A stretch of 64,000 nucleotides of DNA, from assembly GCA_035999765.1 (NCBI GenBank), contig CP108521.1, forward strand, positions 9,238,001 through 9,302,000. The letters run 5' to 3'. Positions within the stretch are counted from its first letter, which is position 1; each line of letters opens with the position of its first letter. The notes under the pieces were generated by a model that ran no database searches, was not told where the DNA came from, and worked only from the letters and a program-made list of their open reading frames with translations. The position numbers were made by a program, and so were the translations under genes. Shown here in pieces: positions 1 through 64,000 of this stretch. This DNA is from Streptomyces sp. NBC_01231. Its GTDB lineage: Bacteria > Actinomycetota > Actinomycetes > Streptomycetales > Streptomycetaceae.

Positions 1-176
1 GCTGAGCCGCGCGCGAGGCGGGCGCACAACTGTCCACCCCGGCGAGTGAGCCGAGGGGGTGAGCCGGTGACGAACGCATGACCGCGCCGCGGCCCGAAGG
101 GCCGAGCACGGTCCGGGCTGGACACCGGCTGGAACGCCCCACAGGCGAACCGCCCGAACAGAGAGCGATTCGAGCC
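1..176. other. Left edge, no gene resolved
   Basis: Two frames stay open from the first base (one closes with TGA at 47-49, another at 79-81), so this may hold the last residues of a gene lying mostly outside the window. Neither tail is recognisable. I see no clear promoter for the operon that follows, so its transcription may start further upstream. Confidence 0.4.
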
Positions 177-929
177 ATGACGCACGCAGGCGCCGCGCCC
201 GCCACCCCACGATCGACACTCGTCATCACCGCGCACGCCGGGGACTTCGTATGGCGGGCCGGCGGAGCCATCGCCCTGGCCGCATCCCGCGGGGAGAAGG
301 CCACCATCGCCTGCCTGACCTTCGGCGAGCGGGGCGAGTCCGCCAAGGCCTGGCGCGAGGGCAGGCAACTGGACGAGATCAAGGCGATACGCCGGGACGA
401 GGCCGAGCGCGCCGCCGCCACCCTCGGTGCCGAGGTCCGCTTCTTCGACGCCGGCGACTATCCCCTCGTGGCCACCGCCGAGTTGACCGACCGGCTCGTC
501 GCCCTCCACCGCGAGACCCAGCCCGACATCGTGCTCACCCACCCGGTCGAGGACCCGTACAACGGCGACCACCCGGCCGCCAACCGCATGGCACTGGAGT
601 CCCGGATCCTCGCCCAGGCCATCGGCTACCCGGGGGAGGGCGAGATCATCGGAGCCCCGCCGGTCTTCTACTTCGAGCCGCACCAGCCCGAGATGAGCGG
701 GTTCAGGCCCGAGGTCCTGCTCGACATCACCGAGGTGTGGGACACCAAACGCAAGGCGATGGAGTGCCTCGGCGCCCAGCAGCACCTGTGGGACTACTAC
801 ACCGACCTCGCCGTGCGCCGGGGCGTCCAGCTCAAGCGCAACGCGGGCCCCAACCTGGGGCTGGCACACAAGACGATGGCCGAGGCGTACATGCGTCCGT
901 ACCCGCAGATCGCGAAGGAGCTGGCGTGA
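177..929 (+). CDS. galB: 4-oxalomesaconate hydratase, PIG-L/LmbE type
   Basis: 250 residues. The product should be a cytosolic zinc enzyme that hydrates 4-oxalomesaconate (or its keto form) to 4-carboxy-4-hydroxy-2-oxoadipate in the gallate/protocatechuate meta pathway. The N-terminal motif ITAHAGDFVWRAGG replaces the AHPDD metal motif of ordinary LmbE deacetylases, as I recall for Pseudomonas putida GalB, and FGERGESAKAWR follows. HPVEDPYNGDHPAAN gives further metal and substrate residues. I chose the ATG after AGAGAG; an upstream ATG at 78 would add a proline/arginine-rich stretch without homology. The neighbours encode the next aldolase and the preceding tautomerase, which makes the GalB assignment strong. 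Confidence 0.88.
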   Translation: MTHAGAAPATPRSTLVITAHAGDFVWRAGGAIALAASRGEKATIACLTFGERGESAKAWREGRQLDEIKAIRRDEAERAAATLGAEVRFFDAGDYPLVATAELTDRLVALHRETQPDIVLTHPVEDPYNGDHPAANRMALESRILAQAIGYPGEGEIIGAPPVFYFEPHQPEMSGFRPEVLLDITEVWDTKRKAMECLGAQQHLWDYYTDLAVRRGVQLKRNAGPNLGLAHKTMAEAYMRPYPQIAKELA

Positions 930-1029
930 GCGAGCTGAGGTGCGGCGGAGGCGGGGGAGCCGGGGAGCGAAACGGAGTGGGCCCTTGGCCGCGGCGGAGC
1001 CTAGGCGGAGCTCCACAGAAGGAGGAAGC

Positions 1030-1734
1030 GTGAGTGGCGTGATCGTCACCAACCCGCCGAAGGCCGATCCGAAGGACGTCGAGGCGCTCGCCGGGTTCGG
1101 CGTGGCCACCGTCAGCGAGGCGCTGGGCCGAACCGGCCTGCTCGGGCCGGAGATCCGTCCCGTCCAGCAGGGCGTACGAGTCGCCGGCACCGCCGTCACC
1201 GTGCTCAGCTGGCCCGGCGACAACCTTATGATCCACGCGGCCGTGGAGCAGTGCGGCGAGGGCGACCTCCTGGTCGTCACCACCACCTCCCCGTCCACCG
1301 ACGGCATGTTCGGAGAGCTGTTCGCCACCGCGCTCCGACAGCGGGGTGTGCGCGGCCTGATCATCAACGCCGGTATCCGCGACACGCAGGAACTGCGGGA
1401 CATGGGCTTCCCCGCCTGGTCCCGGGCGGTCTCCGCGCAGGGCACCGTCAAGGCCACCGGGGGTTCGGTCAACGTCCCGGTCGCGATCGACGGACAGGTC
1501 ATCCGCCCCGGCGACGTGATCCTCGCCGACGACGACGGCGTGGTGGTCGTCCCGCGCGAGCGTGCCCGCGCCACCGTGAGCGCCTCCGAGGCCCGGGAGG
1601 CCAAGGAGGCGGGAGCCCGTGCCGCCTTCCTCGGTGGTCAACTGGGCCTGGACCGCTACGGGTTGCGCGAGACACTGCAACGTCTCGGCGTGCGGTACCA
1701 GACCCACGAGGAGTACGAGGGGGAGCGGCCGTGA
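1030..1734 (+). CDS. galC: 4-carboxy-4-hydroxy-2-oxoadipate aldolase (RraA-like)
   Basis: 234 residues. A class II, divalent-metal-dependent pyruvate aldolase that should split 4-carboxy-4-hydroxy-2-oxoadipate into oxaloacetate and pyruvate, the last step of the pathway. RraA/ProA/LigK fold: the motif GLIINAGIRDTQELRDMGFPAW holds the conserved Arg-Asp pair (about residues 117-118) for substrate and metal. The C-terminal part VIRPGDVILADDDGVVVVP is typical of the family. The GTG start is fixed by GAAGGAGGAAG immediately upstream; the open frame extends further 5' but without homology. The stop overlaps the next start (GTGA), so translation is probably coupled. Confidence 0.88.
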   Translation: MSGVIVTNPPKADPKDVEALAGFGVATVSEALGRTGLLGPEIRPVQQGVRVAGTAVTVLSWPGDNLMIHAAVEQCGEGDLLVVTTTSPSTDGMFGELFATALRQRGVRGLIINAGIRDTQELRDMGFPAWSRAVSAQGTVKATGGSVNVPVAIDGQVIRPGDVILADDDGVVVVPRERARATVSASEAREAKEAGARAAFLGGQLGLDRYGLRETLQRLGVRYQTHEEYEGERP

Positions 1735-2843
1735 CCCGCGATTCCGACGGGGTGCGCTGCCTGCTGATGCGGGGCGGCACCTCCAAGGGCGCCTACTTCC
1801 TCGCCGACGACCTCCCCGCCGAACCGGCCTCGCGTGATGCGCTGTTGCTGCGCGTCATGGGCAGCCCGGACGAGCGGCAGATCGACGGCCTGGGCGGCGC
1901 TCACCCGCTCACCAGCAAGGTGGCCGTGGTCGCGCCCTCGACCGCCCCGGATGTCGACGTGGACTATCTGTTCCTTCAAGTCGGCGTCGACAAGCCTGAG
2001 GTGAGTGACCGTCAGAACTGCGGGAACATCCTCGCCGGCGTCGGCCCGTTCGCCGTCGAGTGCGGGCTCGTGCCGGCGGGGGAGGAGCGGACCTCCGTCC
2101 GTATCCGCATGGTCAACACCGGTGACCATGCGACGGCGACCTTCCCGACCCCCGGCGGCCGGGTGCGCTACATCGGGGACGCCGAGATCTCGGGCGTGCC
2201 CGGGACGGCCGCGCCGGTCGTGATCGAGTTCCCACCCGGCGCCGGGAAGCTGCTGCCCACCGGCAACGTCCGGGACGAGATCGACGGCACGCCGGTGACC
2301 TGCGTGGACAACGGCATGCCCACGGTCCTCGTCGAGGCCGCCTCGCTCAAGGTCTCCGGCTATGAGCCGCCCGCCGAACTGGAGGCCGACCAGGAGCTGG
2401 CCGACCGGCTGCGCACGATCCGTCTGGAGGCGGCCCGCCTGATGGGCCTCGGTGACGTCTCGAACGCCACCGTGCCCAAGCTCAGCCTGCTCGCCCCGCC
2501 CCGTGAGGGGGGCGCGATCACCACCCGCACCTTCATTCCGGTGCGCTGCCACCCGTCGATCGGGGTGCTGGGCGCGGCGAGTGTGGCGGCGGGCCTGCGT
2601 ATCGACGGCGGTGTGGGCGCGGACCTCGCGGCACTCGACGCCGACAGCGACCGTGTTCGCATCGAGCATCCCACCGGATTCCTGGACATCGAGAGCAGCC
2701 TCGGGGCCACTCCCGCCGGCCTGCCCACCGCCCGCCGTACCGCCGTGGTCCGCACGGCCCGCAAGATCTTCGACGGCCTCGTCTTCCCCCGGTCCGCCGA
2801 GACGGCAGAGATCCCCCCGCACCCCCAAGGAGGCCAAGGATGA
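1731..2843 (+). CDS. galD: 4-oxalomesaconate tautomerase, PrpF family
   Basis: 370 residues. Diaminopimelate-epimerase-fold isomerase of the PrpF family, expected to convert the keto and enol tautomers of 4-oxalomesaconate so that GalB can use it. The N-terminus carries the family signature LMRGGTSKGAYF, and a second conserved block lies at LGGAHPLTSKVAVV. NCGNILAGVGPFAVECGLV is also typical. GTG is taken as start because it overlaps the aldolase stop; the longer open frame upstream lies inside the aldolase gene. The stop overlaps the next ATG (ATGA). PrpF itself, 2-methylaconitate isomerase, is the alternative, but no methylcitrate genes are nearby. Confidence 0.87.
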   Translation: MTRDSDGVRCLLMRGGTSKGAYFLADDLPAEPASRDALLLRVMGSPDERQIDGLGGAHPLTSKVAVVAPSTAPDVDVDYLFLQVGVDKPEVSDRQNCGNILAGVGPFAVECGLVPAGEERTSVRIRMVNTGDHATATFPTPGGRVRYIGDAEISGVPGTAAPVVIEFPPGAGKLLPTGNVRDEIDGTPVTCVDNGMPTVLVEAASLKVSGYEPPAELEADQELADRLRTIRLEAARLMGLGDVSNATVPKLSLLAPPREGGAITTRTFIPVRCHPSIGVLGAASVAAGLRIDGGVGADLAALDADSDRVRIEHPTGFLDIESSLGATPAGLPTARRTAVVRTARKIFDGLVFPRSAETAEIPPHPQGGQG

Positions 2844-3790
2844 CTCCGCCGCTCGGCGACATCGCCCATGTCGGACACGCCCAGTTGTTCACCCCGGACC
2901 TGGACGCCAGCGTCGCCTTCTTCACCGACTTTCTCGGCCTCACCGTCAACGGTCGGAACGGCGACACGGTCTACCTGCGGACCTTCGACGACTACGAGCA
3001 CCACAGCCTGGTGCTCACCGCCCGTGAGCAGCCCGGCCTCGGCCGGCTCGCCCTGCGCACCTCCAGCGAGGCGGCCCTCGAGCGCCGTGTCAAGGCGGTC
3101 GAGGAGGCGGGCGGCACCGGCCACTGGGCCGAGGACGAGCCGGGCCTCGGCAAGCTGTACGTCACCACCGACCCGGACGGCCACGAGCACGCCCTGTACT
3201 GGGAGAGCGAGCACTACCGGGCCCCCGAGGAGCTCAGGCCGGCGCTCAAGAACCAGCCGCAGGCCAAGCCCAACCGGGGCGTGGGCGTACGGCGTCTGGA
3301 CCACATCAACTTCCTCGCCGCCGACGTGCTCGCCAACTCCGAGTTCCAGCAGGACGTGCTGGGCGCCCGGCCCACCGAGCAGATCCGGCTGGACACGGGC
3401 ACGGTCGCGGCGCGCTGGCTGACGTACACGAACAAGTCGTACGACGTCGTCTACACCTCGGACTGGACCGGCAGTGCCGGGCGGTTGCACCACATCGCCT
3501 TCGCGACCGACACCCGCGAGGACATCCTGCGCGCGGCCGACCTCGCGATCGACAGCAGCGTGTTCATCGAGACGGGCCCGCACAAGCACGCCATCCAGCA
3601 GACGTTCTTCCTGTACGTCTACGAGCCCGGCGGCAACCGCATCGAGCTGTGCAACCCGCTCACGCGGCTCGTCCTGGCCCCCGACTGGCCGCTGATCACC
3701 TGGACCGAGGAGGAGCGGAAGAAAGGGCAGGCCTGGGGCCTGAAGACCATCGAGTCCTTCCACACGCACGGAACGCCACCGGTCGCGTAA
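2840..3790 (+). CDS. Type I extradiol (VOC) ring-cleavage dioxygenase
   Basis: 316 residues, two vicinal-oxygen-chelate modules. The C-terminal module keeps the extradiol dioxygenase pattern: His155 in LDHINF, His217/218 in RLHHIAF and Glu269 in YEPGGNRIEL as iron ligands, with His250 and Tyr259 at the second-shell positions of the PROSITE signature. It should therefore be an active Fe(II) ring-cleaving enzyme. Its three upstream operon partners degrade 4-oxalomesaconate, the direct product of gallate 4,5-cleavage, so gallate or a close relative is the likely substrate. The known gallate dioxygenases GalA and DesB belong to the unrelated LigB family, so this would be a non-orthologous replacement. 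Automatic annotation would say catechol 2,3-dioxygenase. Confidence 0.85.
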   Translation: MTPPLGDIAHVGHAQLFTPDLDASVAFFTDFLGLTVNGRNGDTVYLRTFDDYEHHSLVLTAREQPGLGRLALRTSSEAALERRVKAVEEAGGTGHWAEDEPGLGKLYVTTDPDGHEHALYWESEHYRAPEELRPALKNQPQAKPNRGVGVRRLDHINFLAADVLANSEFQQDVLGARPTEQIRLDTGTVAARWLTYTNKSYDVVYTSDWTGSAGRLHHIAFATDTREDILRAADLAIDSSVFIETGPHKHAIQQTFFLYVYEPGGNRIELCNPLTRLVLAPDWPLITWTEEERKKGQAWGLKTIESFHTHGTPPVA

Positions 3791-3827
3791 CGCCCCCTGT
3801 CGCCCATCTGGCACCTCGTCGAGAACT

Positions 3828-3890
3828 CAATTGTCGATGAGATTGTTGACAAAAACGTTGACGTCTATCGGTACCCGTCTCTAGCGTCGG
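3828..3890 (+). promoter_or_regulatory. Promoter and possible operator of the AAHS transporter
   Basis: TTGACG at 3858-3863, an 18-bp spacer and TAGCGT at 3882-3887 form a reasonable vegetative promoter. Just upstream is an inverted repeat TTGTC (3831-3835) / GACAA (3848-3852), and ATTGT occurs at 3830 and 3842, one helical turn apart. This resembles binding sites of GntR or MarR regulators of aromatic catabolism, but no regulator gene is adjacent in the window. Confidence 0.5.
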
Positions 3891-3921
3891 GGGACCCCGC
3901 TCGCACGAGAGGAATACAAGG

Positions 3922-5250
3922 ATGTCCTCCTCCCCCGCCCCGTCCGCCCGCGGCAGCAGACTGGCCCTGCTGGTCGTCGGCCTGTGCTGGCTGGCCGTGC
4001 TCTTCGACGGCCTCGACATGTTCATCTACGGCTCGGTGCTGCCGCACCTGCTGGAGACGAAGACCTTCGGCCTCACCCCGGACACCGCCGGCGACCTCGG
4101 CAGCTACGCCACCTTCGGCATGCTGGTCGGTGCCCTGACCGCCGGCACGATCGCCGACCGGGTCGGCCGCAAGACGCTGATGGTCGCCTCCGTGACGCTC
4201 TTCTCGCTGGCCTCCGGCGTGTGCGCGACGGCGGACAGCGTGGCGGTCTTCGGCCTCGGCCGGACCCTGGCAGGCGTCGGTCTCGGCGGCCTGCTGCCCA
4301 CCGCGATCAGCATGGTCTCCGACTACGCCCCGCGCGGCCGCGCCGCCATCGTCATCGGCCTCCTGATGACCGCGCACCACGCGGGCGGCATCCTCTCCGC
4401 CTATGTGGCCAAGTGGCTCATCGACCCGGTCGGCTGGCGGGCCGCCTTCTGGGTCTGCGTGCTCCCGCTGCTCTTCGCCCCGGTGCTCGCCAGGTTCCTG
4501 CCCGAGTCGCTGAGCTTCCTGGTCGCCAAGGGCCGTACCGACGACGCCCGCACGTTGGCCGACCGCTACGACGTCGAGCTTCCGGCCGCGAAGTCGGGCA
4601 AGCGGGGCGCGGCCGACCGCTGGACCAACCTGGTCGACCTCTTCCGTGGCGGCGAGTGGATCCAGACCCTGCTGTACTGGCTCGCCTCCTTCGGCGGCCT
4701 CCTCCTGGTCTACGGCGTCGCCACCTGGCTGCCCACCTTGATGCGGGCCGAGGGCTACGAACTGGGCTCGGCCCTGTCCTTCGTGGTCGTCTTCAACCTC
4801 GGCGGCATCGTGGGCATGCTGGTCGCAGGGCGGGCCGCGGACCGCTTCGGAGCTCCGCGCATCTCGGCGATCTGGTTCGCCCTGACCGCCGCCGGGGTGT
4901 TCCTGCTCAGCGTGCACATGCCGATGAGCGTGACCATGGTCGTCGTCTTCCTGACGGGCGTGTTCCTCAACAGCGCCCAGACGATGATCTACGCGACGGT
5001 GTCGATCCGCTCCCACGCCGACAACCGAGCCACTGCCGTCGGCTGGACCTCAGGCATGGGCCGCTTCGGCGCCGTCTTCGGGCCCTGGCTGGGCGGCCAG
5101 TTGCTCGCCGCGGGCAACGGCGACTGGGGCTTCACCGCCTTCGCGCTCGCCGGAGTGTCGTCCATGGTCTTCATCGGCATCGCCGCGGTGCGCGGTTCCA
5201 AGGAAGCGTCGAGGGGCGTCGCCGATCAGGAACTGGTCAGCGCTCACTGA
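3922..5250 (+). CDS. galT: MFS aromatic acid:H+ symporter (AAHS), probable gallate uptake
   Basis: 442 residues with twelve predicted membrane segments in two six-helix halves and a hydrophilic middle loop (about 205-240). Helix 1 carries DGLDMFIYG, the acidic DGxD signature of the aromatic acid:H+ symporters (PcaK, BenK, GalT). GTIADRVGRK is the MFS loop 2-3 motif. An SD-like GAGGAA precedes the ATG. It lies 131 bp behind the ring-cleavage operon with its own promoter, so it is the likely importer of that pathway's substrate. Specificity cannot be read from the sequence; gallate is inferred from context. Confidence 0.85.
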   Translation: MSSSPAPSARGSRLALLVVGLCWLAVLFDGLDMFIYGSVLPHLLETKTFGLTPDTAGDLGSYATFGMLVGALTAGTIADRVGRKTLMVASVTLFSLASGVCATADSVAVFGLGRTLAGVGLGGLLPTAISMVSDYAPRGRAAIVIGLLMTAHHAGGILSAYVAKWLIDPVGWRAAFWVCVLPLLFAPVLARFLPESLSFLVAKGRTDDARTLADRYDVELPAAKSGKRGAADRWTNLVDLFRGGEWIQTLLYWLASFGGLLLVYGVATWLPTLMRAEGYELGSALSFVVVFNLGGIVGMLVAGRAADRFGAPRISAIWFALTAAGVFLLSVHMPMSVTMVVVFLTGVFLNSAQTMIYATVSIRSHADNRATAVGWTSGMGRFGAVFGPWLGGQLLAAGNGDWGFTAFALAGVSSMVFIGIAAVRGSKEASRGVADQELVSAH

Positions 5251-5267
5251 CCACCCCGATGGGGTGG
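5251..5267 (+). terminator. Hairpin after the transporter
   Basis: CCACCCC and GGGGTGG form a perfect 7-bp stem with a 3-nt loop directly after the stop codon. There is no U-tract, as is usual in Streptomyces terminators. Confidence 0.5.
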
Positions 5268-5459
5268 CGCCGTGGTGGAGATGGAGGTGGATGTGGAGCG
5301 GGCCGGGCGGGGATCCCGGTGGCACCGAAGATGTGGCGCGAACCGGCCGAGAACGCCGAGAAGTTCGGCCCTCGTCCCCGACCGCGCCGACCACCTGAAC
5401 GGACCACCGGGGCCGGATGCCGCCAACCGTCCCCCGAACGGCCCGCGGCATCCGCTGCC

Positions 5460-6437
5460 TCACGGGTGCACGGCCTCCCGCACATGGCGTGCGATCAGCG
5501 TGTACGTCTCCCTGGCCTTCTCGTCGTCCGAGCCGTCGTAGCCGTGGTCGGCCCCCGTCACGTCGTGGTGCCCGACCAGGGAGCCCGTCTTCCGCAGCCG
5601 GTCGGCGTAGTTCGCCGCCTCCGTCCGCAGCAGGTCGTACTCGGCCGTGACGACGAGGGCCGGGGCGATGCCAGTCAGATCCGCGGTGTCGGAGGGGTGG
5701 GCGGGCGACACCAGCCGGTCGGACCGCAGCCGCGCGTCCGGGACGTACGACGTGTCGAAGATGTCTGCCATCCAGGGCCGCAGCACCGGCCGGGCCACGG
5801 CGGCGCGCTTGGACCTGGCACCGGTCGCCAGGTCCAGCGGGGGATAGTGCAGCACCTGGAGGGCGATCGAGGGGCCGTCCTCCTCCAGCGCCTGCCGGGC
5901 CACGGCCGCCGCGAGCCCGCCACCGGCGCTCTGCCCGCCCACCGTGAGCCGGTCGCCGTCCCAGCCCTGCTCGGCGCCGTTTTCGGCCACCCAGCGGACG
6001 ATCTCGTAGGCCTGCCGGGGCGGCGCAGGGAACGGGTGCTGCGGGGCGACCACGTAGTCGACATTGATCACCACCACCCCGGCCTCCGCCGCCAGGAAAC
6101 GACACAGGGGGTCGTCGAGTTCGGTGAGCGCCACGACGTAACCGCCGCCGTGGAAGTTGACATGCACGGGCGGGGCCGTCTTCGCGGTCTGCTGGGAGAT
6201 CTCCTCGGAGGTCTTCCCGGCGGCTGTTGCGGGCGCGGGCAGATACACCGTCGCCCGGGCCGGTGCGATCGAAGTAGGGATGGTCAAGTCCCGTACCGTG
6301 CGCGGGAATTCGGGAAACCGTGCGTGCGAGGCCGCCGCGGAGCCGCGGCCGCCGGAGCGCCGGTCGGCGAGCACGGTCATGCGTTGCATCGCCTTGGCGG
6401 CGAGGGTGGCCACCGTCGGCCGGGCAAGGAGGGACAT
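5460..6437 (-). CDS. Alpha/beta hydrolase, hormone-sensitive-lipase family esterase
   Basis: 325 residues. Oxyanion-hole motif HGGGY at about 96-100, nucleophile Ser170 in GGQSAGGG, and Asp and His near the C-terminus (AEYDLLRTE, GADHGYDGSDD) complete the triad. The family hydrolyses short acyl esters; the natural substrate is unknown. I chose the internal ATG (MSLLARP); an in-frame TTG 27 bp upstream is possible. No signal peptide is seen. The gene follows the TetR regulator on the same strand with a 61-bp gap, so the two may be co-transcribed. Confidence 0.8.
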   Translation of the reverse strand: MSLLARPTVATLAAKAMQRMTVLADRRSGGRGSAAASHARFPEFPRTVRDLTIPTSIAPARATVYLPAPATAAGKTSEEISQQTAKTAPPVHVNFHGGGYVVALTELDDPLCRFLAAEAGVVVINVDYVVAPQHPFPAPPRQAYEIVRWVAENGAEQGWDGDRLTVGGQSAGGGLAAAVARQALEEDGPSIALQVLHYPPLDLATGARSKRAAVARPVLRPWMADIFDTSYVPDARLRSDRLVSPAHPSDTADLTGIAPALVVTAEYDLLRTEAANYADRLRKTGSLVGHHDVTGADHGYDGSDDEKARETYTLIARHVREAVHP

Positions 6438-6498
6438 GCGTCCGAACTTACTTTCGTCAGGCAATAAGAAGCCAGGCAGGTCTCATACCGAACAGATC

Positions 6499-7077
6499 TC
6501 AGTGCTTGGCGCGCACGCCGTCGAGGGCGACGGAGAGTACCCGATCGCGCTGGGCGTCGTCGTCGAAGGAAGTGCCGGTGATGCCCGCGACCATCCGCAG
6601 CAGGTCGGAGAAGTCCATGTCGGTGCGCGCCTCGCCCGCCTTCTGAGCCCGTTCGAACAGCGGGCCGCCGGCCGCGTACATCGACTCGCGGCACGCGGCG
6701 AAGATCTCCGACTCGTCGTTGAGTGCCTCGCGGACGGCCCGCTTGGTGACCATGTAGTCCGCGAACCGGTCCAGCCAGGCCGTCACAGCCTCCCAGGGGC
6801 CCCGGTCGGCGACCTCCTCGGCGACCTGGCACAGGGCGTTGACCTCGTCCGCGTAGACACTCTCGAAGAGGTGGCGGCGGGTGGGGAAGTTCCGGTACAG
6901 CGTGCCGATGCCGACGCCCGCGCGCCGGGCGATGTCCTCCAGGGAGGCCTCCGCGCCGTGCTCCGCGAACGCGTCGCGGGCGGCGGCCAGCAGGGCGTCG
7001 AAGTTGCGGGCGGCGTCCTTCCGGTGCGGTCGCCGGGACGCGACGATCTCGCTGACGGGGAACGGCTGGGCGGTCAC
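6499..7077 (-). CDS. TetR-family repressor of the adjacent MFS exporter
   Basis: 192 residues. N-terminal helix-turn-helix (ASLEDIARRAGVGIGTLYRNFPTRRHLFESVY, about residues 33-65) followed by an all-helical ligand domain. I place the start at GTG because GGGAGG sits 5-6 bp upstream; the open frame runs 47 codons further but through the operator region. It is divergent from a DHA2 exporter and two dyads of one sequence lie between them, so it most likely represses the exporter and possibly itself until a ligand binds. The ligand is unknown. Confidence 0.85.
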   Translation of the reverse strand: MTAQPFPVSEIVASRRPHRKDAARNFDALLAAARDAFAEHGAEASLEDIARRAGVGIGTLYRNFPTRRHLFESVYADEVNALCQVAEEVADRGPWEAVTAWLDRFADYMVTKRAVREALNDESEIFAACRESMYAAGGPLFERAQKAGEARTDMDFSDLLRMVAGITGTSFDDDAQRDRVLSVALDGVRAKH

Positions 7078-7102
7078 GGCTGCCTCCCGGGCGGGGACGA
7101 GG

Positions 7103-7148
7103 TTGAAGCGGAGGTATGCCTCCGCTACAGTGGAGGGGTACCTCCACT
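7103..7148 (+). promoter_or_regulatory. Exporter promoter with tandem TetR operators
   Basis: TTGAAG (7103-7108), 17 bp and TACAGT (7126-7131) form a promoter. Dyad 1, GCGGAGG-TATG-CCTCCGC (7108-7125), fills the spacer. Dyad 2, AGTGGAGG-GGTA-CCTCCACT (7129-7148), covers the -10 edge and start point. Both share the core GGAGG-N4-CCTCC and their centres are 22 bp apart, so two repressor dimers could bind about two helical turns apart. Confidence 0.75.
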
Positions 7149-7155
7149 TTAGCAG

Positions 7156-7217
7156 TGCGGGGTGCGCTCGCCGTGGATGCGTGCGGCCGCACGCATCCAC
7201 GGCGAGCGCACCCCGCA
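7156..7217. repeat. 62-bp perfect palindrome without loop
   Basis: Two 31-bp arms are exact reverse complements, centred at 7186/7187 on a NotI-type GCGGCCGC. It begins 8 bp after operator dyad 2, inside the predicted 5' untranslated region of the MFS exporter. In RNA it would form a very stable hairpin and could attenuate the exporter. A fold-back assembly artefact is the alternative. Confidence 0.85.
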
Positions 7218-7393
7218 ATCCCGTTCCCGTACCGACCGCGGGCCCGCACGTGCGCCGCCCGAGGGTCCACCATCTTTCCGCGACCGCTCACCACGGCCGT
7301 CCCCGTGCCCCGTGCCGCCCCCGGCGCGCACCGGGCCCGCACGACCGTGGGTCGACGCTTCGGCCGCACCCCGTGTTCGGAGAGGCACTTCCC

Positions 7394-8845
7394 ATGCCCA
7401 GCAAGTCCACCCGTCTCACCTTCGCCGTCCTCGCGGCCGGCGCCGGTGTGTTCTCCATGCTGCAGTCGCTGATTGCGCCGGCCCTGCCGACCGTCCAGCA
7501 CGCGCTGCACACCTCCCAGTCCACCGCGACCTGGGTGATGACCGCCTATCTGCTGTCCGCCTCGATCTTCACCCCGATCCTCGGCAGGGTCGGTGACCTG
7601 ATCGGCAAGAAGCGCACCCTCGTCGCCGTCCTGGTGACCGTGGCGGTCGGCTGTCTGCTCGCCGCGCTCGCGCCGAGCATCGGCGTCCTGATCGTCGCCC
7701 GGGTCGTCCAGGGCGTCGGCGGCGCCCTGTTCCCGCTCTCCTTCGGCATCATCAGGGACGAGTTCGCCCCCTCGGAGGTGAGCGGCAGCATCAGCAACCT
7801 GTCCGCCGTGATCGCGGCGGGCGGCGGCGTCGGCATGGTCGCCGCCGGACCCATCGTCACCGCGCTGGACTACCGGTGGCTGTTCTGGATCCCGGTCGCC
7901 ATCGTGGCGGCCGCCACACTCATCGCCGTGCGGTACGTGCCCGAGTCGCCCACCAGGGCGCAGGGACAGGTCAACTGGCTCGGTGCCGCACTGCTGTCGG
8001 CCTGGCTGGTCGCCCTGCTGCTGCCGCTCAGCCAGGCGGCCGTGTGGGGCTGGGGCTCGGCGCGGGTGCTCGGTCTGTTCGCCGCCGCGGTCGTCCTGTT
8101 CGCGCTGTGGCTCGCCGCCGAGGCCCGCTCCCGCACCCCGCTGATCGACCTGAGGGTCATGCGGCTGCCGGCCGTGTGGACCACCAACACCGCCGCGTTC
8201 CTCTTCGGCGCCGGCATGTACGCGATCTGGTCCTTCCTGCCCGGATTCGTGCAGACACCGTCGTCGGCCGGGTACGGCTTCGGCGCGAGCGTCACCGCCG
8301 CCGGACTGCTCATGCTGCCGATGCTGATCGCGATGTTCCTCTCCGGCGTGCTCAGCGGCCGACTGGAGCCGGTCCTCGGCGCCAAGGTCCTCCTGACGGC
8401 CGGCGCCGCGCTCGGCGCGCTCGCGTGCGGCATCCTCGCCCTCTGGCACGACGAGCAATGGCAGATCGCCCTCGTCGCGGGAGTGTTCGGCCTCGGTATC
8501 GGCCTCGCCTTCGCCTCCATGGCCAACCTGATCGTGGGCAGTGTCCCCGCCGACCAGACCGGCGCGGCCACCGGCATGAACGCCAACATCCGCACCATCG
8601 GCGGCTCCATCGGCGCCGCGGTCACCAGCGTCCTGGTCACCGGCCGCCTCCAGCCCTCCGGCCTGCCGTACGCCTCCGGCTACACCCACGGCTTCACCCT
8701 GCTCGCCGTGCTCTGCCTGGCCGCGGCGCTGGCCGCGCTGCTGGTGCCGGTCCGGCCCGGCGGTCGTGTGACGGGCCGCCCCCTCGCCTCGGGCGACGCC
8801 GCCGCAGAGGCGCAGGTGGCCGCGACTCCCGGCGCGCGCGGCTGA
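7394..8845 (+). CDS. MFS drug exporter, DHA2 (14-helix) family
   Basis: 483 residues, largely hydrophobic, consistent with fourteen membrane helices. Motifs: TWVMTAYLLSASIFTPILGRVGD (helix 2 and loop), GDLIGKKRT (motif A) and VVQGVGGALFPL (motif C-like, typical of proton-driven exporters). The expected role is efflux of a hydrophobic compound from the cytoplasm. GAGAGGCACTTCCC precedes the ATG. The long leader (about 255 nt from the predicted start point) contains the 62-bp palindrome. Regulation by the divergent TetR gene is supported by tandem operators over the promoter. Confidence 0.85.
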   Translation: MPSKSTRLTFAVLAAGAGVFSMLQSLIAPALPTVQHALHTSQSTATWVMTAYLLSASIFTPILGRVGDLIGKKRTLVAVLVTVAVGCLLAALAPSIGVLIVARVVQGVGGALFPLSFGIIRDEFAPSEVSGSISNLSAVIAAGGGVGMVAAGPIVTALDYRWLFWIPVAIVAAATLIAVRYVPESPTRAQGQVNWLGAALLSAWLVALLLPLSQAAVWGWGSARVLGLFAAAVVLFALWLAAEARSRTPLIDLRVMRLPAVWTTNTAAFLFGAGMYAIWSFLPGFVQTPSSAGYGFGASVTAAGLLMLPMLIAMFLSGVLSGRLEPVLGAKVLLTAGAALGALACGILALWHDEQWQIALVAGVFGLGIGLAFASMANLIVGSVPADQTGAATGMNANIRTIGGSIGAAVTSVLVTGRLQPSGLPYASGYTHGFTLLAVLCLAAALAALLVPVRPGGRVTGRPLASGDAAAEAQVAATPGARG

Positions 8846-8904
8846 CGTACGCGTATGGGGTAGGGTTGACCCGCGCGCTCACACGGGCGACCGTGCGAGC
8901 GCAT

Positions 8905-8978
<74 letters not shown>

Positions 8979-8999
8979 CTTTACGAAGTCGCGGGTCCG

Positions 9000-9038
9000 G
9001 GGCCGTTTCAGAGGACATCTGAAACGGCCCTTGATCAT
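9000..9038 (+). terminator. Strong intrinsic terminator of tRNA-Pro
   Basis: A 13-bp perfect stem (GGGCCGTTTCAGA / TCTGAAACGGCCC) with loop GGACA, followed by a T-rich tract TTGATCATTTTT. It is one of the few factor-independent terminators in the window with a real U-tract. Confidence 0.9.
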
Positions 9039-9379
9039 TTTTCGGGACCGGTTCGGGACCGGTTGAGGACCAGCACACTTGACGGGCTGTAGAGCACCTC
9101 GACCCGGTCGACATGCGCCATGCGACCCCCGTTGACTTGCCTGCTTTCCGCACCGGTCGGCACCGCCCGCGACTTCCCGGCGACCACACCCGAGAACCTG
9201 CCGCCCACGCCGCCCAGCGCTCTCGTCCTCGATGCCCGGCGGCCGAACTCGGTAGGCCTGTTTGGGTTATTAGATACGATATGTGCTTGATCTTGCTTTA
9301 TGTGCCACTTAGTGTTCGCCGTGAGGGAACCGCTGCGCGGTCCGACCGCGCCACTGTCCGGAAGCGAGGTGTGGAGCGC
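9039..9379. other. Gene-free region after tRNA-Pro
   Basis: About 340 bp with no supported gene. A tandem 11-mer (TCGGGACCGGT twice) lies at about 9042-9063. An unusually AT-rich island at about 9260-9310 breaks the local GC level and probably contains the promoter of the lpqY-type operon, though I cannot place convincing -35/-10 boxes. A position just 3' of a tRNA gene is a common integration site for actinomycete elements, but I see no duplicated tRNA end and no integrase. Confidence 0.4.
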
Positions 9380-10690
9380 GTGCACCCGACGTGCGGCTGC
9401 CGGCCCGTTTCAGGTCGGAAGGGACGTCCCAGAAGGACGCGATGGCTGCGGGCGTTCGCCGTACTGCCGTTGCTGGCGTCAGCGCTCGCCGCTTGTGGCA
9501 GCGACGAGGGTTCCGGTAGGCCCACCCTCAACTGGTACAACTTCCCCGACGACTCCGGTGCGCTCCAGAAGGCGGCCGACCGGTGCAGCCAGGCGTCGGG
9601 CGGCCGCTACCGGATCAGCTACAACAAGCTCCCGCGGGCCGCGGACGGCCAGCGCCAGCAGCTTGTCCGCAGGCTCGCCGCCGAGGACGACTCGCTCGAC
9701 ATCCTGGGCCTGGACGTCACCTGGGCGGCGGAGTTCGCCGAGGCTCGCTGGATCCGGGAATGGACGGGGGCGGCGAGGCGGCAGGCCATCAAGGGCACCC
9801 TGCGCGTACCGCTGCAGACCTCGACCTGGAAGGGCAAGCTGTACGCCGTCCCGTACAACACCAACACCCAGCTCCTGTGGTACCGCAAGGATTTGGTGCC
9901 CACCCCACCCAGGACCTGGGCCGAGATGCTGGACATGGCCGGCGCCCTCGCCCGGCAGGGCAAACCGCACTTCGTGGAGATCCAGGGCGCCCAGTACGAG
10001 GGCCTGACCGTCTGGTTCAACACGCTGATCAACAGTGCGGGCGGCTCCATCCTCAACGCGAGCGCGACCGAGCCCTCTCTCGGTCCTCCTGCCGTGCGGG
10101 CCGCCGCGGTCATGCGTGATCTGGCGAAGTCCCCGGCCGCGGACCCCTCCCTGCCCAACCAGATGGAGGACCAGAACCGCCTCGCCATGGAGTCGGGGGC
10201 GGCGGCGTTCGAGCTCAACTACCCGTTCGTCTATCCTTCGATGAAGGCCAACAACCCCGCACTGTTCAAGAACTTCCGCTGGGCACCGTACCTGCGGGTC
10301 GACGCGAACCGCCCGGCGAGGCCCACCATCGGCGGCATCGATCTGGCCGTGAGCGCCTACTCTCGCCACCCCGACCTGGCCTTCGAGGCCGCCCTGTGCC
10401 TGCGCAACCGGGAGAACCAGCTCACCGCCGCCCTCGAGGGCGGCCTGCCGCCCACCCTGCGCGCCCTGTACGACGAGCCCGCGTTCATGAAGGCGTACCC
10501 CTTCTCCCGGGAAGTGCTGGCCGCCCTGCAGTCGGCGAGCGTGCGCCCGATCACTCCGGCCTACCAGAACGTGTCGATCGCGGTCTCCCACACGCTGTCT
10601 CCGCCGTCCGGGATCAAACCGGAGAGCTCGGTCAACACCATCAGGGAACAGATCGACGATGCCCTGCGATCCGAGGGTGTGATCCCGTGA
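9380..10690 (+). CDS. lpqY: Trehalose-type ABC substrate-binding lipoprotein
   Basis: 436 residues. Signal peptide with lipobox ASALAAC; the lipidated cysteine is about residue 39, so the protein is anchored outside the membrane. Blocks such as LPRAADGQRQQLVRRL, DVTWAAEFAEA, NTNTQLLWYRKDLV, EGLTVWFNTLINSAGGS and the C-terminal LEGGLPP resemble my memory of mycobacterial LpqY, the trehalose receptor of LpqY-SugABC. I took the second of two nearby GTG codons (the first is 9371) for better spacing to AGCGAGG. It leads a four-gene importer operon. Another alpha-glucoside is possible. Confidence 0.82.
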   Translation: MHPTCGCRPVSGRKGRPRRTRWLRAFAVLPLLASALAACGSDEGSGRPTLNWYNFPDDSGALQKAADRCSQASGGRYRISYNKLPRAADGQRQQLVRRLAAEDDSLDILGLDVTWAAEFAEARWIREWTGAARRQAIKGTLRVPLQTSTWKGKLYAVPYNTNTQLLWYRKDLVPTPPRTWAEMLDMAGALARQGKPHFVEIQGAQYEGLTVWFNTLINSAGGSILNASATEPSLGPPAVRAAAVMRDLAKSPAADPSLPNQMEDQNRLAMESGAAAFELNYPFVYPSMKANNPALFKNFRWAPYLRVDANRPARPTIGGIDLAVSAYSRHPDLAFEAALCLRNRENQLTAALEGGLPPTLRALYDEPAFMKAYPFSREVLAALQSASVRPITPAYQNVSIAVSHTLSPPSGIKPESSVNTIREQIDDALRSEGVIP

Positions 10691-10760
10691 ACCACCACCT
10701 CCCGCACCACTCCGTCAGCCTGCGCCGCGGTGCGCGGGCCTCGTCCTCGGAAGGCCCGAG

Positions 10761-11717
10761 ATGAGCACGCGGGCACAACCGGGCGGAACCCCGCCGCCCG
10801 AGGCGGAGACGGAGCAGGCGGGGCCGGACCGGGCGGCACTCTCGGCGGGCGCCCGGCAGGAGCGGCGGCTCGGCTGGCTGCTCTGCGCGCCCGCCGTCGT
10901 CGTCATGATCGCCGTGACCGCCTACCCCATCGGGTACGCCATCTACCTGTCCCTCCAGCGGTACGACCTGCGATTCCCGGGACAGGCGAAGTTCGTGGGC
11001 CTGAGCAACTACGGATCGGTGCTGTCCTCCCCGTTCTGGTGGGACGCCTTCTGGGTCACGGTGTTCATCACCGGCGTGTCCGTGATCATCGAACTGGCCC
11101 TCGGCATGGCACTCGCCCTGGTGATGCACCGGACGATCTTCTGGCGCGGCACCGTGCGCACCGCGGTCCTCATCCCGTACGGGATCGTCACCGTCGTCGC
11201 CGCCTTCTCCTGGCAGTACGCCTGGACCCCGGACCTCGGGTACCTCGCAGAGCTGCTGCCCAGTGGAGACGCCCCGCTGACCGAGCAGTGGCCGGCCCTG
11301 TGGCTGATCGTCCTCGCCGAGGTGTGGAAGACGACGCCGTTCATGGCCCTGCTGCTGCTCGCGGGTCTCGCCCTGGTCCCCGAGGAGACCCTGAAGGCGG
11401 CCATGGTCGACGGTGCCACGCCCTGGCAGCGCTTCGTCAAGATCATGCTGCCGCTGATGAAACCGGCCATCCTGGTCGCGCTGCTCTTCCGCACCCTGGA
11501 CGCCTTCCGCATCTTCGACAACATCTACATCCTGACCGCGGGCGCCCAGGGGACCGGATCCCTGTCGATCCTCGGTTACGACAACCTGTTCACCGCGCTG
11601 AACCTGGGCATCGGGTCGGCGATCTCGGTCCTGATCTTCATCTGCGTGGGGATCATCGCCTTCGCCTTCGTCAAACTGTTCGGCGCGGCGGCACCCGGTG
11701 CGGAGGTGAAGCGCTGA
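10761..11717 (+). CDS. sugA: Sugar ABC permease, SugA type
   Basis: 318 residues, MalF/UgpA-type inner-membrane permease with six core helices after a long hydrophilic N-terminus (about 45 residues). The cytoplasmic coupling loop EAA motif is recognisable at [25 protein letters not shown], where the ATPase docks. It lies between the binding protein and the second permease; its stop overlaps the next start (TGATG), implying coupled translation and a heterodimeric channel. Confidence 0.85.
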
Positions 11718-12550
11718 TGGCCGCCGTGGGAAGGACGCACGCAGCCCGATGGGGCGTCGTGAACGTGGTGGTGGTCCTGTACGCACTGTTCCCGGTGTGG
11801 TGGATCGCCGCGCTGTCGTTCAAGAAGCCCAGCACCCTGACGGACGGCGACTACATCCCCAGGGAATGGACCTGGGAGAACTACAGCGGGATCTTCAAGA
11901 CCTCCGAGTTCACCCGCGCACTGATCAACTCGATCGGTATCGCCCTGATCTCCACGGTGATCGCCGTGGCGCTGGGCACCATGGCCGCCTATGCGGTGGC
12001 CAGGCTGCGCTTCCCCGGCAAGCGGGTGCTCATCGGCATGTCACTGCTGATCGCCATGTTCCCCCCGATCTCCCTGGTGTCACCCCTGTTCAACATCGAG
12101 CGGATCATCGGGATCTTCGACACCTGGATCGGGCTGATCATCCCGTACATGACCTTCTCCCTGCCGCTCGCGATCTACACCCTGTCGGCGTTCTTCCGGG
12201 AGATCCCCTGGGATCTGGAGAAGGCCGCCAAGGTCGACGGGGCGACGCCCGCGCAGGCCTTCCGGAGGGTGATCGTGCCGCTGGCCGCGCCGGGCGTGTT
12301 CACCACGGCCATTCTCGTGTTCATCTTCTGCTGGAACGACTTCCTGTTCGCGATCTCGCTGACATCCACCGAGTCCGCGCGCACGGTGCCGGCCGCGATC
12401 GCGTTCTTCACCGGGAGCTCCCAGTTCCAGCAGCCCACAGGGTCGATCGCCGCCGCCGCTGTGGTCATCACCATCCCGATCATCGTTTTCGTCCTGTTCT
12501 TCCAGCGGCGGATCGTCGCCGGACTGACCTCCGGGGCAGTCAAGGGGTGA
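11717..12550 (+). CDS. sugB: Sugar ABC permease, SugB type
   Basis: 277 residues, MalG-type permease. It starts with a membrane helix ([22 protein letters not shown]), has an extracytoplasmic segment, then further helices. The coupling motif is [27 protein letters not shown]. The C-terminus ends on the short cytoplasmic tail [14 protein letters not shown], typical of MalG homologues. It pairs with the upstream permease and the ATPase gene that follows after 90 bp. Confidence 0.85.
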
Positions 12551-12640
12551 ACGGGCCGACCGCGGCAGACCGGCCCCCGGTCCGAGACACCGACCGCAGG
12601 GCTCGGAACCGGAAGGCATGAAGGCAAGGAGGCACCATCC

Positions 12641-13828
12641 ATGGCCGAGATCATCCTCGAGGGAGTGACCAAGCGCTTTCCCGACGGGGCCCTCGCCGTG
12701 AAGGACGTGGACCTCGAGATCGCCGACGGCGAGTTCGTGATCCTGGTAGGGCCGTCGGGCTGCGGCAAGTCCACCACCCTGAACATGATCGCCGGACTCG
12801 AGGACATCACCGAGGGCACCCTGCGCATCGGAGAGCGAGTCGTCAACGACCTGCCTCCCAAGGAACGCGACGTCGCCATGGTGTTCCAGAGCTATGCCCT
12901 GTACCCGCACATGAACGTCCGGGAGAACATGGGGTTCCCGCTGCGCCTGGCCAAGGTGGACAAGGACACCATCAACGCCAAGGTGACGGAAGCCGCCCGG
13001 ATCCTCGACCTCACCGAGCACCTGGACCGCAAGCCCGCCAACCTCTCGGGTGGTCAGCGCCAGCGGGTGGCCATGGGGCGGGCGATCGTCCGTGATCCCA
13101 AGGCGTTCCTGATGGACGAGCCGCTGTCCAACCTGGACGCCAAACTCCGGGTGCAGATGCGCACCCAGATCTCCCGGCTGCAGCGGCGCCTCGGCACGAC
13201 CACCGTGTACGTCACCCACGACCAGACCGAGGCGATGACACTCGGTGACCGCGTCGTGGTCATGAGACAGGGCCTGGTCCAGCAGATCGGCACACCTGCC
13301 GAACTGTACGACTGGCCGCGCAACATCTTCGTCGCGGGATTCATCGGCTCCCCGGCGATGAACTTCCTGAACGCCACGTTGGAGGGCGGTGCCCTGCGCT
13401 CGCCGCTGGGCGACCTGACTCTCGACGGCCGTACGAGGCAGGAGCTGGAAAGGCAGAACGCGCCCCGCGAGGTCATCGTGGGGCTACGACCGGAGGCATT
13501 CGAGGACGTGGCCGTGTCCCACGACCGGGACCGGACGGGCCCGGTCTACACCGCCACCGTGGAGGTACTGGAGTCGCTGGGCTCCGACGTGTATGTCTAC
13601 TTCAGCGCGGAGGGCGGGCCCGCGAGGACCACCGAACTGGAGGAGCTCGCCAAGGACTCGGGCCTGCGCGATACCGGCGCCGACGCCGACCACATCGTGG
13701 CCCGCCTGGACGCCGCCACGCGCGCCCGCGAGGGCGAACCGGTAGAGCTGCAGGTCGACATGGCCAAGGCTCACGTGTTCGACCCGGCCACGGGAGCGAA
13801 CCTCACGCATCCGGTGAGGGCGGACTGA
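12641..13828 (+). CDS. sugC: Sugar importer ATPase, SugC/UgpC/MsiK type
   Basis: 395 residues. Walker A GPSGCGKST (37-45), Q-loop VFQSYALYPHM, signature [14 protein letters not shown], Walker B AFLMDEP, H-loop YVTHDQTEAMT. The last 140 residues form the OB-fold regulatory domain of CUT1 ATPases (GLRPEAFED), with an acidic insertion (about 325-355). AAGGAGG lies 9 bp before the ATG. Many Streptomyces sugar importers rely on one shared ATPase, MsiK; here a dedicated ATPase is encoded in the operon, as in mycobacterial lpqY-sugABC. Confidence 0.88.
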   Translation: MAEIILEGVTKRFPDGALAVKDVDLEIADGEFVILVGPSGCGKSTTLNMIAGLEDITEGTLRIGERVVNDLPPKERDVAMVFQSYALYPHMNVRENMGFPLRLAKVDKDTINAKVTEAARILDLTEHLDRKPANLSGGQRQRVAMGRAIVRDPKAFLMDEPLSNLDAKLRVQMRTQISRLQRRLGTTTVYVTHDQTEAMTLGDRVVVMRQGLVQQIGTPAELYDWPRNIFVAGFIGSPAMNFLNATLEGGALRSPLGDLTLDGRTRQELERQNAPREVIVGLRPEAFEDVAVSHDRDRTGPVYTATVEVLESLGSDVYVYFSAEGGPARTTELEELAKDSGLRDTGADADHIVARLDAATRAREGEPVELQVDMAKAHVFDPATGANLTHPVRAD

Positions 13829-14386
13829 CGAGGCACCACACGGGGCACGATCCGCATCCATGTATCGGCAACTCAAGAGGCAGCCGGTGTAGGGCCCTCT
13901 TCTGAAGCGGCCTGGAACCCAGTTCGGGGACCACGCGGTGTGCGCGACGGTGCGCGGTGATGCTCGGCGTACATCGGTAGACGGGCGGTGGCCGGCTCGG
14001 TGGCGGGACCCGCGACTCCGGTCCAGCCCGAGAAGTCCGGGGCGGCGTCGGCAGCGCCGTCTGCCGCTCCGAGGCGGCCGGCGCCATCCCGGCCGGGGCT
14101 GCTGAGGGCGCACGGGCACGCTTGGGCCGTGAACATGGCCGGTGAGTTGCCCGGCCTCGGTCAGGTCCGCAGACCTGCTGGCGGTGCGGCGGCACGTCCG
14201 CCCGAACGGCGTGCCTCCGCCGTCGAGCCGTCCGACGAGCCAAGTCGGTCCACAACCTTGACGCAGGCCACCCATGTGCATCCGCATCGTGTGTGTTTGC
14301 CGTCGCGTCGGCTGGAAAGGGGCTCTGTAGTCACCAGAGGCGACAATCCGGTGGATAGTGGCCAAAGCTAGAAAAGAGGAGGTTCG
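13829..14386. other. Gene-free region between sugC and bL37
   Basis: 558 bp. Open frames here have arginine/proline-rich shadow composition and no recognisable domain. A possible -35 TTGACG lies at 14258-14263 without a clear -10. The promoter of the small ribosomal-protein gene must lie in this stretch. Confidence 0.5.
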
Positions 14387-14464
14387 ATGTCGTCGAAGCG
14401 ACGTCGCAAGAAGAGGGCCCGCCGCAAGAACGGCGCGAACCACGGTAGCCGTCCGCAGTCCTGA
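14387..14464 (+). CDS. Ribosomal protein bL37, 25 residues
   Basis: 25 residues: an N-terminal run of Lys/Arg (SSKRRRKKRARRK) followed by GANHGSRPQ. Length, charge and the ANHG-x-RP ending match the actinobacterial large-subunit protein bL37, first seen in mycobacterial ribosome structures. A very strong SD (AGAGGAGG) sits 6 bp before the ATG. A 19-bp perfect hairpin lies 28 bp after the stop, so this looks like a monocistronic, well-terminated gene. Short-ORF filters usually miss it. AURKAIP1/COX24-like small basic proteins are the alternative, but they lack the ANHG motif. Confidence 0.82.
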   Translation: MSSKRRRKKRARRKNGANHGSRPQS

Positions 14465-14492
14465 GGAAGTTCTGCGGGCGCGCCGACGCAGA

Positions 14493-14532
14493 CGCATTCG
14501 GGTGGGTGGCAAGTGCCACCCACCCGAATGCG
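14493..14532. terminator. Perfect 19-bp hairpin after bL37
   Basis: The arm CGCATTCGGGTGGGTGGCA and its exact reverse complement are separated by only AG. It is positioned as a terminator for bL37 and could work in both directions. No U-tract. Confidence 0.75.
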
Positions 14533-14740
14533 TTCGCAGGCACGGTACGGCCAGGTGGGCCAACTCGGCGACCGGGCCTGGGGCCAGGGGTCAAGGCGGT
14601 GGCTGACGGTGGGTGGCCGGGCGTTCAAGGGCGTGTTGTCCTTCGCCCGCCTGGGTGCGGCGCCCTGTGCCCTACGCCGGAACCAGGATCGGCATGCCCG
14701 CGGTCCCGTTCTGCTTCTGGGGCCGTGGTGTCCGGTCGCG

Positions 14741-14955
14741 GCGTGAGGCGAAGACGTACAGGCGCAGGACGACGAAGCGGACTGTGCCGGCGAGGCCGGA
14801 GGCGCTGCCGAGCCGGCCGACTGCCAGTGCTCGCGCCATCCGGTGCCGCGCCCCTTGGCGAAGGTGAAGCGGGCGTGGAGTTCGGTGCACAGCAGGGCCG
14901 ATACGACGGTGACGACCGCGTGCGACGCAGGGCCGGCCCAGAGAAGACCAGCCCC
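14741..14955 (-). pseudogene. Decayed GtrA-family membrane protein
   Basis: Two reading frames together resemble a GtrA-like protein. One (14955 down to 14803) encodes a hydrophobic helix ending in CTELHARFTFAKGRGTGWREH, the GtrA loop with its RFTF motif. The other (about 14809 down to 14741) encodes the last helix, GLAGTVRFVVLRLYVFASR. The frame changes near 14806, and the segment that should hold the third helix is missing, so this is a deletion plus frameshift, not a single sequencing error. No intact start was found. GtrA proteins flip lipid-linked sugars. The flanking sequence (14533-14740 and 14956-15119) shows no other gene. Confidence 0.6.
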
Positions 14956-15119
14956 CACGGCGGCGCGACCGGCGCGATTCTGTCGCTGCGGGTGGCCAGG
15001 ACCTGGTCCGCCGCGATCTCGAACGCGGGCTCGCACTCGGGATCGTCGCGATGCGCGTCGGCCATGGACAGCCACCGGCCGCGCTCTTCCGCCGGCTGCG
15101 GTGAGCAGACCCTACGACC

Positions 15120-15995
15120 TCAGCCGGCCGGAACCGAGGAGTCGTACGTATAGAACCCGCGGCCGCTCTTGCGTCCGAGGTGGCCGGCGGCGACCATGCG
15201 GCGCAACAGGGCGGGGGGAGCGTAGAGCGGCTCCTTGAACTCCTCGTACATGGACTCGGCGACGGCCTGGGCGGTGTCCAGGCCGATGAGGTCGAGCAGG
15301 CGGAGCGGGCCCATGGGGTGGGCGCAGCCGAGTTCCATGCCCTGGTCGATGTCGTCGGGGCGCGCGGCGCCGGACTCCACCATGCGGACCGCGCTGAGCA
15401 GGTAGGGCACGAGGAGGGCGTTGACGACGAAGCCGGAGCGGTCGGGTGCCTGGATGGGCTGCTTGCCGAGCGCCGCGGCCAGGTCGCGGGTGCGCTGGAT
15501 CGTGTCCGGCCCGGTGGTGAGGGCGGGGATCAGCTCGACCAGCTGCTGCACCGGCACGGGGTTGAAGAAGTGCATGCCGATGACCTGGCCGGGCCGTTCG
15601 GTCACGACGGCGAGGTCGACGATGGGGATCGACGACGTGTTGGTGGCCAGGACCGCCGCCGGGTCCTCCAGCGTCTTGTCCAGCTTCTGGAGGATGTCGG
15701 TCTTGATGTCGCGGTTCTCGGCGACGGCCTCGATGACGAACTGGCGGTCGGCCAGGTCGCCGAGGTCGTGGGTGTAGGAGAGCCGGGCGAGGGCCTGTTC
15801 GCGTTGCTCCTCGCCGAGTTTGCCGCGGCGCACCGCTCGGTCGAGGGACGCGGTGATACGGCGGCGGCCTGCCTCGACCGCCTCAGGGGTGGCTTCGGCG
15901 ACGCGGACGTCGATGCCGCTGCGGGCGGCGACTTCGGCGATGCCGGAGCCCATGAGGCCGCAGCCGACGACGCCGAGACGGGTGACGGGATCCAT
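15120..15995 (-). CDS. 3-hydroxybutyryl-CoA dehydrogenase
   Basis: 291 residues. NAD-binding Rossmann motif GCGLMGSG at about residues 11-18, the IEAVAEN segment, NTSSIPI, and the catalytic histidine in GMHFFNPVP. The C-terminal dimerisation domain includes HPMGPLRLLDLIGLD. It oxidises (S)-3-hydroxybutyryl-CoA to acetoacetyl-CoA, or works in reverse. The start lies 20 bp downstream of the icmF stop on the same strand, so the pair is an operon. With IcmF, which links isobutyryl-CoA and n-butyryl-CoA, this suggests a short-chain acyl-CoA route from valine or butyrate. Confidence 0.88.
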   Translation of the reverse strand: MDPVTRLGVVGCGLMGSGIAEVAARSGIDVRVAEATPEAVEAGRRRITASLDRAVRRGKLGEEQREQALARLSYTHDLGDLADRQFVIEAVAENRDIKTDILQKLDKTLEDPAAVLATNTSSIPIVDLAVVTERPGQVIGMHFFNPVPVQQLVELIPALTTGPDTIQRTRDLAAALGKQPIQAPDRSGFVVNALLVPYLLSAVRMVESGAARPDDIDQGMELGCAHPMGPLRLLDLIGLDTAQAVAESMYEEFKEPLYAPPALLRRMVAAGHLGRKSGRGFYTYDSSVPAG

Positions 15996-16015
15996 CTGTT
16001 GTCCTGTTCGTTGGG

Positions 16016-19000
16016 TCAGACGTTACGGCGGTACTGGCCGCCGACCTCGAAGAACGCGTCGGTGATCTGCTGAAGTGAGCAGACCCGGGCGGCGTCCATC
16101 AGGACGGCGAAGACGTTCCCGCCTTCCATCGCCGCGTCCTTGAGGGCGGCCAGGGCTGCGTGAGCCGGCTCCTGGTGGGAGGCCTGGTAGGTGCGCACGC
16201 GCTCCAGCTGGGACTGCTTCTCGTCCTCGGTGGCGCGGGCGAGTTCGATGGTGCCGGGTTCGGCGGTGTCCGCGTGCGGGTTGCGGAAGGTGTTGACGCC
16301 GACGATGGGCAGGGTGCCGTCGTGCTTGCGCTGCTCGTAGAGCATCGACTCGTCCTGGATACGGCCTCGCTGGTAGCCCGTCTCCATGGCGCCGAGCACG
16401 CCGCCGCGTTCGCTGATCCGCTCGAACTCCTGGAGGACGGCCTCCTCGACCAGGTCGGTGAGTTCGTCGATGACGAAGGAGCCCTGTAGGGGGTTCTCGT
16501 TCATCGCGAGGCCCCACTCCCGGTTGATGATCAGCTGGATGGCCAGGGCCCGTCGGACGGAGTCCTCGGTGGGGGTGGTGACGGCCTCGTCGTAGGCGTT
16601 GGTGTGCAGGCTGTTGCAGTTGTCGTAGATGGCGATGAGCGCCTGGAGGGTGGTGCGGATGTCGTTGAAGTCCATCTCCTGCGCGTGCAGGGAGCGTCCG
16701 GAGGTCTGCACGTGGTACTTCAGCTTCTGGGAACGGTCGCCCGCGCCGTACTTCTCCTTCATCGCGACGGCCCAGATGCGGCGGGCGACGCGGCCCAGGA
16801 CGGAGTACTCGGGGTCCATGCCGTTGGAGAAGAAGAACGACAGGTTGGGCGCGAAGTCGTCGATGCGCATGCCACGGGCCAAGTACGCCTCGACGTAGGT
16901 GAAGCCGTTGGCCAGGGTGAAGGCGAGCTGGCTGATGGGGTTCGCGCCGGCTTCGGCGATGTGGTAACCGGAGATGGACACCGAGTAGAAGTTGCGGACC
17001 TTGTGGGCGATGAACCACTCCTGGATGTCGGCCATCATCCGTAGCGAGAACTCGGTGGAGAACAGGCAGGTGTTCTGGCCCTGGTCCTCCTTGAGGATGT
17101 CGGCCTGCACCGTGCCGCGCACGTTCGCCAGGGCGTGCGCGCGCAGCTCGGCCGCCTCCTCCGGTGAGGGATCGCGGCCCTCGGCTGCCCGGAAGCGGTC
17201 GTACTGCTGGTCGATGGCGGTGTTGAGGAAGAAGGCCAGGATGGTCGGCGCGGGCCCGTTGATCGTCATGGAGACCGAGGTCGTCGGCGCGACCAGGTCG
17301 AAGCCGTCGTAGAGCGCCTTCATGTCGTCGAGCGTGGCCACCGAGACGCCGGAGGTGCCGACCTTGCCGTAGATGTCGGGGCGTTCGTCCGGGTCACGGC
17401 CGTAGAGGGTGACGGAGTCGAAGGCGGTGGACAGGCGGGTGGCCGGCTGGCCCTCGGAGAGCAGCTTGAAGCGCCGGTTGGTGCGGAACGGGTCGCCCTC
17501 GCCGGCGAACATCCGCGCCGGGTCCTCGTTGTCGCGCTTGAAGGGAAACACCCCTGCGGTGAAAGGGAAGTGGCCGGGCAGGTTCTCCCGGCGCCAGAAC
17601 CCCACGAGCTCCCCGTGGTCGGTGAAGCGGGGCAGCGCGACGCGGGGGATCTTGTTGCCGGAGAGGGACTCGCGGGTCAGCTTGGTGCGGATCTCCTTGT
17701 CGCGGACCTTCACCACCTGCTCGTCACCGGAGTAGGCGGCGATGACGGCGGGCCACTTCGCTATCTGCTCGGTGATGTCCTGCGGGAGCTGCCTGTGGGC
17801 GTCGTCGAGCAGCGCCTGCACGTTTCCGGCGTCGGAGCCGGCGTCGACGAGTTCGCCCCTGACCGACTCCAGGCGCTGCACCCGCCGTGCCGCTTCGGCC
17901 AGTTGACCGGTCGCGGTGTGGTAGGCGTGGACGGTGTCGGTGATCTCGGCGAGGTAGCGCACCCGGTCCGCCGGCACCACCTGCCGGATGCCGGAGGAAT
18001 GGCGGACGTCGACCGGTGCCAGGGCGCCCTCCGACAAGGGCAGCCCCTTCTCGGCGAGCACGGTCCTCAGGTGCTGGTGCAGGGCGGTGACGCCGTCGTC
18101 GTTGAAGGTCGCCGCCGACGTGCCGTACACCGGCATGTCCTCCGGCCGCATGCCGAACGCCTCGCGATTGCGCACCAGTTGGCGGCCCACGTCGCGCATC
18201 GCGTCCTTGGCTCCGCGCCGCTCGAACTTGTTGATCGCCACCACGTCGGCGAAGTCGAGCATGTCGATCTTCTCCAGCTGCGAGGCGGCACCGAACTCCG
18301 GCGTCATCACGTACAGCGAGGTGTCGACGAACGGCACGATCGCCGCGTCGCCCTGTCCGATACCCGGCGTCTCCACGATCACCAGGTCGAATCCGGCAGC
18401 CTTCACCACGCCGATCACGTCGGACAGGTGCTCGGGCAGCTCGTGACTGCCACGGGTGGCCAGGCTCCGGAAGAACACCCGGCTTCCGTCGAGGGAGTTC
18501 ATCCGGATCCGGTCACCGAGCAGCGCTCCGCCACCACGGCGTCGGGTCGGGTCGACCGCGATCACCGCGATCCGCAGTTTGTCCTGCTGGTCCACACGGA
18601 AGCGGCGCACCAACTCGTCGGTCAGCGACGACTTCCCCGACCCTCCGGTGCCGGTGATGCCGAGTACCGGAACCGGCCGGGCGGTGGCACCCAGTTGCTC
18701 CAGGAAGTCCTTCGGCAGTTTGCCGAGTTCGGCGCCGGTGATGGCGCGGGCGATCGCGAACCGGTCGCCGGCCAGCACGGCGGACGCGTCGGCGGGTTTG
18801 CCGTCCCACAGGTCGAAGTCACAGTCCCGCACGACCGAGTTGACCATCCCGGCGAGGCCCATCCGCTGCCCGTCCTCGGGAGAGAAGATGGTCACCCCGT
18901 TCCCGCGCAGCCGGGTGATCTCCTCGGGCACGATCACGCCGCCGCCGCCGCCCACCACACGGACGTGGTCCGCTCCCTGCGCGCGCAGCGACGCGACCAG

Positions 19001-19240
19001 GTACTCGAAGTACTCGACATGTCCGCCCTGGTAGGACGAGACCGCCACACCATGGGCGTCCTCCTCCAGTGCCGCGTCCACGACCTCCTGTACCGACCGG
19101 TTGTGTCCCAGGTGGATCACCTCGGCGCCCTGGGACTGGAAGATCCGCCGCATGATGTTGATCGACGCGTCGTGCCCGTCGAACAGGGCGGACGCGGTGA
19201 CCAAGCGGACAGGATGTACGGGACGGTGCAGGTCGCTCAT
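16016..19240 (-). CDS. icmF: Fused isobutyryl-CoA mutase IcmF
   Basis: 1074 residues, a single-chain coenzyme-B12 mutase. Order: cobalamin-binding domain (1-135) with DGHDAS, where His23 is the lower-axial ligand; MeaI-type G-protein chaperone (about 185-410) with Walker A GTGGSGKS (197-204) and NKFERRG base recognition; linker; then the mutase TIM barrel, including the ADILKEDQGQNTCLF and MMADIQEWF blocks. It interconverts isobutyryl-CoA and butyryl-CoA; some relatives act on isovaleryl/pivalyl-CoA. The G domain loads and protects the cofactor. A 12-bp palindrome lies upstream. Split IcmA/IcmB or methylmalonyl-CoA mutase are excluded by the fused architecture. Confidence 0.92.
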   Translation of the reverse strand: MSDLHRPVHPVRLVTASALFDGHDASINIMRRIFQSQGAEVIHLGHNRSVQEVVDAALEEDAHGVAVSSYQGGHVEYFEYLVASLRAQGADHVRVVGGGGGVIVPEEITRLRGNGVTIFSPEDGQRMGLAGMVNSVVRDCDFDLWDGKPADASAVLAGDRFAIARAITGAELGKLPKDFLEQLGATARPVPVLGITGTGGSGKSSLTDELVRRFRVDQQDKLRIAVIAVDPTRRRGGGALLGDRIRMNSLDGSRVFFRSLATRGSHELPEHLSDVIGVVKAAGFDLVIVETPGIGQGDAAIVPFVDTSLYVMTPEFGAASQLEKIDMLDFADVVAINKFERRGAKDAMRDVGRQLVRNREAFGMRPEDMPVYGTSAATFNDDGVTALHQHLRTVLAEKGLPLSEGALAPVDVRHSSGIRQVVPADRVRYLAEITDTVHAYHTATGQLAEAARRVQRLESVRGELVDAGSDAGNVQALLDDAHRQLPQDITEQIAKWPAVIAAYSGDEQVVKVRDKEIRTKLTRESLSGNKIPRVALPRFTDHGELVGFWRRENLPGHFPFTAGVFPFKRDNEDPARMFAGEGDPFRTNRRFKLLSEGQPATRLSTAFDSVTLYGRDPDERPDIYGKVGTSGVSVATLDDMKALYDGFDLVAPTTSVSMTINGPAPTILAFFLNTAIDQQYDRFRAAEGRDPSPEEAAELRAHALANVRGTVQADILKEDQGQNTCLFSTEFSLRMMADIQEWFIAHKVRNFYSVSISGYHIAEAGANPISQLAFTLANGFTYVEAYLARGMRIDDFAPNLSFFFSNGMDPEYSVLGRVARRIWAVAMKEKYGAGDRSQKLKYHVQTSGRSLHAQEMDFNDIRTTLQALIAIYDNCNSLHTNAYDEAVTTPTEDSVRRALAIQLIINREWGLAMNENPLQGSFVIDELTDLVEEAVLQEFERISERGGVLGAMETGYQRGRIQDESMLYEQRKHDGTLPIVGVNTFRNPHADTAEPGTIELARATEDEKQSQLERVRTYQASHQEPAHAALAALKDAAMEGGNVFAVLMDAARVCSLQQITDAFFEVGGQYRRNV

Positions 19241-19286
19241 CGGGGCCTTCCCGGACAGATCGGGGGAGCTCTGGCTCTAGAGATAG

Positions 19287-19298
19287 TAGGACGTCCTA
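19287..19298. promoter_or_regulatory. Palindromic operator upstream of icmF
   Basis: TAGGACGTCCTA is a perfect 12-bp palindrome about 46 bp upstream of the icmF start, in an AT-richer patch that should contain the promoter. Its form fits a TetR-family acyl-CoA-responsive repressor, but no such gene is beside it in this window. Confidence 0.5.
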
Positions 19299-19456
19299 GT
19301 AAATAGCAGAAGGTGATGACCATGTGACCAGAAGCACAGAGGTGGCGTGCGGGCAGGTGAGGGCGCCGGACCTGCGGTGAGAGTCAGGGGTGGGTGATCA
19401 TCGCCAACCTGTGGATCGGCACCCCGTCAGTGTGGTCGTGCACCGCAGCGGCCCGG

Positions 19457-20857
19457 TCAGGAGGCTTCGAAGGCGCCGAGGTCCGGTGCCTGCCCGCTGT
19501 AGGGCAGGCCGACATCGACGCCCTTGTTGATCAACGCGCTGTTCGCCGCGAGGCGGAGGTTGGGCAGCACCGGCAGGCCGCCGTCGGCTGCGCGGGGCGC
19601 GTCCCAGCCGGACGTCGACACACTCCGGAACTGTGCGTCGGACAGGGTGATGCCCAGGTTCCAGGAGTTGGACGCGGCGTTCGTGCCGGTCATGTTCGAC
19701 GTCAGGGTGCCGGTGTAGGCGATGTTGTTACGGAGGTTTCCCCGGCCGACGGCGGCGCCGTTCGCGTCGACTCCGAGCATGTTGAAGTCGGGGCGGTTGC
19801 CGTAGCCGGTGTTGTTGAAGAAGTCGTTGGCGAGCGGGTGGTGGTTGGCGTAGAAGCCCGCCGCCTTGTTGGCGAAGGCCACCGACGTGCGGACGGTGTG
19901 CTTGACGGCCCCGGCGTCGTAGTCGCCGCCGTAGCCACCCGCCTTGAAGCCGCTCCCGTTGCCGGCTCCCGTGGTCGTGCCCGGCACGTATCCGTTCCGC
20001 CATGCCCAGGAGTTCTCGATGATCACGGACGAGTAGGCACTGATGAGATCGAACCCGTCGTCGGAGTTCCACCACGCGCGGCAGCCCCGGAACACGTTCC
20101 CGGGACTGCCGGCCGAGATGTGCGCACCGAATCCGTCCGCGTTCTCGCCGGCCCCGCCGGAGCTGTTGAGATCGTAGTTGTCATGTGAATCCGAGTGGAG
20201 AACGAGATTGCCGCCGCCCTTCTGGATGAACAGGCCCGGCCCCATGTGGTGATGGGAGTCGAGCTGTTCGAACGTGTTGTTGCTTCCCGAGATCCAGATC
20301 CCCCAGGACTCGTGGTTCAGCTTGTTGTTCTGCGGCACGCCGGTGACCTCCAGCCCCTTGAGGTGGAGCCAACTGCCGGTGACGTCGAAGCCCTTGATCC
20401 GGCAGTCGTCCGTCATGCGCGAGAAGTCGAAGACGGGCTTTTCCCCCGGGTAGGCGAGGTAGCGGATCGGACTGCCTGAACTGCCGCTCTTGTTCAGGGT
20501 GATCGCGTCGACTCTGTCCGTCTGGCTCTTGCAGGCGTTGATGCCGCGGGTGTAGGCGTACGTGCCGCCCCGGAAGTACACCGTGTCACCTGCCTCGACG
20601 ACGGTCTGTGCATGGGCGATCGACGCCCAGGGAGCGGACTGCGTTCCCGCGGCGGTGTCGCTGCCGCTCGGGGCGACGTAGTAGACCTTTCCGGCCGCCG
20701 CAATGTGCATGGCCCCCGCGCTGTCCATGGCCCCGGTGCTGTCCGCGGCTGCCGCGCTGCTCACGGCCGCCGAACCGGGGGCGGTGGCGGCGGGGCTCAG
20801 GAGGAACACGGCGGTCGTGATCAGAAGGCCAGGTGTCACGCTCAGGGCAGGTTTCAC
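19457..20857 (-). CDS. Secreted beta-helix polysaccharide lyase, PL9-like
   Basis: 466 residues. Signal peptide with a long hydrophobic core (LLITTAVFLLSPAATA). The mature part begins VYYVAPSGSDTAAGTQSAPWASI and continues with AGDTVYFRGGTY, typical of PL9 pectate lyases. Right-handed beta-helix turns follow, including ENADGFGAHIS, NVFRGCRAWWNSDDGFDLI, where the Asp/Asn residues resemble the calcium site of PL9 enzymes. I start at GTG preceded by GGAG; the frame is open 25 codons upstream. No carbohydrate-binding module is seen. It follows the GH53 gene after 88 bp and is probably co-expressed. Activity on pectin or rhamnogalacturonan is inferred. Confidence 0.72.
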   Translation of the reverse strand: MKPALSVTPGLLITTAVFLLSPAATAPGSAAVSSAAAADSTGAMDSAGAMHIAAAGKVYYVAPSGSDTAAGTQSAPWASIAHAQTVVEAGDTVYFRGGTYAYTRGINACKSQTDRVDAITLNKSGSSGSPIRYLAYPGEKPVFDFSRMTDDCRIKGFDVTGSWLHLKGLEVTGVPQNNKLNHESWGIWISGSNNTFEQLDSHHHMGPGLFIQKGGGNLVLHSDSHDNYDLNSSGGAGENADGFGAHISAGSPGNVFRGCRAWWNSDDGFDLISAYSSVIIENSWAWRNGYVPGTTTGAGNGSGFKAGGYGGDYDAGAVKHTVRTSVAFANKAAGFYANHHPLANDFFNNTGYGNRPDFNMLGVDANGAAVGRGNLRNNIAYTGTLTSNMTGTNAASNSWNLGITLSDAQFRSVSTSGWDAPRAADGGLPVLPNLRLAANSALINKGVDVGLPYSGQAPDLGAFEAS

Positions 20858-20945
20858 GGCTCGCTCCAGATGGCTGAGGAGGTTCCTGGCTCGGCCGGCA
20901 ACGGTTCGCCTCAGTCGGTCGGCCAACCGCACCGGTCGGACGGGT

Positions 20946-21986
20946 TCAGCGGAAGCCGTCCATGGCCGCCGTGGGGCGTCGGGTGCTGTCGTCCCAGGCT
21001 GAGCTGTTGTAGCTGTTGAACGAGGGGTAGCCCTCCGGCTCCCAGAAGAAGGTGCCCAGGCCGCCGAAGCCCTGCAGTCCGGTGATGAACGCCCGCAGGG
21101 AGTCGCGGACCTGGGTGGGTTTGCCCACCGGACCGCCGTACTCCACCTGCATGACCGGCTTGCCGTAGCCGGACTGGATGGTCTTCATGTTGGCCAGCAC
21201 CCCGGGCACGTTGCCGCCCTGCGCGTACGAGGACAGGCCGGTGATGTCCCACTTCCCGCCGTTGTCCCGGTAGGCGTTCAGGAAGTTCTGGACACCGGTG
21301 AGGTTCTGCGGCTGGGCCAGATGCACCAGCACCGGGGTACCCGGGAAGACCTGCTTGGACATGTCGTACGCGGCGTTCAGCAGGCCCGTCATCTGGTCCG
21401 GGCGGCTGAGGCTGCCGATCGGTTTGCAGATGCCGGAGTTGGACTCGTTGCCGATCTTCACCCAGGCCGGCGTCACGCCGTAGTACTTGATGATGTTGCA
21501 CGAGTGGTAGACGTAGTCGTACATGGCATCGCGCATCTGGCTGTAGTTCATGCCGGCCCAGGCCGCCGGCGGGTTCTGCACACCGGCCGAGTTCCAGGTG
21601 TCGCCGAAGTGGAATCCGATGAGGACTTGCAGTCCGGCGTCCTTGGCCCGCCGTGCCAGCTGTGCGGTCTCCTCGATGCCGCAGTGCCCGTTGGCCGGAT
21701 CGCTGGAGGGGTTGACCCAGGTCCGCAGGCTGATCGCGGTGATGCCGTACCCCTTGAGGATGGTGAACAGGTCCTGCCGCACTCCGGCGCTGTTGTTCCA
21801 GTAGTAGCCCTGCGCCTCCATCTGCGGCATCCAGCTGATGTCCGCGCCCCGGACGAATGTCGCGGCGTGTGCCTGCGTGGGGGCGATGCCGGCTCCGAGC
21901 GCCGCCGTTCCGGCGCCGGCCGCCGCGCCCAGCAGTACCGTTCGGCGGCGCACACCGGCAGGGCGTTGCTCAGGTCCTTGTCCCAT
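20946..21986 (-). CDS. Arabinogalactan endo-beta-1,4-galactanase, GH53
   Basis: 346 residues. Twin-arginine-type signal (VRRRTVLLGAAAGAGTAALG, ending TQAHA). The (beta/alpha)8 GH53 domain begins FVRGADISWMPQMEAQG, has GFHFGDTW, the acid/base Glu in WVKIGNESNSG and the nucleophile Glu in MQVEYGG. It cleaves beta-1,4-galactan side chains of pectin outside the cell. ATG was chosen; an in-frame GTG lies 15 bp upstream. It lies downstream of a promoter covered by the regulator's operator, so induction by galacto-oligosaccharides is plausible. Confidence 0.88.
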   Translation of the reverse strand: MGQGPEQRPAGVRRRTVLLGAAAGAGTAALGAGIAPTQAHAATFVRGADISWMPQMEAQGYYWNNSAGVRQDLFTILKGYGITAISLRTWVNPSSDPANGHCGIEETAQLARRAKDAGLQVLIGFHFGDTWNSAGVQNPPAAWAGMNYSQMRDAMYDYVYHSCNIIKYYGVTPAWVKIGNESNSGICKPIGSLSRPDQMTGLLNAAYDMSKQVFPGTPVLVHLAQPQNLTGVQNFLNAYRDNGGKWDITGLSSYAQGGNVPGVLANMKTIQSGYGKPVMQVEYGGPVGKPTQVRDSLRAFITGLQGFGGLGTFFWEPEGYPSFNSYNSSAWDDSTRRPTAAMDGFR

Positions 21987-22121
21987 GTCCACTTTCCGCA
22001 CCTCTCGCGCATGACGAACGACGGGTTCATGACAATTTTGGATAAGGCGGGTTCTCGAGGCGGTTCTCTCCGAAGCGGCAGTTGAACCCCCGAGGGGGAC
22101 TTGCTGGTCCCCGACGATTCG

Positions 22122-22199
22122 GTGAAGCGTTGCGGCACACGTGACTCACCAAGCAACAGAATGCTTCACAATGCTGCGCTTGGGCGCATCAAGTGTCAA
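22122..22199 (-). promoter_or_regulatory. Promoter and operators of the galactanase operon
   Basis: On the minus strand TTGACA (22199-22194), 17 bp and CAGCAT (22176-22171) form a promoter. The 13-mer TGTGAAGCATTCT (22170-22158, minus strand) lies right after the -10, where a bound repressor would block initiation. A second, opposed half-like site GTGAAGCGTTGCG lies at 22122-22134 on the plus strand. The first 13-mer recurs exactly in front of the regulator gene. Confidence 0.75.
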
Positions 22200-22258
22200 T
22201 GGAAAACGTCAGGTTGAACCGTGACGGCACACTCCGACGTGGTGGCGAGAGAGGGTGC

Positions 22259-23389
22259 TCAGCCCCGGGCGGCGGCTCCGCAGGAGGACCTGATGATCAG
22301 GCGGGGCTGGATGAGCAACTGGCGGACGGGTACGGCCGACGGATCGGTCGCTTCGAGGCGGTCCAGGAGGAGCCGCGCTGCCTGCGCGCCGACCTCGTGC
22401 TTGGGTGGCGCCACCGCCGTCAGGGGCACATCGGCCAAGGAGGCTATCTCGTCGTCGTAGGCGATCAGCGCGAGATCGTCCGGCGTGCGCAGGCCGTGGG
22501 CGCGCATCCGCCTCATCAACTCGATCGCGTCGTGGTCGGAGTGCACCAGTGCGGCCCGAGTGCCGTCGGCCAGGCACTCCTTGACGAACCGGTCGTAGAG
22601 CCGGGTGGCCTCCTCGGGTTCGAGCGTGGGGCGCCCGCTGTCCAGGACCGGCGCGCCGGAGGTGAGGCCCAGACGCCGTACGGCCGCCTCGTACCCCTCG
22701 CGGAGCAGGGGTGCCGTGGGGCTGCCGTTGGTGAACAGCCCCACCCGGTCGTGACCAAGGCCCTTGAAGTGACCGACCGCGCTGAACGCGCCCTGTCGGT
22801 GATCGGTGGCCACGAACTCGCACGGTGCGTAGCGGTCGTGGGGCTGACGTTCCATCAGTACGAAGGGGAGTCCGCCGGCCCGTAGTCGTTCGAGCTGTTC
22901 CTGAGGAAGGGTGTGGCCCGTGGCGGAGGCCACCAGCAGCCCGGTGGCGCCGGACGCGGCCAACTCCGAGATCTGCTGAGCGTCATTCGGGTACGTGTAG
23001 TCGCTCAGGCCGATGACCACACGGACGCCGCGTTCGGCGGCCACCGTCTGCACTCCGGCGACGACCCGCGGGTAGTAGTAGTGCGCCGACGGGACCAATA
23101 CCCCGACGGTCGGTGCCGAAGTCGGCCTGGCGTCGGCGCGGAGGACGGTCGGCGGCGCGAGTACCGGCCGCGGCTCGGACGGCTGTCCGACGAGAGGGGA
23201 GGTGGCCGGTACGGCGCCCCCGCGGACCCTGGTCACCCGGCCTTCGGCCTCGAGATCGAGCAGATCCCGCCGGATGGTGGCGCGTGAGACGTTCAGGCGC
23301 GCGGCGAGTTCGGTGACCTTCAGTCCCTCGGATGCCTCCAGCTCCCTGACCAGGAGCTCATGCCGCTGCGCAACGAGCATCTCTGACAC
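22259..23389 (-). CDS. DeoR-type HTH / LacI-type sensor regulator
   Basis: 376 residues. The N-terminal 60 residues form a DeoR-like winged helix (QRHELLVRELEASEGLKVTELAARLNVSRATIRRDL). The remainder is a periplasmic-binding-protein-like sugar sensor of the LacI class (VGVLVPSAHYYYPRVVAGV, GLLVASATGHTLP, LIAYDDEIASLADVPLTAV). The GTG start follows AGGGGGG; upstream codons run over the operator. An exact copy of the operator found before the galactanase gene lies 19 bp upstream of this start, so autoregulation is likely. The ligand is probably galactose or a galacto-oligosaccharide. Confidence 0.85.
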   Translation of the reverse strand: MSEMLVAQRHELLVRELEASEGLKVTELAARLNVSRATIRRDLLDLEAEGRVTRVRGGAVPATSPLVGQPSEPRPVLAPPTVLRADARPTSAPTVGVLVPSAHYYYPRVVAGVQTVAAERGVRVVIGLSDYTYPNDAQQISELAASGATGLLVASATGHTLPQEQLERLRAGGLPFVLMERQPHDRYAPCEFVATDHRQGAFSAVGHFKGLGHDRVGLFTNGSPTAPLLREGYEAAVRRLGLTSGAPVLDSGRPTLEPEEATRLYDRFVKECLADGTRAALVHSDHDAIELMRRMRAHGLRTPDDLALIAYDDEIASLADVPLTAVAPPKHEVGAQAARLLLDRLEATDPSAVPVRQLLIQPRLIIRSSCGAAARG

Positions 23390-23407
23390 GGCCCCCCTGT
23401 GAGCAGA

Positions 23408-23420
23408 TGTGAAGCATTCT
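23408..23420. promoter_or_regulatory. Operator in the regulator leader
   Basis: TGTGAAGCATTCT on the plus strand is identical to the reverse complement of 22158-22170. Its place just upstream of the regulator start implies negative autoregulation; it may also affect the divergent ABC gene. Confidence 0.7.
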
Positions 23421-23588
23421 AACGCGCGCACCTCAACTGCCGCCCGGTAGCGGTCTTCTACGGCCCTCGGCCACCCGCCCTTCTTCGCTGCTTGGCTGAG
23501 AAAAACGCGTGGACTGCCTGGCAGCCGTCGCAGGACACTGCGGTTTCGACGCATATGGCGGGGTGCCGTACGACATCTTGGGGTGAGG

Positions 23589-25398
23589 ATGGGATCGTCG
23601 GAATCGCGCGAGACCCGCTGGAGCAGGGGCTCCGTGCTCCTCGCACTTCGTTACTACGGACGGGAGTTGGTCCGGCTCCGGTGGCTGACGGTGCCCGCCA
23701 TGCTGCTGTCCGCGGTGGGCAACATCGGCCTCAACTACGTCGCGCCGCTGATCGTCGCGAAGCTCGTGGGCCGCATCGCCGACGACCCCGGTATCGCCGT
23801 CGGCGCCACGCTGCCCTACGTTCTCGGCTTCGCCGGGGTCCTGCTGCTCGCGGAGGCGCTGTGGCGGATCGGCCTGCACTGCCTGAACCGTCTTGACGCC
23901 CACGGCATCGAGCACTTGTACGTGATCGGCATGGACGAGCTGTTCGCCAAGGACGCCGCGTTCTTCCATGACAACTTCGCCGGGTCGCTGACCAAGCGGG
24001 TCCTGAGCTTCGCCTCCCGCTTCGAGAACTTCATCGACACCCTGACGTTCCAGGTGGTGGGAAGTCTGGTGCCGTTGGCGTTCGGGTCGGTGGTGCTGTG
24101 GCGGTACGAACCGCTGCTCGTGGCCGGGCTGTTGGCGATGATCGCGCTGACGGCCGGGTGCGTGGTGCCCCTGGTCCGTCGCCGCCAGGCGCTCGTCGAC
24201 CGGCGAGAGGAGGCGATCGCCCGGGTGTCGGGCCATGTCGCCGACAGCCTGATGAACATGGACACGGTCCGGGCGTTCGCCGCCGAGGAACGCGAGGCCG
24301 CGGAGCACCGGTCCCGGGTCGCGGCGTCGCGGCGGCTCACCCTGAGGTCGTGGGACTACGGCAACCTGCGCATCGACACGCTGGTCGCGCCGATGTCCGT
24401 ACTGACCAACGTGCTGGGCCTGCTGCTCGCCGTCGCGCTCGGTGGGGGCAGGCTCGGCGTGGAGGGGGTCGTGGTGGCCTTCACTACTACACCAACGCGA
24501 CGCGGATCATGTTCGAGTTCAACCAGATCTACCGTCGGCTGGAGAGCGCGATGACGGAGGCCGCGCAGTTCACCGAGCTGCTGCTGACGCCGCCGACCGT
24601 GCTCGACCCGGCATCGCCCGAGCCGCTCGCGTCCCGGGCCGCCGACGTCCGCTTCGACCGGGTGAGGTTCGCCCACGCGGGAGCGGAGCCGCTCTTCGAG
24701 GGGCTCGACCTGGCGGTGCCCAGCGGGGCGAGGATCGGTCTCGTCGGCCGGTCGGGCGGGGGCAAGACCACGCTCAGCCGGCTGTTGCTACGGATGACGG
24801 ACATCGACGCCGGCCGGATCCTGATCGGGGGCCAGGACATCAGCAGGCTGCGCCAGGCGGACCTGCGCAGCCTGATCGCCTACGTGCCGCAGGACCCCGC
24901 GATGTTCCACCGCACCCTGCGGGAGAACATCGCGTTCGCCAGGCCGGACGCCACCGACGCGGAGATCCGCCGCGCGGCCGAGGCGGCACACGTCATGGAG
25001 TTCGCCGAGGCGCTGCCCGACGGCTTCGACACCATGGTGGGCGAGCGGGGCGTCAAGCTGTCCGGCGGACAGCGTCAGCGCGTCGCACTCGCCCGGGCGA
25101 GTGCGACGCGCCGATCCTGCTGCTCGACGAGGCGACCAGCGCCCTGGACTCCGAGAGCGAGATCCTCGTACAGGAGGCGCTGTGGCGGCTCATGGAAGGG
25201 CGGACGGCGCTGGTGGTGGCACACCGACTGAGCACGGTCGCCGGCATGGACCGACTCGTGGTCCTCGATCGCGGACGGATCGTCGAGCAGGGCACACACC
25301 AGGAGCTGCTCGCCTCGGACGGCGCCTACGCGAAGCTCTGGCAGCACCAGTCGGGGGGCTTCCTCGACGACAGCCCCGCGCGGGCCGACCAGCGGTGA
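23589..25398 (+). pseudogene. ABC exporter (fused TMD-NBD) with two frameshifts
   Basis: Joining three frames gives an about 600-residue type I half-exporter. Frame 1 (to about 24480) holds the membrane domain. Frame 2 (about 24480-25099) starts [15 protein letters not shown] and holds Walker [11 protein letters not shown]-loop and signature [14 protein letters not shown]. Frame 3 (about 25105 onward) holds Walker [15 protein letters not shown] and the H-loop VVAHRLSTV. Break 1 looks like loss of one base in GTGGCC-TTCAC. Break 2 coincides with a 34-bp perfect palindrome, where about 4 nt are missing. The rest is well conserved, so recent inactivation or sequence error are both possible. Start ATG; an in-frame GTG lies 6 bp upstream. 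Confidence 0.8.
25078..25111. repeat. 34-bp perfect palindrome at the second frameshift
   Basis: The left arm (25078-25094) and right arm (25095-25111) are exact reverse complements around CCC|GGG. The left arm encodes the normal RVALAR of the ABC signature. The right arm replaces what should be about three codons before DAPILLLDE. This looks like a template-switch or fold-back event. Confidence 0.8.
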
Positions 25399-25750
25399 AC
25401 AGGAGCCCGGCGGGTCACTGAGCCACGCCTGCCGCGTACCCGCCTTGCCGGGTGCCTCACTCACGCCGGCCGCGTACAGGCACGGTGGGTCCCCGGTCAT
25501 GCCCGCCGGGTACCCGCCCCGCCGGTGCGCTCCATGCCGGTGCGCTCCATGCCGACGCGCGGCATCGCGGTGGTCGGACCGACGGTCCAGCCGGAGCCGG
25601 GCGTTCCAGGTGATGCGCCGCACCCACGACACGCGGGCGCCGCCGGGGTGGCCGCGGCCGGAGTGTGCCCGCCCTGTGGACGCCCCCTTGACGCCGGCCC
25701 GCAGCAGATCGACACTCCAGAAGGGAATCCTAGTGAAAAGGTAGGGAAGC
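25399..25750. other. Leader region before the first Cys-type peptide
   Basis: No gene seen. A 15-mer (CGGTGCGCTCCATGC) is repeated in tandem at 25523-25552. TTGACG (25688-25693), 17 bp and GACACT (25711-25716) could be the promoter of the leader peptide. The stretch 25698-25712 is exactly complementary over 15 nt to 25830-25844 inside the leader-peptide gene. Confidence 0.5.
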
Positions 25751-25873
25751 ATGGGGCGCCTTGAGTCGGTGACCGGCCGCGTGAGCCGTACGTCTCGGCC
25801 GTCCCCTCTTCTGACCTCCCGCCGTCACATCGATCTGCTGCGGGTCTGCAGCGCGATCAGCCCCCTGGTCTGA
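25751..25873 (+). CDS. Cysteine-type leader peptide 1
   Basis: 40 residues; the C-terminal part RRHIDLLRVCSAI matches the actinobacterial putative-leader-peptide family that precedes sulfur genes. AGGTAGGGAAG precedes the ATG. The Cys codon late in the peptide would let ribosome stalling at low cysteinyl-tRNA control the downstream gene. It lies 137 bp upstream of the glutathione-transferase-like gene. Regulation by stalling is inferred from the family, not shown here. Confidence 0.75.
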   Translation: MGRLESVTGRVSRTSRPSPLLTSRRHIDLLRVCSAISPLV

Positions 25874-26010
25874 GCCCGCGCCACCCCTGCGCGCCCGCCG
25901 CACCCCCTGGGCCTCCACCGGCCCGCGCGCTCGGGTGGCCGCCGGCCGCTCACGGCCCCGACGACGCTTCCGCCGCGCGTACGTCTGCGCATTCAACCCC
26001 GGGGAGATCC

Positions 26011-26877
26011 ATGTCCGTCACACCGCTCGCCGCCGTCCCGCCCACCCAATCCGCCCCCGCGTTCCGCGGCCGGATCGGCCGGGACGCGCGCAGTGGCCAC
26101 TACGCCGTGCCCCGCCGCTATCGTCTCCATCTGTCACCCGTCTGCTCCGACGGCCTGCGCATCGCCGTCGTGCACGCCCTCCTCGGTCTCGCCGACGCCT
26201 GTCCGGTGACCTGTCTGGACGCCGTGCCGGACAGCCCCGACGGCGGTCACTCCGTGCTGCGTCCGCTGTACGACGCGAGCGCGCACCGGTACACCGGCCC
26301 GGCCGTCGGGCCGGTGCTCAGCGACGACTGGTCCGGACGGATCGTCAGCACCCACGCCCCGGACATCACACGCGACCTGGCCCGGCACTTCGGCGCAGGG
26401 CGACCCGCGCTGTACCCGTGCGGGACGGAGAGCGAGATCGAGGCCGTCGAGCGGATGTGTGCCCGGGACATCAACGAGGCCGCGCAGCGCGCGGGCCGGG
26501 CCGGTGCCGACGCCTCGGAGCGGGAGGCCGCGCTCGACACACTGCTGGCCGCGCTCGGCGTGCTGGAGCGACGGCTGGCCTTCCAGGACCACCTGATCAG
26601 TGACCATCTCACTGTCGCCGACGTCGAGTTGTGGGTCACTCTGGTGCAGCTGGACACCGTGCACCGCAACCACCTCGACGCCGCCGCGGTGCACCGCGTC
26701 GCCGGACACCACGCCCTGTGGGCCTACGCCCGCCGCCTCGCCGCCCACCCGGCCTTCGGCCCCCTCCTCGACCTCGACGGCATCGCCCGTCGGCACCACT
26801 CCCACTGCCGGGGCCTGGAAGCCGCCGGAGCGGCCGTGCAGATTCTCGACTGGGCGGCCCACATCCGCAGGCCGTAG
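26011..26877 (+). CDS. Glutathione-S-transferase-like protein (Xi/ECM4-related)
   Basis: 288 residues. An N-terminal thioredoxin-fold segment contains RYRLHLSPVCSDGLRIAVVHALLGL, where Cys sits at the position of the catalytic cysteine of glutathionyl-hydroquinone reductases. The all-helical C-terminal GST domain contains LGVLERRLAFQDHLISDHLTVADVELWVTLVQLD, with the N-capping-box region typical of GSTs. Streptomyces use mycothiol, so the thiol partner may not be glutathione. The position behind a Cys-type leader and before the sulfur transport operon suggests removal of a thiol-conjugated group. ATG is preceded by GGGGAG. Confidence 0.72.
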   Translation: MSVTPLAAVPPTQSAPAFRGRIGRDARSGHYAVPRRYRLHLSPVCSDGLRIAVVHALLGLADACPVTCLDAVPDSPDGGHSVLRPLYDASAHRYTGPAVGPVLSDDWSGRIVSTHAPDITRDLARHFGAGRPALYPCGTESEIEAVERMCARDINEAAQRAGRAGADASEREAALDTLLAALGVLERRLAFQDHLISDHLTVADVELWVTLVQLDTVHRNHLDAAAVHRVAGHHALWAYARRLAAHPAFGPLLDLDGIARRHHSHCRGLEAAGAAVQILDWAAHIRRP

Positions 26878-26900
26878 CCGTTCCACTTGCTGGACCGGCG

Positions 26901-26930
26901 TTGACATGTGTTCTGGCGTTTGTCTTAACT
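26901..26930 (+). promoter_or_regulatory. Promoter of the SAM-IV riboswitch transcript
   Basis: TTGACA, 18 bp and TTAACT. The predicted start point is at about 26937-26940, immediately before the riboswitch. Confidence 0.75.
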
Positions 26931-26940
26931 TACGACCAGA

Positions 26941-27062
26941 ACGGTCATGAGTGTCAGCGACAAGCCCTGGCTTGCTGACCGGCAACCCTCGCACGCGGTG
27001 GGGTGCCCCAGGTGACGACCGGACCGACGAAGTTTCGGTAAGCGCGAGGCCCACGGGGCCGG
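26941..27062 (+). ncRNA. SAM-IV riboswitch
   Basis: The element contains GGTCATGAGTG, CAGCGACAAGCC, GGCTTGCTGACCGGCAACC, GCGGTGGGGTGCCCC and AGGTGACGACC in the order known for the actinomycete SAM-IV aptamer. P1 forms from GGTC near the 5' end and GACC near 27017-27020. CAAGCC/GGCTTG forms an internal hairpin, and GGGGTGCCCC the next. It should bind S-adenosylmethionine and lower expression of the ABC transport operon when SAM is plentiful. The aptamer 3' boundary is approximate. Confidence 0.9.
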
Positions 27063-27080
27063 AAGTGTGACGGTGACGCC

Positions 27081-27230
27081 ATGTACGCAGCTCCGAGGAC
27101 GGCAGCGCGCCGCCCGCAGGGCTGCGTACCGTCGTACGCGACCCTCCTCGTCGCCGACCGGTCCGTCGATCTGCTGCGCGTGAACAGCGCACTGTGTACC
27201 GCACCGGGCCGTGCCCGCTGTCGGGGCTGA
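27081..27230 (+). CDS. Cysteine-type leader peptide 2
   Basis: 49 residues as read from the first ATG, with the conserved segment SVDLLRVNSALC in its second half and three Cys codons in total. It begins 20 bp after the SAM-IV aptamer, so SAM sensing and cysteine sensing appear to be stacked on one transcript. A small hairpin ACACCG/CGGTGT (27263-27280) lies between it and the permease gene. The start is uncertain; the real peptide may be shorter. Confidence 0.6.
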   Translation: MYAAPRTAARRPQGCVPSYATLLVADRSVDLLRVNSALCTAPGRARCRG

Positions 27231-27405
27231 CCTCCTTCTCCCAGCCCCCGCGTTCCTGACGAACACCGCCCATTCGGTGTGCCGTTGTCCGCCCAGCCCC
27301 CGGTTCCCGTGCGTTCCCGTGTGTCGTGTCCCCGCCGCAGAGCGGCCGTCCGCGCACGCGACGTTCGCCGCGTCCGGGGGGTACCGACTCCGCCGGAGCC
27401 CCTCC

Positions 27406-28385
27406 ATGAGTGAACCCCCAGGCGCCGCCGTGTCCCTCGCCGAGGCACCGCCGCCCACTGACGTCCCGTCACCTCGCCTCGCGGCACAGCGCGTTCTGCC
27501 GCTGCGCCGCCCGGGCCGCTGGATCGCCACCGCGGTCGTGCTGGTCCTGGCGGCCCAGTTCGTCCACGGCCTGGTGTCCAACCCGTTCTACCAGTGGGAC
27601 CGTTTCGGCTACTGGTTCCTGCGGCCGGCCATCCTCGACGGGCTTCTCATCACCCTCGAAGTCGCCGCCTACAGCGCGGTGTTGGGCCTCCTCGGCGGCA
27701 TCCTGCTGGCCCTCGCCCGGCTCTCGCGCAGCCCGGTGCTCCGCGCGGTCAGCTGGACCTACATCTGGGCACTGCGGTCGACCCCGCTGATCGTGGTGCT
27801 GCTGTTCCTGTACAACTTCAGCGCCCTGTACCAGACACTCAGCGTGGGCGTCCCCTTCGGACCGGCCTTCTTCACCTTCGACGAGTCCCGGCTCGCCACC
27901 GACATGGTCGTCGCCGTCATCGGGCTCAGCCTCAACGAGGCGGCGTACGCGGCCGAGGTGGTCCGCGGCGGCATCCTCTCCGTCGACCAGGGTCAGCACG
28001 AGGCGGCCTCCGCGCTCGGACTGCCGAAGGGCTACCAGTTCCGGAAGATCGTCTTCCCGCAGGCGCTGCGCTCCATCACCCCGAACTACGTCAACCAGCT
28101 GATCGGCCTCATCAAGAGCACGTCGCTCGTCTTCTACGTGTCCCTGCTCGACCTGTTCGGCGCCGCGCAGACCATGGGCGCCACCTACCCCGGCGACATC
28201 GTGCCGCTGCTGCTGGTCGTCACCGTCTGGTACCTGATCCTCACCAGCGTCGTGTCCGTCATCCAGTTCTACGTCGAGCGGTACTACGCCCGGGGCGCCA
28301 CCCGCACCCTCCCGCCGACGCCGTTGCAGAAGCTGCGGGCCGGTCTCACCGACCTGCGGGACCGCATCCGCCGGGAGGCCGCCGT

Positions 28386-28389
<4 letters not shown>
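27406..28389 (+). CDS. Amino-acid ABC permease (HisM/YecS type)
   Basis: 327 residues. A hydrophilic N-terminus and one early helix precede the polar-amino-acid permease core, which begins ILDGLLITLEVAAYSAVLGLLGG. The coupling loop is EAASALGLPKGYQFRKIVFPQALRSITPNYVNQ, the family signature. Only one permease gene is present, so the channel is probably a homodimer. The stop overlaps the ATPase start (ATGA). With its SAM-IV leader, the likely cargo is a sulfur amino acid (cystine, methionine or an S-alkylcysteine). CTCCGCCGGAG just upstream could fold over the start region. Confidence 0.82.
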
Positions 28390-29171
<782 letters not shown>

Positions 29172-29242
29172 CCCGGCCGGCGCCGGGAAAGCACAGCTCC
29201 CCCCACACCACCGTCACCACCCTCTGAACGACAAGGACAGCC

Positions 29243-30265
29243 ATGCCCACCCAGATCTCCCGACGCAGCCTGATACGCGGCATCACCGCGGCGACCGCCG
29301 TCACCGCCCTTGCCTCCGGGCTCGCCGCCTGCGGCGGTGACAGCGACGCCGCCACCAGGACCGACACCGCCGGCACGGTCACCGTGGGTCAGCTGTCCAA
29401 CGGTGCGGCCAAGGAGACCGCCCTGAAGGTCTCCGAGGTGAAGTCCATCAGCGCCGAACTGCCCGCAGCGCTCAAGAAGAGCGGCAAGCTGGTGATCGGC
29501 TCCGGCACGCTGCCCTCCGGCGCCCCGCCGCTCGGCTTCGTCGGAGACGACCAGAAGACCATCACGGGCTCCGAGCCCGACCTCGGGCGACTGGTGGCCG
29601 CCGTCTTCGGGCTCGAGCCCGAGGTGCGCCGGTCGACCTGGGAGAACCTGTTCATCGGCCTCGACAGCGGAAAGGTCGACGTCGGCTTCTCGAACATCAC
29701 CGACACCGAGGAGCGCAAGCAGAAGTACGAGTTCGCCTCCTACCGGAAGGACGATCTCGCCTTCGAGGTGAAGAAGGACAACACCTGGAAGTTCGACGGA
29801 GACTACGAGAGCCTCGCCGGCAAGACGGTCTCCGTCGGCAACGGCACCAACCAGGAGAAACTTCTGCTGGAGTGGAAGGCGAAGCTGGCCAAGGAGGGCA
29901 AGAAGCCCCTCACCGTCAAGTACTTCCAGGAGACCAACAGCATCTATCTGGCGCTGAGCAGCGGCAAGATCGACGCCTACTTCGGCCCCAACCCGAACCT
30001 CGCCTACCACGTGGCGAAGACCGCCAAAACGCCCCAGGCGACCCGCATCGCGGGTCAGTTCTCCGGTGCCGGCGAGACGCTCCAGGGCCTGATCGCCGCC
30101 ACCGCGAAGAAGGACAGCGGACTGGCCAAGCCTCTCGCCGACGCCATCAATTACCTGATCGAGAACGGCCAGTACGCCCAGTGGCTCAAGGCCTGGAACC
30201 TCTCCAACGAGGCCGTCGCCAAGTCCGAGGTCAACCCGCCCGGGCTGCCTGTCGACAACTCCTGA
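29243..30265 (+). CDS. Amino-acid ABC substrate-binding lipoprotein
   Basis: 340 residues. The signal begins SRRSLIRG (twin-arginine-like) and ends LASGLAAC with the lipid cysteine at about residue 30. The SBP_bac_3-type bilobed domain follows: GKLVIGSGTLPSGAPPLGFVGDD, EPDLGRLVAAVFG, GLDSGKVDVGFSNITDTEERK. Family members bind polar amino acids; the riboswitch context favours a sulfur-containing one. It is the third gene of the importer and is followed by an acetyltransferase. Confidence 0.85.
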   Translation: MPTQISRRSLIRGITAATAVTALASGLAACGGDSDAATRTDTAGTVTVGQLSNGAAKETALKVSEVKSISAELPAALKKSGKLVIGSGTLPSGAPPLGFVGDDQKTITGSEPDLGRLVAAVFGLEPEVRRSTWENLFIGLDSGKVDVGFSNITDTEERKQKYEFASYRKDDLAFEVKKDNTWKFDGDYESLAGKTVSVGNGTNQEKLLLEWKAKLAKEGKKPLTVKYFQETNSIYLALSSGKIDAYFGPNPNLAYHVAKTAKTPQATRIAGQFSGAGETLQGLIAATAKKDSGLAKPLADAINYLIENGQYAQWLKAWNLSNEAVAKSEVNPPGLPVDNS

Positions 30266-30322
30266 TCAACCGTCATATCAGCGCTACCACATGTCAGACG
30301 ACTGAGAAGGGATGCCGCCTCC

Positions 30323-31069
30323 GTGGCCCCACAGACCGACGTCCGCGGAGGCGGAGCCCCGCCCGCGCTCGACACGTCCCTCCTCGACAACGCCGTGTGG
30401 GCGGCGCTCGACGGCCCACACGCCCACCTCGCCGAAAGGGTCGGCCTGGCCGCCCGCTACCCCGCCGACGTGTACGCCTTCGCCGCCCTCGCCGATCCGC
30501 TGGACCCGGCCGCCTGGGCCGACCTGCACACGCTCGTCGGCGCCGGGGCCGTCGCACGGATCAAGCCGGTGGAGCAGGTCCCCGACGGGTGGGAGGTGGT
30601 CGGCGGCGGGGTGGGCGTCCAACTGGTCGACACCGCGCTACGGGCCGAACCCGCGCCCGAGGCCGTACGACTCGGGCCCGACGACGTCCCCGAGATCCTC
30701 GACCTGGTCGCCCGCACCAGACCGGGCCCGTTCCTGAAGCGCACCGTCGCACTCGGCACCTACCTGGGCATCCGGGAGCGGGGACGGCTGATCGCCATGG
30801 CCGGCGAACGGCTCCGGCCGCCCGGCTGGACGGAGATCAGCGCGGTGTGCACCGATCCGGACCATCGCGGCCGGGGCCTGGCCACCCGGCTGGTGCGCGC
30901 GGTCGCCGCGGGCATCCGTGAACGCGGCGACACCCCGTTCCTGCACGCCGCCGCCGACAACGCCCCCGCGATTCGGCTCTACGAGTCGATCGGTTTCACG
31001 CTGCGCCGCCGCTCGCCCATCCTCGCGGTCCGCAGCCCAGGAACATCCAAGGAGGCGGGCGCGTTGTGA
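30323..31069 (+). CDS. GNAT-family N-acetyltransferase
   Basis: 248 residues. About 110 N-terminal residues form a degenerate GNAT-like half. The C-terminal FR47-type domain carries the acetyl-CoA motif DHRGRGLATRLVRAV and the LYESIGF end. GTG is taken as start. It follows the ABC importer and precedes two flavin monooxygenases. That order recalls the Bacillus ytmI operon, where SnaA N-acetylates S-alkylcysteines before monooxygenase attack. Fosfomycin-type or antibiotic acetylation is less likely in this setting. Confidence 0.78.
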   Translation: MAPQTDVRGGGAPPALDTSLLDNAVWAALDGPHAHLAERVGLAARYPADVYAFAALADPLDPAAWADLHTLVGAGAVARIKPVEQVPDGWEVVGGGVGVQLVDTALRAEPAPEAVRLGPDDVPEILDLVARTRPGPFLKRTVALGTYLGIRERGRLIAMAGERLRPPGWTEISAVCTDPDHRGRGLATRLVRAVAAGIRERGDTPFLHAAADNAPAIRLYESIGFTLRRRSPILAVRSPGTSKEAGAL

Positions 31070-31145
31070 CTCACGACGAGATCCGCGAGGCACCTCGACG
31101 CGCCCAGGGGCGCGTCGGCGCGACCGGAGGAAGGAGGCGACGGCC

Positions 31146-31232
31146 GTGACCCGCACACCGCACGCCGTCCACCTCCACTCCCGGCCCCACATCGATCTCC
31201 TGCGCGTGGCCGGCGCGCTCTGTTGCTCCTGA
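31146..31232 (+). CDS. Cysteine-type leader peptide 3
   Basis: 28 residues ending PHIDLLRVAGALCCS: the family core HIDLLRV-x-GAL followed by two adjacent Cys codons just before the stop, the best stalling cassette of the three. A purine-rich SD, GGAGGAAGGAGG, lies upstream of the GTG start. It sits 146 bp upstream of the first monooxygenase. Confidence 0.85.
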   Translation: MTRTPHAVHLHSRPHIDLLRVAGALCCS

Positions 31233-31260
31233 CCCACTCCCAGCCGTCAGGCCGTGACCC

Positions 31261-31280
31261 GGTCCCCCTACCCGGGGACC
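31261..31280 (+). promoter_or_regulatory. Possible attenuator hairpin
   Basis: GGTCCCC and GGGGACC form a perfect 7-bp stem with loop CTACCC, 28 bp after leader peptide 3. It could be the switch that ribosome position on the leader controls. No U-tract follows. Confidence 0.4.
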
Positions 31281-31378
31281 CCTCTCGCCCCGTTCTCTCA
31301 CCGCCTGCGCACCGCCGTCCCCCCCGTTCCCGGCGCGGGCCGGTGATCTCGTACGGACTCCCAGGAAGGCACCGACCC

Positions 31379-32611
31379 TTGTCCTCAGTACCCTCCTCAC
31401 CCTCCTCGCCCTCATCACCGTCCTCTCCGCTGCACCTCGCCGTCGCCCTTGACGGCACCGGCTGGCATCCGGCGTCCTGGCGTGAGCCGGTGGCCCGGCC
31501 CCGGGATCTGCTCACCGCCGGTTACTGGGCCGACCTGGTCGGCGAGGCCGAGCGCGGCCTGCTCGACTTCGTGACCTTCGAGGACGGTCTGGGCCTCCAG
31601 TCGTCCCACTTCCTCGACCCGGACGAGCGCACCGACCAGGTCCGTGGCCGCCTGGACGCGGTCCTGATCGCCTCCCGTGTCGCCCCGTTGACCCGGCACA
31701 TAGGTCTCGTCCCGACCGTGGTGGCCACCCACACGGAGCCGTTCCATATCTCCAAGGCGATCGCCACCCTGGACTATGTGAGCACAGGCCGAGCGGGCCT
31801 GCGGGTGCAGATCACCGCCCGCCCGAACGAGGCCGCGCACTTCGGCCGCCGCACGATCCCGCGCATCGAGGGATACGACAGCCCGGACACCCGCGACCTG
31901 GTGGGCGACCTCTTCGACGAGGCCGCCGACCACGTCGAGGTGGTCCGTCGTCTCTGGGACAGCTGGGAGGACGACGCGGAGATCCGGGACGTCGCCACCG
32001 GCCGCTTCATCGACCGCGAGAAGCTGCACTACATCGACTTCCAGGGCGGGCACTTCAGCGTCAAGGGCCCCTCCATCACCCCCCGCCCGCCACAGGGCCA
32101 GCCGATCGTCAGCGCCCTCGCCCACGACACCGTCCCGTACCGTCTCGTCGCCCGGCAGGCCGACATCGGCTATGTCACCCCGCACGACAGCGAGCAGGCC
32201 CGCGCGATCGTCGCCGAGATCCGCGCCGAGCAGGAGACGGCGGGCCGCGCCGACGAGCTCCTGCACATCTTCGGGGACCTGGTGGTCTTCCTCGACGACG
32301 ACCCGGCCGAGGCAGCAGCCCGCCGGGAACGCCTCGACGCCCTCGCGGGCGCGCCGTACACCGGCGACGCACGCGTCTTCACCGGAACGCCCGCCCAACT
32401 CGCCGACCTTCTGCAGGACTTGGCGTCGGCCGGACTGACCGGCTTCCGGTTGCGCCCGGCCGTCGCCGGCCACGACCTCCCGGCCGTCACCCGGGGCCTG
32501 GTCCCCGAACTCCAGCGCCGTGGCGCCTTCCGCCGCTCCTACGAGGCCGACACCCTGCGCGGCCTGCTGGGCCTGGCCCGACCCGCCAACCGCTACTCCC
32601 GCGTCGCCTGA
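31379..32611 (+). CDS. LLM-class flavin-dependent monooxygenase
   Basis: 410 residues. Luciferase-like TIM-barrel of the two-component type that uses reduced FMN from a separate reductase: DFVTFEDGLGLQ, HIGLVPTVVATHTEPFHISKAIATLDYVSTGRAGL. The N-terminus carries a four-fold Ser-Ser-Pro repeat encoded by CCCTCCTC-like repeats. I place the start at a rare TTG, 10 bp after AGGAAGG; other starts upstream would lengthen the low-complexity tail. It lies 20 bp before a related NtaA-type gene. The likely role is oxidative C-S cleavage of an organosulfur compound. Confidence 0.78.
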   Translation: MSSVPSSPSSPSSPSSPLHLAVALDGTGWHPASWREPVARPRDLLTAGYWADLVGEAERGLLDFVTFEDGLGLQSSHFLDPDERTDQVRGRLDAVLIASRVAPLTRHIGLVPTVVATHTEPFHISKAIATLDYVSTGRAGLRVQITARPNEAAHFGRRTIPRIEGYDSPDTRDLVGDLFDEAADHVEVVRRLWDSWEDDAEIRDVATGRFIDREKLHYIDFQGGHFSVKGPSITPRPPQGQPIVSALAHDTVPYRLVARQADIGYVTPHDSEQARAIVAEIRAEQETAGRADELLHIFGDLVVFLDDDPAEAAARRERLDALAGAPYTGDARVFTGTPAQLADLLQDLASAGLTGFRLRPAVAGHDLPAVTRGLVPELQRRGAFRRSYEADTLRGLLGLARPANRYSRVA

Positions 32612-32631
32612 GCCGGAAGGACCGAAGACCC

Positions 32632-34005
32632 ATGAGCAAGCCGCTGAAGCAGATCCATCTGGCCGCCCACTTCCCCGGGGTCAACAACACCACCGTCTGG
32701 AGCGATCCCGAGGCCGGCAGCCACATCGAGTTCAGCTCCTTCGCCCACTTCGCGCGGACCGCCGAGCGCGCCAAGTTCGACTTCCTGTTCCTCGCCGAGG
32801 GGCTCAGGCTGCGTGAACAGGGCGGCAAGATCTACGACTTGGACGTGGTCGGCCGTCCGGACACCTTCACCGTCCTCGCCGCGCTCGCCGCCGTCACCGA
32901 GCACCTCGGACTGACCGGCACCATCAACTCCACCTTCAACGAGCCCTACGAGGTCGCCCGCCAGTTCGCCAGCCTCGACCACCTCTCCGGCGGGCGCGCC
33001 GCCTGGAACGTGGTCACCTCCTGGGACGCGTTCACCGGTGAGAACTTCCGCCGCGGCGGCTTCCTCCCGCAGGGCGAGCGCTACTCACGGGCGAAGGAGT
33101 TCCTGGCCACCGCGCACGAACTCTTCGACTCCTGGCAGGGCGACGAGCTCCTCGCCGACCGGGCGAGCGGCACCTTCCTGCGCGACGCGAAGGCCGGGGC
33201 CTTCGTCCACACCGGCCAACACTTCGACATTCACGGGCAGTTCAACGTGCCGCGCTCCCCCCAGGGCCGACCGGTGATCTTCCAGGCGGGGGACTCCGAC
33301 GAGGGCCGCGAGTTCGCCGCCTCCGACGCCGACGCGATCTTCAGCCGGTACGCCACCCTCGAGGAGGGCCAGGCCTTCTACACGGACGTCAAGAACCGCC
33401 TCGCCAAGTACGGCCGCCGCCACGACCAGCTCAAGATCCTGCCCGCCGCGAGCTTCGTGCTCGGCGACACCGACGGCGAGGCCGAGGAGATCGCCAAGGA
33501 GGTCCGCCGGCAGCAGGTCAGCGGGGCCACCGCCATCAAGCACCTGGAGTTCGTCTGGAACCGGGACCTGTCGTCGTACGACCCGGACGGACCGTTGCCC
33601 GACATCGACCCGGACCTCGGCGAGCACCACATCGCCCGCGGCCGTGCCCAGGTGCGCATGTACCGGGACCCGCTCGCCACCGCCCGCGAGTGGCGGGAAC
33701 GCGCGGCGGCCAACAACTGGTCCATCCGCGACCTGGTCATCGAGACCGGCAACCGCCAGAACTTCGTCGGCTCCCCGGCCACCGTCGCGAAGACCATCAA
33801 CGACTACGTCCAGGCCGACGCGAGCGACGGCTTCATCCTCGTCCCGCACATCACCCCGACCGGCCTCGACACCTTCGCCGACCAGGTCGTCCCGCTGCTC
33901 CAGGAACAGGGCGTGTTCCGCACCGAGTACGAGGGCCCGACCCTGCGCGACCACCTCGGTCTCGCGCACCCGGACGACGCACGGGGCGAACGGGCGGCAT
34001 CGTGA
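32632..34005 (+). CDS. NtaA/SnaA/DszA-family FMN monooxygenase
   Basis: 457 residues. HLAAHFPGVNNTTVWSDPEAGSH at the N-terminus, TSWDAFTGENFRRGG and PVIFQAGDSDEGREFAA are typical blocks of the NtaA family, which includes DszA and the Bacillus S-alkylcysteine monooxygenase CmoJ. It needs FMNH2 supplied in trans; no flavin reductase is in this locus. The preceding gene, the N-acetyltransferase and the sulfur importer make C-S cleavage of N-acetyl-S-alkylcysteine the best guess. Alkanesulfonate or dimethyl sulfide oxidation are alternatives. Confidence 0.83.
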   Translation: MSKPLKQIHLAAHFPGVNNTTVWSDPEAGSHIEFSSFAHFARTAERAKFDFLFLAEGLRLREQGGKIYDLDVVGRPDTFTVLAALAAVTEHLGLTGTINSTFNEPYEVARQFASLDHLSGGRAAWNVVTSWDAFTGENFRRGGFLPQGERYSRAKEFLATAHELFDSWQGDELLADRASGTFLRDAKAGAFVHTGQHFDIHGQFNVPRSPQGRPVIFQAGDSDEGREFAASDADAIFSRYATLEEGQAFYTDVKNRLAKYGRRHDQLKILPAASFVLGDTDGEAEEIAKEVRRQQVSGATAIKHLEFVWNRDLSSYDPDGPLPDIDPDLGEHHIARGRAQVRMYRDPLATAREWRERAAANNWSIRDLVIETGNRQNFVGSPATVAKTINDYVQADASDGFILVPHITPTGLDTFADQVVPLLQEQGVFRTEYEGPTLRDHLGLAHPDDARGERAAS

Positions 34006-34157
34006 CGTTCCTCCGCAGGCGCGGCTGAACTTGCCACGGCGAGGGTACGCCCTGCACGCCCCTCGAGGTGACGTGCCCGGCCGTTTCCCCGGCGACGCGC
34101 CCCCGCCGGTCCCTTCGCACCCAGCCTGCGGACCGGCGGGCAGAGCGCGCCCGGACG

Positions 34158-34955
34158 TCAGCCGCTCACGGCGTCGACGAGGCCGGCCAGGGCGTGGGCG
34201 AGGCGGCCGAGGCCCGGCCCGGCGGGCCCGCCCGGCTCGCTCATGTACGTGTCCCGGCGGATCTCCACCATCAGTGCGCTCACCCGGGGATCCCTGTCGT
34301 AGAACTCCAGCGGCACATAGGCCCCGCCGAACGGGCTGTCCAGTCCGATCTCCCCGAACCCCGCGAAGGCCTCCTGGGCAGCGCCCAGCAGTGCGCCCGG
34401 GGTGTGGAAGGAGTCCGTGCCCAGACAGACGGGTGGCCGGGGCCCGTCGCCGTGCAGCTCGTAGGGGAGCGCTTCGGTGGGATAGGAGTGGACGTCGATG
34501 ACGACGGCTCGCCCGGTGGCGGCCAGTCGTCCGGCCACGGCGTCCGTCATCGCCCGCGCGTACGGCCGGAAGTACCGCGCGACCAACGGCTCGGGGTCGG
34601 TGTCCGCCGACCGCAGCGTGGCGCGGTGCGTGGTGCGTGTGTACACCGCGCCCATCCCCACGGCGAGCATCTCCTCCCGTTCGTCCGGAAACCGCTCGGG
34701 ATCCACCACCAGCCGGGAGAGCCGGTTGACGAACCGCCAGGGAACGATGCCGGCCAGGGTCGCCGCCGCCGCGGCCAGCTCGGCGGTGTGCGCGTCGACG
34801 ATGTGGTCGAGTTCCCCCTCCAGCTCCGCGTCACCGAGCAGGATGCCGGCCCGCACGTCGGCCGGTATCTCCCGCGCGGAGTGCGGTACATGCAGGATCA
34901 CCGGCGACGTCCCGGCACCGGGCAGCAGCTCGTAGGACGGTGCGGCGGAGGTCAT
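34158..34955 (-). CDS. N-formylglutamate amidohydrolase family protein
   Basis: 265 residues. FGase family: PVILHVPHSAREIP near the N-terminus, HIVDAHTAEL, RFVNRLSRLVVDPERFPDE, VIDVHSYPTEALPY and VSALMVEIRRDTYM, supplying the metal His/Asp/Glu residues. The classical reaction releases formate from N-formylglutamate in histidine degradation, but no hut genes are adjacent. It is convergent with the sulfur operon. A deformylase or deacylase role in that pathway is possible but only speculative. Confidence 0.85.
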   Translation of the reverse strand: MTSAAPSYELLPGAGTSPVILHVPHSAREIPADVRAGILLGDAELEGELDHIVDAHTAELAAAAATLAGIVPWRFVNRLSRLVVDPERFPDEREEMLAVGMGAVYTRTTHRATLRSADTDPEPLVARYFRPYARAMTDAVAGRLAATGRAVVIDVHSYPTEALPYELHGDGPRPPVCLGTDSFHTPGALLGAAQEAFAGFGEIGLDSPFGGAYVPLEFYDRDPRVSALMVEIRRDTYMSEPGGPAGPGLGRLAHALAGLVDAVSG

Positions 34956-35102
34956 GAGGGCTGCTCCCGGGGCGTTGTCAGTGGTCGTGGTGCACGATCA
35001 AGGTCCCACAGCCGTGGCTGCCCGGCGGCGGGCCGTGGCGAGTGGGACGCAGGCGTCCGGAACACCGCCCTCGCCGGTCCACACGGCGGTGCCGCCACAC
35101 GG

Positions 35103-35139
35103 CTCCGCCCCGGCCGGGCGGATGCCGGCCGGGGCGGAG
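35103..35139 (-). terminator. Hairpin after icd
   Basis: A perfect 15-bp stem, CTCCGCCCCGGCCGG with CCGGCCGGGGCGGAG, and a 7-nt loop, located 30 bp past the icd stop on the minus strand. Confidence 0.75.
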
Positions 35140-35168
35140 TCACCCGATGCCCCCGCGGGGCCCTGGTG

Positions 35169-37701
<2,533 letters not shown>

Positions 37702-39240
37702 ATGAGATATCGCACCAGAGTGACGGCACCGGCCACCGCCCTGATAGGCGCCGCCACGGCGTTGACCGTGGGATCTGTCGCCCACGCCGCCCCGGCGGCC
37801 TCCTCCCCGGGTGCCGAGACCCTCGGCGACCCCGTCTTCCCGAGTCTCGGCAACGACGGATACCGCGTCTCGGCGTACACCCTCGACTTCGCGTACGACG
37901 CCACGACCAAGCTGGTCACCGCCACGGCGGCGCTGGAGATCCGCACCGCCCAGGCCCTGAGCCGCTTCTCTCTGGACGCCCTCGGCCTGGACATCACGTC
38001 CGTCCGCGTCGCGGGCCGTGCGGCCGACTTCGAGCAGGTCGGCGAGAAACTGCGGGTCACGCCCGTGCGTAGCCTGCCGGACCAATGCGGGGCCACCGTC
38101 GTGGTGGCGTACACCGCCGACCCGCGCCGGTCCCTCGCGCACACCGCCTGGGTCGCCACACCGGACGGTTTCGCGATCTGCCCCCAGCCGGACTCGGCGC
38201 ACACCGTCTTCCCCTGCAACGACCACCCGCAGGACAAGGCGGCGTTCACCTTCCGCATCACGGTGCCCAGCGGCCTGCGCGGGGTCGCGAGCGGCCTGCT
38301 CGTGAGCACCGAGGCCCTCACCGACGGCCGGACCGCGTACACCTACCGCTCGCGTGAGCCGATGGCCACCGAACTGGTGCAGATCACGGTCGGCGACTAC
38401 GTCGTCAAGGACCGGCAGGGCCCCGGCGGACTGCCCCTGAGGGACGTCGTGCCGACCGCCCGCGCCAGTGCCCTGGAGCCGGCGCTCTCGCTCACCTCCG
38501 GGCAGATCAGCTGGATCGAGCAGCGGCTCGGCGCGTTCCCCTTCGAGACGTACGGGCTGCTGCCCTGCAACTCCGACGCCGCGAACGCCTTCGACTTCAC
38601 GGGTCTGGAGACCCAGACCCTCACGCTCTACAAGCCGAACTTCCTGCTCCAGGACGAGTCGAAGATCGGCTCGCACATGATGCACGAGCTGGTCCACTCC
38701 TACTTCGGCAACAGCGTCAGCCCCGCCACCTGGGCCGACCTGTGGCTGAACGAGGGCCACGCCGACTTCTACGGGCTGCTCTACCGCTACGAGCGCGGCT
38801 GGACCGACTCCCTCGGGCTGACGACCATGGAAGCCCGTATGAAGGACACCTACGCGCGCGGCGACCAGTGGCGCAAGACCTCCGGACCGGTCGCCTCGCC
38901 GAACGCGACGAACCTCTTCGACAGCCAGCGCTACCTCGGCGGTGTCCTGGTCCTGTACGCGCTGCGGCAGTTGATCGGCGAGGCCGCCTTCGGCTCCGTC
39001 GAGCGCGCCTTCCTGGACCGGTACCGCAACTCCGCGGCATCGACGGAGAACTACATCACCGTCGCCTCGGAGGTCTCCGGCCAGGACCTGTCCGGCTTCC
39101 TGCGGGACTGGTTGTACGGCACGAAGACCCCGCGGATGCCCGGCCACCCGGACTGGACGGTCACCCCGGCGCCCGCGTCACTCGTCGCGCCGAACGGCCG
39201 GACGCCCGGGCACCACCACGACAACTCGGCCACCCTGTAA
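37702..39240 (+). CDS. Secreted M1-family metallopeptidase
   Basis: 512 residues. Sec signal peptide ending VGSVAHA. An N-terminal beta-saddle (about 40-245) precedes the catalytic domain. The zinc site is HELVH (328-332) with the third ligand Glu351 in WLNEGHADFY, exactly the HExxH-x18-E spacing of M1 aminopeptidases. The usual GAMEN exopeptidase loop appears as FDFTGLETQTLTLY, so the amino-terminal specificity may differ from aminopeptidase N. It is shorter than 850-residue PepN forms because the C-terminal helical domain is absent. Confidence 0.88.
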   Translation: MRYRTRVTAPATALIGAATALTVGSVAHAAPAASSPGAETLGDPVFPSLGNDGYRVSAYTLDFAYDATTKLVTATAALEIRTAQALSRFSLDALGLDITSVRVAGRAADFEQVGEKLRVTPVRSLPDQCGATVVVAYTADPRRSLAHTAWVATPDGFAICPQPDSAHTVFPCNDHPQDKAAFTFRITVPSGLRGVASGLLVSTEALTDGRTAYTYRSREPMATELVQITVGDYVVKDRQGPGGLPLRDVVPTARASALEPALSLTSGQISWIEQRLGAFPFETYGLLPCNSDAANAFDFTGLETQTLTLYKPNFLLQDESKIGSHMMHELVHSYFGNSVSPATWADLWLNEGHADFYGLLYRYERGWTDSLGLTTMEARMKDTYARGDQWRKTSGPVASPNATNLFDSQRYLGGVLVLYALRQLIGEAAFGSVERAFLDRYRNSAASTENYITVASEVSGQDLSGFLRDWLYGTKTPRMPGHPDWTVTPAPASLVAPNGRTPGHHHDNSATL

Positions 39241-39245
39241 GGGAT

Positions 39246-39342
39246 CAGCCGGGACGGGGGCCAGCCGGGACGGGGCCAGCCCAGACGGGGGCTCAGCCCA
39301 GACGGGGCCCAGCTCGGACGGGGCCCAGCCGGGACAGGGGCT
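39246..39342. repeat. Six tandem copies of a 15-17 bp unit
   Basis: The unit CAGCC(G/C)(G/A)GACGGGG(C/CC/GCT) is repeated head to tail between two convergent genes; the last copy meets the mscS stop. No dyad or coding role is evident. Slipped-strand expansion is the likely origin. Confidence 0.85.
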
Positions 39343-40439
39343 CAGTCGAGCCGGGCGGAGGCGACTTCGCCCGGCTCGGTCTCCGCGCCGCGCTGCTGCG
39401 GGATCACCACCGCGCCCTGTTGCAGCGCCACCGTCCGCGCGGGCGCCGGAATCCGGATGCCCTCATCGCGGTAGCGCCGGTGCAGCCGCTTGATGAACTC
39501 GTGCTTGATCCGGAACTGGTCACTGAACTCGCCGACGCCCAGGATCACGGTGAACCCGATCCTGGAGTCGCCGAAGGTGTGGAAGCGGACCAGCGGCTCG
39601 TGATCGGGGAGCGCGCCGGTGATCTCGGTCATCACCTCGGTGACGACCTCGCAGGTGACCCGCTCGACGTGCTCCAGGTCGCTGTCGTAGGCGACGCCCA
39701 CCTGGACCAGGATGGTCAACTGCTGCTCGGGACGCATGAAGTTGGTCATGTTCGTCTTGGCGAGCTCCCCGTTGGGGATCACGACCAGGTTGTTGGAGAG
39801 CGCGCGGACCGTCGTCTGGCGCCAGTTGATGTCCTCGACATAGCCCTCCTCGCCGCTGCTCAGCTTGATGTAGTCGCCGGGCTGGACGGTCTTGGAGGCG
39901 AGGATGTGGATGCCGGCGAAGAGGTTCGCCAGGGTGTCCTGAAGGGCCAGGGCGACCGCCAGACCACCGACACCCAGGGCGGTCAGCATCGGCGCGATGG
40001 AGATGCCCAGCGTCTGCAGCACCACCAGGAAGCCGATCGCCAGCACCAGCACCCGGGTGATGTTCACGAAGATCGTGGCGGATCCGGCGACCCCGGAGCG
40101 GGACTGGGTCACCGTCCGCACCAGGCCGGCGACGACCCGGGCCGACGCCACCGTGACGACGAAGATCAGCAGCACGGTCAGGGTCTGGTTGACCGTGTGC
40201 TGGACCGCGGAGAGCAGCGGCAGGGCCGCCGCCGCGGACGCCGCACCGCCCGCGATCGCGGCCCACGGCACCACCGTGCGCAGCGCGTCCACGATGACGT
40301 CGTCGCCGCCCCAGCGGGTGCGGTCGGCGTGCTTGCCCAGCCAGCGCAGCAGCATGCGCAGCAGGAACGCTGCCAGCAGACCCGCGGCCAGGGCGATTCC
40401 CGCGATGACCAGGTCGTCCACGGTGAGGGCTCGCTTCAC
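39342..40439 (-). CDS. Mechanosensitive channel, MscS family
   Basis: 365 residues. Five hydrophobic stretches lie in the first 190 residues. The pore-lining helix and following beta-domain are recognisable at ALGVGGLAVALALQDTLANLFAGIHILASKTVQPGDYI, close to the MscS TM3 pattern of Ala/Gly packing. The cytoplasmic vestibule follows (VEDINWRQTTVRALSNNLVVIPNGELAKTNMTNF). It should open under hypo-osmotic shock. GTG start; GGGGGTGACCG lies upstream. Confidence 0.87.
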   Translation of the reverse strand: MKRALTVDDLVIAGIALAAGLLAAFLLRMLLRWLGKHADRTRWGGDDVIVDALRTVVPWAAIAGGAASAAAALPLLSAVQHTVNQTLTVLLIFVVTVASARVVAGLVRTVTQSRSGVAGSATIFVNITRVLVLAIGFLVVLQTLGISIAPMLTALGVGGLAVALALQDTLANLFAGIHILASKTVQPGDYIKLSSGEEGYVEDINWRQTTVRALSNNLVVIPNGELAKTNMTNFMRPEQQLTILVQVGVAYDSDLEHVERVTCEVVTEVMTEITGALPDHEPLVRFHTFGDSRIGFTVILGVGEFSDQFRIKHEFIKRLHRRYRDEGIRIPAPARTVALQQGAVVIPQQRGAETEPGEVASARLD

Positions 40440-40738
40440 CGGTCACCCCCGGCGAGGAGGACTGCGGCGAAGGCGTTCACCGACGGCCGGATGTGAAGTT
40501 GCGTCACGTTGCCACCTGCTCGATTCCGATGTGCGATCGCGCGGCCAACTGGCCCCCCGTGGCCCGCGCGACCGCTCATCCTGCCGTATCCGCACAGGAG
40601 TTCGTGCCTGGACGGCCGCCGGGGGAGTGGTTTCAGACGATTTCCTCGGCCGGGTCGGGCCCGTTCCCGCCGGTGCGGATCCCGGTGCGGATCCCGGTGC
40701 GGATCCCGGTGCGGATCCCGGTGTGACGCGGGCGCCGG
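40440..40738. other. Intergenic region with 12-bp tandem repeats
   Basis: No gene supported. Four perfect copies of CGGTGCGGATCC occupy 40671-40718, starting 20 bp past the stop of the flippase-like gene on the minus strand. Open frames across the repeat give only Gly-Ser-Ala-Pro shadow peptides. Confidence 0.7.
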
Positions 40739-41866
40739 TCAGATCACCTTCAGCCGTACCAGGGCGCCCAGCGTCAACGCCCCCGGCACCAGCGGGAGCC
40801 AGACGGTGATGATCCGGAAGGCCAGAACCACGGCTGTCGCGACCGCGGCCGGGCCGCCCGCCGCCACCAGCGCCACGACCAGCGCCGCCTCCACCGAGCC
40901 GATCCCGCCCGGCGTGGGCACCAGCGCGACGGCCACCGTCGCCGCCAGGTACGCGACCGCCATGTGCGCCGCCGGCACCGGCAGCCCCAACGCCTGCCCG
41001 ACCGCGGCCAGCACGGTCGCCTGCAACGCGGGGAACGCGAACGAGCCGCCCCACAGGGCGAAGGCCCGCGCGGGCCGGGTGTGCACCGAGCGCGCCTCAC
41101 CGAAGGCGGTACGCAGGAAGGAGCACACGGCCGTACGCAGTCGTCGTACGCACGCCAGTACCCCCGAGGCGACGACCAGGGCCGCGCCGATCACCAGCAG
41201 CAGCGGGCCGACTGCCCCGTCCGGGAGGAGGGGGCCCAGTCGCAGGGCGTCGGGAAAGACGACGAGCAGCACGGCGAGCAGGCTCAGCCGGCCGACCGTC
41301 TCGGCCAGCATGTACAGCGCCAGCGCGGCGGAGGAGCGGGCGAGCGGAAGCCCGCACACCGTCATGAACCGCAGGTTGACCGCGCTCGCGCCCAGCCCGG
41401 TCGGCAGCAGATGGTTGGCCGCGCCCGCAGCGAACTGGGTGGCCAGCAGCCGCCGCTTCGGCAGCGTCTCGACGACGGCACCCTGCCGGGTCAGGGCGGC
41501 GGCGACCCAGGTCAGACACGTGGCACCGATCGCCGCCACCAGCCAGGGCCACTGGGCGTGCCGCAGATGGCCGAAGCCCTCGGCGAGCACCGACCGGTGC
41601 TGGACCGCGACGACGGTCACGAGCAGGAGCGGAAGCAGACACAGGATCTGACGCATCCGACGGATCGGGACGCGGCGGGGGAGCCGTCCCTCGGGGATGT
41701 CGGAGCGTTCGGATCGCTCGGAGAGGTCGGAGAACTCGGGGAAGTCGGGGCGGTCGGGGATCTCGGGGATCTCGGGGAGGTGTACCGCTGTCACAGTCGG
41801 AGAGGTTTCCCATCCCGTGCCAACTGCGGGTTGCGGAAGCGGGGACAAGGTCTTACGTACGGTCAT
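40739..41866 (-). CDS. Flippase-like membrane protein (UPF0104 / LPG-synthase TM domain)
   Basis: 375 residues. A cytosolic N-terminus of about 70 residues rich in Glu-Ile-Pro and Ser-Glu-Arg short repeats (encoded by TCGGGGAT-type 9-mers) precedes 7-8 hydrophobic helices. The conserved family blocks are seen: NHLLPTGLGASAVNLRFM and VPTPGGIGSVEAALVVALVAAGGPAAVATAVVLAFRIITVWLPLVPG. Relatives flip or export phospholipids and polyprenyl-linked sugars, or lysylate phosphatidylglycerol when fused to a synthase domain, which is absent here. ATG follows GAAGGA. Confidence 0.8.
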   Translation of the reverse strand: MTVRKTLSPLPQPAVGTGWETSPTVTAVHLPEIPEIPDRPDFPEFSDLSERSERSDIPEGRLPRRVPIRRMRQILCLLPLLLVTVVAVQHRSVLAEGFGHLRHAQWPWLVAAIGATCLTWVAAALTRQGAVVETLPKRRLLATQFAAGAANHLLPTGLGASAVNLRFMTVCGLPLARSSAALALYMLAETVGRLSLLAVLLVVFPDALRLGPLLPDGAVGPLLLVIGAALVVASGVLACVRRLRTAVCSFLRTAFGEARSVHTRPARAFALWGGSFAFPALQATVLAAVGQALGLPVPAAHMAVAYLAATVAVALVPTPGGIGSVEAALVVALVAAGGPAAVATAVVLAFRIITVWLPLVPGALTLGALVRLKVI

Positions 41867-41900
41867 CGGATCCTTCGCACGGACGGGCAGCGGGGTTCCC

Positions 41901-41931
41901 TTGACCTCAAGCAAGCTTGAGGCTCTACGGT
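41901..41931 (+). promoter_or_regulatory. SoxR-box promoter of the ABC exporter
   Basis: TTGACC, a 19-bp spacer and TACGGT: the stretched spacing typical of MerR-family activators. Within it, CCTCAAGC-AA-GCTTGAGG (41905-41922) is a perfect dyad matching the SoxR operator. The -10 ends 7 bp before the exporter's ATG, so the mRNA is probably leaderless. Confidence 0.85.
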
Positions 41932-41938
41932 CCTCCCT

Positions 41939-43846
41939 ATGAGCATGGAGACCACAGCCTGGACACAGCTGCACAGTGTCATGAACGCCGAGCAGGAACG
42001 ACGACCCCTGGCCCGCGCGACGCTGCGCCGCATCGGCGCGTTCGCCCGCCCGCACCGCCGCCGTATCGCGCGGTTCGTCGCCCTCGGGGTGGTGACAGCG
42101 CTGCTCGCCGTCGCGACCCCGGTCCTCGCCGGACGGGTGGTGAACGCGATCGTGAAAGGCGACGACGAGGGCACCGTGGTCCGGCTGGCCCTGCTCATCG
42201 CGCTGATCGCGGTCGCGGAGGCAGCGCTCGGCATCCTCGGCAGACGCCTGTCGGCGACGCTCGGGGAGGGACTCATCCTCGATCTGCGGACCGCGGTGTT
42301 CGATCATGTGCAGCGCATGCCGGTCGCGTTCTTCACACGCACTCGTACGGGTGCGCTCGTCTCCCGTCTCAACAACGACGTCATCGGCGCCCAGCGCGCC
42401 TTCAGCAACACCCTGTCCGGAGTGGTCAGCAACCTGGTCACGCTGGTCCTCACCCTCGCCGTCATGCTCACGCTCTCCTGGCAGATCACCCTGCTCGCGC
42501 TGGTGCTGCTGCCGGTGTTCGTGATCCCGGCCCGGCGGATGGGCAGCCGGATGGCCCGGATGCAGCGCGAGGCGGCGGCACTGAACGCGGCGATGGGCAC
42601 CCGCATGACCGAGCGTTTCTCCGCACCCGGCGCCACCCTGGTCAAGCTCTTCGGCCGTCCGGAGCAGGAGTCGGAGGAGTTCGCGGTCCGGGCTCGCCAG
42701 GTCCGGGACATCGGCGTACGGACGGCCATGGCCCAGTCCGTCTTCATCACCGCCCTGACCCTGGTGTCGGCCCTGGCGCTGGCCCTCGTCTACGGCCTCG
42801 GCGGCTGGTTCGCCCTGCGCGGCACCCTCGACCCGGGCGCCGTCGTGGCCCTCGCCCTGCTCCTGACCCGCCTGTACGCCCCGCTCACCGCGCTGGCCGG
42901 CGCCCGCGTGGAGGTGATGAGCGCCCTCGTCAGCTTCGAACGGGTCTTCGAGGTGCTCGACCTGAAGCCGCTGATCGAGGACAAACCGGACGCCCGCGAG
43001 GTCCCCGAGGGCCCGGTGGCCGTCGAGTTCGACCAGGTCCGCTTCGGCTACCCGTCAGCCGACAAGGTCTCGCTCGCCTCCCTGGAGGAGGTGGCCGCCC
43101 TCGACACCCGGGGCGGCGCCGAGGTCCTGCACGGCATCTCCTTCCGTGCCGAACCCGGCCAGACCGTCGCCCTCGTCGGCTCGTCCGGCGCCGGCAAGTC
43201 GACCGTCGCCCAACTGCTGCCGCGGCTGTACGACGTGGACGAGGGCGCCGTCCGGGTCGGCGGTGTCGACGTCCGCGACCTGAGCGCGCTGTCCCTGCGG
43301 GAGACCCTCGGCATGGTGACCCAGGACGGTCACCTCTTCCACGACACCGTGGGCGCCAACCTCCTGCTCGCCCGCCCCACGGCGACGGAGGAGGAGCTGT
43401 GGGACGCCCTGCGCCGCGCCCGCCTGGACGATCTCGTACGCTCCCTGCCCGACGGCCTCGACACCGTGGTCGGCGAACGCGGCTACCGGCTCTCCGGCGG
43501 CGAACGCCAGCGGATGACCATCGCCCGGCTGCTGCTGGCCCGCCAGCGCGTGGTCATCCTCGACGAGGCCACCGCCCACCTGGACAACACCTCCGAGGCG
43601 GCCGTCCAGGAAGCGCTCACCGAGGCACTGGAGGGCAGGACGGCCGTCGTGATCGCCCACCGGCTGTCCACCGTCCGCAGCGCGGACCTCATCCTGGTCG
43701 TCGAGGCCGGCCGGATCGTGGAACGAGGGACGCACGAGGACCTGCTGGCCCTGGACGGACGGTACGCGCAGCTGTACCGCACGCAGTTCGCGCAGAAGCC
43801 GGGCGAGGTGACGCAGATCGCGTCGGAGGACGGGGCGGCGGCGTAG
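41939..43846 (+). CDS. ABC exporter (fused TMD-NBD), SoxR-regulated
   Basis: 635 residues, type I half-exporter forming a dimer. Six membrane helices (about 40-320), with the helix-bundle motif FFTRTRTGALVSRLNNDV. NBD: Walker A GSSGAGKST, Q-loop VTQDGHLFHDTV, signature LSGGERQRMTIARLL, Walker B VVILDEATAHLD, H-loop VIAHRLSTVRSAD. An insertion (KVSLASLEEVAALDTRGGAEVL) lengthens the first NBD beta-sheet. A perfect SoxR box lies in its promoter, so induction by redox-active compounds is expected, as for the ABC exporter of the S. coelicolor SoxR regulon. Probable role: pumping out such a compound. Confidence 0.88.
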   Translation: MSMETTAWTQLHSVMNAEQERRPLARATLRRIGAFARPHRRRIARFVALGVVTALLAVATPVLAGRVVNAIVKGDDEGTVVRLALLIALIAVAEAALGILGRRLSATLGEGLILDLRTAVFDHVQRMPVAFFTRTRTGALVSRLNNDVIGAQRAFSNTLSGVVSNLVTLVLTLAVMLTLSWQITLLALVLLPVFVIPARRMGSRMARMQREAAALNAAMGTRMTERFSAPGATLVKLFGRPEQESEEFAVRARQVRDIGVRTAMAQSVFITALTLVSALALALVYGLGGWFALRGTLDPGAVVALALLLTRLYAPLTALAGARVEVMSALVSFERVFEVLDLKPLIEDKPDAREVPEGPVAVEFDQVRFGYPSADKVSLASLEEVAALDTRGGAEVLHGISFRAEPGQTVALVGSSGAGKSTVAQLLPRLYDVDEGAVRVGGVDVRDLSALSLRETLGMVTQDGHLFHDTVGANLLLARPTATEEELWDALRRARLDDLVRSLPDGLDTVVGERGYRLSGGERQRMTIARLLLARQRVVILDEATAHLDNTSEAAVQEALTEALEGRTAVVIAHRLSTVRSADLILVVEAGRIVERGTHEDLLALDGRYAQLYRTQFAQKPGEVTQIASEDGAAA

Positions 43847-43870
43847 CCACGGGCGCCGCGCCGCCGAACC

Positions 43871-44734
43871 TCAGCCGGTCTTCGTGACCTTCACGGAGAG
43901 GTCGTTGTCGACGGTGTAGTAGGGATGCACGGCGGCACCCCCGGCCGTGACCGTCGGATAGACGAACACTTCCTTGCGGTCCGCCACATCGTCGAGCAGC
44001 CTGGCCATCCGGATGGGAGACGCGTCCGGCCCGGGCTGCACGAAGGCGTCCCAGATGCCGCTCCCGGCGTCCGCTCCGGTGGCCAACGTCTCGTAGTCGA
44101 CGGTGAAGGAGAAACTCCGGCCGTCGTCCTGGGCCCGTGGCTCCAGGAGGTGTACGGCACCGTCGCCGCCCCGCCGACGCAGACGCACGACGGCTCCGTC
44201 CCCGAGCGAGGCGCCGTGCAGGCGGGCGCCGACGGTCATCGACCGGTCGGCGACCTCGATGCCCGCGGTCTCCGCGTGGGCGGTGCGCCGCCAGGCCCGT
44301 ATCGCCAGATGGCCGTCCTTGGTCACGTACGGAATCCGGACGGCGAGAGGTGACTGCCGGTCACGAAGATGTCCGTCGACGAGGACCCGTAGGTCGCGCG
44401 GCCCCGGAAACAGACGCAGCCGCCGGGATCCGGAGTCCTGGAGGAGGAAGAGGTCCCACCGGCCCTCCGCGAGAACGGGCCGTGTGTCCAGGACGGCACG
44501 TCGGCGGCCGTCGTCGGCCGGCTCCAGGTCGAGGACGTGGAGGGTCTTCTCCGGCTGTCCCTTCTTCGGACGCAGCCGGAGCAGCAGCCGGCCGGCCTCC
44601 GCCGGCCGTGACGGCACGTCGAACGTGATCCGGCCGTCCGTGTCGACCGCACAGCCGACGCGTGGCCGCGCCTCGGGTTCCGTGCCCACCGCTGTCCCTT
44701 CCCTGCCTTTCGTCCCTTCCGTGCCCCTGCTCAC
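43871..44734 (-). CDS. Hypothetical beta-rich protein, partner of glycosyltransferase
   Basis: 287 residues, no signal or membrane segment. Two halves each look like beta-sandwich repeats (RLLLRLRPKKG... RWDLFLLQDSG; AVVRLRRRGGD... IWDAFVQPG), both ending in a W-D-(L/A)-F motif. It resembles accessory domains found beside teichoic-acid or capsule glycosyltransferases. The GTG start overlaps the glycosyltransferase stop (GTGA), so the two are co-translated and may form one complex. The specific function is not recognised. Confidence 0.65.
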   Translation of the reverse strand: MSRGTEGTKGREGTAVGTEPEARPRVGCAVDTDGRITFDVPSRPAEAGRLLLRLRPKKGQPEKTLHVLDLEPADDGRRRAVLDTRPVLAEGRWDLFLLQDSGSRRLRLFPGPRDLRVLVDGHLRDRQSPLAVRIPYVTKDGHLAIRAWRRTAHAETAGIEVADRSMTVGARLHGASLGDGAVVRLRRRGGDGAVHLLEPRAQDDGRSFSFTVDYETLATGADAGSGIWDAFVQPGPDASPIRMARLLDDVADRKEVFVYPTVTAGGAAVHPYYTVDNDLSVKVTKTG

Positions 44735-45996
44735 CGCTGCCCCCTTCGTACGACGCGCAGTGCGCTGCCCGCCGCGGTGATCGCGTTGTCGCGAGCGGCG
44801 AAACCCTTGCTGACCAGGACCCGGTGCACGCGGTCGCGTTCCTGGACGACCGGTCGTCCCGCCCTTCTCGCGGACACCGCCTCGGCCAGCAGACGCTCGG
44901 CCTGTTCGACCACCGGGCCGGGGGCGAACCGCCGCGCGTTCTTCAGGGCCGCACGGCCCATGCGGCGGCGGTGCTCGTCGTCACGGACGAGTTCCAGCAG
45001 GGCCGCGCCCATCGCCTCACGGTCCCCGACCGGTACCAGCCGACCGTCGACACCGTCCTCGATGATCTCGCCGGGTCCGTGCGGGCAGTCGGTGCTCACC
45101 ACCGGCAGGCCGCAGCGCATGGCCTCGACGATCGTCATCCCGAACGGCTCGAAGTTGGAGCCGGCCGCCCCGATCGAGCCCTTGACCCACTCCGCCTCCA
45201 TGGGCGCCACCGCACCCATCAGAAAGACGTTGTTGTACAGGCCGAGCTCCGCTATGAGCCCCCGCAACCGGTCGTGCTGCTCACCCTTGCCGTATATGCG
45301 CAGCTGCCAGTCCGGGTGTTCGGCGACGACCATGGCGAAGGCCTCGATGAGCAGGTCGTACCGCTTCACCGGGACCAGCCGACCGGCCGCGACGACGACC
45401 TTCGCGGTGCCGTCCGCGGCCGGCAGCCCGGGATCCGGCACGCTGTTCGCAAGGGCCTCCACCCGTACGCCGGGCAGTCTCATCTTGCGCCGGTAGGCGG
45501 CGGCGTCCGCCTCCGTCACCGTGGTGAGCGCGTCCAGCCGACGGTAGGCGCTGCGTAACGCGCCCCGCAGCCGGGGGGAATGGTTGTCCAGGGTGAGGTG
45601 CTCCTGCCCGACACGGGCGACATGTCGTGGAGCCTGGAGCGCGAGATGCACATTGAGTCCGGGCCGGGTTCCGATCACCACGTCGGCGTCGATCGCGGCG
45701 AGGCACTCGCCGATCCGCTGGTCGGTCAACTCGCTGTACTGCCCGTACCGGTACTCGGAGCGGGGGAACACCTTCGCCGGTCGGAGATGTGACGGGTGCT
45801 CCTTCTCCCGCCTGAGGTCCACCAGCGGCCGCAGCGAGACCCTCGGGTCCAAGGTGAAGTTCGGGTGCTCGCGGTGCCGCAGCACGGAGACGATCTCCAC
45901 GTCATGGCGCTCGGCGAGTGCCTGGGCCAGATTGAAGGTGGTGGTGATCGTGCCTCCGATTCCATAGGCGTTGTGGAGCAGGAAAGAGATCTTCAT
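44731..45996 (-). CDS. GT4-family glycosyltransferase
   Basis: 421 residues, GT-B fold. The N-terminal domain begins MKISFLLHNAYGIGGTITTTFNLAQAL, with the acceptor-side Gly-rich loop. The C-terminal donor domain contains VVAAGRLVPVKRYDLLIEAF and the EX7E motif region NFEPFGMTIVEAMRCGLPVVSTDCPHGPGEII. It is a retaining transferase of the group acting in polysaccharide or wall-polymer synthesis. ATG was chosen; the open frame extends upstream into unrelated sequence. Co-translation with the downstream beta-rich protein is implied by overlap. Donor and acceptor are unknown. Confidence 0.85.
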   Translation of the reverse strand: MKISFLLHNAYGIGGTITTTFNLAQALAERHDVEIVSVLRHREHPNFTLDPRVSLRPLVDLRREKEHPSHLRPAKVFPRSEYRYGQYSELTDQRIGECLAAIDADVVIGTRPGLNVHLALQAPRHVARVGQEHLTLDNHSPRLRGALRSAYRRLDALTTVTEADAAAYRRKMRLPGVRVEALANSVPDPGLPAADGTAKVVVAAGRLVPVKRYDLLIEAFAMVVAEHPDWQLRIYGKGEQHDRLRGLIAELGLYNNVFLMGAVAPMEAEWVKGSIGAAGSNFEPFGMTIVEAMRCGLPVVSTDCPHGPGEIIEDGVDGRLVPVGDREAMGAALLELVRDDEHRRRMGRAALKNARRFAPGPVVEQAERLLAEAVSARRAGRPVVQERDRVHRVLVSKGFAARDNAITAAGSALRVVRRGQR

Positions 45997-46143
45997 AGAG
46001 GACTGGACCACGCGAACTGCCGCACGGTTGCTTCTCGTTACCACTTCGTAGCGCCCACGAACCAGCTCGCCTTCCTGGCCCGTCCTCGGGCGCGGGCAGG
46101 ACGTCGGGGTCCCGGCGTGGGCGCTAAGGGCCCGCACGTCGCG

Positions 46144-46359
46144 TCAGGACAGTGCGAGGCCGTCCAACTTGCCCGCCTTGGCGTCGTCGACCAGGTTGGA
46201 GAACTGGTCGAAACTCATCTGGACGCGCTGGCCGAAGTCGTCGGTCAGGATGATCCGCTGCTCGGCCGGAGCGTTCGGGTCGACGAAAAGCTGGGGACAG
46301 CCGCAGTCGCACTCTCCGCAGAACGTCGCTACGGGTCGCAGTCCGCTGGTGTCGGTCAT
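46144..46359 (-). CDS. Small conserved Cys-rich protein
   Basis: 71 residues. The first third has FCGECDCGCPQLF, four cysteines in a CxxCxCxC pattern that could bind zinc or another metal. The rest is acidic, IILTDDFGQRVQMSFDQFSNLVDDAKAGKL, resembling small Streptomyces proteins of unknown function. A clear SD (GGAGG) precedes the ATG. It is divergent from the putative copper locus, so a metal-related role is possible but unproven. Confidence 0.75.
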   Translation of the reverse strand: MTDTSGLRPVATFCGECDCGCPQLFVDPNAPAEQRIILTDDFGQRVQMSFDQFSNLVDDAKAGKLDGLALS

Positions 46360-46681
46360 GGTGCTCCACCTCCGTGGGCATGGGCCGCGACGCGTCGGCG
46401 TCCGGTGCCGACGGCCGCGAGGACTGTCCGGGGGATACCCGGCGTGAGGGATGCGGACGCGCGTTGTCGGTGGGCGCGGGAGGCGCGGCGGGCGGCGACT
46501 GTGCGCTCGTGCTCCGTCGGCCGCTTCCAATGCTTCCAATTCATCCGGTGAGACGGGAACTCAACGGGGTCCGTGTCCGACTCGTAAGGAGGAGGCAGGT
46601 CTGGCGGACAGGACGCGGGCGGTGGTACGTATGCGCAGCCGAGGAGAGAGCGTCTCGGGCCGCGTGGCAGCATCGGCTGAT
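46360..46681. other. Divergent intergenic region
   Basis: No gene supported. A 9-mer GCTTCCAAT is repeated in tandem at 46524-46541. I find no clear CsoR-type or other copper operator. The frame of the membrane protein is open through much of this stretch, so its start could lie further upstream than chosen. Confidence 0.4.
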
Positions 46682-47293
46682 GTGAGTGCGTCCCTGGCGG
46701 TCCGGAGCCTGCGCGCGGCGGTGTTCGCCGTGCTGTGTGTGCTGCTCGCCACCGCGGGACACGCGCTGGCCACGGGCGCGGCGCCGCCGGTGTGGACGCA
46801 GATCGCCGGTGGCGTTCCCGTCTTCCTGGCCGGTTGCGTGCTCAGCGGGCGGGAGCGGTCGCTGGCCGGCATCGGTGGCGGCACGCTCGCCGTGCAGGGC
46901 GGGCTGCACGTCGTGTTCGACGCCGCCCGTCCGCATGCCGTGCTGGCCATACAGGGAATGCGCGTCTCCCACGCTCATGCCCAAGCCCACGCTCATGCCC
47001 ACCCTCATGCCCTGACGCCGCACGCCACCGCCGCCCATGTCGGGGCGGCCGTCGTCCTGACCTGGTGGCTGCGGCGCGGTGAGGCCGCGTTGTGGTCGCT
47101 TCTGCGGTGGGCGGTCGCGTTCGTACCGGGGCTAGCCGCCTGGTGGCAGGTGGCGAGAGGGGCGCGGGGCGGACCTGTCGTGCCGCGTCCGGTACGTCGA
47201 ATCGCCGGGGAGACCTGGCCGTCGCGCCGGCTTCGGCTGCGGTACGCCGTACACCGGCGCGGACCGCCGAAGGAAATGTCGTACGTCATCTGA
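46682..47293 (+). CDS. His-rich membrane protein, putative copper handling
   Basis: 203 residues. Starts with a membrane helix (LRAAVFAVLCVLLATAGHALATG), has a second helix near GGTLAVQGGLHVVFD, then a loop with SHAHAQAHAHAHPHALTPHATAAHVG, about nine His in 25 residues, and a third helix before a basic tail. It is a paralogue of the Met-rich protein at 48264-48980: both share R-(S/T)-LRAAVFA-x-CVLLA, a -SGRERSLAG / -AGRERGLPL segment and RRGPP near the C-terminus. GTG was chosen by alignment with that paralogue; ATG at 46631 is an alternative. The histidine loop probably binds Cu(II) or another soft metal outside the cell. Confidence 0.65.
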   Translation: MSASLAVRSLRAAVFAVLCVLLATAGHALATGAAPPVWTQIAGGVPVFLAGCVLSGRERSLAGIGGGTLAVQGGLHVVFDAARPHAVLAIQGMRVSHAHAQAHAHAHPHALTPHATAAHVGAAVVLTWWLRRGEAALWSLLRWAVAFVPGLAAWWQVARGARGGPVVPRPVRRIAGETWPSRRLRLRYAVHRRGPPKEMSYVI

Positions 47294-47332
47294 CCCCGAC
47301 ATCCCTCCCCCAGTACGGAGATCGACCCACCC

Positions 47333-48079
47333 ATGTCCACCACACGCACCGCCCTGCGCCGCGTCGGCCTCGTCACCGCGCTGGCCGCCGCCGGAGTCCT
47401 CACCGCCGCCGGCGTCGCCTCCGCGCATGTCACCGTCCACCCCGACAGCTACGCCAAGGGCGCCACCGACGGCGTCCTCACCTTCCGGGTCCCCAACGAG
47501 GAGGACACCGCCGACACCACCAAGGTGCAGGTCTTCCTGCCCACCGACCACCCCGTCCTCGGTGTGCTCGTCTCCCCGCACGACGGCTGGACCGCCAAGG
47601 TGACGAACACGAAGCTGAAGACGCCGGTCAAGACCGACGACGGCACGATCACCGACGCCGTCTCCGAGATCACCTGGACCGGTGGGAAGATCCGGGCCGG
47701 CCAGTACGAGGACTTCGACGTCGCCTTCGGTCAGCTGCCCGACACCGCCGGCCAGTTGACCTTCAAGGCACTGCAGACGTACTCCGACGGCAAGATCGTC
47801 CGTTGGATCGACGAAACCGAGTCGGGCGGCGACGAGCCGGAGAACCCGGCGCCGGTCGTCAAGCTCACGGCCAAGGTCGCGGAGGGCGAGGGCAGTAACG
47901 CCTCGACCACCTCTTCCGGGGTACCGAAGAGTGCCGACGGCTCCACCTCGGCCGCGTCCGACAGTGACTCGACGGCCCGCGGGCTCGGCATCGCCGGGCT
48001 GATCGTGGGCCTGCTGGGTCTGGCCGCGGCGGTGTTCGCGGTCGTGCGCGGCCGGTCCGCCGGATCTCGGGGCGAGTAG
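47333..48079 (+). CDS. ycnI: YcnI-family copper-binding protein (DUF1775)
   Basis: 248 residues. The signal peptide ends ASA, giving a mature protein starting with His32 (HVTVHPDS), the residue used by Bacillus YcnI for a mono-histidine copper(II) site. The DUF1775 domain is followed by a Ser/Thr/Asp-rich linker (about 185-215), one membrane helix (LGIAGLIVGLLGLAAAVFAVV) and a short basic tail, so it is anchored facing outward. The conserved Trp in EITWTGG may complete the site. It lies between two His/Met-rich membrane proteins. Likely role: copper chaperone or uptake. Confidence 0.88.
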   Translation: MSTTRTALRRVGLVTALAAAGVLTAAGVASAHVTVHPDSYAKGATDGVLTFRVPNEEDTADTTKVQVFLPTDHPVLGVLVSPHDGWTAKVTNTKLKTPVKTDDGTITDAVSEITWTGGKIRAGQYEDFDVAFGQLPDTAGQLTFKALQTYSDGKIVRWIDETESGGDEPENPAPVVKLTAKVAEGEGSNASTTSSGVPKSADGSTSAASDSDSTARGLGIAGLIVGLLGLAAAVFAVVRGRSAGSRGE

Positions 48080-48263
48080 AGCCGCGTTGCCCTGCCGACG
48101 GTGACCCGGCGGCAGGGCAACGGCCAACTCCACCGATACGGCCGCACCTCGCGTTCCGGCATCGTGCCGTGTCCTGGATCACATGCGGTGTACTGAGTGC
48201 CGGCCTGGGGAGATTTCCGTACCACGTATGACGAGCGATGTCCGGATGCGAGGATGAGGCGCC

Positions 48264-48980
48264 ATGACAGCAGGGTGGTGTTCTCGCACGCTACGGGCCG
48301 CGGTGTTCGCGGCTGTCTGTGTGCTGCTCGCCGCCCTGGGCCACGTCGTGATGTCCGGCAGTCACGTGCCCGCGTGGGCGCTGGCCGCCGGGGTGGCCGG
48401 GACCGGTCTCACGGGCTGGTGCCTGGCGGGCCGTGAACGCGGGCTCCCACTGATCGTGACCGCCGTGGTCGCCGCCCAGACGGCGTTGCACTCGGCGTTC
48501 TCACTCGCCCAGCCGGCGAGCGCGGCTCACACGGGACACGGCATGGCGTCCCTGAAGGCGCGGTTCACAGGCATGGGTTCCACACATGTGAACCCGCCGG
48601 ACATGGGCCCGCCCGACATGGGGCCGATGAATACGCACTCCATGACCTCCATGGATATGAGCCACATGGACGTGGGCCACATGAGCCACACGGGCTCACC
48701 CCTGGTCGGCTCGTCGTCGTTCGGCATGCTCGCCGTCCACCTGCTGGCCGCCCTGCTGTGCGGGCTGTGGCTGGCATACGGCGAGAAGGCCGCGTTCCGG
48801 ATCCTGCGAGCCGTGGCCGGATGGCTGGCCGCTCCGCTGCGGCTGCTGCTCGCCCTTCCCGTCACCCCGGACCGCCCGCGCGTGCGTGCGCGCCGACGCC
48901 ACTCGGACCGGGCGCCGCGTCTCCTCCTCGTTCACGCGATCACCTCTCGGGGTCCGCCTCTGGGGACCGCTGTCGTCTGA
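48264..48980 (+). CDS. Met/His-rich membrane protein, putative copper handling
   Basis: 238 residues, paralogue of the 46682-47293 product. Two helices, then a loop (about 85-150) with Met-rich repeats: PPDMGPPDMGPMN, THSMTSMDMSHMDVGHMSHT, the MxxM/MxH pattern of Cu(I)-binding proteins. One or two more helices (FGMLAVHLLAALLCGLWLAYG) and a basic tail ending RGPPLGTAVV follow. ATG follows GAGGATGAGG. The pair, His-rich for Cu(II) and Met-rich for Cu(I), flanks ycnI and suggests a transport or buffering system. No relative of known function is recognised. Confidence 0.7.
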   Translation: MTAGWCSRTLRAAVFAAVCVLLAALGHVVMSGSHVPAWALAAGVAGTGLTGWCLAGRERGLPLIVTAVVAAQTALHSAFSLAQPASAAHTGHGMASLKARFTGMGSTHVNPPDMGPPDMGPMNTHSMTSMDMSHMDVGHMSHTGSPLVGSSSFGMLAVHLLAALLCGLWLAYGEKAAFRILRAVAGWLAAPLRLLLALPVTPDRPRVRARRRHSDRAPRLLLVHAITSRGPPLGTAVV

Positions 48981-49135
48981 AGACAGTCGGTACCCCGAGG
49001 CCGCCCCCGCGCGCCTCGGGCATCGGCCGTACGCCCACACAGGCGTCGTACGGCCTTCTCCCCACTCACCGGACCGCACCGTCCGCGCTCTCGCGCGCCG
49101 CCGGTGCGGATCACGGATGACGAGAAGGACACCAA

Positions 49136-49774
49136 GTGATCACTTCTGTCCTGCCCACCTCGCGCGACGAAGGCCACAACGGCGAAAGCGGCGAGAGAAC
49201 GGCATCGCTCGACGAGTCGATAACCGCATGGGCCCTCGCCGCACGGGGCGGTGACGCGAACGCGGTGGAGCACTTCGTCCGCGCCCTGCACCGCGACGTC
49301 CAGCGGTACGTCGCCCACCTCTGCGGCGACCCCCAGGCCGTGGACGACCTCGCGCAGGACACGTTCCTGCGCGCGCTGGGCAGCCTGCACCGGTTCGAGG
49401 GCCGTTCCTCGGCCCGCGCGTGGCTGCTGTCCATCGCCCGCCGCGCGGTGATCGACAGCTACCGGCACGCCTCCGCCCGGCCCCGCCTGTCCGACGTACC
49501 GGACTGGCAGTTGGCCGTCGAGAACGCGCAGCCGCGGGATCTGCCCGGCTTCGACGACGGCATCGCCCTGCTCGATCTGCTGGCCTCCCTTCCGGACGAG
49601 CGCCGGGAAGCCTTCATCCTCACCCAGATGGTCGGCCTGCCGTACGCGGAGGCGGCCGAGGCCGGCGACTGCCCTGTGGGCACGGTCCGTTCACGCGTGG
49701 CCCGCGCCCGGGCGACCCTGATGGATCTTCTCGACGAGGGCGACACCTCCCACGCCCCGCCGGTCCTTCGGTGA
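49136..49774 (+). CDS. ECF sigma factor, SigC-like
   Basis: 212 residues. Region 2 is QDVQ-like: RDVQRYVAHLCGDPQAVDDLAQDTFLRALGSLHRFEGRSSARAWLLSIARRAVIDSYRH. Region 4 is LPDERREAFILTQMVGLPYAEAAEAGDCPVGTVRSRVARARATL. The sequence recalls mycobacterial SigC, reported to influence copper acquisition. GTG start after AGAAGGACACCAA. No anti-sigma gene follows; the HxlR gene is next on the same strand. Together with the three preceding genes it may form a copper-responsive unit. Confidence 0.83.
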   Translation: MITSVLPTSRDEGHNGESGERTASLDESITAWALAARGGDANAVEHFVRALHRDVQRYVAHLCGDPQAVDDLAQDTFLRALGSLHRFEGRSSARAWLLSIARRAVIDSYRHASARPRLSDVPDWQLAVENAQPRDLPGFDDGIALLDLLASLPDERREAFILTQMVGLPYAEAAEAGDCPVGTVRSRVARARATLMDLLDEGDTSHAPPVLR

Positions 49775-49838
49775 CCGCGACGGTCGTTCGGCGGTGCCCG
49801 GACTCCGGTACCGCCGCAGTCGCGGTCCGACGTAACGT

Positions 49839-50237
49839 ATGAGTGTGGACGTAGCAGAGACGACGATCGTGGAGCGTGTGCGGATGGCCGACGGGGGCAC
49901 GATGTGCCCGCAGCGGGTGGCCATGGAACACGTCACCAGCCGCTGGGGCACCCTGGTCCTGATCGCGCTGCTCGACCGCTCCTACCGTTTCTCCGAACTG
50001 CGCCGGGAGATCGGCAGGGTCAGCGAGAAGATGCTGACCCAGACCCTGCAGACCCTGGAGCGCGACGGCCTGGTCCACCGCGACGCCAAGCCCGTGATCC
50101 CGCCCCGCGTGGACTACCGCCTCACGGACCTCGGCCGGGAGGCCGCCGAACAGGTCCGCGGCCTCGCGCAGTGGACGGAGCGCCGGATGGCGGCGATCCA
50201 GACGGCACGCGAGAAGTACGACGCCGCGAAGGCGTGA
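49839..50237 (+). CDS. HxlR-family regulator
   Basis: 132 residues, single winged-helix domain: MEHVTSRWGTLVLIALLDRSYRFSELRREIGRVSEKMLTQTLQTLERDGLVHR. A conserved Cys (TMCPQRVAMEHV) at the usual sensing position near the N-terminus suggests response to electrophiles or redox change, as in related YodB/QorR-type proteins. The ATG is at the end of a GC-rich stretch without clear SD. A hairpin follows, so it is separate from the SDR gene downstream, which may be a target. Confidence 0.83.
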   Translation: MSVDVAETTIVERVRMADGGTMCPQRVAMEHVTSRWGTLVLIALLDRSYRFSELRREIGRVSEKMLTQTLQTLERDGLVHRDAKPVIPPRVDYRLTDLGREAAEQVRGLAQWTERRMAAIQTAREKYDAAKA

Positions 50238-50247
50238 CCATCGAGCA

Positions 50248-50274
50248 GGGGAACCGGGACTGAGCCGGTTCCCC
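50248..50274. terminator. Hairpin after the HxlR gene
   Basis: Perfect 10-bp stem GGGGAACCGG / CCGGTTCCCC with a 7-nt loop, 11 bp beyond the stop. Confidence 0.7.
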
Positions 50275-50450
50275 ACACCACCGTGCGGTGTCAGTCGACG
50301 CTCCTTCTCGGGCAGGCACCTGCCCGTCACGTGGAGGGTGCGGTTCTCCTAGGAAGATCACGGCCTTCTCCCGCCGGCGAAACCACGGCAGGTTCGCAGG
50401 TGAACGTTCCGTCGGCGGGGTTTCTGCCCCGACTGGGCAAGGAGGATGCG

Positions 50451-51212
50451 GTGACTCGGACAGCTTCGGAGACCACAGAGCAGGGCGGCCGGAAGGTCGT
50501 ACTCGTCACGGGTGCCACCAGCGGCATCGGCGAAGGCATCGCCAGACGGCTTGCCGCGGAGGGCCACCATGTCGTCGCGGGTGCGCGTCGGGAGGATCGG
50601 CTGGCCGGGCTGGCGGAGAGCGTCCGAGCTGACGGCGGCAGCATCGACGTACGCCGTCTCGATGTCACCGACCGGGCCGACGTGGCCGGGTTCGTCGACG
50701 AAACGATCACTGCTCGAGGGCACATCGACGTGATGGTCAACAACGCCGGTGTCATGCCGCTGTCGCGGCTCGACTCACTGCTGGTGGACGAATGGGACCG
50801 GATGGTCGATGTCAACGTCAAGGGGCTGCTGCACGGCATCGCCGCGGCCATGCCGCACTTCCAGCGCCGGAGGAGCGGGCACTTCGTCACCATCGCGTCG
50901 ATCGGCGCCCATTCCGTGGTCCCCACGGCTGCTGTGTACTGCGCCACGAAGTATGCGGCCTGGGCGATCACCGAAGGGCTGCGGCAGGAGGCTGAGCCGT
51001 TCGTCCGGGTCACCACCGTCTCACCTGGTGTCGTCGAGTCCGAACTGGCCGACACCATCACCGAACCCGGAGCCGCGGCGGCGATGAAGGCCTACCGCTC
51101 GGCAGCCGTCTCGCCCGATGCCATCGCTCGTGCGATCTCCTACGCGATCAGCCAGCCCGCCGATGTCGACGTCAACGAGTTGGTCATCCGGCCGGTGCGG
51201 CAGCGCCCGTAG
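50451..51212 (+). CDS. Short-chain dehydrogenase/reductase
   Basis: 253 residues. Classical SDR: cofactor motif TGATSGIG, NNAG, catalytic Ser in TIASIGAHS and YCATK (Tyr/Lys). An Arg pair after the Gly motif (GARREDRLAG) suggests NADPH preference. GTG start is fixed by AAGGAGGATGCG; the open frame upstream has no homology. It follows the HxlR gene and its hairpin. The substrate is unknown; quinones or aldehydes would fit the HxlR context. Confidence 0.83.
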   Translation: MTRTASETTEQGGRKVVLVTGATSGIGEGIARRLAAEGHHVVAGARREDRLAGLAESVRADGGSIDVRRLDVTDRADVAGFVDETITARGHIDVMVNNAGVMPLSRLDSLLVDEWDRMVDVNVKGLLHGIAAAMPHFQRRRSGHFVTIASIGAHSVVPTAAVYCATKYAAWAITEGLRQEAEPFVRVTTVSPGVVESELADTITEPGAAAAMKAYRSAAVSPDAIARAISYAISQPADVDVNELVIRPVRQRP

Positions 51213-51263
51213 CGGCGCCGACATCGGCAGTGCCGTGGCGCCGGCCTGCGACCGGGCAGCGGT

Positions 51264-52133
51264 TCAGGCAGTGGCGCGGTCGTCCGGGTAGTCGGCGCTG
51301 AGCGTGACATCTCGCCAGGCGGTGAAGTGGGTCTTGAGGGTGTCGAGCCGGGACATGGCGACGTCAAGGGCGGCCCTGCCCAGGAGGAGTCGCAGCGGGG
51401 GGTTCTCGGACAGCACCGCTTCGATGATGGCTGCGGCGGCGCGTTCGGGGTCGCCGGGCTGGTGCCCGTAGGTGTCCAGGGTGCTCTTGCGGCGGGTGCC
51501 GGCGGTGTCGGCGTAGTCGTCGATGTGGGTGGCCGACTGGCGCATGGAGGGGCCGGACCAGTTGGTGCGGAAGGCTGCCGGCTCCACGATCGTCACGTTG
51601 ATGCCTAGCGGTGACACCTCGGCCGCGAGGGACTCGGAGAGTCCCTCGACGGCGAACTTGGTGGCGTGGTAGTAACCCGTGGCGCCGAAGGCGGCCAGGC
51701 CTCCGAGGGAGGAGATGTTGACGACGTGGCCGCGGCGGCGGGCGCGCATTCCTGGCAGAACGCAGCGCGTGACATCCACGAGGCCGAAGACGTTCGTGTC
51801 GAACAGGGCGCGGATCTCGTCGTCCTCGCCCTCCTCAAGAGCGGCGAGATAGCCGTAGCCCGCGTTGTTGACCAGTACGTCGATGTGGCCGAAGGTCTCC
51901 CGAGCGGCCTCGACGGCCTTCTCGATTTGCTGGGCGTCGGTGACGTCGAGAGCCAGGCCGAGCGCCCGGTTCTCGTGGTGGGCGACGATGTCCGCCACGG
52001 ACTGCGGATCGCGGGCGGTGACCATGGCTCGCCAGCCCCGGTCGAGAACAGCCTCGGCCAGGGCGCGGCCGAGTCCGGTCGAGCAGCCCGTGATGAACCA
52101 GACGGGCGTCGAGTCGTCGGATACAACAGGCAT
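51264..52133 (-). CDS. Short-chain dehydrogenase/reductase
   Basis: 289 residues. ITGCSTGLG cofactor motif, NNAGYGY, catalytic Ser in NISSLGG and YHATK. The length beyond 250 and the C-terminal LRLLLGRAALD segment fit the oxidoreductase subgroup often found beside XRE/MmyB regulators in Streptomyces. It is preceded on the same strand by such a regulator (52282-53154). Substrate not recognised. Confidence 0.82.
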   Translation of the reverse strand: MPVVSDDSTPVWFITGCSTGLGRALAEAVLDRGWRAMVTARDPQSVADIVAHHENRALGLALDVTDAQQIEKAVEAARETFGHIDVLVNNAGYGYLAALEEGEDDEIRALFDTNVFGLVDVTRCVLPGMRARRRGHVVNISSLGGLAAFGATGYYHATKFAVEGLSESLAAEVSPLGINVTIVEPAAFRTNWSGPSMRQSATHIDDYADTAGTRRKSTLDTYGHQPGDPERAAAAIIEAVLSENPPLRLLLGRAALDVAMSRLDTLKTHFTAWRDVTLSADYPDDRATA

Positions 52134-52196
52134 GGGGGATATGTCCCTTCAAGGGGTAGGGCATTGGGGTGAGCCGCCACCCCGTATGGGCGCGGC

Positions 52197-52270
52197 GGAC
52201 TCCAGGAACGGACTCCAGGAACGGACTCCCGGCAACGGAATCCAGGGAACGGAATCAAGAGAAAGGAACG
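52197..52270. repeat. Degenerate 13-14 bp tandem repeat
   Basis: The unit GGACTCCAGGAAC occurs twice exactly (52197-52222), then as two or three diverged copies, between an MmyB-type regulator gene and an SDR gene. No dyad was found. Confidence 0.7.
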
Positions 52271-52281
52271 GCCGCAGCGCG

Positions 52282-53154
52282 TCAGCCGCCCGTGGCGGTG
52301 TCCTGCCGCACGGAATCCGGGACGTGTGCCGTCTTGGTCGCGGTGAGGCTGCCGAGCAGGGACAGGGCGTGGGCGGAGGGACTGCCCAACTCAGCCTGGT
52401 AGACGACGAGTTGTTGACCCGGCGCACTGTTGATGGTCAAGGACTCGTAGTCCAGCGTGAGTTCCCCGACGACCGGGTGCCGGAAGCGTTTGGTCTCGTG
52501 TCTCTTCTGGCGGATGTCATGACGTGACCACAGCGTGCGGAACGCCTCGCTCTTGAGCGACAACTCGCCCACCAGCTCGATCATCTGCGGGTCGTCGTAG
52601 TCGGTTCCCGCCGCGTCGCGCAGGCCGCCGACCGTGTTGGCGGCGACCCGGTCCCAGTCCGGGTAGAAATCCCGGGCGTCGGGGTCGAGGAAGACGAGCC
52701 GCATCAGGTCGCCGCTGTAGGTGTGGCCGGCGAACAGGGCACCGCCCAGGGGGTTGTGGGCCAGCACGTCCATACAGCGCCCCAGAATCACGGCAGGTGT
52801 GCCGTCCCAACTGTTCATCATCTGCACCAGGGCGGGGCTCACCCGCTGACGCCGGGCGTTCCTGCGGGTACCCCCGGGCACGGGCCGGGCCAGCCGGTGC
52901 AGATGGGCGATCGCGTCGTCGTCCAGCAACAGCGCCCGGGCCAGGGCGTCGACCACCTGCACGGAGGGGTTCCGCTCGCGGCCCTGTTCCAGGCGCACGT
53001 AGTAGTCGGTGCTCAGTCCGGACAGCATGGCGACCTCCTCCCGGCGCAGGCCCGCCACACGGCGGTGGCCGATCACGGGAACGCCCTGCTCCTCGGGCTG
53101 CACAAGGCCACGTCGAGCTCGCAGGAACTGTCCCAGAAGGTTGTCGCCGTCCAT
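52282..53154 (-). CDS. XRE-type regulator with MmyB-like ligand domain
   Basis: 290 residues. N-terminal helix-turn-helix GLRREEVAMLSGLSTDYYVRLEQGRERNPSVQVVDALARALLL, the standard Streptomyces form, then an MmyB-like PAS-type domain (VLAHNPLGGALF, RLVFLDPDARDFYPDWDRVAANTVGGLR), which in this family binds fatty-acid-like ligands. ATG was chosen; an upstream in-frame ATG at 53181 is possible. It precedes an SDR on the same strand, a recurrent regulator-target arrangement. Confidence 0.83.
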   Translation of the reverse strand: MDGDNLLGQFLRARRGLVQPEEQGVPVIGHRRVAGLRREEVAMLSGLSTDYYVRLEQGRERNPSVQVVDALARALLLDDDAIAHLHRLARPVPGGTRRNARRQRVSPALVQMMNSWDGTPAVILGRCMDVLAHNPLGGALFAGHTYSGDLMRLVFLDPDARDFYPDWDRVAANTVGGLRDAAGTDYDDPQMIELVGELSLKSEAFRTLWSRHDIRQKRHETKRFRHPVVGELTLDYESLTINSAPGQQLVVYQAELGSPSAHALSLLGSLTATKTAHVPDSVRQDTATGG

Positions 53155-53229
53155 GCACTCGACAGTAGACCCGCGCCACATCCCATGGAGCGGCGCAAGG
53201 TGGCCGCGATACTCCTAGGCTCGTCGGAC

Positions 53230-54111
53230 TCAGGCCTGCGGCTGTCCGAGTCCGTTCGCGCCGGACGTCATGTCCTGGGTGCCGATCACGGAGAGAAGTT
53301 GGAGCTGGGCGGCGCCCTCGGTGCCGGGTGGGGCGCTGAACCACAGCAGACGCTGACGTCCGTCCTCGCTGAACAGGCTGTGGCAGTCGAGCTCGATGAC
53401 GCCCTGCGCGGGGTGCACGATGCGTTTGTGGTCCGACCGTCTCAGGGCGACGTCGCGGGTGTCCCACAGGTCGGCGAACTCCTGGTTGCGCCGTCGTAGC
53501 GCGGCCACCATCTGGTGCACCTCGGTGTCGTCGCCGCGCCGTGCGGCGACCGCCTGGAGGTCGGCGACGAAGACCCGCGAGTGGTGGGGATGGTCCTCGG
53601 CCGGGTAGAGAGAACGGGCGTCGGGGTCGGTGAACCAGCGGTGGACGAAGCTTGCTTCGGGACCGCGCACCGCTGGGGGCCGACCGATGAGCGCGGCGGC
53701 CAGGTGGTTCTGGACGAGGGTTTCGTGCAGGTCGGTGATGACCTGGGCGGGGGTGGTGGTGAGCTGGTCCAGCAGGCCGAGCAGGGCCGGCTGCACATGC
53801 GCGGTCGGGCCGTGCGCGGCCCGGGGGACGCGACGGCCGGCGAGATGGAACAGATGGTCCCGCTCGTCGCCGTTCAGACGCAGCGCCCGGGCCAGGGCGG
53901 CCAGTACCTGAGCCGAGGGCTGGGTACCGCGGCCACGTTCCAACTCGGTGTAGTAGTCGGCGGACAGCCCCGCCAGCTGGGAGACCTCCTCGCGTCGCAG
54001 TCCGGGCACCCGGCGCCGTGGACCCGTGGGCAGGCCGACGTCGGACGGCCGTATGCGGGCGCGCCGGGACTTGAGGAACGCGGCGAGTTCGGTGTGGTTC
54101 ACGTTTCCCAT
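53230..54111 (-). CDS. XRE-type regulator with MmyB-like ligand domain (second copy)
   Basis: 293 residues. HTH PGLRREEVSQLAGLSADYYTELERGRGTQPSAQVLAALARALRL, then the ligand domain (WFTDPDARSLYPAEDHPHHSRVFVADLQAVAARRGDD). It shares architecture with the regulator just downstream but is clearly diverged, so they are family members and not a recent duplication. It is divergent from an SDR plus tautomerase pair, its probable targets. No good SD; the transcript may be nearly leaderless. Confidence 0.83.
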   Translation of the reverse strand: MGNVNHTELAAFLKSRRARIRPSDVGLPTGPRRRVPGLRREEVSQLAGLSADYYTELERGRGTQPSAQVLAALARALRLNGDERDHLFHLAGRRVPRAAHGPTAHVQPALLGLLDQLTTTPAQVITDLHETLVQNHLAAALIGRPPAVRGPEASFVHRWFTDPDARSLYPAEDHPHHSRVFVADLQAVAARRGDDTEVHQMVAALRRRNQEFADLWDTRDVALRRSDHKRIVHPAQGVIELDCHSLFSEDGRQRLLWFSAPPGTEGAAQLQLLSVIGTQDMTSGANGLGQPQA

Positions 54112-54297
54112 CGTCACTCGCGTCGGCGTCCTGAGCCAGGGGGTGACAACCCCTGGGTGGAGACAGCCCTGGCTGGCGCGGCAGCACGGGCCCACGCTGG
54201 AGACACAAGCAGGGAGCAGCCGGTGACAACGCCGGCGCCCCCGCCACGATCCACCCGTCGTGCCACTCCGTATCCGGCACCTCTCGCAGGAGTCCCC

Positions 54298-55080
54298 ATG
54301 TCGAACCAGGAAACCGCGCCGACTCGCGCCGCACTCGACGACCACCCGGACCGACCCCGCGTCGCCGTCGTCACCGGCGGCTCCCGGGGTATCGGCCGCG
54401 AGACGGTGAGCCGGCTGGCCGCCGACGGATTCGCCGTCGTGGTCGGCTACGCGGGCAACCGCGATCTGGCCGAGGCCGCCGTGAAGGAGGTCACCGCCAC
54501 CGGTGGCCGGGCGGTCGCCGTCCAGGCCGACGTCGCCGACGAGTTGCAGGTGGCCGCGCTGTTCGACGCCGCCGAGTCCGAGTTCGGCGGCGTCGACGTG
54601 GTCGTCCACGCGGCCGGCCGACTGTACCTGTCCCCGGTCGCCGACCTGGATCTGGCCGAGTTGGACGCGGTGCACCGCACCAACATCCGCGGAAGCTTCG
54701 TCGTCGCCCGGCAGACCGCGCGGACGATCCGCAGCGGCGGGACGATGGTCACCTTCTCCACCTCCGTGGTGGGCCTCGCCTTTCCGGGCTACGGCGCCTA
54801 CAGCGCCAGCAAGGGTGCCGTCGAGGCGCTCACGATGATCCTCGCCCGCGAGCTGCGCGGCCGGGACGTCACCGTCAACGCCGTCGCCCCCGGGCCCACC
54901 GCCACCGACCTGTTCCTCGAGGGCAAGGACGAGGAGACCATCGCCCGCCTGGCCGCCCAGTCCCCGCTGGAACGGCTCGGCACCCCCGCCGACATCGCCG
55001 AGGTCGTCGCCTTCCTCGCCTCGCCGGCCGGCCACTGGGTCAACGGCCAGGTCGTCCGCGCCAACGGCGGCATCATCTGA
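54298..55080 (+). CDS. Short-chain dehydrogenase/reductase
   Basis: 260 residues. VTGGSRGIG cofactor motif, catalytic Ser in FSTSVVG and YSASK. The usual NNAG is replaced by HAAG (VVVHAAGRL). The C-terminus NAVAPGPTATDLFLEGK resembles 3-oxoacyl-ACP-reductase-like SDRs that reduce ketones. GCAGGAGTCCCC precedes the ATG. It is followed after 78 bp by a small tautomerase and is divergent from an MmyB-type regulator. Confidence 0.83.
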   Translation: MSNQETAPTRAALDDHPDRPRVAVVTGGSRGIGRETVSRLAADGFAVVVGYAGNRDLAEAAVKEVTATGGRAVAVQADVADELQVAALFDAAESEFGGVDVVVHAAGRLYLSPVADLDLAELDAVHRTNIRGSFVVARQTARTIRSGGTMVTFSTSVVGLAFPGYGAYSASKGAVEALTMILARELRGRDVTVNAVAPGPTATDLFLEGKDEETIARLAAQSPLERLGTPADIAEVVAFLASPAGHWVNGQVVRANGGII

Positions 55081-55158
55081 CCCACAGCGCCGCTCGCGCC
55101 ACAGACCCTCACCGCAGGCAGTTCCCTCTGACCCCCATTTCCAGAAAAGAGAACCACC

Positions 55159-55374
55159 ATGCCGTTCGCCAACTTCAAGGTCATTGCCGGCACCCTCGAC
55201 GAGAAGCAGAAGGAGAAGATCGTCACCCGCACCACCGAGCTCTACGTGGAGATCTACGGGGAACGGGCCCGCGCCAACACCATGGTCCTCGTCGAGGAGG
55301 TCACCGACGGCGGCTGGGGCATCGGCGGCAACGTCCTGACGCTCGCGATGCTCGAGCAGACGCCCGAGGCCTGA
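55159..55374 (+). CDS. 4-oxalocrotonate tautomerase family protein
   Basis: 71 residues. MPFANFKV: Pro follows the initiator Met and should become the catalytic N-terminal proline after Met removal. KQKEKIVTRTTELYVEIYGERARANTMVLVEEV is the normal 4-OT helix-strand core. It interconverts keto and enol forms of unsaturated acids; hexameric in the family. A purine-rich AGAAAAGAGAACC lies upstream. It is paired with an SDR, and no muconate pathway is adjacent. Confidence 0.85.
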   Translation: MPFANFKVIAGTLDEKQKEKIVTRTTELYVEIYGERARANTMVLVEEVTDGGWGIGGNVLTLAMLEQTPEA

Positions 55375-55414
55375 GGACCAAGGCCCGAGGACCAAGGCCG
55401 GCAGTGGACGAGAT

Positions 55415-55458
55415 CGGCCCCGGCGCCGCCTGTCGACAGCAGGTCGGCGCCGGGGCCG
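55415..55458. terminator. Bidirectional hairpin between convergent genes
   Basis: A perfect 14-bp stem (CGGCCCCGGCGCCG / CGGCGCCGGGGCCG); the 16-nt loop contains its own CTGTCGACAG palindrome. It separates the tautomerase and the minus-strand transporter. Confidence 0.8.
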
Positions 55459-55528
55459 GTCGGCAGTCCATCCCCATGCCTGACCGGCTTGATCACAGGG
55501 GCAGCTCGACGTCACCCCAGGGCCTGGC

Positions 55529-56911
55529 TCACGTCTGCTCCGCGAGGGGGCGCGCCGTCCCGCCCGCACCCTCGTGTCCTGCGGTCTCCTCCGCTCCCGG
55601 TGCGCGGGGAACCGCCCCGACCAGCAGGGCGCCTATGACACCGGGTACGGCGAGTGCGTAGAAGTTCCACTGGAACGCCAGCCCGGCTCCGATGATGAGC
55701 CCGAGCAGCGGCGGGGCGAGCATCGAGCCGAGGCGTCCGAATCCCAGCGTCCAGCCCATCGCCGTGGCTCCCATGCGCACCGGATAGTGCTTGGAGACAT
55801 AGGCGAGGACGAACGACTGTGTGCCCATCGCCCCGACTCCGCCCAGTGCGACGGCGGCGTACAACACCGTCGTGGGCAGTCGCAGACTGAGCAGGAGGAC
55901 GGCCACGCTGGACACGAGGTAGGTCGTGGTGATGATCGGCTTGGAGCCGAGCCGGTCGGCCGCCATGGCGATGAGAAGCGTGCCGACGACGGCTCCGATG
56001 TTGAACACGAGGAGGAAGCCGAGAGAGGAGCCCGCGGAGTAACCGGCGCGGCGCATGATCTCCGGGAGCCAGGTGTTGAAGCCGTAGATCATGAACAGGC
56101 ACAGACACGTCATCACCAGGAAGCACAGAGTCGCCACGACATAGCTCCGCGAGAAGAGGGCCCGTACCGGCGACATGCTCTCCGAGCCGCCGGACGGGCT
56201 GTGCTCCGACGCCGGTACGGCTTGCCGCGTGTCGTCCGAGGTGATGTCCCAGCGGTCGGCCACCCGCTCCGCGTCGGCGTGCCGCCCCTTCGCCCGAAGG
56301 AACGTGATCGACTCCGGCAGAAACCTGATGGTCAGCGGCAGGACGAGGAGGAGCGGGAGGAGGCCGAGCAGGAACATCGCCTGCCAATCGAACCGTGGCA
56401 TCACGAAGATCGCGGTGAGAGCGGCGACGATGCCGCCCACGGGGAAGCCGCTGAAGAGGATCGCGAAGACCAGGTTGCGCGTCCTGGGGTGCGAGTACTC
56501 GCCCACGAGCGCGCTCGCGGTCGGCAGCACGCCGCCGAGACCGAGGCCGGCGAGGAAGCGGAAGAGGCCGAACACCTCCGGAGAGGTGGCCGCCGCACAC
56601 AGGCCCGTCATCAGCGAGAACCAGATCAGGCAGCCGATCAGCGACCTGCGCCGGCCCAGGGTGTCGGTGAGCGTGCCGACGGTCGTGGCTCCGACGAGCA
56701 TCCCGATGAGGGCGAAGGAACCGATCAGGCCGGCACCGGCGGGAGTGAGGGCCCACCCCGGTTCGTGGAGCAGGGACGGAATCACCGCGCCGTAGACGAC
56801 GACGTCGTACCCATCGGCTACGACGGTGATCCCGCAGATCGCGAGTACCAGCAGTGTCACCGGGGGCCAGGTGACACTGCCACGACTTCCTCTGCGACTG
56901 CTTTCGTGCAT
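55529..56911 (-). CDS. MFS aromatic acid:H+ symporter (AAHS)
   Basis: 460 residues, twelve helices. Helix 1 carries VADGYDVVVYGAVIPSL, the AAHS DGxD/E-type signature. GTLTDTLGRRRSL is the loop 2-3 motif, and FRFLAGLGLGGVLPTASAL is typical of helix 4. It should import an aromatic or related carboxylate with protons. GAGAGGAA lies 5 bp before the ATG. Two GTG-N4-CAC dyads lie upstream, one over the predicted -10, so it probably belongs to the same GntR regulon as the FAH and VOC genes at the right end. Confidence 0.85.
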   Translation of the reverse strand: MHESSRRGSRGSVTWPPVTLLVLAICGITVVADGYDVVVYGAVIPSLLHEPGWALTPAGAGLIGSFALIGMLVGATTVGTLTDTLGRRRSLIGCLIWFSLMTGLCAAATSPEVFGLFRFLAGLGLGGVLPTASALVGEYSHPRTRNLVFAILFSGFPVGGIVAALTAIFVMPRFDWQAMFLLGLLPLLLVLPLTIRFLPESITFLRAKGRHADAERVADRWDITSDDTRQAVPASEHSPSGGSESMSPVRALFSRSYVVATLCFLVMTCLCLFMIYGFNTWLPEIMRRAGYSAGSSLGFLLVFNIGAVVGTLLIAMAADRLGSKPIITTTYLVSSVAVLLLSLRLPTTVLYAAVALGGVGAMGTQSFVLAYVSKHYPVRMGATAMGWTLGFGRLGSMLAPPLLGLIIGAGLAFQWNFYALAVPGVIGALLVGAVPRAPGAEETAGHEGAGGTARPLAEQT

Positions 56912-57347
56912 GACGATTCCTCTCACATGGCTGTGCTGTTGCGGTGAGGGTTCTCTCGCTCGGGTGCGGCGTGGGTCTTGTGGTGGCGGTCGGCCGGCTC
57001 CACCCCGAACGCACATGCGGAGGCGAGGACGGCGGCTCTCCCCGATGTCCTGGCGGCATCGGCTGGTACTCGCCTCACACCGCTAAGTGTGCACACTGCT
57101 ACAGCCATGTAAAGAGTTACGTCCGGGAAATGGCTCTATGCTTTCTGATTTACGCAAAGCGGCGCTGTATGTGTATGCACATGCGCCGCATCCGCCCCCG
57201 GTTACCCCGGTGAAGGCGGACGCGTACATCACGGATTTCCTCTCCGGTCCTCCACGCGTCGTCGGCGGAAAACCGGTGACAGCGAAACGCCAGGAAGCCG
57301 CGAGGTATGAGTTCAATGAATGCCAGGACTGATCGGCAATCACAGAA
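56912..57347 (-). promoter_or_regulatory. Transporter promoter with two GTG-N4-CAC operators
   Basis: 436 bp without a gene. On the minus strand TTTACA (57113-57108), 17 bp and ACACTT (57090-57085) suggest the transporter promoter. The perfect palindrome AGTGTGCACACT (57086-57097) covers its -10. A second dyad, ATGTGTATGCACAT (57169-57182), lies about 75 bp further upstream. GTGCATACACAT, the reverse complement of its first 12 bases, recurs exactly at 63275-63286. Confidence 0.72.
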
Positions 57348-58241
57348 TCAATGAACCGCGCGCACAAGCTGCTCCCGCAACCACGCGCGCCCAGGGTCAG
57401 TGGCGCCGCGCGGGTTCCACACCAGATCGATTCCGAGGGTCGGCAGGGGGACCGGCGATTCCATGACGCGCAGCCCGTGCCGTGCTGCCAGATGGTGAGC
57501 CAGTCGGCGCTGAAGCAGCGCGATCATGTGTGTGCCGCTCACCACCGGAGGGATCATCAGGAAGTCGAAGACGACCATCCGCACGGTGAGATCGGGAATC
57601 ATCCTGGCGAGGGCCTGCTGGCCGCCGACTCGCCCTCCCTCCCACTCGAACACCGCGTGCGGCAGCCGGGAGAGGTCGTCGACGGTCAGCGTCGCGCCGA
57701 TGCGGTCGTTGTCCGCGTCCGCGACCAGGACCCAGCTTTCGTTGTAGAGCCGCTCCCTGGGCAGTGTGGTCGGCATGGTGTCCGGCAGAAGTGCCACGTC
57801 CGCGGTCGCCTCGCTGCGGGTGAGGTCCATCGCCGACTCGGGCGCTTCCAGGTGCAGCCGAACACCGGGGGCGGACTCGGCGACCGCGGCGTTCAGACGG
57901 GGGAGGACCGTCAGAGCCGAGGCACTGGACGCGGCGATGCGGAAAGTGCGTTCGGAGGTTGCCGGGTCGAACGTCGGCGGGGCGAGCACCTGGCTGGTCG
58001 CGGTCTCCAGGATCAGATTGAGAGGTTCGATCAGCGCGCTGGCCCGCATCGTGAGCACATACTGTCGGCCGACCCGGACGAGGAGTTCGTCCCCGAGTGT
58101 GCGCCGCAGCCGCTGTAGTGCGTTGCTCATGGCCGGCTGGGTCAGTCCGACCGCCTGGGCGGCACGAGTGACACTGCGGTGCTCGAGCAGGGCGGCCAGC
58201 TGCGGGAGCAGATTGAGGTCAATGCGGTGCAGGCCGGACAC
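57348..58241 (-). CDS. LysR-family regulator (NodD-like)
   Basis: 297 residues. HTH HRIDLNLLPQLAALLEHRSVTRAAQAVGLTQPAMSNALQRLRRTLGDELLVR, then a periplasmic-binding-like effector domain. I start at GTG (MSGLHRIDLNLL), the normal distance before the HTH. The frame is open to 58346, but that would put a LysR-type T-N11-A box (58277-58291) inside the gene. No clear SD. It is divergent from the NTF2-like gene, its likely target. Confidence 0.8.
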   Translation of the reverse strand: MSGLHRIDLNLLPQLAALLEHRSVTRAAQAVGLTQPAMSNALQRLRRTLGDELLVRVGRQYVLTMRASALIEPLNLILETATSQVLAPPTFDPATSERTFRIAASSASALTVLPRLNAAVAESAPGVRLHLEAPESAMDLTRSEATADVALLPDTMPTTLPRERLYNESWVLVADADNDRIGATLTVDDLSRLPHAVFEWEGGRVGGQQALARMIPDLTVRMVVFDFLMIPPVVSGTHMIALLQRRLAHHLAARHGLRVMESPVPLPTLGIDLVWNPRGATDPGRAWLREQLVRAVH

Positions 58242-58276
58242 GGGGCCCACGGGTCGAGAGTCACTATTCACGATGC

Positions 58277-58291
58277 CTATATATCGCATAG
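58277..58291. promoter_or_regulatory. LysR-type binding site (T-N11-A)
   Basis: CTAT-ATATCGC-ATAG is an inverted repeat of LysR form in the divergent region between the LysR gene and the NTF2-like gene. The surrounding sequence is the most AT-rich of this locus. Confidence 0.6.
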
Positions 58292-58415
58292 ACAACAATA
58301 ATTCGACTGATTCTCGACCAGCTACTACCGTCCTGGCTGTCGCCACTCACGGCTGTGTTCACCGCCGCGTTCATCGCCGGCGCAAGCCGTCAATCCGGTG
58401 CAACGGAGGTCTTCG

Positions 58416-59033
58416 ATGCCGACAACCGAGACGGATCAGCGTGAGATCCGCCAGCTCGTCGAGAACTGGGCGCTGTGGCGTGACGCAGGCGACTGGGAAC
58501 GGTTCGCCACCGTATGGCACCCGGCGGACGGCTGGATGACAGCCACCTGGTTCCAGGGCCCGGCGAGGGACTTCATCGCCGTGAGCCGGGAGGGATTCGA
58601 CAACGGGGTCAGTATTCTCCACTTCCTCGGCGGGCACACCGCCGACGTAGTGGGTGACCGCGCGATCGCCCAGACCAAGATGACCATCAACCAGCGGGCC
58701 AGGGTCGACGGGGTGGAGGTCGACGTCGTCTGCACGGGACGCTTCTACGACTTCTGCGCCCGACACGACAGCGCGTGGAAGATCGTGCGCCGACAACCGA
58801 TCTACGAGAAGGACCGCCTGGACGTGGTCGATCCGTCCGCGTCGCTCGACCTGGATCCGCGGCTGCTGGGCCGCTTCCCGGTCGGCTACCGGCACCTCGG
58901 CTACCTGCAGACCAAGGCCGGCTTCACGGTGAAGGACGGGCTGCCGGGCCTGACCGGTGAGGTCGTGCGACGTCTCTACGACGAAGGGGCGAAGTGGCTG
59001 GCCGGTTCCGGCACCCCGGGCGACCCCCACTGA
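58416..59033 (+). CDS. NTF2/SnoaL-like protein
   Basis: 205 residues. Cone-shaped NTF2 fold: IRQLVENWALWRDAGDWERFATVWHPADGWMTATWFQGPARDFI at the start, AQTKMTINQRARVDGVEVDVVCTGRFYDFCARHDSAWKIVRRQPIYEKD in the sheet, then a C-terminal extension of about 60 residues. Such proteins act as small hydratases, isomerases or decarboxylases, or as dioxygenase beta subunits. ATG is preceded by CGGAGG; an upstream GTG at 58398 is in frame. It is controlled by or divergent from LysR and precedes an NMT1-like gene. Confidence 0.75.
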   Translation: MPTTETDQREIRQLVENWALWRDAGDWERFATVWHPADGWMTATWFQGPARDFIAVSREGFDNGVSILHFLGGHTADVVGDRAIAQTKMTINQRARVDGVEVDVVCTGRFYDFCARHDSAWKIVRRQPIYEKDRLDVVDPSASLDLDPRLLGRFPVGYRHLGYLQTKAGFTVKDGLPGLTGEVVRRLYDEGAKWLAGSGTPGDPH

Positions 59034-59132
59034 CCCGCTCCCCCTTCCCGGACCTGCCCGTAAGGCACCTCGTCCCCCCTGCCTGTCCTGCCCCATGCCC
59101 CGACGCCCCGATGACCCGAAGGAACGCTCCGC

Positions 59133-60122
59133 ATGCAAGGCTCAGAAAGTTCCGTCGATCAGAGACGTGCCGACGACACGGTGACCGGTGCGGGCGTGCT
59201 CCCCGCGCTGAACGCGCTTTTGCTGAACGGACTTTCCCTGAACGCCCTTCGCGTGCCGGGCGAGGCCGTGCGACGGCTGACCGTGGGTGTCTTCCCCGGC
59301 GCGGGCGCCGTCCACCTGTACCACGCCCTCGACTCCGGGTACTTCCAGCAGGCGGGACTGGAGGTGAACCTCTTCGAGGTCGTCTCCTCCGACCAGCAGC
59401 TGGGCGGCTGGAACGACGGCGACTACGACATCATGCACACGTCTCCCGACCACCTCCTGCGCGGACTGCTCCGGCGGGACCCGGTGGCCGTCCAGGCCGA
59501 GGGCATGGGCGAACTCGCCGTGCACAGGCGTCCCGGCTCACCGTCGCCGACGGACCGGTGGGCGGTCGACAACGCGCGGAGCGCCTTCGCGTTCGTCCTG
59601 CGTGCCGTACTGGCCGATGTCGCCGACTCGCCGGTCGACGACAGTCAACTCGTCGCGGTGGGCGGCACTTTGCAGAGGTTCCAGGTCCTGCCGACGGGCG
59701 CTGTCGACGGGACCACGCTCCATCCGCCCTTCGACGTCCTCGCCACGGAGAAGGGGTACCCACGTCTCGGTGGCCACCTCCAGGTGGCACCGGACATCCT
59801 CACCGGAGTGGTGGTGGTGCCGCGCACGGCGGCCACCACGCCGCACATCCGTGCCTACCTCGAGGTCTGCCGCCTGAGCACGGCGGAGCTACTGACCTCC
59901 GGTGCGTCGGGCATGGAAGCGGCTCTGGTACGGCACGGCCTGCCGAAGGCCGTCGCCCAGGCCGCGGCGCCCGGCCTCCTCGGGCCCGCGGGACTGTCCA
60001 CCTCACCCGACGTGACCCTGCGCGGCATCGAGGCGGTCGCCGACCTGCGCCGCCGCTTCATTCCGGCCTGGCAGCCCCCCTGCCCGCTCCAGTCGCTGAT
60101 CGGTCCCATCTCGGAGCACTGA
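59133..60122 (+). CDS. NMT1/THI5-like protein without signal peptide
   Basis: 329 residues. The fold resembles periplasmic binding proteins of the nitrate/taurine class: RRLTVGVFPGAGAVHLYHALDSGYFQQAGLEVNLFEVVSSDQQLGGWNDGDYDIMHTSPDHLLRGL. No signal peptide or lipobox is visible, and no ABC permease or ATPase is nearby, so it is probably a cytosolic enzyme or sensor, not a transport receptor. THI5/NMT1 relatives and some decarboxylase-like proteins share the fold. GAAGGAACG lies upstream of the ATG. It follows the NTF2-like gene by 99 bp, probably in one operon. Confidence 0.62.
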   Translation: MQGSESSVDQRRADDTVTGAGVLPALNALLLNGLSLNALRVPGEAVRRLTVGVFPGAGAVHLYHALDSGYFQQAGLEVNLFEVVSSDQQLGGWNDGDYDIMHTSPDHLLRGLLRRDPVAVQAEGMGELAVHRRPGSPSPTDRWAVDNARSAFAFVLRAVLADVADSPVDDSQLVAVGGTLQRFQVLPTGAVDGTTLHPPFDVLATEKGYPRLGGHLQVAPDILTGVVVVPRTAATTPHIRAYLEVCRLSTAELLTSGASGMEAALVRHGLPKAVAQAAAPGLLGPAGLSTSPDVTLRGIEAVADLRRRFIPAWQPPCPLQSLIGPISEH

Positions 60123-60261
60123 GGTGGGCCGAGAGCGAGTGGATTGACAGTCTCGCGGGCCTACGCTCTGGTGAGTGGATACAGTGAAGCCCTCCCTTGT
60201 GGCGAAACTTCAAGGGAGGGTACGGCAGGCCACTGCTCCTTGCCTCTCCCTCGTGCCGCAG

Positions 60262-60271
60262 CTGCATACAC
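60262..60271. promoter_or_regulatory. Operator before the GntR gene
   Basis: CTGCATACAC matches nine of ten positions of GTGCATACAC found before the FAH operon. It ends 17 bp before the GntR start codon, consistent with autorepression. Confidence 0.6.
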
Positions 60272-60288
60272 CTGGGTAGACTCCGGGC

Positions 60289-61095
60289 ATGAGCAGGCGG
60301 AGGGGCGAGACCCCTGAGGAACCACGGCCGACGGACGACGGAAGCGATGCGTCGCAGGTTCCGTCCACATCATCGGGCGGAACACCCGAACCGGCCGCGG
60401 GCGGACGCCGACTCGCCCTTGACGTCCACGGACGCCTGCGGGAGATGATCCTCAGCGGTGAACTGCCCCCGGGGTCCGCACTGCTCCAGGCCCAGATGGC
60501 ACGGAAACTCGGCGTCAGCCGCACGCCGATGCGTGAGGCGTTCCGGCTGCTCCAGGAAGAAGGGCTCATCGACGCACAGCCCGACCAGCGGGCGAGGGTG
60601 CGGGCCGTGGACCCCGAGGACCTGGACGGCGTCTACGGAGCCCGCATCATGCTCGAAGCGCTCGCGGTGAGCGTGACGGCCAAGTCGCTCGCGCCGGGGG
60701 ACCTGGAGCGCATGGGCGAAGCGCTGAAGCGCATGCAGGAACGGGCGGGCGACGACCGCCCGGACGAGTGGCATGCGGCGCACAAGGAATTCCACCGCAT
60801 CGCGACGAAGTCGGTGGGACCGCAGTTGCAGCGCATGCTCGTGTCGCTCGGCGAGCACAGTGAGCGCTACGTCCGGCTGGCCCAACTGGGAGTACACAGT
60901 TCCTGGGCCCGCGCGAACTCCGAGCACGAAGCGCTGCTGGAGGCGCTGCGTGTGAGTGACCAGGACGAAGCGGTACGCGTGATCGCGCGTCACCTCGCGC
61001 GTACCGCCCTGAACGTCCTGGCGGACATCGCCCCGGAATACGAACCCGCGGCCACGCGCACCGCGTTGGGGATCGCCGGCAACGGTCAGTCCTGA
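60289..61095 (+). CDS. GntR-family regulator, FCD type
   Basis: 268 residues. About 45 N-terminal residues are disordered and charged. The winged helix follows (LREMILSGELPPGSALLQAQMARKLGVSRTPMREAFRLLQEEGLIDAQ), then the all-helical FCD sensor domain with metal-type histidines (WHAAHKEFHRIA, residues 160-175; a later RHLARTAL). Many FCD regulators sense catabolic acids. It is convergent with the dehydrogenase/FAH operon. Five GTG-N4-CAC sites around this locus, one just before this gene, are its probable targets. Confidence 0.87.
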   Translation: MSRRRGETPEEPRPTDDGSDASQVPSTSSGGTPEPAAGGRRLALDVHGRLREMILSGELPPGSALLQAQMARKLGVSRTPMREAFRLLQEEGLIDAQPDQRARVRAVDPEDLDGVYGARIMLEALAVSVTAKSLAPGDLERMGEALKRMQERAGDDRPDEWHAAHKEFHRIATKSVGPQLQRMLVSLGEHSERYVRLAQLGVHSSWARANSEHEALLEALRVSDQDEAVRVIARHLARTALNVLADIAPEYEPAATRTALGIAGNGQS

Positions 61096-61111
61096 CGTCA
61101 GGTCTGCCGGG

Positions 61112-61139
61112 CGGGGGGCGGGGGGCGGGGGGCGGGGGG
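61112..61139. repeat. G-rich tandem repeat (CGGGGGG)4
   Basis: Four exact 7-mers, each with a run of six G, between the convergent GntR and dehydrogenase genes. The four runs could form a G-quadruplex on the plus strand and may help end transcription. Confidence 0.85.
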
Positions 61140-61228
61140 CTCAGGGCGACGATGCTTCAGCGTCCCCCCCAGGCCCCGTCCGACCGACCGAAGACCGGGT
61201 CGTTACGCGCCGCGCCCCAGCCCCCTCT

Positions 61229-62338
61229 TTACGCGTCCCAGTCCCCGGGCCCCTGAGTGAGTGCCACCCGCCCGAGGTTGTTGTCGTCCTCCATGTAGCG
61301 ATGCGCGTCGGCGGCGCGGGCGATGGGGAAGGTCCGGTCGACGACGGCGCGGAATCCGAGCTCGACCTGAGTCCACAGCGCGTCGACCGAGGCGGCGTTT
61401 CCGGTGCGTACGCCGATGATGCGGTGGCAGGCGGAGTACAGGTGCCGCAGATCGACCTGGACCCTGCCGCCGAGGAACGCACCGGAGGTGACCACGGTGC
61501 CGCCGTGGGCCAGGGTGTCGAGGGTGGCGTCCCAGATGGCCGGGTCACCGAGGTTGTCGACGGCGATGTCCACGCCGTGACCGCCGGTGGCCTCGCGCAC
61601 GCGGTCGACGAAGTCCGGGGCGGTGGCGTCGAGTACGACATCGGCGCCCGCCGCGGCCAGTGCCTCGCGCTTTTCCGGCGAGCGAGAGGTGGCGATGGTC
61701 CTCGCGCCGAGGTGCTGAGCGTAGGCGGCGGTGGTGGAGCCGAGGGCGGAGGCGGCGCCCTGCACGAGTACCCACTGCCCGGGGCGCAGCCCCGCCTGGG
61801 CCAGCTGGTTGGCGGCCACCGCGCCGACGAGCGCCAGGGAAGCCGCCATCGCCGCCGGAATGTCGTGGGGGACCCCGTGGACGTTGCGCGCGGGCACCGC
61901 ACAGTACTGGGCGTACGCACCGGGGCGATGGGTGCCTATCACCCCCAGGTCGGGACAGACCTCCTCGCGGCCCTCCACACAGAAGGCGCAGGCGCCGCAG
62001 GCGACCGCGGGAAACACGGCCACGCGGTCCCCGACCCGGACGGAGTCCACACCGTCTCCCAGCGCGGCGACGACGCCCGAGTGGTCGGCGCCCAGCACGT
62101 GGGGCGGCTGGATCTTGGCGTAGGGGTGGTTGCCGGCACGGGCCGTGAGGTCGAGCAGTCGGCCGATGCCGACCGCGGCGACCTGTACGAGGACCTCGCC
62201 CGGGCCGGGACGGGGGGTGTCGATCGTGGCCCGTTCCAGGACGTCGGGCGGCCCGAACCGGTTGAACACCATGGCCCGCATCTCATCGGGCACCGGCAGC
62301 AGGTCCGGCCAGCCGAGTTCCGTAGCCGTGTTGTTCAT
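61229..62338 (-). CDS. Zinc-dependent alcohol dehydrogenase (MDR superfamily)
   Basis: 369 residues. GroES-like catalytic domain with HVLGADHSGVVAALG, the structural zinc cysteines CGACAFCVEGREEVC (Cx2Cx2Cx7C), and a Rossmann domain (VLVQGAASALGSTTAAYAQHLGA). The usual catalytic Cys appears replaced near VAAVGIGRLLDL, so the catalytic zinc may be missing, as in quinone oxidoreductases. The last segment HRYMEDDNNLGRVAL fits enoyl/quinone reductases. ATG overlaps the FAH stop (ATGA): a translationally coupled pair. Confidence 0.82.
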   Translation of the reverse strand: MNNTATELGWPDLLPVPDEMRAMVFNRFGPPDVLERATIDTPRPGPGEVLVQVAAVGIGRLLDLTARAGNHPYAKIQPPHVLGADHSGVVAALGDGVDSVRVGDRVAVFPAVACGACAFCVEGREEVCPDLGVIGTHRPGAYAQYCAVPARNVHGVPHDIPAAMAASLALVGAVAANQLAQAGLRPGQWVLVQGAASALGSTTAAYAQHLGARTIATSRSPEKREALAAAGADVVLDATAPDFVDRVREATGGHGVDIAVDNLGDPAIWDATLDTLAHGGTVVTSGAFLGGRVQVDLRHLYSACHRIIGVRTGNAASVDALWTQVELGFRAVVDRTFPIARAADAHRYMEDDNNLGRVALTQGPGDWDA

Positions 62339-63231
62339 GACGCCACCACCGTGTTCTCCAGGCGGCCGACCCGCTCGATCTCGACGACGACCTGGTCCCC
62401 GGCGGCCAGGAACTCTCCACGTGGCATTCCGACGCCGGCCGGTGTGCCGGTGAGGATGACGTCCCCGGGCTCGAGCCGGGTGAGGCGGCTGGCCGCCGCG
62501 ACCACTTCCGGTATCGGCACCATCATCTGTGCCGTCGAGGAGTCCTGCTTCACCACACCGTTGACGGTCAACCGGATCCGCAGGTTCTGCGGGTCGGGGA
62601 CCTGCCAGGCGGGAACGAGTCCGGGGCCGAGCGGGCAGAAGCCGTCCTGTCCCTTGTGGCCGACCCAGTCGTACGCGAACGGTTCGCCCACCGGCTTGGC
62701 GGCGGTGACCCGGTCCCTGGCCGAGATGTCGTTCGCCGCCAGGTAGCCGGCCACGTGGTCGAGGGCCCGCTCGGGCGAGAGGTCACGGCCGGGGCGGCCG
62801 ATGACCACGGCGAGTTCCGCCTCCCAGTCGACACGGGCACCCGGGTAGGAAGGCAGCGGCACAGGGTCTCCCGGTCCCGTCACGGTCGTCGTGGGCGGCT
62901 TGAGGAAGAAGAACGGATCACCCAGCTCCTCCGGCGGCTCGACGCCCATCTCGGCACAGTGGTCCCAGTAGTTGGCACCCGCGCAGAGCACCTTGCCGGG
63001 ATACGTGAGCGGGGGAGCGAGCCGGGCGTCGGCGATGACGTCCGAAACCGCCGGGGTCCAATCCCGCAGCAGCGGAGCTAGAGAGCTCCATCGGCTCAGC
63101 ACCTCCATCATCGACAGGCCTTCCGTCCCGGGCGGCCCCTGGACGACGCTCCCCCCGACGCTCACACCGACGGCGAGCTTCTCCGAGTCGTCGACCCGGT
63201 ACTGCACCAGCGACCATTCAGGAAATTCCAT
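62335..63231 (-). CDS. Fumarylacetoacetate-hydrolase-family protein
   Basis: 298 residues. The FAH C-terminal domain begins KVLCAGANYWDHCAEMG. Metal and catalytic residues are seen in DWEAELAVVIGRPGRD (Glu pair), YLAANDISARDR, and DVILTGTPAGVGMPR at the end. An N-terminal cap of about 80 residues is present. Relatives hydrolyse, hydrate or decarboxylate 2-oxo-dienoates after ring cleavage. ATG preceded by GGAGGATTAC is chosen; the frame is open 14 codons upstream. Together with the divergent VOC dioxygenase it likely processes the ring-cleavage product. Confidence 0.87.
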   Translation of the reverse strand: MEFPEWSLVQYRVDDSEKLAVGVSVGGSVVQGPPGTEGLSMMEVLSRWSSLAPLLRDWTPAVSDVIADARLAPPLTYPGKVLCAGANYWDHCAEMGVEPPEELGDPFFFLKPPTTTVTGPGDPVPLPSYPGARVDWEAELAVVIGRPGRDLSPERALDHVAGYLAANDISARDRVTAAKPVGEPFAYDWVGHKGQDGFCPLGPGLVPAWQVPDPQNLRIRLTVNGVVKQDSSTAQMMVPIPEVVAAASRLTRLEPGDVILTGTPAGVGMPRGEFLAAGDQVVVEIERVGRLENTVVAS

Positions 63232-63274
63232 GTAATCCTCCGACACGCGGCTCTCTGAGGGCAACCGAACCATA

Positions 63275-63413
63275 GTGCATACACATCAGCCTCGGAAGGG
63301 GCGGCCGGACGCTACAAGATGCTCGGCGGCGGGAGGTGATGACGTGATCTATGAGCCCATGGCGCAAAAGCTTCCGCTTGACACTAGACGCATCGCTCGA
63401 CAGGTGTACACAC
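63275..63413. promoter_or_regulatory. Divergent promoter with two GTG-N4-CAC operators
   Basis: GTGCATACAC (63275-63284) lies 44 bp before the FAH start. GTGTACACAC (63404-63413) lies 57 bp before the VOC start. TTGACA at 63378-63383, followed after 18 bp by AGGTGT, is a candidate promoter for the dioxygenase, with the second operator overlapping its -10. Confidence 0.7.
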
Positions 63414-63470
63414 TTAAGGAGGTGTGATGCGTGAGGGACGCGGATCCACCGGAACCATGAGGAGTACAGA

Positions 63471-64000
63471 ATGTTGCGTGTCAAAGGTCTCCTGCACTAC
63501 GGCCTCCAAGTGCCCTCGCTGGATACGGGCGCGAGCTTCTACCACGCGTTCGGACTGGAGACGGCGGAGCGCGGCAACGCCGTGGTGATCCGTTGCGACG
63601 GCCGGGAGCAGGACCAGACGGTGCTGATGGAAGGGCCGGTCAAGCGGCTCCAGCACGTGGCCTTCGCGGTGGAGCCGGACTCCCTGCCGGAGTGGCAGCG
63701 CCACCTCGAGGGCATGGGGCTGAAGCTGCTGGACGCGCCGGCCGAGGTGCCCGGCGGACTGTGGTTGCGGGATCACGAGGGCAACCTGATCAACCTCCGT
63801 GACGAGGGGATCGCCTCCTGGCGTGAGTTCGGCACCACGGACGCACGGGACGCCAACGTCGGCGACCGCGTCCGGCGGGTCGATCAGGCCCGCTGGCACA
63901 ACGCCGACGAGAAGCCCCGCCCCCAGCGCCTGGGGCACATGCTGATCTTCAGCTCCGACCTGGTCGCCTCGGAGGCCTTCTACGCCCGCACCCTCGGGCT
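63471..64000 (+). CDS. VOC-type extradiol dioxygenase, 5' part only
   Basis: 176 complete codons, then the window ends; no stop is reached. Domain 1 begins LRVKGLLHYGLQVPSLDTGASFYHAFGLE and contains RLQHVAFAVE and GLWLRDHEGNLINLRDEG. Domain 2 has started with RLGHMLIFSSDLVASEAFYARTLGL, where His should be the first iron ligand. GAGGAG lies 6 bp before the ATG. It resembles 2,3-dihydroxybiphenyl/catechol dioxygenases of actinomycetes and should open an aromatic ring. It is divergent from the FAH gene and probably shares its regulation. Confidence 0.83.
   Translation, partial: MLRVKGLLHYGLQVPSLDTGASFYHAFGLETAERGNAVVIRCDGREQDQTVLMEGPVKRLQHVAFAVEPDSLPEWQRHLEGMGLKLLDAPAEVPGGLWLRDHEGNLINLRDEGIASWREFGTTDARDANVGDRVRRVDQARWHNADEKPRPQRLGHMLIFSSDLVASEAFYARTLG

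Follow-up and report, generated by a model that had tools for sequence, protein, structure and literature searches.

Hydrolysable tannins are built around gallate, which is also an end point of syringyl lignin breakdown. In Pseudomonas putida, the gal cluster encodes the hydratase GalB, a CHA aldolase, an oxalomesaconate (OMA) tautomerase and an aromatic-acid-type transporter under a LysR regulator, and the ring is cleaved by the LigB-type dioxygenase GalA. The part of the AromaDeg description that we consulted (PMC4250580) puts gallate dioxygenases in the LigB superfamily, and gallate does not appear among the type I extradiol substrates that it names ("among others"). The gallate, methylgallate and protocatechuate dioxygenases LigAB, DesB and DesZ, which have the LigB-superfamily fold according to the same excerpt, catalyse a 4,5-cleavage like the one proposed below for an enzyme devoid of a LigB domain. 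In the open-licence PMC literature, represented mostly by titles and the first lines of abstracts, we found no type I gallate dioxygenase.

The stretch of DNA analysed here (the window, 64,000 nucleotides of Streptomyces sp. NBC_01231) carries a gal-like operon, all on the forward strand. It opens with the last bases (1..5) of a GntR/FCD gene (Pfam GntR and FCD; whole gene at G000:C1:9237355-9238005, or L003:14355-15005), the probable regulator of the operon. This is followed by genes for a GalB-type 4-oxalomesaconate hydratase of the PIG-L fold (177..929; Pfam PIG-L; 269 bits to 5cgz versus 38 bits for the next match), a CHA aldolase (1030..1734; NF006731, 328 bits for a cut-off of 179; 3noj, 258 bits), an OMA tautomerase of the GalD/LigU type (1731..2843; NF033377, 494 bits for a cut-off of 440; 6p3j, 373 bits) and a VOC (type I) extradiol dioxygenase (2840..3790), our proposed gallate dioxygenase. 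An MFS transporter (3922..5250), likely to serve gallate uptake, comes next; its best model is that of the aromatic acid:H+ symporter family (AAHS; TIGR00895), with 288 bits, under the cut-off of 418.6. These profile and PDB matches bear out the initial annotation, which had read equivalents of GalB, the aldolase and GalD followed by an AAHS-like transporter, and they make homologues of galB, galC and galD all partners of the VOC gene. On sequence grounds, the hydratase, aldolase and tautomerase are all placed in OMA metabolism. The NF033377 match is not in itself proof of OMA as substrate, because that cut-off is also exceeded in one of the control genomes, E. coli or B. subtilis. The operon thus resembles the P. 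putida cluster in its hydratase, aldolase, tautomerase, transporter and pathway end, whereas a GntR/FCD protein replaces the LysR regulator and a VOC enzyme takes the place of GalA.

The dioxygenase had been described as an intact two-module VOC protein substituting for a LigB-type enzyme, and this description held. The two-module fold was confirmed, Pfam detected no LigB domain (PF02900) in the protein, and no LigB-fold chain occurred among the best 50 matches listed by VIA-align. The metal triad His155, His218 and Glu269 aligns with residues 155, 214 and 267 of HPCD and is invariant in 40 aligned sequences, that of the window included. Tyr201, also invariant in 40 aligned sequences, occupies the place of the catalytic His200 of HPCD. 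The type I enzymes AphC (7q2a), 3lm4 of Rhodococcus RHA1, XylE (1mpy) and HPCD (1f1x) have the catalytic His and belong to meta-cleavage operons, in contrast to the Tyr201 and the gallate-type operon found here. The signature Thr245/His248/Arg276 characterizes the clade of the window enzyme and sets it apart from 3lm4 and 1f1x, the two structures compared; His248 and Arg276 may bind the substrate carboxylate. HPCD lacking His200 is reportedly vanishingly slow, as stated in the accessible part of one article (PMC10760822). With Tyr naturally replacing His at the acid-base position, this wild-type enzyme offers a direct test of a question long studied in extradiol chemistry. The second-sphere His200 is a typical, not a strictly defining, type I feature, and the paralogue L087 has Leu at this position.

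In the phylogenetic analysis, the gal-type VOC enzymes formed a clade of 32 sequences (bootstrap/SH-aLRT 99/97). Tyr201, His248 and Arg276 were present in all 23 sequences with an OMA tautomerase neighbour. Tyr201 is not gallate-specific, since all 15 Bacillota relatives, whose genomic context was not seen, and 6 of 7 DUF6282-type sequences have it too. The closest solved sequence, PDB 9wgj ("catechol 1,2-dioxygenase", 361 bits), is 100% identical over its 308 printed residues to the Geobacillus protein P0121. The latter shares 53% identity and Tyr201 with the window enzyme, but it lies in a Bacillota sister group (97/91) and has Leu245, Ser248 and Tyr276; the other members of this group mostly have Phe245. 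No Bacillota were found among the 15 listed of the 314 plasmid records matching P0121.

We followed the cluster across genomes. At least 120 VOC relatives have 72% identity or more; these are the best 120 of 7969 scored at E < 0.001. In 76 of 80 Streptomyces loci the order regulator, hydratase, aldolase, tautomerase, dioxygenase was kept; the GntR gene likewise preceded galB in 76, and in 63 the VOC gene was followed within 600 bp by a transporter gene. No galB was found beside the VOC gene in L063, L078 and L084, loci that are not cut there by a contig end. Outside actinobacteria, the VOC dioxygenase also adjoins galB, galC and galD homologues. Among 21 plasmid-collection loci, hand-picked from 60 listed of 317 matching records, 19 had a VOC protein of 49-69% identity. 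These were accompanied by an OMA tautomerase (14 loci), by LigJ- or LigAB-type neighbours with the aldolase (2), by a Thermus-type set of PIG-L and aldolase (1) or by no OMA-type neighbour (2), and both loci at 42-44% identity had catechol meta-pathway genes. In Methylobacterium L150 the VOC neighbour is a LigJ-type OMA hydratase (631 bits to 2gwg, "4-oxalomesaconate hydratase"), unrelated to GalB. An OMA tautomerase above cut-off was detected in 9 of 396 actinobacterial genomes, next to the VOC gene in eight and with LigAB in one; a LigAB pair is present together with the VOC gene in Roseomonas L149. Among the sampled actinobacterial genomes, the VOC gene and LigAB are nearly mutually exclusive as partners of the OMA tautomerase.

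The initial annotation had pointed to gallate or a related trihydroxybenzoate and to a non-orthologous gallate dioxygenase. The active-site signature, the LigJ neighbour and the near-exclusion of LigAB, together with the tannase neighbours and the operator described below, support this reading, which we regard as highly probable. The VOC enzyme is thus very likely a gallate dioxygenase that replaces the LigB-type GalA, and the operon probably a complete gallate catabolic unit, as judged from genes and their neighbourhoods. We infer the substrate, product and metal of the enzyme, and take gallate in preference to its close analogues from context. Gallate would be imported through the AAHS-like transporter, and the dioxygenase would coordinate the 3,4-diol of gallate to Fe(II) or Mn(II) before cleaving the C4-C5 bond. 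Because C5 of gallate bears a hydroxyl, the product would be the carboxylate 4-oxalomesaconate, not a semialdehyde, and the tautomerase, the GalB hydratase and the aldolase would in turn lead to pyruvate and oxaloacetate. If this is correct, surveys based on LigB-type GalA or DesB overlook gallate degraders in Streptomyces, Rhizobium, Agrobacterium and Pantoea. We give about even chances to the broader proposal of a second gallate dioxygenase class on the VOC fold, extending from Actinomycetota and Alpha- and Gammaproteobacteria to Deinococcota, in which the catalytic His would be dispensable, proton transfer would fall to Tyr201 or to the third hydroxyl of the substrate, and His248 and Arg276 would hold the carboxylate. 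The DUF6282-linked cousins would then add one more VOC route to oxalomesaconate, so far undescribed.

Tannase releases gallate itself. In Agrobacterium L153 a tannase gene (Pfam, 438 bits) adjoins the cluster, and tblastn placed one some 300 bp ahead of gntR in 4 of the 80 Streptomyces loci, which may be close kin; three were confirmed by Pfam, whereas the L052 frame had no Pfam match and its tannase is a tblastn match alone (308 bits), and that of L017 is a C-terminal piece only. Among 199 Streptomyces genomes, strong tannase matches (E < 1e-50, 28 genomes) occurred in 15 of 46 VOC-bearing (E < 1e-90) versus 13 of 153 VOC-less genomes (Fisher p 1.4e-4, a value that ignores relatedness), and in three genomes the tannase lay 3.6-3.8 kb from the VOC gene. 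The remaining 31 VOC-bearing genomes had no strong match, and no tannase was found in the source genome. Tannase matches of any kind, mostly weak and partial, were present in 102 of the 199 genomes, and the threshold excluded the VOC genome G486 (partial tannase, 1.6e-40). The association points to gallate as the substrate. It is unlikely that the main substrate is instead 3-O-methylgallate, or a galloyl ester, derived from syringyl lignin or tannin, with gallate as a secondary substrate; the product would then be the OMA methyl ester, or PDC after cyclisation. According to the excerpts consulted, P. putida GalA does convert 3-O-methylgallate to CHMOD and PDC (PMC12481942), and Streptomyces VanAB yields 3-O-methylgallate and gallate from syringate (PMC9867520). 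A LigI-type PDC hydrolase gene (351 bits to 4d8l) also lies near the VOC gene in Agrobacterium L190. However, neither the window nor the 15 kb before it gave a tblastn match to a LigI-type hydrolase, and the neighbouring tannases yield gallate.

Gallate cleavage would make LigC and LigI superfluous, and the annotation had noted that neither lies in the window and had singled out the DNA to its left. A tblastn search with 41 reference proteins, including LigA, LigB, LigI- and LigJ-type amidohydrolases and DUF1932 dehydrogenases, gave no match to any of these types across the window and the 15 kb preceding it, so that neither a LigB-type dioxygenase nor LigI was found directly upstream. Four upstream genes encode Gfo/Idh/MocA dehydrogenases, which we take to be the superfamily of LigC, and were a serious candidate for this function. 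NCBIfam matched them best to inositol or levoglucosan dehydrogenase models, in every case below cut-off, and two of them, compared with the PDB, matched PmdC, presumably of the LigC type, with 43 and 46 bits versus 286 and 106 bits for the best chains. In these comparisons they are nearer to sugar dehydrogenases, and no LigAB, LigC or LigI was recognised in the 15 kb. With these four genes as the queries from the LigC superfamily, tblastn found no homologue within the window. A whole-genome LigA search matched no control genome and hence gives no measure of genome-wide absence. The two LigB-domain genes of the genome were not taken as candidates: the models that fit them best are DOPA-dioxygenase and HpaD, with scores under the respective cut-offs. 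A VOC-type protocatechuate 4,5-dioxygenase, with OMA produced by a dehydrogenase and a lactonase encoded elsewhere, is very unlikely. The downstream OMA enzymes are common to both routes and a DUF1932 dehydrogenase adjoins the cluster in several relatives, but neither such a dehydrogenase nor a lactonase was recognised in the operon, and three reference DUF1932 proteins had no match in the 80 Streptomyces loci. Moreover, adjacent intradiol genes elsewhere in the genome (9089636-9090589) look like pcaGH, and protocatechuate therefore probably has another route.

The VOC enzyme passes the catechol 2,3-dioxygenase model TIGR03211 (325.4 versus 320.2 bits), and its closest structures are AphC and XylE-type enzymes, which act on catechols. 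We nevertheless consider it highly improbable that an ordinary catechol or alkylcatechol 2,3-dioxygenase lies by chance within the gal operon, which minus this enzyme would have no ring-opening step. References for a DmpG-type aldolase, acetaldehyde dehydrogenase and fumarylacetoacetate-hydrolase-type proteins had no match in the window, and relatives encoded beside meta-pathway genes lie outside the clade (five in a quick tree, two retained in a careful tree) and keep His201 in all five cases. The careful tree omits 13 of the 71 quick-tree sequences (long branches, outgroup-like sequences and near-duplicates), among them three of these five and L137 (DUF6282-type, His201). If the gallate reading is true, many "catechol 2,3-dioxygenase" labels are wrong and such proteins may degrade gallate. 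As for other enzymes considered, the accessible text on BLC23O reports a preference for 3-alkylcatechols (PMC8671467), and MhqO, a VOC ring-cleavage enzyme proposed for DDVA, has as neighbours in the excerpt consulted a C-C hydrolase and an azoreductase, which differ from the operon (PMC12673573). It is extremely improbable that the substrate is some other trihydroxylated benzoate derivative whose breakdown converges on OMA or a homologue: the aldolase family also cleaves 4-hydroxy-4-methyl-2-oxoglutarate, according to part of one article (PMC5065237), but the tannase association favours gallate and the part conserved in the 80 loci is the regulator-to-dioxygenase set, with the transporter in 63.

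The 11.3 Mb genome contains only two exact copies of the candidate operator ATTGTTGACAA, one before the regulator gene (G000:C1:9237293-9237303, about 50 bases ahead of the gntR start) and one before the transporter gene (3842..3852, forward strand). The core of ATTGTTGACAA is conserved across Streptomyces; depending on which loci had the required genes located, the operator counts cover 79, 51 and 76 of the 80. Only the exact pair stands out, because with one mismatch 13 sites were found versus 10 in the reversed control. A GntR repressor bound to ATTGTTGACAA would govern both transcription units, repression being the presumed direction of regulation. The galB-galC spacer did not fold better than shuffled sequences (z -0.5), and folding of the gntR-galB spacer exceeded that of its shuffles (z -2.9).

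The genome is a single contig of 11.3 Mb, in which the window occupies positions 9238001-9302000; the closest relatives with a name belong to Streptomyces. The initial annotation had described five plus-strand genes: galB (177..929), the aldolase gene galC (1030..1734), the 4-oxalomesaconate (OMA) tautomerase gene galD (1731..2843), a VOC dioxygenase gene (2840..3790) and an AAHS-like transporter gene (3922..5250). All five were found open and in place, which confirms this observation. Two gene pairs within galC-galD-VOC share four bases, so that these three genes are probably co-translated. The next gene upstream of the operon, ending at window base 5, encodes a GntR/FCD regulator. The order gntR-galB-galC-galD-VOC on a single strand was kept in 76 of 80 Streptomyces loci, and the transporter gene lay at most 600 bp away in 63 of the 80. 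Of the four incomplete loci, L058 lies at a contig end; galB is absent from L063, L084 and L078, and galC from L078 as well.

The annotation had also proposed that the VOC enzyme replaces the LigB-type GalA, and had called for inspection of the DNA to the left. The window and 15 kb to its left were searched by tblastn with 41 pathway proteins, including LigA, LigB, LigI- and LigJ-type amidohydrolases and DUF1932. On the left, gntR and galB were the only matches, LigA, LigB and LigI-type proteins not being found. These 15 kb encode four dehydrogenases of the Gfo/Idh/MocA superfamily, to which LigC belongs; their best models were inositol or levoglucosan dehydrogenases, every score below cut-off. 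Two of the four matched the LigC-type PmdC at 43 and 46 bits in the PDB, the best chains scoring 286 and 106. Elsewhere in the genome, two LigB-domain genes had DOPA and HpaD-type models as their best matches, with scores under the cut-offs of these models. Within the window, the matches were the gal genes, weak regulator matches and a second AAHS-like transporter (55580-56860, minus strand, 39% identity to the gal transporter). An intradiol dioxygenase domain lies 3 kb past the window end (G000:C1:9305079-9305531), and perhaps forms another aromatic cluster with this second transporter.

The gal-type VOC proteins formed a clade of 32 rows (support 99/97), with Bacillota relatives, including a Geobacillus protein matching PDB 9wgj, as sister group. 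Five catechol-context rows fell outside this clade in a quick tree, and two of them were retained in a careful tree. Tyr201, Thr/Ser245, His248 and Arg276 were present in each of the 23 rows whose neighbours include an OMA tautomerase, and likewise in both Lig-type loci and in the Thermus locus. At position 201, His was found in the five catechol-context loci, in 3lm4 and in HPCD; His248 was found in none of them. In HPCD, the catechol proton is taken up by His200, without which turnover is reported to be vanishingly slow (PMC10760822). Since Tyr201 is common to the Bacillota rows (n=15), which lack His248 and Arg276, it is not diagnostic of gallate; among seven DUF6282-type rows, six have Tyr201 and one has His. 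Few natural enzymes are known to have Tyr at the HPCD His200 position. Proton transfer could be taken over by Tyr201 or by the extra hydroxyl of the substrate, and His248 and Arg276 may hold the carboxylate. The catechol 2,3-dioxygenase model TIGR03211 passes the window enzyme (2840-3787) five bits above its cut-off, and may misname many relatives.

In a plasmid collection we opened 21 loci, hand-picked among 60 listed of 317 matching records. In two, the VOC protein (42-44% identity) was surrounded by catechol meta-pathway genes. In the other 19 (49-69%), the neighbours were an OMA tautomerase (14 loci), Lig-type genes with an aldolase (2), none of these (2) or, in Thermus oshimai, PIG-L and aldolase genes with a DUF6282 gene beside the VOC gene. 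The Pantoea locus L152 resembles the Pseudomonas gal set in its galB, galC, galD, LysR and AAHS transporter genes, but carries a VOC gene where Pseudomonas has galA. In Methylobacterium (L150) the VOC gene neighbours a LigJ-type gene (631 bits to 2gwg), and no PIG-L hydratase was found within 19 kb. Because the same dioxygenase adjoins two unrelated OMA hydratases, we argue from gene context that its product would be OMA, or one step removed. A DUF1932 gene (6-phosphogluconate-dehydrogenase-like) recurs near gal-type VOC genes in L149, L150, L152-L154, L156, L184-L186, L188 and L193, all outside Streptomyces; three DUF1932 reference proteins had no match in the 80 Streptomyces loci.

A second type of VOC cluster occurs in Actinomycetota (L130-L135, L137) and on the Thermus oshimai plasmid (L151, 8965-13631). 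It combines genes for a DUF6282 protein, a PIG-L hydratase, a CHA-type aldolase, the VOC dioxygenase, a DUF1932 dehydrogenase and a GntR regulator, and nothing in it matched an OMA tautomerase. Such clusters could encode a protocatechuate 4,5-route of VOC type, with DUF1932 and DUF6282 taking the places of LigC and LigI. On a Roseomonas gilardii plasmid (L149:7052-9969), LigA, LigB, alpha/beta hydrolase and gal-type VOC genes adjoin. This co-occurrence complicates the picture, and perhaps reflects protocatechuate and gallate branches with a common lower pathway. Among 396 Actinomycetota genomes, nine had an OMA tautomerase above cut-off. The VOC gene adjoins it in eight, versus one (G349) where LigA, LigB, two amidohydrolases, an aldolase and a PobA-like gene surround it; the VOC gene and LigAB therefore look like alternatives filling one slot.

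A link to gallate came from tannase. In an Agrobacterium from walnut (L153), a tannase gene (438 bits) lies directly 3' of the OMA tautomerase gene. Tannase matches were found about 300 bp upstream of gntR in 4 of 80 Streptomyces loci, which may be close kin (Pfam confirms three), and the tannase-VOC distance was 3.6-3.8 kb in genomes G406, G458 and G460. Among 199 Streptomyces genomes, strong matches (E below 1e-50) occurred in 15 of the 46 that carry the VOC gene (E below 1e-90) and in 13 of the 153 that lack it (odds ratio 5.2, p 1.4e-4, counting genomes as independent and ignoring relatedness). No tannase was found in the present genome by this search, which matched 102 of the 199 genomes; an earlier search, likewise negative here, had matched no control. 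The AromaDeg description (PMC4250580) places gallate dioxygenases in the LigB superfamily and lists type I substrates without gallate. No VOC gallate dioxygenase appeared in searches of an open-licence literature library. Taken together, the proposed VOC-fold gallate dioxygenase is well supported as a prediction. The enzyme belongs to a known superfamily and is predicted to act on a substrate new to it within an established pathway; it would thus be a non-orthologous replacement rather than a new kind of system.

The motif ATTGTTGACAA occurs in two exact copies in the whole genome, one about 50 bases upstream of gntR and the other upstream of the transporter gene (window 3842-3852). With one mismatch there were 13 sites, versus 10 for a reversed control pattern, and therefore the exact pair alone is telling. 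Its core TTGTTGACAA was present upstream of gntR in 68 of 79 regions and before the transporter gene in 37 of 51 (all 51 if two symmetric variants are counted), compared with 0 of 76 gntR-galB gaps used as control. These patterns are most simply read as a GntR regulon that comprises two transcription units, with a putative operator. The gntR-galB (window 30-160) and galB-galC (930-1029) spacers are GC-rich and exceed those of most relatives compared by about 100 bases. The former folds well (z -2.9), and inserts resembling the two spacers, as judged by eye, are present in L008 and L018; these long spacers are possibly small mobile repeats.
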